Below, one piece after another: positions 1 to 41,370 of a stretch of 41,370 bases of DNA (position 1 is its first letter; each line of letters starts with the position of its first letter). Source of the stretch: Sulfurimonas sp. (GTDB taxonomy: Bacteria > Campylobacterota > Campylobacteria > Campylobacterales > Sulfurimonadaceae); contig NZ_JABIOQ010000030.1 in assembly GCF_018698455.1 (NCBI RefSeq), positions 1 to 41,370 of the forward strand. The letters run 5' to 3'. Under the pieces are notes generated by a model. The model saw nothing but the letters and a program-made list of their open reading frames with translations. It was not told where the DNA came from and did not search any database. The translations under genes were made by a program, and so were the position numbers.

Positions 1-153
1 AATATCCTGCAAGACACTGATAATAGAGGTTAAATCTTCATTTCTGTTTACAATATCATCAATTTTAGCTACTTCCTCACGAATAGCAATGAAAGTTTTC
101 ATAGCAATAGCCAAAGTGAAAGTTTTAGGTGTACCTTTTTCGCTTGAAGATAC
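1..153 (-). other. open frame running off the window edge, unrecognised
   Basis: On the minus strand a reading frame is open from just after a stop at 156-154 to the window edge. The first ATG in it is at 102 and has no clear ribosome binding site. The encoded stretch is rich in I, V, E and D (for example IREEVAKIDDIVNRNEDL) and looks like real protein sequence, but I do not recognise it. It lies downstream of murJ on the same strand. It may be the start of a gene that continues outside the window, or a degraded fragment. In Campylobacter the neighbour of murJ here is cysS, which this does not resemble. Confidence 0.25.
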
Positions 154-206
154 CTAATTATAGAGCAAGTTGGCTTATTGTCTAATATGGTATGGAGTTA
201 TTAGGG

Positions 207-1613
207 CTAAATATAAAAAGCCAAAAACTCTTTAAACATGAGTAGTAAGAGAGTAAGCACTACAGCTCCGACACTTAGGTAGAGAAGTTTTTTAGAGTAG
301 AGGATGTCTTTGAAATTTGTCCATCCAAATACTCTTATGGTAAGAAAGAAACTTACAAAACCACCCGTAGTACTAGCAAGGGCTAAACCACTTACTCCCA
401 TAGGTGAGATAAGAAAGAGTGCAATAATGATGTAGGTTCCAAGAGAGTAGGTTGCTATTTTGGCAGCCTTACCTTGCATCTCTTTTGCATAGAGCCATAG
501 AACAAAGAGCTTTTGAAGCCCAAAGGGTAAGAGTCCTAGCATGTACATTTGTAGTACTGCTGTTGTGTTAGCTGTGTCAGTAGCATTAAATGCACCGCGT
601 TCAAAAAGAAGCCATGTTATTTCTCTTGAGAGGACTATGCCTCCTATGGTACTAGCCGTAAGTAAAAATGTTAAAAACCAGAAAGCTTTAGACATAAACT
701 CTTTAGCCTGCATTTCATCTTTGTTTCGTATATATCTTGCAACTCTTGGAAACAGTGCTACGGATGTTGCTATGGCAAAAAGAGCTAGAGGGAGTTGAAA
801 TATACGGTTTGCATAGTAAAGGTAAGAGATAGAACCTGTTATAAGAAATGAAGCTAAAAAAGTATCTAGGAATGCAGAAACTTGAGCTGTTGAGTTACCC
901 CACATTGCTGGAAAGAAGTTTTTTCTAAACTTTTTAGTCTCCTTTTTAATCGTAACATTTTTAAGTCGTAAGTATTTAACTCCACCATATAAAAGTTTGA
1001 AAAGCCCCATCTGTCTAATTGCTACAATGTGGGCTATGAGTTGTAAGACACCACCAATGACAACACCATAACTAAGATAATAAACTATTTGTACGTCTGT
1101 CTTATCTTGACTTAAATATAAAGCAGCAATGAGTGAAAGGTTAAGAAGTGCAGTACTAAAAGCAGTTGTTGCAAAGTGATGCTTATACTGCAACATTCCA
1201 CTAAGAAACGTCATGGAAAAAATGAGAGGAAGGTACCAAAAGTTTATGGCAACAAAAGGTGCTGCAATTTTTAGAGTCTCTTCACTAAAACCCACAGCTA
1301 TAGCTTGAGTGAAAAGTTGGGGTACTAAGTTAACCAGTAAAGTAATGAGCAATATAATGGAGAGAAAAACAAAAAAGATATTTACTGAGAAGACAGCCTT
1401 ATGAGTGCTTCTGGCAAATGCGGGGATAAAAACTTGTGTAAATGCACCCTCTGCAAAGATTCTACGAAATAAATTTGGAAGTTTAAATGCAATGAAAAAT
1501 ATATCAGTATATATACTTGCACCAAGAGTAGATGCGGTGAGTAAATCACGTATAAAGCCGAAGACTCTTGAGATTAAAATTCCAAAACTATTGGTAAATA
1601 TTGCTTTAAACAT
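207..1613 (-). CDS. murJ: MurJ (MviN) lipid II flippase
   Basis: A 468-residue multi-pass membrane protein of the MviN/MurJ family, which moves the peptidoglycan precursor lipid II across the inner membrane. The N-terminus carries the family's typical start, with SRVFGFIRDLLTASTLG at about residues 15-31 and KLPNLFRRIFAEGAF at about 44-58. Many hydrophobic segments follow, consistent with the usual 14 helices, and the length is within the family range. It is divergent from the DUF342-ruvA-ddl-murF operon, with about 100 bases between. The same arrangement is known in Campylobacter, and it groups MurJ with two other cell-wall enzymes, Ddl and MurF. Function is confident by family; nothing odd is seen. 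Confidence 0.95.
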   Translation of the reverse strand: MFKAIFTNSFGILISRVFGFIRDLLTASTLGASIYTDIFFIAFKLPNLFRRIFAEGAFTQVFIPAFARSTHKAVFSVNIFFVFLSIILLITLLVNLVPQLFTQAIAVGFSEETLKIAAPFVAINFWYLPLIFSMTFLSGMLQYKHHFATTAFSTALLNLSLIAALYLSQDKTDVQIVYYLSYGVVIGGVLQLIAHIVAIRQMGLFKLLYGGVKYLRLKNVTIKKETKKFRKNFFPAMWGNSTAQVSAFLDTFLASFLITGSISYLYYANRIFQLPLALFAIATSVALFPRVARYIRNKDEMQAKEFMSKAFWFLTFLLTASTIGGIVLSREITWLLFERGAFNATDTANTTAVLQMYMLGLLPFGLQKLFVLWLYAKEMQGKAAKIATYSLGTYIIIALFLISPMGVSGLALASTTGGFVSFFLTIRVFGWTNFKDILYSKKLLYLSVGAVVLTLLLLMFKEFLAFYI

Positions 1614-1715
1614 AGGCTTCTTTGTTGGGTTTTATTAATTTTCACACAAGTTTAACAAAGATTTGGTTAAAATAGAGCCTAAATAAACTCTATTGACAGG
1701 TATGGTAAAAAAAGC

Positions 1716-3626
1716 ATGGCAATTTTTGACTCTAAAGACGAGGATAGTTCTTCTGAAAAAGTATTTCATCCAATTGTTATTAGAACACAAAATATTACTA
1801 AAGAATTAACAAATATTGCCCAGTCAAATAAAATTCGTGTTGATACATTAGATTTTAATATTTTAGAGGTACAGACCTATACACGAGAGACTGATGAGAA
1901 GCAAGAAACCGAATGGAATCTCGTGGACAATAATAGCCTTTATGAACTCAATGATAAAACTGAAATATTAAATCCCATTTTTGAAATTAAACAAACCTAC
2001 GAAATAGAAGTATTTTCAATTGATAAAGAAAAAAAACAACTTTTTGAAAATATGAAAATAGCTATTGGTGCAAATGCAACTAAATGTAAAGTTTATTTAA
2101 GTATTGGAGCTAAATCTAGTTTAGACTTTGATAAAGATCTTAAAGAAGAATTAAAAAAAATGATCAATAAAAGAAAAGTACGTGCAGGTATTTTAATAAA
2201 TATATTTGATCAAATGCTAAATGATGTTATTTCAAAAATCGTGGATAAAACTAATATAGATAAAAAGATTGTTTTTGAGAATCAAGAGACTATTCTAATA
2301 GGAGAGGCTTATGAACCGACACTAACTATAGATGATGCTCTAATTATGCATTATGATAAAACAATTGATGTAGAAGAAGATCAAAGAATAGACTATGCAG
2401 CAAGGGGATTTATTAAGAGTGTTAAGAAAGAAGAAGTAATAATAGAGTATATTAAACCCAAAATGGGTGAGCCTGGGCGTAATTGCTGTGGCCAGTTTAT
2501 GCAACAAAATGAACCTACAATTTTAAATGAGGCATCTATTAATACAGATAATAGTATCACAAAGTTTGATGAAGAAGCAAGTATAAAGTATGTTGCTCAA
2601 GAAAGTGGATATGTGTCTCTGGCATCTGGTGTTTATTCCATAAAAAATGATATGGATATTGATAGTATAGATTTTAAAACAACAGGAAATATTACTAGTG
2701 GTATTGATTCTGATGTAAGTATTAGTGTAAAAGAAAATGATCCTGAAAAAGATGCAATTGGCATAGGAATGAGTGTTGAGGTAACCGATATAAATATAGA
2801 AGGGAATGTCGGTTCAAACGCACGTGTTATAGCAAGAACTGCTAGTATATCAGGACAAACACATGCGACTTCTATTGTTAAAGCCGATAAACTGGATATA
2901 GATGTTCATAGAGGCAAGGCTTACGGCAAAAAAATAAAGATTAGCAGACTTGAACATGGTGAAGTTGATGGAGATGAGGTAAGTATTGCTCAGGCAATGG
3001 GTGGACAGATTAAAGCTAAAGAGATTGATATAGATATTTGTAACGCACATGTTCAGGCTACAGCTTCAAAACGTATAGAAATTCATAGACTTCAGGGTAG
3101 TGAAAATACTTTTACTATTGACCCTTTAATTAAAAAAGTTACACAAGCTGACTTGAATAGAAATCAAGTCGAGATCCAAGTACTAGAATCAGAACTCTCA
3201 GATATAAAAAAAGAGCTTGTAAAATACACTAAAATGATGAAAATCGGTACTACATCATTCTTAGATATAAAAAAAAGGTTAATACGCTACAAGAAGAAAG
3301 GGGTAAAAGCACCTGCTTCATTTGTACTTAAATATAGACAGTTTGTGCAGATGCAAAAACATTATAATGAGATTCAGGCACAAAAGGTAGTAAAGGTTGA
3401 TTCACTTGCATTGAAAATGATGGCAACAGTATCTTTTCAAGATAACATTTTAGATGCCAGAGTTATAAATAGAGATGATTGGTTAGGTTATAACGAGATA
3501 CGTTTTAAGCTTGTTGATCCTCCTATCGAGTTGGTATATAAACCTGAAGAAGGTTCATCAGAAAGAGCTTTTGGTTTAGTTGAACTCAATGATGGAACAT
3601 TTGAAATACAGGCAATGGAAGAATGA
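1716..3626 (+). CDS. DUF342 / FapA-like polymerising protein
   Basis: A 636-residue soluble protein with no signal peptide. The middle and C-terminal parts match the DUF342 (FapA, 'flagellar assembly protein A') family: a segment around residues 250-262 (GEPGRNCCGQFM) is followed by a long beta-rich region with repeated I/V and D/S positions, as expected of a beta-helix. A charged stretch at about 485-510 (QVEIQVLESELSDIKKEL) is probably coiled coil. The biochemical role of the family is unclear; in relatives it is linked to flagella or polar structures. It is the first gene of the operon and overlaps ruvA by 4 bases (ATGA). A possible -10 (TAAAAT, 1668-1673) lies upstream, and the only purine-rich RBS-like site (AGG at 1698-1700) is 15 bases from the ATG. 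The out-of-frame ATG at 1702 leads nowhere. Confidence 0.8.
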   Translation: MAIFDSKDEDSSSEKVFHPIVIRTQNITKELTNIAQSNKIRVDTLDFNILEVQTYTRETDEKQETEWNLVDNNSLYELNDKTEILNPIFEIKQTYEIEVFSIDKEKKQLFENMKIAIGANATKCKVYLSIGAKSSLDFDKDLKEELKKMINKRKVRAGILINIFDQMLNDVISKIVDKTNIDKKIVFENQETILIGEAYEPTLTIDDALIMHYDKTIDVEEDQRIDYAARGFIKSVKKEEVIIEYIKPKMGEPGRNCCGQFMQQNEPTILNEASINTDNSITKFDEEASIKYVAQESGYVSLASGVYSIKNDMDIDSIDFKTTGNITSGIDSDVSISVKENDPEKDAIGIGMSVEVTDINIEGNVGSNARVIARTASISGQTHATSIVKADKLDIDVHRGKAYGKKIKISRLEHGEVDGDEVSIAQAMGGQIKAKEIDIDICNAHVQATASKRIEIHRLQGSENTFTIDPLIKKVTQADLNRNQVEIQVLESELSDIKKELVKYTKMMKIGTTSFLDIKKRLIRYKKKGVKAPASFVLKYRQFVQMQKHYNEIQAQKVVKVDSLALKMMATVSFQDNILDARVINRDDWLGYNEIRFKLVDPPIELVYKPEEGSSERAFGLVELNDGTFEIQAMEE

Positions 3627-4192
3627 TAGTTGGTCTAAGTGGTGATATAGTGTATAAAGAACCTGGATTTGTGCATATAGATGTTAGAGGGGTTGTTTAT
3701 GAAGTCTTTATATCACTTCAAACATTTTCAGCACTACCTAAAAAAGAGGTATCTATCTTTACTACTCAAATCATTCGTGAAGATGCTTCCCTTTTGTTCG
3801 GCTTTATGGACATGAGTGAAAAAAAGATGTTTGCAAGACTCATAAAAATCAATGGAGTAGGACCTAAGGTTGCAATGGCCATTTGCTCTACATATACTCC
3901 TTCTCAATTTGCAACAGTTATAACCAATAAAGATATGAATGGTGTTAAAAAAGTACCAGGAATTGGACCTAAAAGTGCAGGGCGAATCTTAGTTGAACTT
4001 AATGGTTTTGACGCGGAAATACTCACTGGAAATACTACATCTCCTTCATCACTAGCATTTACACAAGCGACAGAAGCACTAGAAGCACTAGGCTTTAAAA
4101 AAGACAAAATATCTAAGGCACTTTCTTCTTGTGATGGCGATGATACAGCCTTTCTTGTAAAAAGCGCATTGAAATTACTACAGACAGTCTAA
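3623..4192 (+). CDS. ruvA: Holliday junction DNA helicase subunit RuvA
   Basis: RuvA binds four-way DNA junctions and loads the RuvB motor during recombination repair. The 189-residue protein has the N-terminal OB-fold (1-62), two helix-hairpin-helix motifs (KINGVGPKVAMAI at 75-87 and VPGIGPKSAGRI at 111-122), a flexible acidic/serine linker (about 130-146) and the C-terminal RuvB-binding domain (EALEALGFKKDKI, 151-163). Length is normal. Its ATG overlaps the stop of the DUF342 gene (ATGA), implying coupled translation. ruvB and ruvC are not in this window. Confidence 0.97.
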   Translation: MIVGLSGDIVYKEPGFVHIDVRGVVYEVFISLQTFSALPKKEVSIFTTQIIREDASLLFGFMDMSEKKMFARLIKINGVGPKVAMAICSTYTPSQFATVITNKDMNGVKKVPGIGPKSAGRILVELNGFDAEILTGNTTSPSSLAFTQATEALEALGFKKDKISKALSSCDGDDTAFLVKSALKLLQTV

Positions 4193-4206
4193 AAAGGAAA
4201 CATATA

Positions 4207-5244
4207 TTGAAATTAACAATTTTATTTGGTGGAGCTAGTTTCGAACATGAAATTAGTATCGTTAGTGCGATAACTTTAAAGCAAAAGCTCTCACAGTTTG
4301 ATTTGAGTTTTATATTTTGTGATGGTGATCATAAATTTTATCTTATAGATGATAAAAAGATGAAAGCAACTACTTTTAGTAAGGCTGAACATAAAAATAT
4401 GCCTGAACTAACACTACGAAATGGTGCTTTTATTCAAAAGAGCATGTTTAGTTCTCGTGAACATAAAAATATTGTTTTAAACCTTATTCATGGTGCGGAT
4501 GGAGAAGATGGTAGTATCGCTTCGATGTTAGATTTCTTTTCTATAAAGTACATTGGACCACGAAGTGAAGCCTGTACATTTTCTTACGATAAACGCTATA
4601 CAAAGTACCTATGTGAAGCGATTGGTGTAAAGAGTTTAAAGTATGAAAGTTTTTATAAAAATGAGCATAAAAACATCACTCTTCCTTTTCCCATCATAGT
4701 AAAACCTGCTTCTCTTGGTAGCTCTATTGGTGTTAGTATTGTAAAAGATGAGCATGATTTGGACTATGCACTTGATACTGCATTTGAGTATGATAAACAT
4801 GTTTTAGTTGAACCTTTTATTGATGGTGTTATGGAGTATAATCTTGCTGGGTATATAGCAAATGAGAAGATGCATTTCTCTATCGTTGAAGAACCTCAAA
4901 AAGAAGAATTTTTAGATTTTGAAAAAAAGTATATGGATTTTTCAAGAAGTGAGCAGGTTTTAAAAGCTGAAATTGGTGAAGAATTAATAGTAAAATTAAA
5001 GTCAAATTTTGAGAAGATATATAGAGGTCTTTTTGAGGGTGCTTTAATACGATGTGATTTTTTTGTTATAGATGGGGAAGTTTATTTAAACGAGATAAAT
5101 CCAGTTCCTGGTTCTATGGCAAATTATCTTTTTGAAGACTTTACTCACTCTATAGAAGAACTAAGTAACTCTCTTCCACATTCAAAAAGAGTTAAAGTGA
5201 CTTATGACTATATACACTCTATATCACAAGCAAAAGGTAAATAA
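4207..5244 (+). CDS. ddl: D-alanine--D-alanine ligase
   Basis: Ddl joins two D-alanines with ATP to give the dipeptide that MurF, encoded two genes on, adds to UDP-MurNAc-tripeptide. The start codon is TTG at 4207, preceded by AAGGAAA at 4194-4200; the next in-frame Met is at about residue 53, too far in. Visible motifs are the N-terminal LFGGASFEHEISIVSA (about 5-20), HGADGEDGS for the substrate loop, PFPIIVKPASLGSSIGVS of the ATP-grasp fold, and the metal-binding C-terminal segment YLNEINPVPGSM. The length of 345 is typical of the Campylobacterota form. The hydrolase gene follows with no gap after the stop. Confidence 0.96.
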   Translation: MKLTILFGGASFEHEISIVSAITLKQKLSQFDLSFIFCDGDHKFYLIDDKKMKATTFSKAEHKNMPELTLRNGAFIQKSMFSSREHKNIVLNLIHGADGEDGSIASMLDFFSIKYIGPRSEACTFSYDKRYTKYLCEAIGVKSLKYESFYKNEHKNITLPFPIIVKPASLGSSIGVSIVKDEHDLDYALDTAFEYDKHVLVEPFIDGVMEYNLAGYIANEKMHFSIVEEPQKEEFLDFEKKYMDFSRSEQVLKAEIGEELIVKLKSNFEKIYRGLFEGALIRCDFFVIDGEVYLNEINPVPGSMANYLFEDFTHSIEELSNSLPHSKRVKVTYDYIHSISQAKGK

Positions 5245-5979
5245 ATGGCAGTAAAATCTATACAATATAAGCAATACACTTTTGATTTAAGTTATGAAAT
5301 ACTTAATCCAGATGCAAAAGTTGATTTGATTATATTGCATGGATGGGGTAGCAATAAAATGATAATGAAAAAAGCATTTTCTCCATATATGAGTGGTTTT
5401 CGCCATATATACATTGATTTACCAGGATTTGGAAAATCCACTTGTCCTATAGCTCTAAATACATCTGATGTAGCTCGTATAGTTGAACTATTAATGGGGC
5501 ATGTTAATGCAAGAAAAAGCATTATACTTGGTCACTCATTTGGCGGTAAAGTCGCTCTTTTACTTGATCCAAGATTACTTATACTAGTTGCTAGTGCAGG
5601 TATATATAGAACTAAACCACTTTCAATACAACTCAAAATTGCAGCTACTAAAGTGTTTAATTTTTTTGGACTCAAAAAATTTCGTTCACTTTTTGTCGCA
5701 CAAGATGCAAAAGAGTTAAGTCAACCAATGTATGAAACTTTTAAAAATGTTGTTAATGAAGACTTTAGTGATTTGTTTGCTAAGTACGATGGACATGCAC
5801 TTTTATGTTGGGGTGAAGATGATACTGCGACACCGCTTAGTTCAGCGCAGATAATAAACTCTCTTGTGAAAAAATCAGAGTTAAAAGTTTATAAGGGTGA
5901 TCATTTCTCATTTTTAAACAATACGCAAGATATATCTCAAAGTATTGAAGAAACTTTTTTAAAAACACTAGGAAAATAG
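5245..5979 (+). CDS. alpha/beta hydrolase, substrate unknown
   Basis: A 244-residue alpha/beta-hydrolase fold protein. It has an HGWGSN oxyanion loop (32-37), the nucleophile elbow GHSFGG with Ser98, an acid residue in GEDDTATP (Asp192 or Asp193), and the general-base His220 in GDHFSF, so the triad is intact. No signal peptide, so it is cytoplasmic. It sits exactly between ddl and murF with no intergenic bases, the position of the Cj0796c-type hydrolase in Campylobacter. A link with precursor metabolism is suggested by position only; the substrate cannot be told from sequence. Confidence 0.85.
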   Translation: MAVKSIQYKQYTFDLSYEILNPDAKVDLIILHGWGSNKMIMKKAFSPYMSGFRHIYIDLPGFGKSTCPIALNTSDVARIVELLMGHVNARKSIILGHSFGGKVALLLDPRLLILVASAGIYRTKPLSIQLKIAATKVFNFFGLKKFRSLFVAQDAKELSQPMYETFKNVVNEDFSDLFAKYDGHALLCWGEDDTATPLSSAQIINSLVKKSELKVYKGDHFSFLNNTQDISQSIEETFLKTLGK

Positions 5980-7428
5980 ATGCAAGAATATGAAATCCTT
6001 CTTTCGTTAGTAGTTAATGCTCTTTTTGTGACACTTTTAGGTTGGTATCTCATTACAAACCTTCAATGGTACAACTACTCTTTATCTCGTGTGATTCTTA
6101 AACACCATAAAGCACGATGGCATGTATTTTATTTTATTATTCCTTTTATTGCTTACCATACGACAGGAAAGTTCTTTCCTATTTTCTTTTTCTTTGGAGT
6201 TTTACCTTCTATTTTACTTTGGCACAAAAACTTAGATAAAAAGCTTGTTCTTACATGGAGAGTTAAACGTTTTCTCATTCTCCTTATAAGTCTTACACTT
6301 TTTCAAGATGTTTTATGTACTTTAAAAGATGCTTGTGCAGTTTATGGTGTTTTTATGCCTTTAGTTATTGCATACATTGGTTCTACAATAATAGAAAAGT
6401 TTCTTTTCATGACTTATAAAAAAGAAGCAAAAAATAAGTTAAAAGCTCTCACAGAGTTACAAATAGTATGTATCACTGGTAGTTATGGAAAAACAAGTAT
6501 AAAAAACTTTGTGGCTCAAATACTTAGTAAAAAGTTTAAAACATATGCAACTCCAAGAAGTATAAATACTCTTGGTGGAATCATGGGTGATATAAATAAT
6601 AGTCTCCCAGAAGATACTCAAGTATATGTATGTGAAGCAGGAGCAAGACAAAGAGGTGACATATATGAAATCACAACTTTCTTAGAACCTCAAAGAGTTG
6701 TTGTCGGAAAAGTTGGAGCAGCTCATATAGAGTACTTTAAAACTTTAGAGAACATCAAGGCCACAAAACTAGAGATAATGCAGTCACCACGTTTAGAAGA
6801 GGCTTTTATACATACTTCAGTAACAGATGAACCACACGATAAGGTGAAATTCTTTGGGAATGAGATTAGCGATATAAATGCGACTCTTAATGGAACAGAC
6901 TTTAAGATAGAACTCGATGGACAAAAGCTTTCATTACATACAGATGTATTAGGTGAGTTCCAAACTATGAACATAGCTGTTGCTGTACATATAGCAAATA
7001 GTGTTGGCATGAGTTATGAAGAAATAGTAAATGCAGTCAAAGAACTTGAACCAGTTGAACATAGACTTCAAATGATAAAAGCTGGTGGAAAACTTATACT
7101 AGACGATGGTTACAATGGCAATATAGATGGTATGCTTGAGGGTGTACGTTTATGTTCGCTGCATGAAACTGGCAAAAAAGTAATCGTTACCCCTGGACTT
7201 GTTGAGAGCAGTGATGAGCTAAACCTAAAACTTATAAATGCGATAAATGAAGTTTTTGACATAGTAATAGTTACTGGTTCTTTAAACGCGAGTCTATTTG
7301 ATAAAAACTTAGATGTTAAAAATAAAATAATGTTAGCGGATAAAACAGAACTTACTACAGTTTTAGCTAACCAAACTAAGGCAGGGGATGTCATACTTTT
7401 TGCTAATGATGCTCCGAACTTTATATAA
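5980..7428 (+). CDS. murF: MurF ligase with N-terminal membrane domain
   Basis: MurF adds D-Ala-D-Ala to UDP-MurNAc-tripeptide, the last cytoplasmic step of the peptidoglycan precursor. Residues 1-145 are strongly hydrophobic with about four membrane segments, an extension I associate with Campylobacterota MurF and not with the E. coli enzyme. The Mur-ligase P-loop is ITGSYGKTS (165-173). The central domain (CEAGARQRGDI, KVGAAHIEYF) and the C-terminal domain (EHRLQMI, LDDGYNGNIDGM) are both present. It directly abuts the hydrolase gene. The membrane domain suggests that precursor synthesis is held at the inner membrane near MraY and MurJ. Confidence 0.93.
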   Translation: MQEYEILLSLVVNALFVTLLGWYLITNLQWYNYSLSRVILKHHKARWHVFYFIIPFIAYHTTGKFFPIFFFFGVLPSILLWHKNLDKKLVLTWRVKRFLILLISLTLFQDVLCTLKDACAVYGVFMPLVIAYIGSTIIEKFLFMTYKKEAKNKLKALTELQIVCITGSYGKTSIKNFVAQILSKKFKTYATPRSINTLGGIMGDINNSLPEDTQVYVCEAGARQRGDIYEITTFLEPQRVVVGKVGAAHIEYFKTLENIKATKLEIMQSPRLEEAFIHTSVTDEPHDKVKFFGNEISDINATLNGTDFKIELDGQKLSLHTDVLGEFQTMNIAVAVHIANSVGMSYEEIVNAVKELEPVEHRLQMIKAGGKLILDDGYNGNIDGMLEGVRLCSLHETGKKVIVTPGLVESSDELNLKLINAINEVFDIVIVTGSLNASLFDKNLDVKNKIMLADKTELTTVLANQTKAGDVILFANDAPNFI

Positions 7429-7446
7429 ATAAAAGGGGATAAAAGT

Positions 7447-8010
7447 ATGAAAAATTTAAAAGTTCTAATGGCAATGAGCATTGTGTTTGTCATGTTTTCT
7501 GGTTTCTGGTCAGGAGAGACTCCTGCAGAATTAATTAAAGAAAGGGAAATTGAAAATGCAGAGACATTAAAGCTTCTCTATAAACACACTCCAAAAGCAA
7601 AAATATTAGTAGAATCATCTTATGGTTATGCCACTTTTACTAATGTTGGACTATACTTACCAGCTATAAGTATAGAAGGTGGATCAGGATTGGCTCACAA
7701 CAATAAGAGTGGCAAAGATATATATATGAATATGGGTTCTGCTGGAATAGGCTTTGGCCTTGGAATAAAAGATTTTCGAGCAATTTTTATTTTTAAAAAT
7801 AAACAAGTGTTTGATAGCTTTGTAGAAGAAGGATGGGAAGCAAATGCACAAGCTGATGCTGCTGCAAAGTCCGGGGAAAAAGGAGGAGCTTTAAATGCGG
7901 CAGTAACCGTTGCTCCAGGGATAAAACTGTATAGAATAACGGTAAATGGTTTAGCTGTTCAAGTTAACATACAAGGAACAAAATACTGGAAAGATGGAGA
8001 TCTTAACTAG
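7447..8010 (+). CDS. secreted SYLF (YSC84-like) lipid-binding domain protein
   Basis: A 187-residue protein with a signal peptide (about 1-20: basic start, then hydrophobic MSIVFVMFSGF) and a SYLF/YSC84 domain over the rest. Recognisable parts are AKILVESSYGYATFTNVG (about 51-68), the glycine-rich core MGSAGIGFGLGIKDFRAIFI (about 96-115) and the C-terminal KLYRITVNGLAVQ. SYLF domains bind phosphoinositides in eukaryotes; the bacterial role is unclear and probably envelope-related. Strong RBS (AAAAGGGGATAAAAGT) before the ATG. It is 18 bases after murF and just before the TRAP subunits, so it is likely co-transcribed with both. Confidence 0.82.
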   Translation: MKNLKVLMAMSIVFVMFSGFWSGETPAELIKEREIENAETLKLLYKHTPKAKILVESSYGYATFTNVGLYLPAISIEGGSGLAHNNKSGKDIYMNMGSAGIGFGLGIKDFRAIFIFKNKQVFDSFVEEGWEANAQADAAAKSGEKGGALNAAVTVAPGIKLYRITVNGLAVQVNIQGTKYWKDGDLN

Positions 8011-8030
8011 ACTATGTTGGATGCAACTTA

Positions 8031-8519
8031 TTGAGTAACTTTATTAGTTTAATTGTCAGGTATATTTCATATCTGACAGCATTCACTCTAGTTCTATTGG
8101 TGGCATTAATAATCTTTGATGCAACTAATCGTTATCTGTTCTCCTCAGGTTCAACAGCACTTCAAGAGTTAGAATGGCATTTTTTTGATGTTGTTATGCT
8201 TCTTAGTCTTGCTTACACTTTAAAACATAATGCTCATGTTAGAGTAGATATTTTTTATGATAACTTCTCTTTAAAAACACAGACTCTTATCAACATACTC
8301 TCAGTTGTTTTTTTCATACTCCCATTCTCATTTTTAATCGTTTATATTAGTATAGGTTTTGTGGAATTGAGTTTTATTCAAAATGAAATGTCATCAGACC
8401 CGGGAGGTCTCTCATACCGATGGATAGTGAAATCTCTTATGCCTCTCTCATTTATCTTTTTATCTCTGCAGGCTTTTAAAATACTGGTAATTGAAGTAAA
8501 AAAATGGAGGTCACTATGA
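8031..8519 (+). CDS. dctQ: TRAP transporter small permease (DctQ family)
   Basis: A 162-residue membrane protein with four hydrophobic segments and the DctQ-type signature (DATNRYLFSSGSTALQELEW in the first third; HNAHVRVDIFYD in the middle). It is the small subunit of a tripartite ATP-independent periplasmic transporter for organic acids or related anions. The start is TTG at 8031; the earlier ATGs are in frames that stop at once, and GGA at 8018-8020 is the only nearby RBS-like sequence. The end overlaps dctM by 4 bases. No gene for the periplasmic binding subunit (DctP) is adjacent. Confidence 0.85.
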   Translation: MSNFISLIVRYISYLTAFTLVLLVALIIFDATNRYLFSSGSTALQELEWHFFDVVMLLSLAYTLKHNAHVRVDIFYDNFSLKTQTLINILSVVFFILPFSFLIVYISIGFVELSFIQNEMSSDPGGLSYRWIVKSLMPLSFIFLSLQAFKILVIEVKKWRSL

Positions 8520-9799
8520 TAGCCTTAGTAATGTTTGTAGTAGCACTGCTTCTTTTACTGACGGGTATCCCCGTTGCATTTGCTTTTGGTGGTGTTGCGA
8601 TGATGTTTGCATTTATCGTTCCTGACTTAGGTTTTGATGTGTTTAATATTTTACCATTTAGAATTTATGGAATTATGAACAATACAACACTTATGGCAGT
8701 TCCACTGTTTATAATGATGGGTCTCATACTAGAAAAGTCAGGCATGGCAGAGAAACTCCTCATCTCAATGAGTAGTATGTTTAGAGGTGTTCGTGGTGGA
8801 CTTGGAGTGAGTGTTGTTTTAGTTGGAGCTATACTTGCAGCTTCAACAGGAATAGTCTCTGCCTCAGTCGTTATGATGAGTGTGATAGCACTTCCATTAA
8901 TGATAAACGCAGGCTATGATAAATCTCTAGCAAGTGGGACAGTAGCCGCTTCAGGAACACTAGGACAAATCATACCACCTTCTATTATTCTTATCATACT
9001 TGGTGATGTTATGAGTGTTAGTGTTGGTGACTTGTTTATGGGTGCCGTTTTACCAGGTATGACACTTGTAAGTCTTTATGTGACATATATCCTAATACGA
9101 GCTTATATTAAAAAAGAAGATGCCCCTACAATGCAACCGCTGGAGAACACTAACTTTATTGATTTATTAAAAGCCATTATTCCCCCTATTTTACTAATGG
9201 TGAGTGTTTTGGGAAGCATATTCGCGGGAATAGCTTCTCCTACGGAATCTGCCGCGTTTGGAGTACTGGGTGGTGTCTTACTTTCAGGCATGAACAAAAC
9301 TCTTAATTATGAAATGATAAAGTACGCTCTGTTTGAAACGATGAAACTCACGGGAATGATATTTATGATACTCATAGGTGCAACCGCGTTTAGCCTAGTT
9401 TTTAATGAACTTGGTGGAAGTGACATCATCTTAGAGTTTTTTAGTGAAGATATTGGCAATGTATGGGCTTTTATAGCACTTTCAATGCTGAGTATCTTTA
9501 TACTCGGTTTCTTCATCGACTTCATTGAAATAAGCTTCATTATAGTGCCTATACTTGTTCCAGTTATGGCCGCGTTTGGCATAGACCCCATATGGTTCGC
9601 AATTTTAATAGCAATGAATCTACAAGCATCATTTTTAACACCACCCTTTGGCCTTTCACTTTTCTTTCTAAAAGGTGCTGCAGGAAATAGTGTGAGTACA
9701 ATTCAAATTTATAAAGGTATAATCCCATTTATACTTTTACAACTTTTAGCACTAGGTTTGGTTATAGTTTTTCCAGATTTAGTTTTCGCATTTTTGTAG
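8516..9799 (+). CDS. dctM: TRAP transporter large permease (DctM family)
   Basis: The membrane-spanning transport subunit of a TRAP transporter, 427 residues with about 12 hydrophobic segments. Family motifs include GIPVAFAFGG near the N-terminus, ASTGIVSASVVMMSVIALP, SGTLGQIIPPSIILI and the C-terminal ASFLTPPFGLSLFFLKG. I place the start at 8516: GGAGG (8506-8510) sits 5 bases upstream and the ATG forms an ATGA overlap with the dctQ stop. An earlier in-frame ATG at 8504 would place that site inside the gene. The 3' third is duplicated downstream as a pseudogene (12620-12990). The substrate cannot be deduced without DctP. Confidence 0.9.
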   Translation: MIALVMFVVALLLLLTGIPVAFAFGGVAMMFAFIVPDLGFDVFNILPFRIYGIMNNTTLMAVPLFIMMGLILEKSGMAEKLLISMSSMFRGVRGGLGVSVVLVGAILAASTGIVSASVVMMSVIALPLMINAGYDKSLASGTVAASGTLGQIIPPSIILIILGDVMSVSVGDLFMGAVLPGMTLVSLYVTYILIRAYIKKEDAPTMQPLENTNFIDLLKAIIPPILLMVSVLGSIFAGIASPTESAAFGVLGGVLLSGMNKTLNYEMIKYALFETMKLTGMIFMILIGATAFSLVFNELGGSDIILEFFSEDIGNVWAFIALSMLSIFILGFFIDFIEISFIIVPILVPVMAAFGIDPIWFAILIAMNLQASFLTPPFGLSLFFLKGAAGNSVSTIQIYKGIIPFILLQLLALGLVIVFPDLVFAFL

Positions 9800-9911
9800 A
9801 ATTATGATAATAATTTTAGTAGAAGTAAAAAAAAGAAGTTGATGAGATGTATAAAAATAATAGTCCTAATAGGATTGGTATTTTATTAAAGTTTTCAATG
9901 TTCCCCACATC
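9428..9911 (+). repeat. direct repeat, upstream copy (dctM 3' end plus next-gene stub)
   Basis: Homologous to 12620-13056. The copy comprises the last third of intact dctM, its stop, a spacer, and a decayed stub of the thiamine-binding gene. Within the dctM part, by eye, 9428-9600 is about 87% identical to the partner and 9601-9799 about 98% (three differences). The spacer after the stop is much less conserved. The 2.7 kb between the two copies holds the DUF4384 and caspase genes. Confidence 0.9.
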
Positions 9912-9930
9912 AGCTAAAGCGTATTTTTAA
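9871..9930 (+). pseudogene. stub of the thiamine-binding (MTH1187-family) gene
   Basis: In one frame this reads ILLKFSMFPTSAKAYF and then stops (9928-9930). The first part matches VLLEFSMFPTSPDG at the start of the intact gene at 13016. An AGGAT matching the intact gene's RBS is still visible at 9871-9875, but the ATG is gone and homology ends at about 9911. It is the decayed 5' end of the neighbour gene, carried by the same duplication that copied the end of dctM, and shows that dctM and the thiamine-binding gene were once adjacent. Confidence 0.8.
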
Positions 9931-9975
9931 CACCTTATATTTTTTATGTTGTTAACTATAATTTTTAAATAAAAC

Positions 9976-10938
9976 TTATTTTCTGATTTTTATTTCATAT
10001 GTAGAAAATTTAAACTCATTAAGAAGTGAAATTAATTCATCAAAATTGTAATTCGATTCGTCCAATAAATTCTCGTCAACATTTTCAAACTTATGAAGTT
10101 TAATGGGTGTTGGAGAATAAAGTGCTACATACAGTTCTTTAATAGATTTATTATAAGGATTTACAATTTTAAAACTATCTTCATTTTTTATATTCGGAAA
10201 TAAAAATGATTTATCTGACTTTTTATTTGCTAATAGTAAGCCTACTTTACCACTGTGCTCAACATAAAGAATTGAGATAAATCCATTCTTCTTATGTGCT
10301 ATATTAAAAAACATATCATCATTTTCAATATATATGTTTTTATTTGGTTTTATTGAAATTAAGTTTGTATTTTGATTTGAAAATAGTTTATAAAAATTTT
10401 CAATATTAATTGGCAATAAAATATCTTTATACTTTAGTTGCCATAAATTATTTTTTCTAATAACTTTGTAATTTAGTTTTGCTTTTAGCTCTTTATTTAA
10501 CTCTTTTAATAATGAAGTATTTTTTAGATAATTATTTTGTGTTTCATTTTGAAGGTTGCTTGGTAGTAGCTTTTTTAATTTTACATCTAAAGGAGAATTG
10601 TCATATTTTGCAGCTACATACCAAATAGAGTTTTTTTGTTCAATTTTTATAAATTCAACACCACTTAAAACAGCTTTTGAATTTGTTTTTAAAGATAATG
10701 ATGAATTTGTTTTAACATTAACATTGTTATCTATCGTTGACATATCAAAGGATGTATCAACACTTACTGATAGTGTATTAGCTATATCAGCAAGAGCATT
10801 TTTTTTTGCTTCTTGTAAGTTTTTACTGATGCCATAACCTATAATGTCACAATTTTTATCATGTTTTATTTGGTAGAGCCATAATGGATTTGCAAACATG
10901 ATAAGAGGGGTGAAAATCACTAATAATATTTTTTTCAT
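9976..10938 (-). CDS. secreted LPP20-like / DUF4384 protein, caspase partner
   Basis: A 320-residue protein with a cleavable signal peptide (1-16, ending MFAN). Residues about 28-120 resemble the LPP20/SIMPL-type fold: GYGISKNLQEAKKNALADIA followed by V-rich strands and a segment ending VAAKYDN. Residues about 195-280 look like DUF4384: FFNIAHKKNGFISILYVEHS, then GKVGLLL and SFLFPN, the pattern of a beta-rich domain often found next to or fused with caspase-like proteases. It is divergent from the caspase lipoprotein gene, 202 bases apart, so the two are probably co-regulated and act together in the periplasm. Very AT-rich. Domain assignments are from pattern memory; the exact function is unknown. 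Confidence 0.7.
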   Translation of the reverse strand: MKKILLVIFTPLIMFANPLWLYQIKHDKNCDIIGYGISKNLQEAKKNALADIANTLSVSVDTSFDMSTIDNNVNVKTNSSLSLKTNSKAVLSGVEFIKIEQKNSIWYVAAKYDNSPLDVKLKKLLPSNLQNETQNNYLKNTSLLKELNKELKAKLNYKVIRKNNLWQLKYKDILLPINIENFYKLFSNQNTNLISIKPNKNIYIENDDMFFNIAHKKNGFISILYVEHSGKVGLLLANKKSDKSFLFPNIKNEDSFKIVNPYNKSIKELYVALYSPTPIKLHKFENVDENLLDESNYNFDELISLLNEFKFSTYEIKIRK

Positions 10939-10977
10939 TAATATAAAAGAACCTTTTTATTACAATAAATTGAGTGA

Positions 10978-10983
10978 ATTATA
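10978..10983 (-). promoter_or_regulatory. -10 element for the DUF4384 gene
   Basis: The minus strand reads TATAAT at 10983-10978, about 40 bases before the ATG at 10938, in a very AT-rich tract. An AAAAGG RBS-like site lies about 10 bases before the start. No clear -35 is seen, which is usual for this phylum. Confidence 0.5.
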
Positions 10984-11103
10984 TCAATCAAATATTCAAA
11001 CATACTTAAATTAGTATAAATAAAATATATTTTTTAGAGAGTCAAGTCTCTTATTTTTTAATAAGAAAGTAGAATTTACTAGTTAAATTTAAGATAGTTT
11101 TAT

Positions 11104-11109
11104 TAAAAT
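11104..11109 (+). promoter_or_regulatory. possible -10 element for the caspase gene
   Basis: TAAAAT lies 31 bases before the ATG at 11141, with TAAGGAAT as ribosome binding site about 6 bases before the start. Together with the minus-strand -10 at 10983-10978, the 202-base gap would be a back-to-back promoter region. No inverted repeat of note is seen in it. Confidence 0.4.
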
Positions 11110-11140
11110 GTCAAAGATTAATATTAAATAAGGAATCTTA

Positions 11141-12586
11141 ATGTTAAATATTAATGTTATCGGTACATTGTTTGTTCTTTTAGTTTTTTCAGGATGTTCT
11201 GTAAAAAATATTGATGCTTCGTTCAGTTATAAACCACAGAAAAAGATATCAGAGGATGTTAACAATAGAATAGCTTTTATCTCTAAATTTGAAGTAGACG
11301 ATACATATTTAGATGACTCCGGTGTTTCAGCTTTAAAGCTTTCTTTAGAAGAAACATTAAAAAGTAGCGGAATGTATTCAGCTGTTCAATACAACTATAA
11401 AAAATCTAATAAAAATACAGGTGTTGATGAATATCAATTTGTTATCAAACCAAGCTATACAAGAGACTTCAATTGGCTTATAAGCTGGCCTGGAGTTTAT
11501 CCTATGCCTGCATATTGGCCTTTACAGCAGTATCATTCTGATATTAGTTCCAGTGTCGAAATGATAGCTCTAATTGGCGGTAAAAAAATGACAAAAACTT
11601 TTACTGCAAATAAAGAAGTAGATGTTAGATTTTATGGATTTTTTAGAACATCCATTGTGGAAAAAAGCTTACAGCAAGTCATACGTAAAAATTTAAAGGA
11701 TTTTAAGAGCTATTTAGAAGGTGAAGCACGATTTGCAATTTTAGAAACTGCAAATAATCCAATTTATTATGCTGATAATAAATCGAATAAAAGTACAAGT
11801 ATCGGAAAGGCTAATGATATCAAGGGTATTATAAACCAATATGCTTTTAAGGAAACAAAAGCGAAAAATTTCGATTCATTTGCTTTGGTAATTGGTATTA
11901 ATGAGTATAAACAAAATACACCAGTTGAGTATGCTGATTTATCAGCAATGGCATTTAAAAGTCTAGCAGAAAAAACACTTGGCATCCCAAAAGAAAATAT
12001 TATTACTTTATTAAACGATGATGCTACATCCGGGCAGATAAAAGCAAAAATTGAACTTGTGAAAGAGTTGTCAGATGCTAAGGGAAACATTTATGTATAT
12101 TTTGCAGGACATGGTGTACCAGGAAAAGATGGGAATACCTATATGCTTCCAAATGATATGAGTGCTGATTCAATTCATCTAGAGCCAAACTTACAGCTGG
12201 ATAAGATTTATGCAAAACTTTCTAAATCAAATGCTAAAAATGTATTTGTTTTTATGGATAGTTGCTTTAGTGGTAAAGATGATAAAGGTGGATTACTTTA
12301 TAAAGGAGTAGCCCCAGTTCTGAGAACAAATAAGACTATAATTAGAGGTAATAAATTAACAGTTATTACGGCTGGCTCCTCTACTGACTTTGCAAATGAT
12401 TACAAAGAGAAGAAACAACGTCTGTTTACATATTACCTAATAAAAGAATTAGCTGCAGGTAAGAAAAATTTACAAAAAGTGTATTCAACTATAAAAGGTA
12501 AAGTAAAAAGAACTTCTTTGATGAAAGGTATTGGCTATAAGCAAGTACCTCAAATTTTTGGAAATAGCAGAACAAATCTATTTTAA
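11141..12586 (+). CDS. lipoprotein with C-terminal caspase-like (C14) protease domain
   Basis: A 481-residue predicted lipoprotein: the signal sequence ends in the lipobox VFSGC with Cys19. Residues about 40-200 form a domain I do not firmly recognise (IAFISKFEVDD, an aromatic/proline stretch WPGVYPMPAYWP at 116-127), possibly like the TolB/LptE-type alpha-beta domains of outer-membrane lipoproteins. Residues about 245-400 are a caspase p20-like domain: ALVIGINEYK (248-257), YFAGHG with catalytic His324, and FMDSCFSG with catalytic Cys375. Both dyad residues are intact, so it should be an active cysteine protease, facing the periplasm and membrane-tethered. It is divergent from the DUF4384 gene and sits within a duplicated segment of a housekeeping operon. 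Substrate and trigger are unknown. Confidence 0.85.
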   Translation: MLNINVIGTLFVLLVFSGCSVKNIDASFSYKPQKKISEDVNNRIAFISKFEVDDTYLDDSGVSALKLSLEETLKSSGMYSAVQYNYKKSNKNTGVDEYQFVIKPSYTRDFNWLISWPGVYPMPAYWPLQQYHSDISSSVEMIALIGGKKMTKTFTANKEVDVRFYGFFRTSIVEKSLQQVIRKNLKDFKSYLEGEARFAILETANNPIYYADNKSNKSTSIGKANDIKGIINQYAFKETKAKNFDSFALVIGINEYKQNTPVEYADLSAMAFKSLAEKTLGIPKENIITLLNDDATSGQIKAKIELVKELSDAKGNIYVYFAGHGVPGKDGNTYMLPNDMSADSIHLEPNLQLDKIYAKLSKSNAKNVFVFMDSCFSGKDDKGGLLYKGVAPVLRTNKTIIRGNKLTVITAGSSTDFANDYKEKKQRLFTYYLIKELAAGKKNLQKVYSTIKGKVKRTSLMKGIGYKQVPQIFGNSRTNLF

Positions 12587-12619
12587 AAAAAATCTTCTTT
12601 AATTTTCAAAGCTAAAGTA

Positions 12620-12990
12620 ATCTTAGAGTTTTTAGTAAAGATATAGGGAGTGTATGGGCTTTTATAGCTCTTTCAATGCTGAGTATTTCCATAGTCGGTT
12701 TCTTTATCGACTTCATTGAAATTAGCTTCATCATAGTACCTATACTTGTTCCAGTTATAGCAACTTTTGGTATAGACCCTATATGATTTGTAATTTTAAT
12801 AGCAATGAATCTACAAGCATCATTTTTAACACCACCCTTCGGCCTTTCACTTTTCTTTCTAAAAGGTGCTGCAGGAAATAGTGTGAGTACAATTCAAATT
12901 TATAAAGGTATAATCCCATTTATACTTTTACAACTTATAGCACTAGGTTTGGTTATAGTTTTTCCAGATTTAGTTTTCGCGTTTTTGTAA
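12620..12990 (+). pseudogene. 3' fragment of dctM, inactivated
   Basis: Homologous to the last ~123 codons of dctM. It lacks the first two thirds, has lost one T in a T-run near 12630 (frameshift), and has an in-frame TGA at 12784-12786 where the intact copy has TGG (Trp). From 12805 on the frame is open and nearly identical to intact dctM, which could be mistaken for a 61-residue gene; no function is expected. Confidence 0.92.
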
Positions 12991-13056
12991 TAATTTAAAT
13001 TAAAAGGATATCAATATGTTAAGTGTTTTATTAGAGTTTTCAATGTTCCCTACATC
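12620..13056 (+). repeat. direct repeat, downstream copy (dead dctM 3' end plus intact gene start)
   Basis: Partner of 9428-9911. It begins abruptly with dctM sequence after AGCTAAAG (12610-12617), runs through the dctM stop and into the first 14 codons of the thiamine-binding gene. Downstream of 13056 only this copy continues, so this is the original junction with the rest of the operon. Confidence 0.9.
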
Positions 13057-13342
13057 TCCAGATGGAAGAGAAGGTGGATCTGTTTCCAAGCAAGTTAGTA
13101 AGATTATAGATGCGATAGACAAGTCAGGAGTTCCATACCAACTTACTCCAATGGGTACAGTTATAGAAGCTCCAAATATGAGAGAAGCTCTTGATGTTAT
13201 CGCTCTTGCTTATGAGCAAGTGAGTGATTGTGAGAGAGTGTACTCTTCACTAAAGTTTGACATTCGTCAAAACTGTGAAAATAGACTCACATCTAAAATA
13301 GACTCAGTTGAAAAAGTTTTAGGTAGAAAAGTAAATCACTAA
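13016..13342 (+). CDS. thiamine-binding MTH1187-family protein (DUF77)
   Basis: A 108-residue protein of the MTH1187/YkoF-like family (PF01910), small ferredoxin-like domains that bind thiamine or related compounds, or act as unknown regulators. Family features are FSMFPTS at 8-14, the middle PYQLTPMGTVIEAP and the helical YEQVSDCERVYSSLKFDIR. RBS AAAGGATATCAAT precedes the ATG. It is followed after 12 bases by the HIT gene. Before the insertion it would have followed dctM directly, as the stub at 9871-9930 shows. The family assignment is good; the biochemical role is uncertain. Confidence 0.85.
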   Translation: MLSVLLEFSMFPTSPDGREGGSVSKQVSKIIDAIDKSGVPYQLTPMGTVIEAPNMREALDVIALAYEQVSDCERVYSSLKFDIRQNCENRLTSKIDSVEKVLGRKVNH

Positions 13343-13354
13343 AGAGGTTTAGAG

Positions 13355-13855
13355 ATGGAAGATATACTATACGCTCCTTGGCGCACACAATACATAACTG
13401 GAAAGAAGATAGAGGGATGTGTTTTTTGTCATATAAGTAAAGAAACAACGGCGGATAATACTCTGCATGTTCTTTACCGTGATGAGCACTGCTTTATGGT
13501 TATGAATAAGTACCCTTATACTCCTGGTCATTTTATGATTATCCCTCATACTCATACAGATAAACTCGAAGAGTTAAACGCAGAGACTTGGTTACGAATG
13601 TCAATGCTTGCTCAACAGGGTGTAAGACTTTTAAAAGAGGGTTTTGGAGCAGATGGCGTAAACATAGGAATGAACCTTGGTAAAGCAGGTGGAGCAGGGA
13701 TAGCAGAACATATTCATATGCATCTTGTACCGCGTTTTAACAGAGATACAAACTTTATGACAAGTATCGCTGATACACGTGTCTACTCAACTGACTTTCT
13801 TAAAATTTATGAGAAGATAAAGAGTTTAGTTCCTAAGTATATCAGTGTTTCTTAG
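13355..13855 (+). CDS. HIT-family nucleotide hydrolase/phosphorylase
   Basis: A 166-residue histidine-triad protein with the signature EHIHMHLVPR (His119, His121, His123), which carries out nucleotidyl transfer or hydrolysis on dinucleoside polyphosphates or nucleotide adducts. The N-terminal APWRTQYI and GCVFC (Cys22, Cys25) resemble the Ap4A-phosphorylase-like branch that binds a structural zinc. Cytoplasmic. Spaced 12 bases after the thiamine-binding gene and overlapped by the M23 peptidase gene, so part of one operon. The physiological substrate is unknown. Confidence 0.9.
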   Translation: MEDILYAPWRTQYITGKKIEGCVFCHISKETTADNTLHVLYRDEHCFMVMNKYPYTPGHFMIIPHTHTDKLEELNAETWLRMSMLAQQGVRLLKEGFGADGVNIGMNLGKAGGAGIAEHIHMHLVPRFNRDTNFMTSIADTRVYSTDFLKIYEKIKSLVPKYISVS

Positions 13856-15152
13856 ACTTTTTACACTTCTTTCTTTTTTTTTCTTCATACTTCAATCTCA
13901 GGAGTATCCAGAAATATTTAAAACCCTGGGAACTCCCCTCTATAAAGTCATACCAAAAATCAACTCTTTTTCAGATTTTAAGGGACTTCAATCGAGTGTT
14001 ACTTCTTTTACAAACAAAGCTTCCATATGTTTAAATAATGGGAGAAAAATAGATAAAGTCGAAGATAGAAAAGTGATTAAACTTCATTTAAAAGAACTAC
14101 GAAAACTTCAAAAAAGTTATGATTATATTATTCATTCTATACATAAAGAGATAGCAAAATCAATAAAAAATAATGATTATAAACTTTTTTGCAAACTAAC
14201 AAAGTATGAGATGAATGGACTGTTAGAAAATAAAAATATTCAAAATAAAGCTATAAAATTTTATACGAAGAATGCACATAAAAAAACTAATAAACTCTTA
14301 GAAAACAAGATAGAAATAAATAAACTTTTAGAGAGTTCATCACAAGAAATGTATAATGAAATTATACAATCATCTTATAACTCAAATTCAAAATCAAATA
14401 AGAAAAAAAGTGTTGGAATAATTGCATCACGCTCACAAAATATTATAACAGTTTCTCTCTACAATAAAAATAGTTACGATGTTACTATGCAAATAATACC
14501 TCAATATAAAAATATAAAACAGTTAGGAAATGTTGAAAAAGAAGTAGTGATAAAAGCAAATACAAACTTTCAATATGTACGGCTAAAAGTATTAGGTTCA
14601 GGAGCTTATTATGGTTATTCTTTTCACTGGATGATGGGTTCAAAAAATGCAAAACATAATGACAACTATATTTACAGACTCCCCTTTGCTAAAAATAGTG
14701 CTTATTTAGTCAGTCAGGGTTTTAATGGAACTAAAACACACAAGGGTAGTTCTCAGTACTCTGTAGACTTTGTAATGCCTATAGGTACTAAAGTATACTC
14801 TGCTAGAGCAGGTGTTGTAATAAAAACAAAATCTAACTCAAACAGAGGTGGTTATGACAAAAAGTTTGCGTCTTCTGGAAATTATGTGCGAGTTTTACAT
14901 GATGATGGAACCTTTGGGACATACTACCATTTAAAACAAAGAGGTGTTTTAGTTCACAAAGGACAAGTAATCCCTAGAGGTTTTGCAATAGGCTACTCTG
15001 GAAATACCGGTTACTCTAGTGGTCCACATCTTCACTTTTGCGTTTTTAAATCGATGAGTGCAAGAAAGATTCATACTATAAAGATTCGGTTTAATTCTGT
15101 CGATGGAGTAATAGAAGAACCTATGAAAGGGGAGTATTATAAGGCAAGATAA
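13845..15152 (+). CDS. secreted M23 (LytM-type) metallopeptidase
   Basis: A 435-residue exported peptidase expected to cut peptidoglycan cross-bridges. The start is GTG at 13845, overlapping the HIT gene by 11 bases; it yields a signal peptide (LFTLLSFFFFILQ). There is no convincing RBS, so translation probably depends on coupling. The first ~190 residues are Lys/Asn-rich and helical (likely coiled coil). The C-terminal M23 domain has the zinc ligands His299 and Asp308 (THKGSSQYSVDF) and the HxH motif His395/His397 (GPHLHF), with GTKVYSARAGVV and GNYVRVLHDDGT between. All ligands are present, so the enzyme should be active. Confidence 0.88.
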   Translation: MFLRLFTLLSFFFFILQSQEYPEIFKTLGTPLYKVIPKINSFSDFKGLQSSVTSFTNKASICLNNGRKIDKVEDRKVIKLHLKELRKLQKSYDYIIHSIHKEIAKSIKNNDYKLFCKLTKYEMNGLLENKNIQNKAIKFYTKNAHKKTNKLLENKIEINKLLESSSQEMYNEIIQSSYNSNSKSNKKKSVGIIASRSQNIITVSLYNKNSYDVTMQIIPQYKNIKQLGNVEKEVVIKANTNFQYVRLKVLGSGAYYGYSFHWMMGSKNAKHNDNYIYRLPFAKNSAYLVSQGFNGTKTHKGSSQYSVDFVMPIGTKVYSARAGVVIKTKSNSNRGGYDKKFASSGNYVRVLHDDGTFGTYYHLKQRGVLVHKGQVIPRGFAIGYSGNTGYSSGPHLHFCVFKSMSARKIHTIKIRFNSVDGVIEEPMKGEYYKAR

Positions 15153-15188
15153 TAAATATTATTTAACAGACTTTAAAGTAAAAAGAGC

Positions 15189-15194
15189 TATAAT
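15189..15194 (+). promoter_or_regulatory. -10 element for the sorAB operon
   Basis: A perfect TATAAT 42 bases before the sorA ATG, preceded by AT-rich sequence without an evident -35. The ribosome binding site AAGGA is at 15225-15229. Confidence 0.6.
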
Positions 15195-15235
15195 CGTTTT
15201 ATATTAATTTTACAAACTTTTGGTAAGGAATAACA

Positions 15236-16432
15236 ATGCAAAGAAGAGATTTTTTAAAAACATCTATAGCTACATCAGCAGCTATCATGGGAACTAGCCT
15301 CTCGGCTGGTGTTACTATGCAACCTATAACAGGACAAGAAGTATCTACGATGGCTTTTCCAGAAAAACGCCCTCTTATAACATACTCAGATAGACCACCA
15401 CTTTTAGAGTCACCTAGAAGTACTTTTACTTCGAGAGTAACTCCCAATGATGAATTTTTTGTAAGATGGCACCTTCCAGATATCCCAACTCATATTGATT
15501 TAGATTCATATACTATTAAAATTGATGGACTTGTAGAAAGAGAGTTAAACATTACTCTGAAGCAGCTTAGAGAAGATTTCGAACAAGTTGAAGTTGAAGC
15601 AGTACTTCAGTGTGGTGGAAATAGCCGTTCTGCATTTAAGCCAATTTGTGGTGGTATTCAGTGGGGTCATGGTGCTATGGGTTCAGCAGTTTGGAAAGGT
15701 GTGAGACTTAGTGACCTTTTAAATCGTGCTGGATTAAAAAAAGGCGCACACTGGATAGGTTTTAATGGTAAAGATAATGCTGCTTACTATGAGACTCCAA
15801 ACTTTATAAGAGAGCTAGAAATTGAAGAATTAAATGACCACGTGATTATAGCTTACGAGATGAATGGTGAAGATTTACCGTACTTAAATGGATTCCCACT
15901 GCGTTTAATCATTCCTGGTTATTACTCTGATAGTTGGGTTAAAATGTTAAGCAATATTACTGTAACACATGACTATAAATCACTCTTTTTTATGGATGTT
16001 GCTTATAGAGTTCCAGACAATGAAACAGAAAGTGAAACACCGCAAAACAAGTTTAAAAAGACGAAGCCTATTACTAATATGAATGTGAAATCTATCATAG
16101 GTTACCCTGAAACAGGTATGAAGGTTTATCATAATTCTCATGTTGTTGTTCGTGGTGTTGCATTTGATGACGGGCATGGAATACAAGATGTACTTATATC
16201 TACAGATGAAGGTAAGACATGGGAAAAATCTCTGCTTGCTCAAGAAGGTGGACGTTATGCTTATACTCAGTTTAGATTTACTTATAAGCCGACAAAGTAT
16301 GGAAAAGTGAATATTATGGCAAAGGCAGTAAATCGTTTAGGTGATGAGCAACCTTTAGCTGCAGATGTCTTATGGAACCATGGTGGATATAAATTTAACG
16401 GTATCGATATTGTAACTGTAGAGGTAGTTTAG
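15236..16432 (+). CDS. sorA: sulfite oxidase-type molybdenum enzyme, catalytic subunit (SorA-like)
   Basis: A 398-residue molybdopterin protein of the sulfite oxidase family. The N-terminus has a twin-arginine signal (QRRDFLKTS, 2-10), fitting export of a folded Moco protein. The Moco ligand cysteine is Cys126 in AVLQCGGNSRSAF, and the C-terminal dimerisation domain is present (VVVRGVAFDDG, ISTDEGKTWEKSL). It should oxidise sulfite to sulfate in the periplasm and pass electrons to the cytochrome encoded next. The cysteine motif CGGNSR is closer to what I remember of SoxC than to the CxGNRR of classical sulfite oxidases, so a SoxC-like sulfur dehydrogenase is the alternative. The small single-haem partner favours SorA. 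Confidence 0.82.
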   Translation: MQRRDFLKTSIATSAAIMGTSLSAGVTMQPITGQEVSTMAFPEKRPLITYSDRPPLLESPRSTFTSRVTPNDEFFVRWHLPDIPTHIDLDSYTIKIDGLVERELNITLKQLREDFEQVEVEAVLQCGGNSRSAFKPICGGIQWGHGAMGSAVWKGVRLSDLLNRAGLKKGAHWIGFNGKDNAAYYETPNFIRELEIEELNDHVIIAYEMNGEDLPYLNGFPLRLIIPGYYSDSWVKMLSNITVTHDYKSLFFMDVAYRVPDNETESETPQNKFKKTKPITNMNVKSIIGYPETGMKVYHNSHVVVRGVAFDDGHGIQDVLISTDEGKTWEKSLLAQEGGRYAYTQFRFTYKPTKYGKVNIMAKAVNRLGDEQPLAADVLWNHGGYKFNGIDIVTVEVV

Positions 16433-16433
16433 G

Positions 16434-16757
16434 ATGAAAATAATGAATAAAATAATAATACTAGTTATGATAATGGCAGGTTCACTCGCAGCACAAGTTA
16501 AAGGTGATGTTGAAGTTCCATATATCTCATACGAGATAAAAATGGGCGAAGGTTTTGATGCCATTCAAGCTAACTGTCTTATGTGTCACTCTTTTGGTTA
16601 TGTTATAAACCAAGGTCCACAATCAAAAGACTTTTGGGCGAAGAAAACAAAGAAAATGATAACTCACTTTAAAATGCCTATGACAGAAGATTCAAAAGAT
16701 TTTGAAACAGTTGTTAACTACTTATTTACATACTATGGTAATGGTAAACTTAAATAA
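16434..16757 (+). CDS. sorB: periplasmic monohaem cytochrome c (SorB-like)
   Basis: A 107-residue protein with a signal peptide (about 1-20, ending SLAAQ) and one haem-binding CLMCH motif (Cys48, Cys51, His52). A Met in HFKMPM (81 or 83) is the likely sixth ligand. It begins one base after the sorA stop. Cytochromes of this size paired with SorA take electrons from sulfite oxidation; SoxD, the partner of SoxC, is normally larger with two haem sites, which supports the Sor assignment. Followed by a bidirectional terminator. Confidence 0.85.
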   Translation: MKIMNKIIILVMIMAGSLAAQVKGDVEVPYISYEIKMGEGFDAIQANCLMCHSFGYVINQGPQSKDFWAKKTKKMITHFKMPMTEDSKDFETVVNYLFTYYGNGKLK

Positions 16758-16769
16758 ATAAAGACTAAT

Positions 16770-16808
16770 AAAAAGGAGCAAAGTAAGAGATTACTTATCG
16801 CTCTTTTT
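16770..16808. terminator. bidirectional terminator between sorB and a small membrane gene
   Basis: Inverted repeat: AAAAAGGAGC (16770-16779) pairs with GCTCTTTTT (16800-16808) apart from one bulged G, and inside it AAGTAA (16781-16786) pairs with TTACTT (16791-16796) around a 4-base loop. There are A's on one side and T's on the other, so it can act for both strands. Its right half covers the last codons of the minus-strand gene. Confidence 0.7.
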
Positions 16809-16898
16809 AGATTTTAAAACTACATAAAATATTCCCGCAATCACTATAAATACAGCAACCCTAATACTTAATGTTGTTATGTCTGTTGTATCATTCAT
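16791..16898 (-). CDS. 35-residue single-pass membrane protein
   Basis: A small unannotated-type gene: 35 codons, ATG at 16898, TAA at 16793-16791. A good RBS (GAGGATAAG) lies about 4 bases before the start. The product is polar at the N-terminus (MNDTTDITTL), then one hydrophobic helix (VAVFIVIAGIFYVVL) and a basic tail (KSKKSDK), a typical small membrane protein with the tail inside by the positive-inside rule. It is convergent with sorB and its end overlaps the shared terminator. Function unknown; small subunits of respiratory complexes look like this, but there is no direct evidence. Confidence 0.6.
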   Translation of the reverse strand: MNDTTDITTLSIRVAVFIVIAGIFYVVLKSKKSDK

Positions 16899-17015
16899 AC
16901 TCTTATCCTCATAATTATGTATTAAAAAAATCATAACATAAATACAAGTAATAAAGAAGTAATTTATGTAGAATTTAGTATCATTGCTTAAATTATTATC
17001 AAGAAGGTATGGTCA

Positions 17016-18614
17016 ATGTTTCAAACTATAAAGTCTAAATTTATACTTAATGTTAGTGTCTCAATAGTATCTCTAATTATTATATTAATTGTGTCTTATT
17101 TTATTGCTATTAGTAATATAAAAGCAATTATGATAACTGACATTTCTATAGTTGCTAAAACAGTTGGTAGTGCTGTAAACTATATAGCTAAGAAGAATAG
17201 CACGGGTTATAAAGATGAAGAGGTTAAGGCCTTTATTCGTGGGATGAAAGTAGGAAAAAGTGGATATGTATACCTTATTTCAAGCGATGGTACACTTTTG
17301 GCACATCCAAAGAAAGAGGGTACAAATCTTAGTGCTACTGATTATGGAAATTATATTATTTCTCATAAAGAAGGAGGGGTATACTCTTATACTTCTTCAA
17401 CTACAGGACAAGAAAAATTTGCAGCATTTAGATATATACCAGAATGGGATGCTTGGCTAGTGCCAGGTGTAAATAAGGCTGATTATTTTGATGATATAAA
17501 TACACATTTTATAGAGTACTTCTCAGGTTTACTCTTTTTCTTTATTTTTGTTTTAATACTTATAAATTATTTTACTGGAACTGTGATTCTTAAAAATGCA
17601 CAAAGTCTTAAAGATGTAGCACATGACTTAAGTGTGGGTGAGGGTGATTTACAAATAAAACTACCAGTATTAAAAACGAAAGATGTATTTAGAAGCATTA
17701 GTATTGAAATGAACGCATTTTTAGACAAAATACATAATACAATTGTCAATATCAAATCAAGTAGTCATTACCAGACTCTTTTAGCCGTAGAACTGAGTAT
17801 ACTTACTAAAAAACTAAGAGATACCACAACAAATTCTGGTGATATGGCAAAAGAGACTATGAGTGAACTTAATAGTGTTAGCAATTTACTTGAAAAAAAT
17901 GTAGAAGATTCCAAAGAAATCTTGAAGATAAATACACAAAGCTCATCTGTTTTAGTGGGAACAACACAAAAGATAGAAGGGATTATTAGCAGTATCTCGA
18001 CAACACAAGAGAGTGCTGATACTATAAGTCATGAGTTTGGAAAACTTATAAATGACATTGAGGGTTTAAAAGAGATAACAAATGTTATTCGTGATATTTC
18101 AGAAAAAACAAATTTACTTGCACTAAACGCAGCGATAGAAGCAGCTCGTGCAGGTGAACATGGTCGTGGATTTGCTGTTGTTGCAGAAGAGGTTAGAAAA
18201 CTATCAGAGAGTACAAATAAGGCTATTAATGAGGTGGATGCTTCCATATCTGTCCTTGTTCAATCTGTTGGTGATGCGACAGAACAAATAGATAATAATA
18301 AAGAGATTGTTCAGACACTTGTTGTTTACGGAGAAGAGGTAAGAGCTGATTTTGTAAATATGGGTGACAGTATCAATAAGAGTGTGGTTCTTGCAGATGA
18401 TTCACAAGAAAGTATGGGACATATGGAAACTCAAATAATTTCTATTGTTGAGAAGATCCAAGCTATAGCATCTTTATCATCTGAAAATGGAGAGTTTGCA
18501 AACGATGTAGATAATATTGCAAAAGAAGTAAATAGTGTTGATGCTGAAATAGATAAGAACTTAGGTTACTTTAAAACAAGAGAACCAGATACAAGTCGAA
18601 AATATATTAGATAG
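17016..18614 (+). CDS. methyl-accepting chemotaxis protein with Cache sensor
   Basis: A 532-residue chemoreceptor. One membrane helix at about 10-32, then a periplasmic single-Cache-type domain (about 35-165) with [20 protein letters not shown] (76-95) and the [14 protein letters not shown] segment, then a second membrane helix (about 168-190). The cytoplasmic part has a degenerate HAMP and the signalling hairpin with [20 protein letters not shown], the CheA/CheW contact tip. Cache domains of this kind bind small organic acids or similar ligands; the ligand cannot be predicted. RBS AAGG (17002-17005). Its 3' end overlaps the convergent PAP2 gene by 8 bases. Confidence 0.93.
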
Positions 18615-19281
18615 ATTTATGAGGATAAATTTTTAGTTTATAGCAGATAAAGAGTGTCGAAAGTATTCCAACTAAGGCTCCTGCTAAAACATCACCTACA
18701 AAGTGATCATTAGCAAGGATTCTACTCCCTGCACCAAGAAGAGTAATACTTAACCATAGATAGATGTACTTTGGTGCTATGATACTCATAAAGGTAAAAA
18801 CTGCAAAACTTGTAGTTGCATGTCCTGATGGGAAAGACGTATAGTGTGTTGAGTTTTGAATCATCATACTGATATGGTACTCGATGTTTTGCACGAATGA
18901 AAACTCTGGGTTTTGTGTAATTAAAAATCCAAAACTATCTTCACCATTTTCTAACTTCCATGGACGTAATCTTCCAAAAATCATCTTGAGCACTAGACTA
19001 ATAAAACCTGAAAATATATTTGCATAGAGAAGAAAGAGAAACCTACTTTTATAGAGTTCATTCTTCTTAATATAAGTAGAATAAACAGTACCTAAAATAG
19101 CAATGCCTATATACCAGTGTGACTCTCCAAGCATGCTCGCAGTCTTTCCAAATTGTTTGTATATATCTGCATGCTCTATGAAGTATAAAGAGATACTTTT
19201 GTCTACTGTGAAGTATGAAGTAACTATAAGTAGTAGCATAGTAAATGTAAAAATGAAGTATGCTCTTTTTGAAAATATCAT
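18607..19281 (-). CDS. PAP2-family membrane phosphatase
   Basis: About 224 residues with six hydrophobic segments and all three phosphatase motifs of the PAP2 family: [10 protein letters not shown] (K-x6-RP), FPSGHATTS (PSGH), and [12 protein letters not shown] (SR-x5-H-x3-D). The start is taken at 19281, where ATG forms an ATGA overlap with the upstream gene and AAGGA lies 6 bases before it; a start at 19305 would add 8 residues without an RBS. Last gene of the 11-gene envelope-glycan operon. PAP2 enzymes dephosphorylate lipid phosphates; the mycobacterial counterpart in the DPA locus (Rv3807c) has this fold, so removal of the 5-phosphate from polyprenyl-phosphoribose phosphate, or recycling of polyprenyl pyrophosphate, are both plausible. 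Confidence 0.85.
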
Positions 19282-20708
19282 CGTATTCCTTGATAGTTTA
19301 TGCACTTGATAAGAGCTATATTTTTCTTCTCTTGACTCTTATCTATAAGATTAAAAGAATTAAGCTCTATAATACTGTCACACTGCATATAAGATGCTAT
19401 GTCTTTATGTGCAAAACTGATATCTATAACTATTAAATCCTTACCAATAGGTGAACTTTTTTGCCAGATATCAAATTGGTCATGGCGTTTATCTAAAAGA
19501 AAAACTTCTGAGCTGTATTTTTTGTTATATACTATTGCTCGTGAAGCGAGAGTCCAAAGAGTCACTCCAATAGCTTCATTTTTAGGGTTTTTTATCTCTG
19601 CGTTTGCCTTGCTCATTATTTTTTCAAAACCATATATATCAAGTTGTAATGAGTTTTCATCTGGAAGAGGCACTATTTTTGTAGCTATCTCTATGTATAT
19701 CAGAGCAGATAGTGTTATTCCAAGAAGTATAGAAAACAGAGTGTATTTCTTAGCCTTGCCATATAAATAGTAACTTCCTATGGGAATAAAAAGTAGATAA
19801 AAAAGTGCTGACCAATGAGGAAGCGCACGAGAATATAAAGAGTTGTAAGCGAAAAACAAGAAGAGAACTGAACCAAATAAAGCTGATAATAGTAGTATGT
19901 CATTAGATGACTTGAAAGCTCTATATAAACCATAAAAGGCAATTAGAAATAGAAGTGGGTTATAAGTTGCAAACTGTCCACCAAGAGAAAGAAAAAGATT
20001 TTGTAACTCTATGTTAGAGTTACCCATAACATGATTACTTTGGTAAGTAAAACTCTCCCAGTCGGTTTGTATGTTCCAGTATATTACCGGGAGTACAATG
20101 GTAAACGCGAGAAGAATAGAAAGTATGATCTTAGGATTTATAAATACATCAAATCTCTTTTTAATGATGAAGTATAAAACAATAGGTACTATAAAAAGAA
20201 CAGCTGTATATTTTGAAAGTCCTGTAAGTCCAAGCAATAATCCTAGTAAAAGCCAGTTCTTAAAAGAATCATTTTTCTCTAAGTTAATAACACAAAAGAT
20301 AATGGGAATAATAAAAAGAAATAGAAGTGTATCAGGCATAAGCATAAGAAAAAGGGCATTAAATATAAATGCACCATGCAATGCAAGTACTCCAATAAAG
20401 GCTTTTCTCGCATCTAAGTTAATTTGGTAAAGAAGTTTATAAACAAATAAAGAAGTGATAAAACCAATAGTTATAGCACTTACTCTAGCCCCAAATTCAT
20501 TTACCCCAAAAACAGATGTAAAAAGGTACTGAGTCCATCCAACAAGAGGAGGGTGGTCATAGTAACTCCAGTCAAGATTAAGCGCATAAATAAGGTAATG
20601 AGCTTCATCAGCTCCTAGACCAAGAAAAGGTGCAATAAGTAGCCTGAAAATGGCTACAAAGCTGATGAAGTATAAAAGAGGAGAATGTTCTTTGCTAGTT
20701 AAGTTCAT
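19278..20708 (-). CDS. GT-C glycosyltransferase, GT39/ArnT-like (copy 1)
   Basis: About 476 residues, many membrane segments, with the GT-C signature near the N-terminus: GADEAHYLIYALNL followed by YYDHPPLVGW. Such enzymes take a sugar from a polyprenyl-phosphate carrier and attach it to an acceptor on the periplasmic side. The ATG is at 20708, with a TTG immediately before it as a less likely start. It overlaps the GT9 gene by 14 bases and the PAP2 gene by 4. One of three related GT-C genes in this operon. Given the DprE1/DprE2/UbiA genes upstream, the donor is probably a polyprenyl-phospho-pentose; the acceptor is unknown. Confidence 0.85.
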   Translation of the reverse strand: MNLTSKEHSPLLYFISFVAIFRLLIAPFLGLGADEAHYLIYALNLDWSYYDHPPLVGWTQYLFTSVFGVNEFGARVSAITIGFITSLFVYKLLYQINLDARKAFIGVLALHGAFIFNALFLMLMPDTLLFLFIIPIIFCVINLEKNDSFKNWLLLGLLLGLTGLSKYTAVLFIVPIVLYFIIKKRFDVFINPKIILSILLAFTIVLPVIYWNIQTDWESFTYQSNHVMGNSNIELQNLFLSLGGQFATYNPLLFLIAFYGLYRAFKSSNDILLLSALFGSVLFLFFAYNSLYSRALPHWSALFYLLFIPIGSYYLYGKAKKYTLFSILLGITLSALIYIEIATKIVPLPDENSLQLDIYGFEKIMSKANAEIKNPKNEAIGVTLWTLASRAIVYNKKYSSEVFLLDKRHDQFDIWQKSSPIGKDLIVIDISFAHKDIASYMQCDSIIELNSFNLIDKSQEKKNIALIKCINYQGIR

Positions 20709-21915
20709 CAAGCTTGAATTTTAGCGTGTTAAATACCCAGTCAGGCGTAATGATTTTAATACATTGGTTATCACTACATGGCGTTTTTCTATGGTTTGAA
20801 GCACTTACACAAGGAGAACATGACATATGTGAGTAAATAGGTGTTGTAGGTCCAAGAGAGCCATATAGAGCAGGTGTTTCAGGTCCAAAAATAACAAATG
20901 TATGCATATCAGTTATAGAAGCGAAGTGAGCAGGTCCTGAATCATTTGTCAGCATAAAAGCACAAACACTATAAAGTGCAGGGAGTTGTAAAAATTTTAC
21001 AGCTCCAGCAAAGTTAATACAGCGTTTATCACCTACATAATCAGCAAGCAGTTGTGCTCCATCTTTTTCAGAAGGTGCACCAGTCAGAAGTACTATTGCA
21101 TTTTCATTGTATGCTAATATTTTGTTGATAACTTCTCCGTAGTTTTCTCTATCCCAACGTCTTTGAGGAAGGAGGTCTGAAGCATTTGAGTTTACTAATA
21201 TAACAGGATTTTTTTCTTTGTCAAAACCTTCATATATACCTGAGATAGTTGAAAGAATAGATTCTTGCTCTTCATCACTAATAGTCGCTTTGGCTATTTC
21301 TATCTCTGAATCAGGAATAATTCTTTTCATAAATGGAAGTTCTTGACTTTCACTTAAAAGTGCATCTACAAGTGCAATGAAGTTTTTAGAGATATGCTGG
21401 TGTGCATTATAAGCTACTTTGTGTGTTAAAAAGTCTCCACGATACAGCCCTTCATTATGAAACGCATGAAAACCTACAGTATTAGTAGCTCCACTAGCTG
21501 CACTTAGTAGTGCTGTAAAACGAGAAAATAGTTCAAGGTCTATAACCGAGTCTATCTCTTTTTCTCTACACCATTTGAAAAATGCTAAAGATGTTTGAGC
21601 TATTTCCATTATTCCACTTTCATCTATAGTGAAAATATTTTCTTCTTTTACAGTCTCAAGAAGTTGGAGGGATGCCTTGTTTTTAGAAAAGATTACAAAG
21701 TAAAGTTCACCCTCGATGTTTGCTTTGAGCTTACGCATAGCAGGGTCGACTAAGATGGCACTTCCCATTTCTGAGAGTTCAATGAGAAGTACATTTTTTG
21801 CTTTTTGTTGTTTTGGTGGTACGAAAGCTTGTATAGTTTTTTTGATGATTGTACCTGCAAAAGCTAGTGGAACACCTGCATAATGGTCTATATTTCTCAT
21901 TGTGTCTACGTTCAT
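20695..21915 (-). CDS. GT9 heptosyltransferase-like glycosyltransferase
   Basis: A 406-residue GT-B enzyme of family 9 (ADP-heptose:LPS heptosyltransferase type). The C-terminal donor-binding region is clear: MLTNDSGPAHFAS, then TFVIFGPETPALYGSLGP. The N-terminal half has VLLIELSEMGSAILVDPAMR. The acceptor site cannot be deduced, and family members use ADP-heptose or related sugars on lipid A-core. Three or four clustered cysteines near the end (SCSPCVSASN, PCSDNQC) are a recurrent feature of such enzymes. There are 45 bases between it and the flippase-like gene upstream. It links the operon to lipopolysaccharide or another lipid-linked glycan. Confidence 0.85.
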   Translation of the reverse strand: MNVDTMRNIDHYAGVPLAFAGTIIKKTIQAFVPPKQQKAKNVLLIELSEMGSAILVDPAMRKLKANIEGELYFVIFSKNKASLQLLETVKEENIFTIDESGIMEIAQTSLAFFKWCREKEIDSVIDLELFSRFTALLSAASGATNTVGFHAFHNEGLYRGDFLTHKVAYNAHQHISKNFIALVDALLSESQELPFMKRIIPDSEIEIAKATISDEEQESILSTISGIYEGFDKEKNPVILVNSNASDLLPQRRWDRENYGEVINKILAYNENAIVLLTGAPSEKDGAQLLADYVGDKRCINFAGAVKFLQLPALYSVCAFMLTNDSGPAHFASITDMHTFVIFGPETPALYGSLGPTTPIYSHMSCSPCVSASNHRKTPCSDNQCIKIITPDWVFNTLKFKLDELN

Positions 21916-21960
21916 TGTAATTTATCCTTCTCTATTTTAGTTATTTATAGGGCTTTAGGT

Positions 21961-22866
21961 TTATGTTGTTTTTTTACTCTTTATCCAAAAGTATGAACCT
22001 GGTAATGCACTGAGTATAAGGAGTAAACCATAAAGTATACTCATAGCAAGTACCTTAGTCTGGTCTGCTCCAACAAGCATAAAGATACCTATCATAGCAC
22101 CTTCTCGCACTCCCCAACCCGCAAGTGATATAGGGACAATAGTAAGGAGAAACACAGGTGGAACAGCTATGAGTAAAGTCTGAAAACTAAGGTCAAGTCC
22201 AAGTGCTAGAGAAAGTCCATACATCGTTAAGACTGAAAACAGGTGTACGATGACAGAAATACTAATATGTTGAATAAGTAGTAGTCTTGAGGCATAAAGA
22301 GAATTAAGTCTATTTGCAAGTCTTACAAAAAGGTTTAAAAATTTAATATTTGCTAAAAATTTTAGATGATGTAGCTGAAAAAGGAGACTAAAACCTATGA
22401 TTCCAACCAGTGCTATAAAAATTATAAGCTGAGAAAAATCACTTTCAAATGTTCCATAAAAAACGAGTGAAGCCAAAAGGTTTAAAACTAAAAGACCAAC
22501 TAGACCGACTACTCTGTCTACAAAAACACCATAAAAAGCATCTTTTTTATCATACTCTTTTCTTGTAAGGTCGATGATGCGAACTGCATCACCACCTATG
22601 CTAGAGGGGAGAACTTGGTTGAAGAAAGTTCCTTTGAAGTAGCTCTGAACATAAAATGAGAGTTTCTCTTTGAAAACTAAAAGTTGAGAAATTTTAAACC
22701 ATCGGTATGCAGCTAAGTATGTAGAGATGAGTTGCATTATAAGTGCGACTACTATCCATCCACCATGAGAGTTAAAGATGATTTTACTAAATTCAACAAA
22801 ATTTATCTCACGAAATAGAAAGTAAAAAATAGCAATGGTTATTAAGAGTTTAATAATGTTTTTCAT
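21961..22866 (-). CDS. flippase-like membrane protein (LPG_synthase_TM / UPF0104)
   Basis: 301 residues with about eight hydrophobic segments and the family's hallmarks: FFNQVLPSSIGGDAVRI (about 95-111) and the C-terminal SLAGWGVREGAMIGIF. These are the membrane half of lysyl-phosphatidylglycerol synthase found alone; stand-alone members are suspected lipid or glycolipid flippases. In this operon it would move a polyprenyl-linked sugar or a glycolipid across the inner membrane. The role is inference from fold and context. Confidence 0.8.
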   Translation of the reverse strand: MKNIIKLLITIAIFYFLFREINFVEFSKIIFNSHGGWIVVALIMQLISTYLAAYRWFKISQLLVFKEKLSFYVQSYFKGTFFNQVLPSSIGGDAVRIIDLTRKEYDKKDAFYGVFVDRVVGLVGLLVLNLLASLVFYGTFESDFSQLIIFIALVGIIGFSLLFQLHHLKFLANIKFLNLFVRLANRLNSLYASRLLLIQHISISVIVHLFSVLTMYGLSLALGLDLSFQTLLIAVPPVFLLTIVPISLAGWGVREGAMIGIFMLVGADQTKVLAMSILYGLLLILSALPGSYFWIKSKKTT

Positions 22867-22913
22867 ATGAGTATTATTTTATCTAAATAATTGTTAAAAA
22901 TAGAATAATTGGG

Positions 22914-23492
22914 TTAGATTTTATATGCAAAGTCTGCAATTTCTAGCATCTGTTTATCTCCAGAACTATCTCCATAGGCATATATGGCATCGTACTCATC
23001 AAGGTTAAGATGTTTTTTTATGCGAGAAAGCTTCTCTTCACCATGACAGTTTTTAGTGCTAAATCTTCCTGAAAATTGAGTATTTATAAACTCAAGTTCT
23101 GTTGATAAAAGTTCGACATTATGCTTTGATGTAAAAGGCTCTAACCAGCATCTCATAGAGGCAGAAACTACAAGAACTCTATCTCCATTTTCAATGTGGG
23201 ATAAAAACTTTTTGTATATTTCTTGATTTAAAATAGTAGGGAGCTTTTCATCTGAGTACCTCAGGGCAAGCTTTTTAAATGAGTTCTCATGGATACCTGA
23301 AAAGTAAAGTCTAAAAAAGAGCTGTTTTGCATAAGAGTTATCCATAATTTTTGTTTTATACAAAATAAATATAGGAAAAAAAAGTAGTAACTTTAAGTAG
23401 TAGGTTCTACTGCCCACGGCATACTTTACAAATTCTCCTAAGGAGTCCTTTGTTGTGAGAGTTCCATCAAAGTCAAAAAGAGCAAGTATCAC
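22914..23492 (-). CDS. HAD-IB phosphatase, probable polyprenyl-phosphoribose phosphatase
   Basis: 192 residues of the HAD superfamily, IB branch (SerB-like). Motif I is FDFDGTLT (Asp7 nucleophile, Asp9), motif II VVSAS, and motifs III/IV AYGDSSGDKQML. A cap with hydrophobic helices (YYLKLLLFFPIFILY) suggests contact with the membrane. Its ATG overlaps the end of the upstream GT-C gene (ATGA). In other bacteria HAD domains of this kind occur fused to UbiA-type prenyltransferases; with a stand-alone UbiA five genes upstream, a role as the 5-phosphate phosphatase of the polyprenyl-phosphoribose step is likely. The PAP2 enzyme is the rival candidate. Confidence 0.8.
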   Translation of the reverse strand: MILALFDFDGTLTTKDSLGEFVKYAVGSRTYYLKLLLFFPIFILYKTKIMDNSYAKQLFFRLYFSGIHENSFKKLALRYSDEKLPTILNQEIYKKFLSHIENGDRVLVVSASMRCWLEPFTSKHNVELLSTELEFINTQFSGRFSTKNCHGEEKLSRIKKHLNLDEYDAIYAYGDSSGDKQMLEIADFAYKI

Positions 23493-24985
23493 TTTATACT
23501 CTCATTAAAAGTGTATCTTTCATCAAAGTAGCATTCGCCTCGAGGCAGCCATTTTGGAATGGTATAAAACTCATCTTTTTGTTTTTGTAGATGAATATTT
23601 TTATATTTTTGATAATTAAAGCCCGTACAAGTTGCAAGATAAAATGGAATGTTTTTGATACTAAAAGTATCTATGGTTACTTTTGAGCAAACATTATCAA
23701 GCTCTTTAGTTTTGATGATTCTATTGTTAAAGAGGTGTACGTTCTCTCCATCAAGTTCACGTATATCTGTAAGCACATCATCAAATCTTCCAAACTTTGA
23801 GTCATTAAAAAGCATCATAATATCTTTTTTACAAAAGTATGAAAGTAGGGATGCATTAGTATAACCAAGAGCAAAAAGGTTCTCGGTTGTCTCGATGTTT
23901 GCACAAACAACCTTGTTCTCATCTGCAAAGAGCATATCTGGATAGAAGTAGCTTTTTGAGAGGTATGATGTAGGCAATGTCTTAAGGGCGATAAGAGCAC
24001 TTAAAATAACAACTATATGAATGAATGTAAAAATTGAGTTATATGTAAATAATTTTTTTAAATAACTATCATCTAAAAAACTAAAGAGTAAAAAGAAATA
24101 AGGAACAAAAAGTATAAACCAATGAATTCCAAGCTCATTTTTAAGAGCAACAAGAAAAAATATAAGAAACATAAAGCCTAAAATAAGGCTCAGTAGTTTA
24201 AAAAGTTCCTTATTCACAAAGTTTTTTCTACACTTATATAAAAAGTATAATGCCCAAGGAGTTGCAACATAGAAGAGATTTAAAAAGAAGTTTGTAACTG
24301 TTTGAAAGTTGTACTCACTCTCTGTTCTTGCAAAGAAGTTAAACATGATGTTATTCCAACAGCAGTTGTAGTTGAAGTAAAGGTTTTGAGCGATGGCTAA
24401 AAGTACTATAAACGCGACGATGGCTACATTTTTAATAGCCTCGCGTTTATAAACAATAAAAACAAATACTAAAAGAGAGATGAGTAAAAAAGCAACGAAG
24501 TACTTACTTAAAAAAGCAGCTCCTAAAAAAAGTCCAGAGAGTAGGGCATAAGTAATTTTTTTCTCTTTATGAAAAGAGTAAAGTAAAAACTGAGTTCCTA
24601 ATGTTCCAAAGAGTACAAGGGGAATGTCATTTGTAAAAAGAGACATAAGAATGTCTACGGGAGATGCTAAAAAAAGTAGTCCTAAAAAGAATGCTTTTTT
24701 CTCGTCCATATAGAGTTTGGCAATGTTTACTATACTAAATGCGACGATAATAGCACTCATAAAAGAGAAGAGTCTGAAAAATATATGACTTTCGCTTACA
24801 AAACTCATAAGGTAGATAAGCCAACCAACCATTGGAGGATGATCATAGTAACCACTACTGAGATGTGTAGCCCATTTGATAAAGTACGCTTCATCTCCTG
24901 TTAGAGGAACAAGAGCAAGTATAAGAAGTTTAAAAAGGAGTATAAACGCGACAAGTTTCACTTCATGTGGAAACTCTTTTATCAT
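23489..24985 (-). CDS. GT-C glycosyltransferase, GT39/ArnT-like (copy 2)
   Basis: 498 residues with the same N-terminal signature as the other two GT-C genes: TGDEAYFIKWATHL followed by YYDHPPMVGWLIYL. About 11-12 hydrophobic segments lie in the first 340 residues, then a soluble C-terminal domain of about 150 residues. It overlaps DprE2 upstream and HAD downstream by 4 bases each, so translation is coupled to the donor-making genes. It is expected to transfer a pentose from a polyprenyl carrier in the periplasm. Confidence 0.85.
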   Translation of the reverse strand: MIKEFPHEVKLVAFILLFKLLILALVPLTGDEAYFIKWATHLSSGYYDHPPMVGWLIYLMSFVSESHIFFRLFSFMSAIIVAFSIVNIAKLYMDEKKAFFLGLLFLASPVDILMSLFTNDIPLVLFGTLGTQFLLYSFHKEKKITYALLSGLFLGAAFLSKYFVAFLLISLLVFVFIVYKREAIKNVAIVAFIVLLAIAQNLYFNYNCCWNNIMFNFFARTESEYNFQTVTNFFLNLFYVATPWALYFLYKCRKNFVNKELFKLLSLILGFMFLIFFLVALKNELGIHWFILFVPYFFLLFSFLDDSYLKKLFTYNSIFTFIHIVVILSALIALKTLPTSYLSKSYFYPDMLFADENKVVCANIETTENLFALGYTNASLLSYFCKKDIMMLFNDSKFGRFDDVLTDIRELDGENVHLFNNRIIKTKELDNVCSKVTIDTFSIKNIPFYLATCTGFNYQKYKNIHLQKQKDEFYTIPKWLPRGECYFDERYTFNESIK

Positions 24986-25713
24986 ATACTCAGCTTTTTA
25001 AAGATGAACTCTGGAATACTTGTAATTATAAGCATAATATATCTCCAAATCCATTTTGTATAGAGAACATCTTTACCTGATTGTTGTGCTATAAATATAT
25101 CATCTGCAACATCACTCGGTTGTGCTGTTAATTTTTCAGGGAGGTCTAGGTTCTCCGTCATTTTTGTAGCAACAAAACCAGGTTTTACTGTTAAAACAGT
25201 AACACCAGACTCAAAAAGGCGGTTTCTTAAACCACTGAGGTAAGCACTAAACGCAGCCTTTGAACTTCCATAGATATAGTTTGTCTTACGACCACGATCT
25301 CCTGCAACAGAACTCACACCCACGATAAAGCCACGTCTTTGTTTCTCGAAGTCATTAGCTATGATGTTTAAAAGACTCACTACACCGGTATAGTTCACAC
25401 TGATAGTATTTAATGATTCACTCCAATCTTGCTCAGCCTTATGTTGTTCTGTCATATAACCAGCAACAACAATAACTCCTAGAGGTTTCTCATCTAGTGA
25501 GTCATAAAAATTTTCATGTGTATCGTAAGCGACTAAGTCCAAGTCTAGAAGTTGAACTTTAACACCTGAACGAACTTCAAGGTCATTTTTAAACTCACCG
25601 AGCTCATCTGATTTTCTAGCTGCTAAGTATAAGTCATACCCATTTTTCGCATAAACGCGAGCTGTCTCTTGTGCAACGATACTCTTTGCCCCGACTATTA
25701 GTACATAACTCAT
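24982..25713 (-). CDS. dprE2: DprE2-like short-chain reductase
   Basis: 243-residue SDR with an N-terminal nucleotide-binding motif (VLIVGAKSIVAQETAR), the catalytic Ser at about 134-135 (GVSSVAG), and Tyr148/Lys152 in YGSSK. It lies directly downstream of a DprE1-like gene with a 3-base gap, the pairing that defines decaprenylphosphoryl-ribose 2'-epimerase: DprE1 oxidises the 2'-OH to a keto group and DprE2 reduces it with NADH to the arabinose epimer. SDR sequence alone would not fix the substrate; the gene pair and the UbiA gene do so with fair confidence. Confidence 0.85.
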   Translation of the reverse strand: MSYVLIVGAKSIVAQETARVYAKNGYDLYLAARKSDELGEFKNDLEVRSGVKVQLLDLDLVAYDTHENFYDSLDEKPLGVIVVAGYMTEQHKAEQDWSESLNTISVNYTGVVSLLNIIANDFEKQRRGFIVGVSSVAGDRGRKTNYIYGSSKAAFSAYLSGLRNRLFESGVTVLTVKPGFVATKMTENLDLPEKLTAQPSDVADDIFIAQQSGKDVLYTKWIWRYIMLIITSIPEFIFKKLSI

Positions 25714-25716
25714 ATT

Positions 25717-27009
25717 TTATATCCCCACTCTTTTAGATTGTAACGAGTTAAATTTCTCGTCCAAATTGTTCTCTTTTCTAAATGCTCTAAACTTATCTAT
25801 TTTAGAGTAACCTTTTTCAAACACTTCTTCACTCACACGAACATCCTTTGTAAGATAAATTCGTCCACCATACTCGTTGACTACTTCGTCAAGTTCATCT
25901 AAGAGCTCAAAAAGTCCCTCTTCTATTTTAAAGTCAAGTGCGAGCGAATATCCTTCTATAGGAAAAGACAAATAGTTTTCATTTTCTGCACCATAAAGTT
26001 TTAAAACGGCAAGAAACGAGCCTTTGCCACTCTGTGCTATCTTTGTTAAAATTTTCTCTAAACCATCAAAACTTCCCTCTTTAGGAAGTATGAACTGGTA
26101 CTGAGTAAAACCATTCTTACCATAAATACGGTTCCAGTTTCTAATGGAATCCAGTGGATAAAAGAAGCTATCAAAATGAACTCTTTGTTTTGAGACTCCA
26201 TTAGGAGATTTTGCATAGTACAACCAATTAAAAGCCTTTACACTAAATTTGTTAAGTGCAAAGTTTGGAAAGTTAAAAGGGATGTTGAGTTTAGACTTTG
26301 GTTTGTAGTTTAAATCACCATCATCCGCAAAATCACCAGCCATTAAAAGACATTTTCCAAGGTTCTCTTGTGTGGCTAAGCAGTCTATCCACGCAACAGA
26401 ATAGGGTAAGTGTTTATACTCTTCAAATGCAGCAAAAGTCTCTTTGAGGTTTTTTGTTTTTATGGTTGTTTGACGGATGAACTGAGAGTTTATTTTTTTA
26501 AGAGTGATTTTTGCAGTTAAAATAACACCCGTTAGTCCCATTCCCCCACAAGTAGCAAGAAAAAGCTCATCACCTTTTTGAGTCACTTTTATCTCACCAT
26601 CTGCCATCATGATAGTGAACTCTTCAAGACATTCACTAAAACAACCTTCTATATGATGGTTCTTCCCGTGAATATCAGAAGCTATTGCACCACCGACTGT
26701 TATGAGTTTAGTTCCCGGAGTTACTTTTAAAAACCAGCCACGCTTTACAACAGACTCTAAGATATCACTTAAAAGAGCGCCTGAACGAACTTCTAAAACA
26801 CCATTTGTCTCATCGAAATCTAAAAAGTAGTCATAAGGTTTTGTGTGAACGATGTTATCACTAACAGCACTATCACCATAGCTTCGTCCATTACCAAACG
26901 CGATGAAATCTCCATCAGTTGAGAGTTTCTCTTTTAGACTTTCTATATCTTGTAGTTCATGAACACTGTTATGTGTACGAGGATAGTTCCCCCAGCTTAT
27001 TAAACTCAA
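25717..27009 (-). CDS. dprE1: DprE1-like FAD oxidase (polyprenyl-phosphoribose 2'-oxidase)
   Basis: 430 residues, FAD-linked oxidase of the VAO family. The FAD-binding part has GNGRSYGDSA (39-48), PGTKLITVGGAIASDIHGKN (98-117) and HHIEGCF, very like mycobacterial DprE1, including the active-site histidine (His114). The C-terminal part matches through YLSFPIEGYSLALDF (346-360) and IYLTKDVR, with Lys388 in the position of Mtb Lys418. The residue matching Mtb Cys387, the site attacked by benzothiazinones, is Ala357. It should oxidise polyprenyl-phospho-ribose on the way to arabinose. Neighbours are GtrA (3-base gap) and DprE2 (3-base gap). Confidence 0.9.
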   Translation of the reverse strand: MSLISWGNYPRTHNSVHELQDIESLKEKLSTDGDFIAFGNGRSYGDSAVSDNIVHTKPYDYFLDFDETNGVLEVRSGALLSDILESVVKRGWFLKVTPGTKLITVGGAIASDIHGKNHHIEGCFSECLEEFTIMMADGEIKVTQKGDELFLATCGGMGLTGVILTAKITLKKINSQFIRQTTIKTKNLKETFAAFEEYKHLPYSVAWIDCLATQENLGKCLLMAGDFADDGDLNYKPKSKLNIPFNFPNFALNKFSVKAFNWLYYAKSPNGVSKQRVHFDSFFYPLDSIRNWNRIYGKNGFTQYQFILPKEGSFDGLEKILTKIAQSGKGSFLAVLKLYGAENENYLSFPIEGYSLALDFKIEEGLFELLDELDEVVNEYGGRIYLTKDVRVSEEVFEKGYSKIDKFRAFRKENNLDEKFNSLQSKRVGI

Positions 27010-27012
27010 AAA

Positions 27013-27402
27013 TTAATCCTTAAACACAAATTTTTTATCTAGGTTATACTTTACAATATAACCAATAAATAGACCAATAAGTCCACCTATATACTTGGCA
27101 TTTTCACTCTCAAAAAGAGTGTCAAAACCAATCTCAAAACCCCAAAATATAAAAGTTGTGAAAACTCCCATAAGTGAGTACAAAAAGAACTTCTTACCAT
27201 CATCTTTTTTACTTTTTGTCTCATGAAAAAAGATGTACTTTTTATCTAAAACATATTTGAGGACAAGACCAGCAAGCGTTCCTATGAACATGGCGACATA
27301 CAGTGCTAAGTAACCATCATAAACGAAAAAGCTAAGAAATTGAAATCCTAAATTTGTTATAGTTGAAATAATAGCAAAAACAACATACCAAAAAGCTATC
27401 AT
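27013..27402 (-). CDS. GtrA-family membrane protein
   Basis: 129 residues, four hydrophobic segments, of the GtrA family (small proteins thought to help move or use polyprenyl-linked sugars). The KYVLDKKYIFF and KYNLDKKFVF motifs after helices 2 and 4 are typical. It overlaps the UbiA gene by 4 bases. The mycobacterial DPA locus also has a GtrA protein (Rv3789) next to dprE1, once proposed as DPA flippase and later as a recruiter of glycosyltransferases. Confidence 0.88.
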   Translation of the reverse strand: MIAFWYVVFAIISTITNLGFQFLSFFVYDGYLALYVAMFIGTLAGLVLKYVLDKKYIFFHETKSKKDDGKKFFLYSLMGVFTTFIFWGFEIGFDTLFESENAKYIGGLIGLFIGYIVKYNLDKKFVFKD

Positions 27403-28262
27403 ATAAACTTCACAACTGCTACAAAACTAAGTAGCCAAAGTAAAATACTAATTTGCATAAATCGGTCGCCCAGAACTATTTTTGTAGGACTTGAACTTTT
27501 TTCTTCTACAAAGGTTATCTGCATATATCTAAAGATGGCCAGAATAACAAAAAATGTTGTCAAAAATAGATGCTCACTTCCTATGCGAGAAATGACTTCT
27601 GCTGAGACTGTATACTGTAAGTAACTCACAATAACAACTCCAGCCATAAGAACCATGGCTGCGTTTACAAACTCTAAGTTATATCCATCTATATTTTTTC
27701 TCGTCTCTTTTCCTGCAAGTGATAAAAGAACATCGTCACGGCGTTTAGCTAGCGCTAAAAAGATAGCGAGTAAAAATGTGATGATGATTATCCACATAGA
27801 AAGAGGAGTGTCCGTCACGAGTGAACCTGCAAATAAACGCAGCACAAAACCAGTACTGATGATAAAAATATCTACAATGGCAATGTGTTTGAGTTTTAAA
27901 GAATAAACAATGTTTAACAGAAAGTATACAGCAAGGACAAAGAACAGAGGAAGACTAAATATAAATGCGAGAACTAAAACTGTTATAGACAGAATAGAAA
28001 AAAGTAGCTGTGCGGTTTTTTTAGAAATAGCTCCACTTGCAAGAGGGCGTTTTTTCTTAGAAGGATGTTTTTTGTCTTCCTCAATGTCCATATAGTCGTT
28101 AAATATATATATGCTACTCGCTAATAGTGAAAAGAGAACAAACGCGATACCGGCATTTAAAAAGGCATCTTGACTAAAGTTAAAAGCAAAAACTAGAGGT
28201 GCAAAAATAAAGATGTTTTTAACATACTGGTGTGGTCTTAAAAGTGTGATTATATTTTTCAT
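27399..28262 (-). CDS. UbiA-type polyprenyl-phosphate phosphoribosyltransferase (DPPR synthase-like)
   Basis: 287-residue membrane enzyme of the UbiA superfamily. The Mg-binding motif is FNDYMDIEEDKKHPSKKKRP with N55-D56, D59 and D63, and the second region has RLFAGSLVTDTPLS and ALAKRRDD, closer to mycobacterial Rv3806c (DPPR synthase) than to ubiquinone or haem prenyltransferases. The likely reaction is polyprenyl phosphate + PRPP to polyprenyl-phospho-5-phosphoribose, the entry step of the pathway that DprE1/DprE2 complete. Overlaps GT-C copy 3 upstream and GtrA downstream by 4 bases each. Confidence 0.85.
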   Translation of the reverse strand: MKNIITLLRPHQYVKNIFIFAPLVFAFNFSQDAFLNAGIAFVLFSLLASSIYIFNDYMDIEEDKKHPSKKKRPLASGAISKKTAQLLFSILSITVLVLAFIFSLPLFFVLAVYFLLNIVYSLKLKHIAIVDIFIISTGFVLRLFAGSLVTDTPLSMWIIIITFLLAIFLALAKRRDDVLLSLAGKETRKNIDGYNLEFVNAAMVLMAGVVIVSYLQYTVSAEVISRIGSEHLFLTTFFVILAIFRYMQITFVEEKSSSPTKIVLGDRFMQISILLWLLSFVAVVKFI

Positions 28263-29749
28263 TTACTGCTCTTATTTATTGGGTCTGAGACTCGATAGGT
28301 GTAAAAAGTTCTATTTTTAAAAACTTCATAAGTATCTATGAGTTCTACATTTTTATACATAGTTTTTAGTTGGTCACCGCGTTTTACATTTCGAGAGAGA
28401 AGAAGTCCATCTTTATGGTAGTAATCATCACGAACCATGTCATAGTATGAAAAACGCGATGGAATTCCTACATCTGTTTTGGGATGATTTGGAAGATAGT
28501 ACTTAAGATAAGCGGCTGTTGTGAGGTGTGCACCATAAATGTGGTCTCCCTCTTTTAAGTGAGTCGCAAAACGCTCAACTATCTCTTGTGGTTTATACAT
28601 AAAACGCTGTAGTTCTGGAAGATGAGTAATCATCGCGATGCGTACAATAGTTGTAAAAAACAGAGCTACACCAAGTCCAAGAATAAAAGTCTTCTTAAGG
28701 GAATAGTTTCTTATGATGATAGCCAAGAGTATAGTTCCCCCAATATAAGCCGGTGCACCATAGTTAGGAGCCATACTTACATAAAAACTTTTGTAAAGAA
28801 AAAAGAGAAGTATTCCGACCGTCATTAGTGCAATGAAGAAAAGTTTTTCATCTTTAAAATAAAGTTTGTCTTTTGCTAGAAAGAAAAACAAAATAGCTGT
28901 AAAGACAGGTGTGAAAACACCAAACTGAGCTCCAAAGAACTCGAGTATAAGCCAAGGCTGAATGTAAAAATCACTCGTAGAACCATGGTCAATTTGAAAT
29001 AAAAAGCTAATCCACTCATGTTGGTAGTTCCAGTAAAGCATAGGGGCTATAACTAAAAGCGAAATGAATATAGAAAGGTACATATATGGGTTTAAAAATT
29101 GCTCACGGCGTTTAATAAGTAAAAATAGCAGTAAGGACATTACAAATAAAATAGCCGAGTATTTACTTGTCATCATAAGACCTAAAAAGAGTCCAGTTAA
29201 AACATAATCTCTAAGTTTTCCTTCAAATATAGCCTTGTAAGAGTAGTACAAAGAAAGTGTCCAAAAGAGGTTCAGTGGTGTATCTGGAGTTGTGAAAATA
29301 TACCCAGCATGAGTAAGCAGGACAGAGAGAAAAATGATGACCGCGTTTAAGGCAGTTTTTTCATCACTGAGTTTAGATGTTAGTTTAAAAATATAAAGAG
29401 ATGAAATACTAATAGCAAATACATTTGATAGCCTAACTCCCCACTCGGATTCTGAAATAAAGTTAGTCAGATAAATAAAATACGCAACCATGGGAGGATG
29501 ATCATAGTAACCAGTTTTTAGGTCATGGCTCCACATCCAGTAGTATGCTTCATCTCCATGTAAAGGTAAAAAAGCATTGTAGATAAGTGCAAAAAAAGCT
29601 AATAGTAAAATGAGGAAGTAAGCACTAACCCTAGGGTTTTGGCAAAGTTTGTTTATCATAAAATTAAGTTCTTTCCTAAAGTTTATTTCTCTTATTATAC
29701 AATAATATTTATACTTAAGATGAATGAAGTTATACCCAAATAATTCCAT
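28259..29749 (-). CDS. GT-C glycosyltransferase, GT39/ArnT-like (copy 3), first gene of the operon
   Basis: 496 residues if started at 29749, where AAGGA sits 7 bases upstream. A start at 29659 (MINKLCQN) gives the length usual for the family and a weaker, more distant RBS (AGGAAAG), so both are possible; the extra 30 residues are not a signal peptide. The GT-C signature is GDEAYYWMWSHDL, then YYDHPPMVAYFIYL. About 11 membrane segments follow, then a C-terminal soluble part. It is the promoter-proximal gene of the operon running to 18607. Donor inferred to be polyprenyl-phospho-pentose; acceptor unknown. Confidence 0.82.
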   Translation of the reverse strand: MELFGYNFIHLKYKYYCIIREINFRKELNFMINKLCQNPRVSAYFLILLLAFFALIYNAFLPLHGDEAYYWMWSHDLKTGYYDHPPMVAYFIYLTNFISESEWGVRLSNVFAISISSLYIFKLTSKLSDEKTALNAVIIFLSVLLTHAGYIFTTPDTPLNLFWTLSLYYSYKAIFEGKLRDYVLTGLFLGLMMTSKYSAILFVMSLLLFLLIKRREQFLNPYMYLSIFISLLVIAPMLYWNYQHEWISFLFQIDHGSTSDFYIQPWLILEFFGAQFGVFTPVFTAILFFFLAKDKLYFKDEKLFFIALMTVGILLFFLYKSFYVSMAPNYGAPAYIGGTILLAIIIRNYSLKKTFILGLGVALFFTTIVRIAMITHLPELQRFMYKPQEIVERFATHLKEGDHIYGAHLTTAAYLKYYLPNHPKTDVGIPSRFSYYDMVRDDYYHKDGLLLSRNVKRGDQLKTMYKNVELIDTYEVFKNRTFYTYRVSDPINKSSK

Positions 29750-29823
29750 AACTTGTTCCTTACTTCCAAATTCATCAAGAATCTATTTTTTTGAATCCAG
29801 AAGTACCTAAGTAGGCTATAAAA

Positions 29824-29967
29824 TTACTTTTTACATGTATCGGACTCCCTAATCAGTAAATTCTTCATGTTTTTCGCATAATTGATGATTTTTAGACAAT
29901 ACTCTCCTGTTTGAATAAAATTACCGATACTAAAGGTTAGCCCGTTCAAGATTAGATATCGTGTCAT
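29824..29967 (-). other. intergenic region with a doubtful 47-codon frame
   Basis: The 290 bases between the glycan operon and the RHH gene hold one minus-strand frame of 47 codons (ATG at 29967, MTRYLILNGLTFSIGNF at its start) without an RBS at a usable distance. It matches nothing I recognise. The stretch also must contain the operon promoter, but I see no convincing -10. It may be decayed coding DNA. Confidence 0.15.
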
Positions 29968-29972
29968 GGAAA

Positions 29973-30035
29973 TTTCACAAACTGCCTTCCACTCTTTTCA
30001 CTTTTTACCTTCCACTTTTTAAGTGATTTGTGAAA
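29973..30035. promoter_or_regulatory. inverted and direct repeats upstream of the RHH gene, candidate operator
   Basis: TTTCACAAA (29973-29981) has its exact inverse TTTGTGAAA at 30027-30035. Between them CCTTCCACT occurs twice (29985-29993 and 30008-30016), 23 bases apart, about two helical turns, and CACTTTTTA twice. The block ends 4 bases before the predicted start of a ribbon-helix-helix protein. RHH regulators commonly bind short spaced repeats in their own promoter, so autoregulation is a reasonable inference. Confidence 0.45.
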
Positions 30036-30039
30036 AGAT

Positions 30040-30225
30040 TTGAACTATCCTAAGCGAAAAACCCATGGCAGAGATAGATCAAAAAATTATCATAAAATTA
30101 CTATTAGTGTAGATGAAAAAGCAAAACAAGAGATAATAGAATATGCCCGTGAACATAATATTAGCATATCAAAGTTGATAAAAAACCTACTAATAAAAAA
30201 TAGCATAATTAGTTCTGAAAAATAA
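30040..30225 (+). CDS. ribbon-helix-helix (CopG/Arc-type) DNA-binding protein
   Basis: 61 residues. A basic N-terminal tail (PKRKTHGRDRSK) is followed by the RHH pattern: strand KITISVDEKA, helix KQEIIEYAREHN and helix ISKLIKNLLIKN. The start is TTG at 30040 with only weak purines before it; no in-frame ATG follows early enough. No toxin gene or other partner adjoins it, so it is an orphan regulator and not a clear toxin-antitoxin pair. Repeats at 29973-30035 are its likely operator. Confidence 0.7.
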   Translation: MNYPKRKTHGRDRSKNYHKITISVDEKAKQEIIEYAREHNISISKLIKNLLIKNSIISSEK

Positions 30226-30243
30226 TTTTTATCAAGTGGGAAT

Positions 30244-30304
30244 TTTTACAACATTTAGCTAGTTTAATCATAATTCAGAAGATTAATAGTTAAATGTTGT
30301 AAAA
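30244..30304. terminator. long hairpin between convergent genes, probable bidirectional terminator
   Basis: TTTTACAACATTTA (30244-30257) is the perfect inverse of TAAATGTTGTAAAA (30291-30304). An inner stem TTAATC/GATTAA (30264-30269, 30281-30286) extends it. It is flanked by T's and A's and lies between the RHH gene (+) and DUF445 gene (-). The 14-bp perfect arms are longer than needed for termination, so a small mobile-element remnant is an alternative. Confidence 0.55.
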
Positions 30305-30341
30305 TTTTATCTATGTTATCCATAGACTTCTTATTATAGGG

Positions 30342-31049
30342 CTATATTAAGAATGAACTCACTAACCCGATCAGTCCACCAAAAATACCACCCCATACAA
30401 CGAGCCATGAAAGATGTTCTTTTATAAGCTTTTGAACTATCTCTTTTACAAGTTGTGGTGTTAACTCGTTTAAACGCGAGTCAATTACACTCTCTATGGA
30501 GCTCATCATGTCATCATTGATTGAAGACTCTTTTAAATGCTTATTAAGTGTTTGATTAAAAGTCTTAGTGTTTACTATTGCTATAACTGCTGTTTTCATT
30601 TTTTTGGAAAATGGTTCACGAAGTGCATCAAGAGCTGTCTCCCCACCGAACATACCTAACATCCCACCAAAAGATGATTCCATTACAGTCTTGCTTAGTG
30701 CATCAAACGCAGGACTAAAGTCTGTCTCTTCTATGATGGGTTCTAAGTCTATCTTTTTTTCTTCTTTTTGTAAAAAGTTTTCTAACTGCTCAGATGTGAA
30801 AAATTCATTCATCATTAGGTTTTTTATAGCTTCTTTAAAGGCTTCAAAACGCAAGGGAACTACACCACTTCCATAAAGAAATGGTATTTTTTCAAAGAGC
30901 ATATGTATTGCAAGTTGATTTGTTAATGCACCAGAGAGAGCAAATAGCCCTGTAAAAAGTAGGAAATTTGCGCACTCAATAAAGACAAATGAGAGACCAA
31001 TAAGTATACATGCTCCGAGGTTCGTTATAAAACTTTTATTTAATATCAT
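30342..31049 (-). CDS. DUF445 family membrane protein
   Basis: 235 residues. Two N-terminal hydrophobic segments contain the DUF445 feature GALTNQLAIHMLFEKIPFLYG (split by helix ends), followed by a charged, helical middle part (about 80-205) and a C-terminal membrane helix (WGGIFGGLIGLVSSFLI). The function of the family is not established; members have been tied to envelope integrity. Minus strand, with the rhodanese and the small membrane protein gene about 60 bases upstream, so it may be co-transcribed with them. Confidence 0.8.
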   Translation of the reverse strand: MILNKSFITNLGACILIGLSFVFIECANFLLFTGLFALSGALTNQLAIHMLFEKIPFLYGSGVVPLRFEAFKEAIKNLMMNEFFTSEQLENFLQKEEKKIDLEPIIEETDFSPAFDALSKTVMESSFGGMLGMFGGETALDALREPFSKKMKTAVIAIVNTKTFNQTLNKHLKESSINDDMMSSIESVIDSRLNELTPQLVKEIVQKLIKEHLSWLVVWGGIFGGLIGLVSSFLI

Positions 31050-31105
31050 AATTAATTCCTTTTAAAACGCAAGTATATACAAAAATTGTGTGGAAACTAT
31101 ACCTG

Positions 31106-31222
31106 CTAGTAAAAAATGAGGTATAAAGCACCCCAAAGTAAAAATACAATGATGCCTATGACAGCAAACACAATAAATAATCTTAAAAAAAGATGGAAGA
31201 GAAATTTGAGGAATGTTGGCAT
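31106..31222 (-). CDS. 38-residue membrane protein coupled to the rhodanese gene
   Basis: A small gene missed by length cut-offs: ATG at 31222, TAG at 31108-31106. The start overlaps the rhodanese stop by one base (TAATG), a standard translational-coupling arrangement. The product starts MPTFLKFLFHLFLRLF and continues in one or two hydrophobic stretches (IVFAVIGIIVFLLWGALYLIF). No family recognised. Coupling and hydrophobicity make it credible as a real small membrane protein. Confidence 0.6.
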   Translation of the reverse strand: MPTFLKFLFHLFLRLFIVFAVIGIIVFLLWGALYLIFY

Positions 31223-31620
31223 TATTTTTTATACGGGTGTGTTTTCATCTTTAAACCTTTTGTTGCATACTCCATACCACCTACGATATTTATAACATTA
31301 TAGTTAAAGTTCTCTGCTAACCAAGGGGCAATCATAGAAGTTCTACTCCCTGTATGGCAAATGATGGCAAAAGGCTTTTTAACATCAACTTTTTCTTGCA
31401 GTTCTTTTAAAAACTTGTTTATTTCAGGCTTACCATTTTGATTAAAAAACACTATAGGAATGGCACCTTTTAGTAGTCCTGTTTCTATCCATTCAGGAGA
31501 TGTCCTAACATCAACGATTGCCATGTCCGAATCTAAGATTTCTTGTGTCATATATGAGTTTTTTGCCTCAGCGAAAAGTGATAATGTTAATAGTGTAAGA
31601 AGTAGAATTATTTTTTTCAA
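31222..31620 (-). CDS. periplasmic single-domain rhodanese
   Basis: About 132 residues: a signal peptide (MKKIILLLTLLTLSLFAEA) and a rhodanese domain with DVRTSPEW and the active-site loop ICHTGSRTS, whose cysteine could carry a persulfide. The start is taken as TTG at 31620, preceded by GGAAAT; a TTG at 31632 would spoil the signal peptide. Rhodaneses move sulfane sulfur, which fits a sulfur-oxidising host, but the substrate and acceptor are unknown. Coupled to the small membrane gene downstream; divergent from the 31700 operon. Confidence 0.85.
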   Translation of the reverse strand: MKKIILLLTLLTLSLFAEAKNSYMTQEILDSDMAIVDVRTSPEWIETGLLKGAIPIVFFNQNGKPEINKFLKELQEKVDVKKPFAIICHTGSRTSMIAPWLAENFNYNVINIVGGMEYATKGLKMKTHPYKK

Positions 31621-31664
31621 AGTTATTTCCAAAAGTTATTTGAGCCCATTTAAGAACTCTCTTG

Positions 31665-31670
31665 TATAAT
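31665..31670 (+). promoter_or_regulatory. -10 element for the two-component operon
   Basis: Perfect TATAAT 30 bases before the ATG at 31700, in the gap between the divergent rhodanese gene and this operon. Confidence 0.55.
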
Positions 31671-31699
31671 TATATCTATAAATAAATAATAGGGTAACA

Positions 31700-32071
31700 A
31701 TGGCAGCATCACAAAAAGCGATAGATAATGCAAATAGATTACGTTACATACGAGCACTTGAACGATTTCACAAAGGTATGATTTCATACCTTATGAATAC
31801 TCCAGAGCTTACAAGCAAAGGTCTTAACAAAAAGATAGAGAACAGTGTAAAATTACTTAAGCGTATTGATGAGGTTGACCTTTATAAGGGTGAGTTAAAA
31901 GACCTGCAAACCCTTGTCAAAAAAATGATAAGTTATAAAGACTCAGAGGAAGATGTAGAAAACATCAAAGAAGAACTTCTTCATAGTTCAAACCAACTTG
32001 ATAAAGATAAAAATGCCAAAAGATATAAAAAAGATAAACATTCAAACTCTATGTTTGATGAGTGGGACTAA
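31700..32071 (+). CDS. small helical protein of unknown function, ahead of a two-component system
   Basis: 123 residues, no signal peptide, almost entirely charged alpha-helix: NANRLRYIRALERFHKGM near the start, KIENSVKLLKRIDEV in the middle, and a Lys/Asp-rich tail (KDKNAKRYKKDKHS). No family recognised. It is the first gene of the operon with the response regulator, whose ATG lies 8 bases after the stop. It could be a regulator or adaptor of the signalling pair, but there is no direct evidence. Confidence 0.65.
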   Translation: MAASQKAIDNANRLRYIRALERFHKGMISYLMNTPELTSKGLNKKIENSVKLLKRIDEVDLYKGELKDLQTLVKKMISYKDSEEDVENIKEELLHSSNQLDKDKNAKRYKKDKHSNSMFDEWD

Positions 32072-32079
32072 GTCTAATC

Positions 32080-32730
32080 ATGGCTAGGATATTACTGGTA
32101 GAAGATGACTTAATACTCTCAGAAACACTTGTTGAATTACTAGAAGCCGAGGGCTATGAAGTTAGTTTGGCGACAACAGGTAACAAAGCATTAGAGATAA
32201 CATACGAAAATAGTTTTGAGTTGATGCTATTTGATGTTAATATTCCTGATTTGAATGGATTTGAATTATTAAAAAACCTTAGAGAAGCAGATAACACAAC
32301 TCCTTGTATATTTTTAACTTCACTTAATGACATAGCATCTTTATCTCGTGGGTTTGAAGTAGGGGCAGATGATTACCTGAAAAAACCTTTTGATTTTGAT
32401 GAGCTGTTGGTTAGAATTCAAGCCATACTGAGAAAATCATTTGCATCAAAAGAGAATGAGGTCCACTATAAAGATCTTCTTTATAAGATAAAAACAAATG
32501 AACTTTTTAAAGACGAAAAACTAATACTTTTAGCACCTCAGGAACAAAAATTACTTGCAATTTTGTTTAAACATATAAATGAAACTATTACGAAGTATGA
32601 TTTACTTTATGAGTTAGATGGAGCAAACGAGTCTAGTGAAGGGGCCCTACGTGTTTACATGACTAAACTAAGAAAAACAGGTTTAGAGATTCAGACCATC
32701 AAAGGTATAGGATATAGACTTGTTAAATGA
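32080..32730 (+). CDS. OmpR/PhoB-type response regulator
   Basis: 216 residues from the ATG at 32080 (MARILLVEDD), the usual start for receiver domains; an in-frame GTG at 32062 would add 6 residues. The receiver domain has the acidic pair in VEDD, phosphoacceptor Asp52 (LFDVNIPD), Thr80 and the conserved Lys before Pro (KKPFDF). The C-terminal half is a winged helix (LLAPQEQKLLAILF ... GALRVYMTKLRK ... IKGIGYRL). It should be phosphorylated by the kinase encoded next and bind promoters. Targets unknown. Confidence 0.93.
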   Translation: MARILLVEDDLILSETLVELLEAEGYEVSLATTGNKALEITYENSFELMLFDVNIPDLNGFELLKNLREADNTTPCIFLTSLNDIASLSRGFEVGADDYLKKPFDFDELLVRIQAILRKSFASKENEVHYKDLLYKIKTNELFKDEKLILLAPQEQKLLAILFKHINETITKYDLLYELDGANESSEGALRVYMTKLRKTGLEIQTIKGIGYRLVK

Positions 32731-33784
32731 TGAAAAGAAGGCTTTTTGGAAGTTTTTTAGTATTTATTTTGGAAGTGTAGCCTCCCTCATCTTAGTAGCA
32801 GGCTTTTTTTACTACATGGAACAAGAAAAAGCACTCATTAAAAAAGAACATTTTTCGATGATAGAATATACTAGACAGCTTAAGATGAAACAAAATCCTA
32901 TAAGTTCACATATTACTCATCAGATAAAAGAAATAGAGATCAAAAATTTTAATATGAGTAATTTTACTATTAAAGAAAATGAATTTTTAAAGTATATGCC
33001 TCACAGTTGGGAAGGTGGGTATATCTTAATAACTAAAGATAAAACAGATTACTTAGAGAAGCTTTTGAGTGTTAAATTATATATTATTTTCGTTCAAGTG
33101 ATTCTCCTTTTACTCTTTGCAATACTCAGTTATTTTTTAGCGATGAGAGCATTAAGACCTATGCAAAGAGCAATCACAAAACTAGATAAATTCTCTAAAG
33201 ATTTAATTCATGATTTAAATACACCCATAGCTGCGATGTTTTTAAACATAAAACTTTTAGAGTCAAAAAAAGACTTTACAAATAATAAGCCACTTCTGAG
33301 AATTAAGCATAGTCTTGAAGATATTGGTCAACTTCATAATAATCTTACTGTTTTACTGCAAGAAGATACTATGCTAGTACAAAAAGAGAACCTTTTTGAC
33401 ATTATAAATGAGGTTGTCAATACTCATAGAAAAATATTTCCACATTTACAATTTATAGTAAAACAAACTGAAGTATATGCCGTTGTAAATAGAGGTGCAT
33501 TTAAACAGATAATTGTTAATATTATCTCAAATGCCTGTAAATATAATATTGAGAATGGCTATGTGCAAATTTATATGAAAAATGATTTATTGTGTATAGA
33601 AGACAATGGCATTGGCATAGAAAACCCCGAATATATATTTGAACGTTCTTATAAAGAGCATGTCAGTGGTAATGGAATAGGTTTAGACATAGTGAAAAGA
33701 CTTTGTGAAGTGATGGAAATAGATATATCTGCGGACTCTCAGGTAGGAGAGGGCACGATAATATCTTTAAACTTTAAAGATTAA
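32720..33784 (+). CDS. sensor histidine kinase
   Basis: 354 residues. Two membrane helices (about 11-31 and 116-140) bracket a periplasmic sensor region of about 85 residues with no known fold apparent. The H-box is DLIHDLNTPI with His164, and the ATPase part has NIISNACKYN (N box), EDNGIGI (G1) and GNGIGLDIV (G2). No HAMP is evident. The start is TTG at 32720, overlapping the regulator gene by 11 bases; the nearby ATGs are out of frame. The signal sensed cannot be told. Confidence 0.92.
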   Translation: MLNDEKKAFWKFFSIYFGSVASLILVAGFFYYMEQEKALIKKEHFSMIEYTRQLKMKQNPISSHITHQIKEIEIKNFNMSNFTIKENEFLKYMPHSWEGGYILITKDKTDYLEKLLSVKLYIIFVQVILLLLFAILSYFLAMRALRPMQRAITKLDKFSKDLIHDLNTPIAAMFLNIKLLESKKDFTNNKPLLRIKHSLEDIGQLHNNLTVLLQEDTMLVQKENLFDIINEVVNTHRKIFPHLQFIVKQTEVYAVVNRGAFKQIIVNIISNACKYNIENGYVQIYMKNDLLCIEDNGIGIENPEYIFERSYKEHVSGNGIGLDIVKRLCEVMEIDISADSQVGEGTIISLNFKD

Positions 33785-33795
33785 CCTCACTGTTT

Positions 33796-33830
33796 TTATA
33801 ATACTTCTTGGATATATAGTAGTATTATAA
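33796..33830. terminator. bidirectional terminator between the kinase and SUMF1 genes
   Basis: TTATAATACT (33796-33805) is the perfect inverse of AGTATTATAA (33821-33830), with a 15-base loop and T runs on both outer sides in the right sense (TTTTT before, TTTTTT after on the plus strand). The right arm covers the stop of the minus-strand SUMF1 gene. Confidence 0.75.
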
Positions 33831-35108
33831 TTTTTTGGCATCTTTAACTATTCGGAATCCAATACCGTAATAACGATTATTTGAAGATTTAGCCCATCTT
33901 GAACCTATTGGGGTAGATTTTGTCATCCATGCTCCTCCTCTTAAAACTTTAACATGAGAGGATGTAAGGGCAGTAGCATCACGAGGTGTGCTTTTGTATG
34001 TCATGTATGAATCTTCACACCACTCCCATACATTACCACTCATGTCATAAATACCCCATGGATTAGACTTCTTAGTACCTATAGGATGAGTCTGCTTTCC
34101 TGAATTTGAAGCGTACCAAGCATATTCTTTGTAAGTATTTTTCTCATTTCCAAAGCTCCATGTAGTATCTGTCCCTGCGCGTCCAACATATTCCCATTCA
34201 GCTTCTGTGGGAAGACGGTAATTATCTTGTGTTTTATGGCTTAACCATTTTACATAGTTTCGAGCATCATTGTAACTCACACATACTACAGGTTCGTTAT
34301 CCCCTTGATAGAAAGGCAAGTTATCCCATGTAATACCCTTTTTATTAATATGCTTCATATCGTATACCATACATGTTCCATCTTTTTTAGCATCTGTTAC
34401 ATAACCTGTGTCTTTGATGAAAAGTTTAAACTCTGCTTTTGTAACTTCATATTTTCCAATGTGAAAATCATTTTCTATAAGAATTGTATGAAGGGGTTGT
34501 GAGTTTTTTTTCAGTAGTGTTCCCATACGATATTGACCACTTTTTATCTCTACAGTCGCTGGTCTGATATAAGTGTCCATGTCTTCAAAAATTTCACCTA
34601 ATTCTTTAGGGTTATTAAGAAAATTTTTATTCATAAGATCAATAATTCGATGACTTTTTTTTGTTTTTTCTTTGGGGAGTATTTTTATCACTTGTCCTGT
34701 AGCTATGACACAAACTTTACTCGTAGATAAATCTTGATAATTAAGGGTGACATTATTGTAAAAACTATTACTTACTTGTTGAAAATAGCTTTTAATTTGA
34801 GTTTGGCATGAGGGTTGACTTGATTCACATTTTTCTGAGCTTTCAAACATACTCATGATTTTAACACTAGAAGCTTCTATAGCTTGACGTAAAGCAATCT
34901 CTTTTACTTTATTTCTTGCAGATAATTTCCCTTCATCTAGTCCATATGCATAACAAAATGAACTTTGCACTCTGTCGTCTTCAAGAAATTTTACTCCCTC
35001 ATGGAATATAGTTGGTGATACTTTAACTTGTGGTTGAGGGGTTTCATTCGTATTTGAACAAGCTGTAAAGAGCAAAGTAAAAGTAATGGCATATAAAGTT
35101 TTAAACAT
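33825..35108 (-). CDS. lipoprotein with LPP20-like N-domain and SUMF1-fold C-domain
   Basis: 427 residues from the ATG at 35108, which has GGAG 6 bases upstream and gives a clean lipoprotein signal (MFKTLYAITFTLLFTAC); an earlier ATG at 35141 lacks this. Residues about 30-150 have the A/L-rich helix and V-rich strands typical of LPP20-like domains (SARNKVKEIALRQAI ... VCVIATGQVI). The C-terminal half is the formylglycine-generating-enzyme fold (SUMF1): GKYEVTKAEFKLFI, RLPTEAEWEYVGRAG, NPWGIYDMSGNVWEWCED, VLRGGAWM, GFRIV. The final segment (AKSSNNRYYGIGF) has no cysteines where sulfatase-activating enzymes have their catalytic pair, so a binding role, as in other non-enzymatic SUMF1-fold proteins, is more likely. 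Confidence 0.85.
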   Translation of the reverse strand: MFKTLYAITFTLLFTACSNTNETPQPQVKVSPTIFHEGVKFLEDDRVQSSFCYAYGLDEGKLSARNKVKEIALRQAIEASSVKIMSMFESSEKCESSQPSCQTQIKSYFQQVSNSFYNNVTLNYQDLSTSKVCVIATGQVIKILPKEKTKKSHRIIDLMNKNFLNNPKELGEIFEDMDTYIRPATVEIKSGQYRMGTLLKKNSQPLHTILIENDFHIGKYEVTKAEFKLFIKDTGYVTDAKKDGTCMVYDMKHINKKGITWDNLPFYQGDNEPVVCVSYNDARNYVKWLSHKTQDNYRLPTEAEWEYVGRAGTDTTWSFGNEKNTYKEYAWYASNSGKQTHPIGTKKSNPWGIYDMSGNVWEWCEDSYMTYKSTPRDATALTSSHVKVLRGGAWMTKSTPIGSRWAKSSNNRYYGIGFRIVKDAKKL

Positions 35109-35229
35109 AGTTTCTCCAAGTTTTATAAGTTTATTATACAAAATTATTCTATTTTTAACTTTGAAAATAAAAACTGAATAAAACTGATAAAATATGCATA
35201 TAAAATTACTTAAGATAAAGGATGAAAGT

Positions 35230-35745
35230 GTGATATTAGCATTTGGGGATAGTCTAACGAATGGCTTTGGAGTGGGGTATGAGTGTAGCTATCCACAATA
35301 TTTTGAGAAAAAAACTGAACTGGAAATAATAAATGCTGGAGTAGATGGTGAGTTTTCACATGCGGGTTTATCTCGCTTACCAGAGTTACTTTTATATAAA
35401 CCAGACTTAGTGATACTCTGTCATGGTGCAAATGACATACTCTGCAAACTCTCAATTCAAATGCTAAAAAGTAACATGCTAGCAATGATTAAGCTTATTA
35501 AAGATTCAGGTGCAAAAGTGCTGTTGATTGGTGTTCCAGATTATTATGACTATGCTCATGAAGTACACAAAATATATATAGATACTGCAGAGGAGATGGA
35601 TATTTTACTCGAAAATAAAGTTCTAAAAAAAATAACTTTAGATGATTTTCTGAGAAATGATGCCGTTCACCCAAATGAAATAGGGTATGAAAAGATGGCG
35701 GATACTTTTATTGAGCTTTTAAGCTCAAATAAATATTTTGGATAA
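35230..35745 (+). CDS. SGNH/GDSL-type esterase (TesA-like)
   Basis: About 171 residues from the GTG at 35230 (V-I-L-A-F-G-D-S), with AAAGGA (35216-35221) 8 bases before it; an ATG at 35194 is possible but has no RBS and lies on a likely -10 (TAAAAT). SGNH blocks are visible: FGDSLTNGFG (Ser nucleophile), a Gly in block II (NAGVDGE), GANDI (Asn), and DAVHPNEIGY (Asp and His). Without a signal peptide it would be a cytoplasmic lysophospholipase or thioesterase. It meets the DUF1302 gene tail to tail with one base between. Confidence 0.85.
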   Translation: MILAFGDSLTNGFGVGYECSYPQYFEKKTELEIINAGVDGEFSHAGLSRLPELLLYKPDLVILCHGANDILCKLSIQMLKSNMLAMIKLIKDSGAKVLLIGVPDYYDYAHEVHKIYIDTAEEMDILLENKVLKKITLDDFLRNDAVHPNEIGYEKMADTFIELLSSNKYFG

Positions 35746-35746
35746 G

Positions 35747-37231
35747 TTAAAAGCTATAAGTAATGTCTGCAAAAACTCTATCGTTATTACTGATAGCATT
35801 CATAAAAGGCTTATCCTCTTTTTTAGCAGCATCTATATAATCAATAACTCCAAAATTAGCAACCACAGCATCTACAACATCATATGTAACTGAAGCTCTG
35901 AAAAATCCACCATATTGCCAATTATGTCCGAACATACTTAAAAGGACAGTTGTATTAATGGAATCATTTTCAAATGAACGAGTAGCCCTAATAGCTGTTT
36001 GCACTTCATCTTCTTGTGTATAGTCAGGAACATAAGGGATAATACCAGTAGGTGCACCTGACATCTGTGTTTCATAGTCAAATATACGCTTATTGGCAAT
36101 TTCAAGAGAGAGTACACTATCTTTAATACCCATGTAATCAACTCCAACAAGAGTATCAACTCTGGCTTTCTCATCAAGAGTAGAGTTGTATTTGATACCA
36201 TCTATATAAGCAACTTCACTTTTTAAAAGCCAAGAACCAGTAACTATGTTAATTGCACTTCCAAGCATCTGTATTTTTGATACTTCGCGAGTAGCATTAG
36301 GGAGAGAGCCTTCTATGTGCCATCTAGAGTCAAGTACATCAGCCCCGTAAAAAGAGAGATCCCATCCGGAGAAAATTCCATTTGCAGCAAAAGCATACTG
36401 CATATTATCCCATGAAATTTCTGGGTTTTCTAAAGTGATAAATGGATCGGGTGCACCTGGGAAAATACTATCAACAGGAAAAAACTCACTTCTAGGAGCT
36501 GACTCTATAAAAGTTCTTGTCTCTCCAATAGCCATTGCTGAAAAATTCCATTGACCAAGGTAGTAGTCTAGTTTAGCCATAGTTGTACTAAGTCTTAAGT
36601 CTTCTATATCTGTCATACCAGGAAGACGATTATCAATGGGGTTGATAACATCAGTTATTCGTATGCTGTCTGATTTCCCCCAGACAACGATTTGGCGTCC
36701 TACTTTTACATCTATACTACGAGATAAACGACCTTGAATATAAGTATCATCAAATCTAATCTGAGTACGATAATCATCTAATGTATCTTGATTATAATCG
36801 TTATTGGTTCTTATGTCATAAAGAGCGTCATAAAAAGTATCACCACTTATTCTCACTTTCCAATCATCAGATAACTTACCATCTACTTGAAGGTAAAGAG
36901 AAGTTTGTGCTTGGTTAAAACCTGAATAATCTACCGGTTTAGTATCTACTTGATGAGCTTTTACACTATGGGGAATATACCCATAAGAGGTTTTAAACGC
37001 GAGGTTACCATTAATGGAGAATATAGATTGTTTTTTTGGAGCTAGGACTTTTTCATTTGAATTTGTTTCACTCTCTTCATCTGAAAATCCATCTAAGTCA
37101 TTACTATCTTCATTCGTCAGTTCTTCTGTGTCAAAACCACCTAAATCCATATCAGTATCATTCTGCGCAAGTAAATGTGTACTTGCGATTAAAGATGTCA
37201 ATGCAAGTGATAAAAGTAGTTTCGTTGACAT
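35747..37231 (-). CDS. DUF1302-like outer-membrane beta-barrel protein
   Basis: 494 residues with a signal peptide (cleavage near LLA-QN, 22-23), a strongly acidic low-complexity segment (about 24-58, with two similar units DLGGFDTEE and DLDGFSDEE), then a beta-strand-rich region with alternating aromatic and polar residues ending in F (DRVFADITYSF), as outer-membrane barrels do. The segment VKVGRQIVVWGKSDSIRITD resembles DUF1302 proteins, which are commonly encoded with RND/MMPL exporters. Last gene of the operon with the LolA-like protein and MMPL transporter; likely the outer-membrane end of that system. Confidence 0.78.
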   Translation of the reverse strand: MSTKLLLSLALTSLIASTHLLAQNDTDMDLGGFDTEELTNEDSNDLDGFSDEESETNSNEKVLAPKKQSIFSINGNLAFKTSYGYIPHSVKAHQVDTKPVDYSGFNQAQTSLYLQVDGKLSDDWKVRISGDTFYDALYDIRTNNDYNQDTLDDYRTQIRFDDTYIQGRLSRSIDVKVGRQIVVWGKSDSIRITDVINPIDNRLPGMTDIEDLRLSTTMAKLDYYLGQWNFSAMAIGETRTFIESAPRSEFFPVDSIFPGAPDPFITLENPEISWDNMQYAFAANGIFSGWDLSFYGADVLDSRWHIEGSLPNATREVSKIQMLGSAINIVTGSWLLKSEVAYIDGIKYNSTLDEKARVDTLVGVDYMGIKDSVLSLEIANKRIFDYETQMSGAPTGIIPYVPDYTQEDEVQTAIRATRSFENDSINTTVLLSMFGHNWQYGGFFRASVTYDVVDAVVANFGVIDYIDAAKKEDKPFMNAISNNDRVFADITYSF

Positions 37232-37234
37232 CTG

Positions 37235-38017
37235 TTACAGACCTCTCTCAAGTGTACGAGTGGTAAATAGTGACTCTTGAAGATCTTGGCTATACTTAAT
37301 AGCAGAGAACTTAAAGATAGTCTTATGAAGAGTTTTCTTCCCTTTTTTAGTTGTCATATGAATCTCTGTTGCGGTCCATATATTATCAATTTTTTCTAAA
37401 CCTTTGACAATCATATATTTTAGTTTTTTCCCAGATTTAATGTAGTTCAGTGCTTGGATGATTACAAAATTATCTTGTCTTACAAAAATTATAGACTTGG
37501 TATATCCAGTTTCATCTATAGTTTTTTCACTCTTTGGTGTAACAAGTATCTGCCATGTTTTATCTCCTCTTACTGTAAGTTCTTTCATTATTTTATATGT
37601 ATAGTCGCTAACATTTCTAGAAGTCATATCTGAGTATGTGAAATCACTTCCCATAAAAGAACTACTCTTATCACTAGATGCAATGCGTTTTACTTTTTTT
37701 AGTTCTGGAAGATATAGCCACTGATCATCATCTTTGTTTGAATCTTCATAGTCATAAGTTAAAAATGCAGTATTCTTAACATCTGCAGGAGTCAGAAAAA
37801 ACATTAATTTGAGTTTATCTTCCCCTTTGTCTTTTGTAAAAGTTTTAAGATCACGAATACGTTTTTTTCCATTTTTATCTATGAGAGTCATTTTCATATT
37901 AGATATAGAGTTATCCCCCTCATCTCTATCATGAGCTTTCTGTGCAATCTCTTGACCTGTAATAGCCATTAGAGAACTAAGTGTTAAACTCGCAATTAGT
38001 AGTGTTTTGAAAATCAT
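37235..38017 (-). CDS. LolA-like periplasmic lipid-binding protein (PF17131-type)
   Basis: 260 residues with a signal peptide (cleavage near LMA-IT, 18). The family of 'outer membrane lipoprotein-sorting proteins' linked to MMPL transporters is recognised by MTLIDKNGKKRIRDL, FFLTPADVKNTAFLTY, DDQWLYLPELKKVKRI and MGSDFTYSDM. The LolA/LolB fold is a half barrel with a hydrophobic cavity, so it probably shuttles a hydrophobic molecule between inner and outer membrane. It is placed between the transporter (14-base gap) and the outer-membrane protein (3-base gap). Confidence 0.85.
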   Translation of the reverse strand: MIFKTLLIASLTLSSLMAITGQEIAQKAHDRDEGDNSISNMKMTLIDKNGKKRIRDLKTFTKDKGEDKLKLMFFLTPADVKNTAFLTYDYEDSNKDDDQWLYLPELKKVKRIASSDKSSSFMGSDFTYSDMTSRNVSDYTYKIMKELTVRGDKTWQILVTPKSEKTIDETGYTKSIIFVRQDNFVIIQALNYIKSGKKLKYMIVKGLEKIDNIWTATEIHMTTKKGKKTLHKTIFKFSAIKYSQDLQESLFTTRTLERGL

Positions 38018-38031
38018 TTTATATCCTTTAA

Positions 38032-40434
38032 TTATTTTTTATCTTTAGTTATAAGAGTAAGTAGTGCAGGCCCGAGTATAATGTTTGAAAACAGTGCTAT
38101 TGTTATCGCTCCACCAGCTAATATACCGAAGTTTATTAGGTTTGTAAGTGATGCAAACATATATACATAAAAACCTAGTGAAAGAACTATAGTTGTTGCT
38201 ACTAGTGCACGGCCTGTTCCAAGCATTGTCTTTTCAACTGACTCTTTAGTTGAGTAGCCTTGGTGATGGTATTTTGCAAAGTTATGAAAGAAGTGAACAG
38301 TATCATCAACACTCAGACCAATAACAATAGCTCCTACAAGCATAGTAAACATGTCTAAAGGCATATTTACCATAGACATAAAGCCAATCGTCATAATGAT
38401 TGGAAGCACATTAGGAATCATACTAGTAAGACCGATTTTAAAACTTCCAAGAAGTATAACCATCATTATCCCGATGAGTATAAACGCGACTACATAACTA
38501 ACAGCCATAGAACTCATAGCAGCGGCTAAAGTTCTTTGAAACAATGGTACCATTCCAGTAATCGTAATCTCTACATCATTACCAAGGCCAACTTTGAGAA
38601 GATGAGTTAACTCATCACTAATTTCTGCATATTCACCAGCTTCCATCCATGGTAGTTTAAATGTTAAACGAGCTTTTGAAAAAGTACTATCAACAAAGTC
38701 TTCTAAATCATCACTACCACTATTTTGAAAAAGTAGAAACTCTTGAGGTATAAGTGCATCATTTTTAGTAACGGCATAATACTCTGCTTTATTTTCATGA
38801 AGTGCTCTATGAATCTCTTTTAAAACATCTGCAACACTCCACCCTTTTCCAACAAAGTGTTTCTCTGTTTTTAGTTCTTGTGCTTCTTTAACAAGAGAGT
38901 CTATCTTTGTTAATAACTCTGAACTATAAAGACCATTTTCTTGTTTTGTGTCTATAATAACTTCCATAGTCACAGAACCTCTGAGTTCATGGTCAACCGT
39001 AGCAGTTGCAATTTTTACGGGAGAGTCATCTGGTTGCCAAGAGAGAGGATCATGCTTAAACTCTACTCCCATCGCAAAGTAAACCCATACTATGACGATG
39101 ACTGAACTTACCACTACAATTTTCTTTGCATGATTAAAACTAAAGTCAGAAATAGCGATTAATAAAGTATCCATTTTTTGACTTTTTTCTTGATGCTTCA
39201 CTTTCGCTGGTTTTATAGGAAGAACCGCTAGAATTGCAGGTAATAATACAAGAGTATTTAGTAATGCAATGATTACTCCAATGGCTGCAAAAATACCTAA
39301 ATCGGCGATAGGAGCAATTGAGGCAGTAGAAAAAGACAAAAGTCCAGCAGCAGTTGTAAGTGATGTCATAATAATCGCTAGTCCAGAGTGTCCTAGAGAG
39401 TAACTAATGGCTGACTCTTTAGTATTTTCAGGGGAATTTAAATATTTAAAAAACATTGCTAGAAGGTGAACAACAGCACCAATACCAACGGCGAGTAAAA
39501 AGGATGGTAAAATTTGTGTTGGAATAGTTATAGGTGTCCCAACAATAGCCATAATAGATATAGTTGTTAAAAGAGATAAAACAACGATAAAGATAGGAAG
39601 TAAGACAGCACTAATTCTACGAAATACTATAAATAAGAATGCCATCATCATTAAAAGAACTAACTTTACAAACTTTTGCATATCTTTTTGAACGGACTGT
39701 TTGTTGTAATCGTTTACTGCTAAAGAGCCTGCTACAAAAACAGTAAATCCTTCACTATTAAATTCTTTGGCGATTTTATCAGCTGTTCTCACCATTTCAC
39801 TTTTAGATGGATCAGTTAAAAACTCTGACTCTTCATTACTTATGTCTTCACCTGCACTTTCAATCTCAAAACCATCAAGTGCATCTACATCATTTGAACT
39901 TTCATAAGTATTTGGCTCGAGTATAATAGTAGTCATTGTATAGTCTTCATTATAAAGAAGGTTTTTATACATTGCATTGTTAAGAGCTAATTCTTTTATA
40001 GCTGCAAGTTCTTTCTCATTTGTAGGAAAATTCTCAAATAGGTCTTCTACAATGAGTTGCTCACCTTCTCCATGTGTATTTCTTGCATTTATTAATGAAG
40101 TGATGTCATTTAAATGTGGTACTGAGTTTTCAAGTTCAGTGTGGAGTGTTTTAATCTTTTGAAGAGTGCTAAGATCAAATATATTTTTAGCTTGAATTAC
40201 TACTAGTATTTTTTCATCTTGACCAAACTGTTCTTTAAACTCTTCATAACGAACAAGAGCAGGGTCATTTGTATGTAAAAAACCTTCAGTAGAAGTGTCT
40301 ATTGTTATTTTAGGGAGGTTTGAAATCAGTAAAATACTGATTAGCATCATAAAGAGGATTATTTTTTTTGGGTGCAGAGTTATCTTCTCACCCATTTTTT
40401 CTAGTCTAGATTCGCTTTTAGTACGCCAATTCAT
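38032..40434 (-). CDS. MMPL/RND family transporter
   Basis: 800 residues, with a cytoplasmic N-terminus, TM1 at about 27-45, a periplasmic loop to about 255, a cluster of membrane helices (about 258-415), a second large loop (about 460-640), and a last helix cluster (about 645-795). The duplicated RND layout with 12 helices and motifs such as LAVGIGAVVHLLA and VGLSVDDTVHFFHNFAKYHH places it in the MMPL/HpnN-like branch that moves lipids or other hydrophobic compounds. RBS AAGG lies 7 bases before the ATG but inside a stem (40439-40478). First gene of a three-gene operon. Confidence 0.88.
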   Translation of the reverse strand: MNWRTKSESRLEKMGEKITLHPKKIILFMMLISILLISNLPKITIDTSTEGFLHTNDPALVRYEEFKEQFGQDEKILVVIQAKNIFDLSTLQKIKTLHTELENSVPHLNDITSLINARNTHGEGEQLIVEDLFENFPTNEKELAAIKELALNNAMYKNLLYNEDYTMTTIILEPNTYESSNDVDALDGFEIESAGEDISNEESEFLTDPSKSEMVRTADKIAKEFNSEGFTVFVAGSLAVNDYNKQSVQKDMQKFVKLVLLMMMAFLFIVFRRISAVLLPIFIVVLSLLTTISIMAIVGTPITIPTQILPSFLLAVGIGAVVHLLAMFFKYLNSPENTKESAISYSLGHSGLAIIMTSLTTAAGLLSFSTASIAPIADLGIFAAIGVIIALLNTLVLLPAILAVLPIKPAKVKHQEKSQKMDTLLIAISDFSFNHAKKIVVVSSVIVIVWVYFAMGVEFKHDPLSWQPDDSPVKIATATVDHELRGSVTMEVIIDTKQENGLYSSELLTKIDSLVKEAQELKTEKHFVGKGWSVADVLKEIHRALHENKAEYYAVTKNDALIPQEFLLFQNSGSDDLEDFVDSTFSKARLTFKLPWMEAGEYAEISDELTHLLKVGLGNDVEITITGMVPLFQRTLAAAMSSMAVSYVVAFILIGIMMVILLGSFKIGLTSMIPNVLPIIMTIGFMSMVNMPLDMFTMLVGAIVIGLSVDDTVHFFHNFAKYHHQGYSTKESVEKTMLGTGRALVATTIVLSLGFYVYMFASLTNLINFGILAGGAITIALFSNIILGPALLTLITKDKK

Positions 40435-40438
40435 AGAG

Positions 40439-40478
40439 AGCCTTATATTGAAGTTACAAAATGTTACAATATAAGGCT
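40439..40478 (-). promoter_or_regulatory. 12-bp stem covering the RBS of the MMPL transporter gene
   Basis: AGCCTTATATTG (40439-40450) and CAATATAAGGCT (40467-40478) are perfect inverses, 16 bases apart. In the minus-strand transcript the proximal arm contains the AAGG ribosome binding site, 4 bases before the ATG follow, so pairing would hide the site. A second smaller stem (CTTAAC/GTTAAG, 40477-40493) competes for its outer end. There is no T run, so it is a poor terminator; it could be an operator or a translational switch. Confidence 0.5.
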
Positions 40479-40499
40479 TAACTCAACGTTAAGTCCGAA

Positions 40500-41370
40500 C
40501 TATTCACCCTCTTGAAGCATCTGATCAAGTAGTGGAAAAAGTTGATTTGAAGCACTTTCCATATTTGCATAGTTAGCAAGGATTAGTTCACTATCATCAA
40601 TGATAATATCTAGGCTATCCTCTTTCTCTAGGTAGGCAAGATTTGCATTAGCATACTTATGTACAAGTTTGTGAGGTGTACCTACTTTAGCATAAGCAGG
40701 GGTAGATTGGAATCTTCCCTTTCCTTCCGTTTCATACCACTTGCCAAGATTACATTGATGTGAATCTACAGGACTTAAGATTTTTCTCATTGCTAAGAGT
40801 GAGTTGTATGCACGAGCTTTGTAGAGTATATGGTCAATTTTTGCTAAAATTATAAATGATGTGTTTTCCATATGATAAGAAAAATCAACAATAGTTGATG
40901 CTTTATCATTAAGCTCTATAAGTGTATGCTCAAAGTGCTCTATCTTTTCAGTAGAACTAAGAACTGTTGTTGCCATTTGATCAGAACTTGATTGAATCTC
41001 ACTCATACCTTGCTGTAAAGACTTAATAGAGATAGAAATTTCACTTGTTGCCTTATGTGTTCTCTCTGCAAGTTTACGCACTTCATCGGCAACTACAGCA
41101 AAACCACGACCATGTTCACCAGCACGTGCCGCTTCAATTGCAGCATTGAGGGCAAGAAGATTAGTCTGGTCAGCAATATCTGTAATAAGCTCAATCACAG
41201 AGGTGATATCAGCAGTTCTCGAAGCTAAATCTACAACACTATCGTTATTTGATGTTACTTGGTCATTAAGAGAGTGAAGTTGAGTTACAACATCGTTAAT
41301 ATCATTTCTTGAACTATTTGCAAGTTCAGATGTAGCAGTTGTTTCAGTTGTTACAGCTTTTAAGCCCTGT
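40500..41370 (-). CDS. chemoreceptor with C-terminal CZB zinc-binding domain (5' end outside window)
   Basis: The reading frame is open to the window edge (first full codon at 41369), so an internal start at 41198 is not real. The visible part holds the MCP signalling domain ([20 protein letters not shown], then [11 protein letters not shown]) and a C-terminal CZB domain with the zinc-ligand pattern [16 protein letters not shown] and PHKLVH. CZB domains bind zinc through three His and one Cys; in Helicobacter TlpD and relatives the zinc-thiolate reacts with oxidants such as hypochlorite. Whether this receptor has a membrane sensor is outside the window. Confidence 0.9.

Follow-up and report, generated by a model that had tools for sequence, protein, structure and literature searches.

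Most discussion of bacterial caspase homologues treats them as cytoplasmic proteases of cell death or immunity, so what might such a protein be doing when it carries a lipobox and its gene lies divergent from a gene for an LPP20-type protein? The locus that raises this question lies in a 41,370 nt stretch of Sulfurimonas sp. DNA (GCF_018698455.1, contig NZ_JABIOQ010000030.1, forward strand 1-41,370), called the window here, and its features are collected in Table 1. The original prediction described a lipobox protein with Cys19, His324 and Cys375, and these residues and both open reading frames are where it placed them.

Table 1. Features of the caspase-partner locus and its flanks, in window positions
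Feature	Position	Strand	Basis
Left junction copy: 3' end of dctM, a spacer and bases 9878-9911, which resemble the beginning of the thiamine-binding-protein gene	9428-9911	+	
Partner, 320 aa: LPP20 (residues 18-111), middle region, Ig-like DUF4384-like C-terminus	9976-10938	-	profiles, fold
Region shared upstream of the divergent pair	10939-11140	.	promoter scan
Caspase-type (C14) lipoprotein, 481 aa	11141-12586	+	ORF, profile, predicted fold
Caspase signal peptide ending in lipobox (last codon is Cys19)	11141-11197	+	sequence, heuristic
N-terminal domain like LBF_2127 putative lipoprotein (NF047770), plus linker	11198-11830	+	profile; low-confidence fold
Caspase domain with Ser268 (at an S1 Asp position), His324, Asp373 and Cys375	11849-12586	+	alignments
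Right junction copy: dctM 3' fragment 12620-12989 (93% identical, in-frame stop) leading into the thiamine-binding-protein gene	12620-13056	+	

The C-terminal C14 domain that had been proposed is borne out by Pfam Peptidase_C14 (54.7 bits, cut-off 21.4; E 1.5e-14) and by structure prediction, which returned a caspase fold with pLDDT mostly at least 90 across about residues 225-481 (falling to 73-79 around residues 381-400), a top Foldseek match to MALT1 paracaspase (E 7.7e-11) and a VIA-align Z of 22.5 with metacaspase-4. A PDB search with the single caspase sequence gave no match at E <= 0.1. The His324/Cys375 dyad is invariant in 57 of 57 aligned rows, and the window caspase retains the other residues that are invariant across those rows; the dyad is likewise intact in 83 of 83 caspase domains, and a pseudo-caspase identity was rejected on that ground.

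Judged from its sequence, the window caspase is probably exported and lipid-anchored, and its only two cysteines are C19 of the lipobox and the catalytic C375. Its relatives were drawn from the best 80 of 138 caspase loci (many on MAG contigs, which are possibly misbinned), and export was judged by a simple heuristic of hydrophobicity plus lipobox, not by SignalP. By this heuristic 69 of 81 complete caspase ORFs (60 of which were taken into some further comparisons) have an export-like N-terminus and 37 of the 81 have a lipobox. The lipoprotein tether had been called unusual; within this subfamily it is not, because export is the rule there. Exactly one Cys, the catalytic one, is present in 78 of the 83 caspase domains, which suits an oxidising compartment.

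Is the substrate-binding pocket that of a metacaspase? Asp373, two residues before the catalytic Cys, was taken on this sequence evidence as the equivalent of Asp211 of TbMC2, whose catalytic Cys we take to be position 213, and Ser268 is the equivalent of TbMC2 Asp95 by sequence alignment (not by structural superposition). Asp95 and Asp211 are the two acidic S1-pocket residues of TbMC2 (PMC6426788). The two-acidic-residue S1 pocket of the Arg/Lys-specific metacaspases and orthocaspases is thus missing from the window caspase, which has Ser268. At the Asp95 position the 83 caspase domains have Ser in 73, Thr in 3 (Ser/Thr 76/83) and Asp in 7, and the Asp is retained solely in an outgroup of seven Nitrospinota/Myxococcota loci. 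Since one of the two metacaspase S1 aspartates is lost, the cleavage specificity of the caspase group probably differs from that of the metacaspases.

The N-terminal domain had been described as unknown, which is not entirely so: it resembles NCBIfam NF047770 (LBF_2127 putative lipoprotein; E 4.8e-21, best stretch residues 12-180), with a score of 75.3 bits that stays under the whole-protein cut-off of 150. Its structure model is of low confidence, and the best match in a PDB search had an E of 1.1. No family match to the domain was found in other genomes among 397 of the class, and when it was sought in 60 relatives and in every ORF of the 80 loci the sole match was the window itself. By sequence comparison, the caspase relatives carry differing N-terminal domains.

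The partner had been predicted to be secreted, LPP20-like and DUF4384-containing. Its N-terminus is signal-peptide-like by eye and lacks the lipobox of an LPP20 lipoprotein signal, and the protein scores above the cut-off of Pfam LPP20 (PF02169; E 3.3e-8, 34.3 bits, cut-off 25.9), in agreement with the first two of these assignments. The third stands in weakened form: DUF4384 (PF14326) scores 16.5 bits (E 0.0093) in the window partner and 26.4 bits in its closest paralogue, both under the 27-bit Pfam cut-off, and we therefore call the C-terminus DUF4384-like. For the LPP20 part, Foldseek finds a likeness to 9hmf_A, a chain of the periplasmic flagellar scaffold of Campylobacter jejuni (E 6.4e-4, 14% identity), and profile comparison finds one to HP1454 (4kzs; E 2.7e-15); fold matches outside this part are weak.

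The idea of a dedicated partner is supported when other genomes are surveyed. Strong partner matches (>100 bits) in the 397 class genomes adjoin a caspase match in 13 of 17 cases, and among the best 80 of 138 loci, which span several phyla, a partner lies <=1.1 kb from the caspase in 49. This count is made up of 48 filtered pairs plus L127 (473 bp; lost to an ORF-overlap filter), and it leaves out L169, where a 54-bit fragment lies 3.4 kb away. With 13/17 and 49/80 paired, chance adjacency was rejected. The divergent order, which had been offered as a feature of the pair, is by contrast atypical: in 12 of the 13 class-survey pairs both genes run the same way and the caspase leads, and the 48 filtered loci comprise 36 caspase-then-partner, 8 partner-then-caspase (in one of these, L144, the partner is cut by the contig end), 3 divergent and 1 convergent. 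In 26 of the 36 caspase-then-partner pairs (26 of all 49) the genes overlap or are <=20 bp apart.

Pairing is not universal. Of the 23 caspase matches in the class survey 10 are unpaired, as are 4 of the 17 partners; for each genome this survey scored only the 7 and 5 highest-ranking first-look candidates, so further copies may be missed. An LPP20-type partner is absent from 31 of the 80 loci (at 7 of which a smaller neighbour belongs to a different cluster), an upper bound since some contigs end close to the gene, and the caspase may thus not always need a partner. Partner and caspase distances correlate across 51 pairs (Mantel r 0.61, with 0 of 999 permutations as high), to which shared ancestry contributes. 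The nearest relatives of the window's two genes are partly different, which weakens strict co-inheritance; here the caspase tree includes one very long branch (L106), and the grouping of L095 was tested after its high identity was known.

How do these proteins compare with known systems? Prokaryotic metacaspases and orthocaspases (C14) share with the caspase group the p20 fold, the His/Cys dyad, the DSC motif and varied fused domains (including WD40); unlike them, the group has mostly export-like N-termini, many with a lipobox, Ser/Thr for one S1 aspartate and a separate LPP20/DUF4384-like partner gene. MALT1 and Geobacter GSU0716 (3bij) are among the closest solved folds, but the former is eukaryotic with another domain context and the latter is a 285-residue chain. 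HP1454 and 9hmf, of the LPP20 family, have the N-terminal LPP20 domain in common with the window partner, which differs in its DUF4384-like domain after LPP20, its want of a lipobox and its pairing with a caspase. The EACC1-associated caspases (NF047832), described in PMC7159879 as caspase-like effectors of conflict systems, have a distantly similar caspase domain, but the window caspase scores 68.8 bits against the family cut-off of 140, has an export-like N-terminus and has a different partner. Alphaproteobacterial pseudo-orthocaspases (PMC6426788) carry trypsin-like and C-terminal DUF4384 domains and have p20 and DUF4384 in one chain, whereas the window pair is two genes with an intact dyad and no trypsin domain. 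No description of the caspase/LPP20-DUF4384-like pair was recognised in the open-licence literature (preprints lay outside this scope), and its recurrence in several phyla points to a little-studied protease system in the cell envelope. A mostly export-like group that combines a single cysteine with an altered S1 pocket and has a partner gene that recurs offers a defined pair with which to probe a different envelope job, and with two small genes, a single catalytic residue and hosts that are not pathogens it is directly testable.

The most likely arrangement is an envelope-facing putative protease that is docked by its partner and has exchangeable N-domains. The caspase would be acylated on Cys19 and face the periplasm, the LPP20 domain of the partner would dock or oligomerise at the envelope, its Ig-like domain may bind or gate the caspase, and the N-domain may provide location or trigger; on that trigger His324/Cys375 would cut a protein of the envelope, and not at the Arg/Lys site that is classical for metacaspases. 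That the locus is such an extracytoplasmic two-protein protease module cleaving an envelope protein stands, in our judgement, evenly between acceptance and doubt. Most likely it would serve to process or remodel the envelope in a regulated way; the next likeliest purpose would be to kill its own cell when attacked. The neighbour set (108 of 138 ORFs, 30 having been dropped by hand as near-repeats from Vibrio and Desulfoluna loci, as too short or doubtful, or in one case as very long) contains a minority of cell-wall enzymes (SLT 5, Mltc_N 5, Glucosaminidase 2), which counts against the module reading. In its favour, the partner gene of the Vibrio chagasii locus is followed by one for a lytic transglycosylase (SLT, Mltc_N), whose cluster has ORFs in 7 of the 80 loci, and at L098 a glucosaminidase lies upstream of the caspase. 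We suggest only tentatively a periplasmic caspase-type family of several phyla, with altered specificity, exchangeable sensor domains and a gating LPP20 ring or scaffold, which together with the lytic transglycosylase in Vibrionaceae and Shewanella would couple envelope sensing to protein cleavage and cell-wall opening.

Could the pair instead be a suicide or defence module, in which the caspase detects an entering phage or an attack on the envelope and then kills its own cell or the neighbours? Export of some prokaryotic metacaspases was already suggested in 2012, and for these Asplund-Samuelsson 2012 (PMC3501461) puts forward either fratricide or PCD acting at the cell surface. The distribution is patchy (a caspase match at E <= 1e-10 in 18 of 397 class genomes), and PADLOC finds its generic caspase model (2.3e-14), and that model only, in the two window ORFs. 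Among 72,556 plasmid records there are 9 matches to the caspase domain and no tblastn match to the window partner; the only close one (37.7%) is in Sulfurimonas aquatica, whose plasmid pSULFM1 carries a related pair in a stretch that also contains genes for Fic and HipA. Against this, no defence gene recurs among the 108 neighbours (the top PADLOC family reaches 2/108 among 25 of 65 families listed), on which count a defence island was rejected, and their Pfam families, of which 25 of 145 were listed, include no gasdermin family among those listed. The caspase domain has no match in 50,697 phage records, and with only four relatives (27-31% identity) on viral contigs, phage origin was also rejected. 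We consider the defence explanation rather unlikely. Less probable still is a maturation protease that uses the partner as its adaptor and constitutively trims exported substrates of surface structures or of flagellar/LPP20-type ones: the likeness of the LPP20 part to a flagellar scaffold and the extra LPP20-type proteins near the pairs at L103 and L120 agree with it, but the patchy spread, the differing N-domains and the presence of several diverged copies in one genome (the own genome has 5 caspase matches and G006 has 10) do not fit a housekeeping role, and Bac_export_2 (the FlhB family; 2/108) is the one export-apparatus family among the 25 of 145 listed. The Ser in place of the S1 Asp would also fit a catalytically idle receptor or scaffold that binds peptides without cutting; we think this very improbable, as His and Cys are kept in all 83 domains and pseudo-orthocaspases have other residues there (PMC6426788).

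Finally, is the window copy itself still in use? It is a low-G+C insertion (0.270, compared with 0.329 for the window) between duplicated junctions, and the right dctM fragment enters a thiamine-binding-protein gene that is intact at 13016-13342. Within positions 9780-13050 promoter-like sites are not in excess (17, with 19.8 expected from shuffles) and no terminator was found by scanning. Within the caspase domain (last 4 codons left out), nucleotide similarity between the window caspase and its C7 paralogue is patchy, at 0.63-0.93 per 20-codon block, which does not prove gene conversion. The low G+C, the duplicated flanks, the odd gene order and the mixed ancestry of the two genes would suit a decaying insertion with no present function. 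We regard this as quite improbable, since each of the two ORFs is full length and uninterrupted, and the residues invariant in the 57 rows are still present in the caspase although the duplicated flanks have come to differ at 26 of 362 bases.

The caspase/partner pair is real, and we infer that its function would be that of an envelope protease system. The window is contig C54 within a 2.23 Mb genome, and 202 bases separate the two divergent ORFs. The Pfam C14 score of the caspase exceeds the cut-off by 33 bits, and an AlphaFold2 model built from 57 sequences has pLDDT values that are mostly at least 90 over about residues 225-481 (with dips to 73-79 around residues 381-400) and are below 50 over most of the length of the N-domain. 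The top Foldseek matches are MALT1 (E 7.7e-11) and Geobacter GSU0716, and VIA-align gives Z values of 22.5 against plant metacaspase-4 and 22.0 against MALT1. This profile match and predicted fold, together with Cys19 in a lipobox and the presence of Cys375, bear out the original observation of a lipobox protein with a caspase domain.

Features of the window at and around the caspase/partner pair
Feature	Coordinates	Strand	Length	Remark
Weakly Ysc84-like gene				upstream of pair; profile match below cut-off
Small membrane protein gene				upstream of pair; DctQ-like by eye
DctM gene				upstream of pair; profile scan
LPP20-type partner ORF	9976-10938	-	320 aa	
Caspase ORF	11141-12586	+	481 aa	
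Duplicated junction copies	9428-9911 and 12620-13056			flank pair
Thiamine-binding-protein gene, HIT gene, M23 peptidase, molybdopterin oxidoreductase				downstream of pair

Cys19 and Cys375 are the only cysteines of the window caspase, and exactly one cysteine is present in 78 of 83 related caspase domains, a pattern that, judged from sequence, suits an oxidising compartment; over their whole length, one of three comparison C14 proteins has one cysteine and the others have four and six. By a heuristic applied to the 81 complete caspase ORFs (five incomplete or fragmentary ORFs were left out), the N-terminus is export-like in 69 and has a lipobox in 37, which weakens the claim that a tether is unusual. 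The available text of PMC3501461 (Asplund-Samuelsson 2012) mentions possible signal peptides among metacaspases, labels part of 671 sequences as extracellular or membrane, and reports few metacaspases in Epsilonproteobacteria. DUF4384-caspase fusions are mentioned in portions of PMC6426788 and PMC7475262, and caspase-like effectors are included among conflict systems in a portion of PMC7159879; the pair itself is not described in the available parts of these four papers.

The partner's LPP20 match is over the cut-off; its DUF4384 match is below it, but weak DUF4384 matches occur at the same place in its homologues, so that the C-terminus is best called DUF4384-like. In the partner model (pLDDT 86) the LPP20 part resembles the C. 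jejuni flagellar periplasmic scaffold by fold (E 6.4e-4, target TM 0.53; the only Foldseek match at E <=0.001), whereas its likeness to HP1454 is by profile (E 2.7e-15) and only weakly by fold (Foldseek E 0.032). The C-terminal beta-sandwich has weak Foldseek similarity to Ig-like folds.

Pairing of the caspase with a dedicated partner proved somewhat firmer than first proposed. In 397 genomes of the class there are 17 partner matches above 100 bits, 13 of which adjoin a caspase match (pairs were assigned by reading coordinates), and 13 of the 23 caspase matches above 100 bits are paired. Two of the 13 paired caspases look damaged, that of genome G374 by an internal stop and that of G356 with an open frame of only 97 aa. 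Four partners are unpaired, in G383, G356 (contig C208), G164 (contig C34) and G433, and tblastn found no caspase within the sequence stretches around those of G383 and G164. A scan of named genomes, from which the best 80 of 138 loci of caspase relatives were used, placed a partner near the caspase at 49 loci (L127 included): the caspase precedes the partner at 36, with a gap of <=20 bp, overlaps included, at 26 of these; the order is reversed at 8, convergent at 1, and divergent within 1.1 kb at 3 (L101, L106 and L165). In 12 of the 13 class pairs both genes run the same way and the caspase leads; only the window's pair is divergent, so the divergent order is not typical. At 7 further loci of the 80 the downstream neighbour belongs to another protein cluster, and that at L152 matches DUF4384 at 3.4e-16. 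Going by their record titles, the host genomes include isolates or complete sequences from Vibrio, Shewanella, Photobacterium and Desulfoluna, which means that MAG artefacts alone do not explain the spread; partner scores in Desulfoluna are low (86-106 bits). One MAG contig with the doubtful-looking title Helicobacter pylori PMSS1 (L131) has two tandem caspases and a partner. Two partnerless Sulfurimonas caspases are overlapped by 4 bases by a HAD_2 phosphatase-like gene on their 3' side (L114:6759-7424 and L140:6744-7403).

The surroundings of the window copy bear on its history. DctM bases 925-1295 have a second copy at 12620-12989 (93%), and 9878-9911 resembles the beginning of the thiamine-binding gene (91%). 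The pair is therefore flanked on both sides by a dctM/thiamine-binding junction, and each of these genes has one intact copy. Of 362 bases compared between the junction copies, 26 are different; the 23 changed codons comprise 14 synonymous and 9 that are not, including one stop, so part of the difference may have built up while the sequence was still under selection, perhaps in a different strain, with decay of the fragment coming later. By tblastn (E 1e-4) neither gene of the pair was found in the dctM loci of 12 relatives (4.5-6 kb each). The thiamine-binding gene lies <=1.4 kb after dctM in 3 of these and was not found there in the other 9, so the interval looks variable. The G+C content is 0.270 for the pair vs 0.329 for the window, and a value this low is reached by 3 of 194 sliding windows, among which are some that cover the pair itself. 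The caspase groups with its closest paralogue, on contig C7 of the same genome (100/97 in one tree and 92/88 in another), and its grouping with locus L095 was rejected (p-AU 0.009); the partner groups with L095, not firmly (73/91), and its grouping with C7 has p-AU 0.044. The nearest relatives of the two genes thus disagree in these trees. The simplest reading would be recombinational integration of DNA carrying a junction fragment. The left spacer (9809-9838) resembles the end of dctQ (8480-8509; 77% over 30 nt), perhaps by chance. The S. aquatica plasmid pSULFM1 carries a related pair (L179, NZ_CP046073.1 15402-34109), whose annotations read 'caspase family protein' and 'LPP20 family lipoprotein'; genes for Fic, HipA and 'mobile mystery protein B' lie nearby.

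The C7 paralogue consists of a short lipobox stub followed by a caspase domain 79% identical to the window's, and its partner is 55% identical. The window's LBF_2127-like N-domain had no second occurrence in 60 relatives, the 397 class genomes or the ORFs of the 80 loci. Caspase-domain matches number five in the window's genome (G000; contigs C7, C31, C45 and C47), ten in G006 and 0-2 in each of the remaining 58 of the 60 genomes searched. Among full-length caspases (60 of 81), Pfam finds C14 at E <=0.001 in 44, Lcl_C in 6, ankyrin in 4 and WD40 in 3. Lcl_C, also called DUF1566 (as in caspase L043:9036-10844), is a target fold of diversity-generating retroelements. Another N-domain (phmmer query L058:8382-10040, residues 81-300), with a motif like FETTAEFNAR and no Pfam family match over these residues, is common to 36 ORFs, all of them caspases.

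Five loci (two Vibrio, Photobacterium indicum, Shewanella atlantica and one Gammaproteobacteria MAG) share the order caspase, ~220-aa protein, partner, ~400-430-aa protein, ~150-aa protein and ~250-275-aa protein. In Vibrio chagasii, SLT (1e-23) and Mltc_N (1.1e-7) matches mark the third extra protein as a lytic transglycosylase, and the ~150-aa protein is weakly LPP20-like (E 0.0025, below the cut-off). The commonest Pfam families in 108 of the 138 listed neighbours are Lcl_C (7), SLT (5), Mltc_N (5) and DUF4384 (4). The cell-wall link holds for one branch and is no general rule.

According to a portion of PMC6426788, Asp95 and Asp211 of T. brucei MC2 are important for accepting basic residues in substrates and show high conservation among prokaryotic pseudo-orthocaspases. 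In an HMM alignment Ser268 of the window caspase aligns with the Asp of the 'ND' motif in metacaspase-4 and -9, and across 83 domains this position is Ser in 73, Thr in 3 and Asp in 7, the last being exactly the Nitrospinota/Myxococcota clade; in three further C14 proteins, of which the window's genome encodes one and relatives the rest, the residue is Asp (two) or Glu (one). The residue treated as equivalent to Asp211, Asp373, is present in all 83. Because the S1 Asp is replaced by Ser or Thr in most domains, a P1 preference changed relative to metacaspases is predicted. The Nitrospinota/Myxococcota loci that keep the S1 Asp (L152, L159, L160, L161, L167, L168 and L172) have a different, smaller neighbour, which in L152 matches DUF4384.
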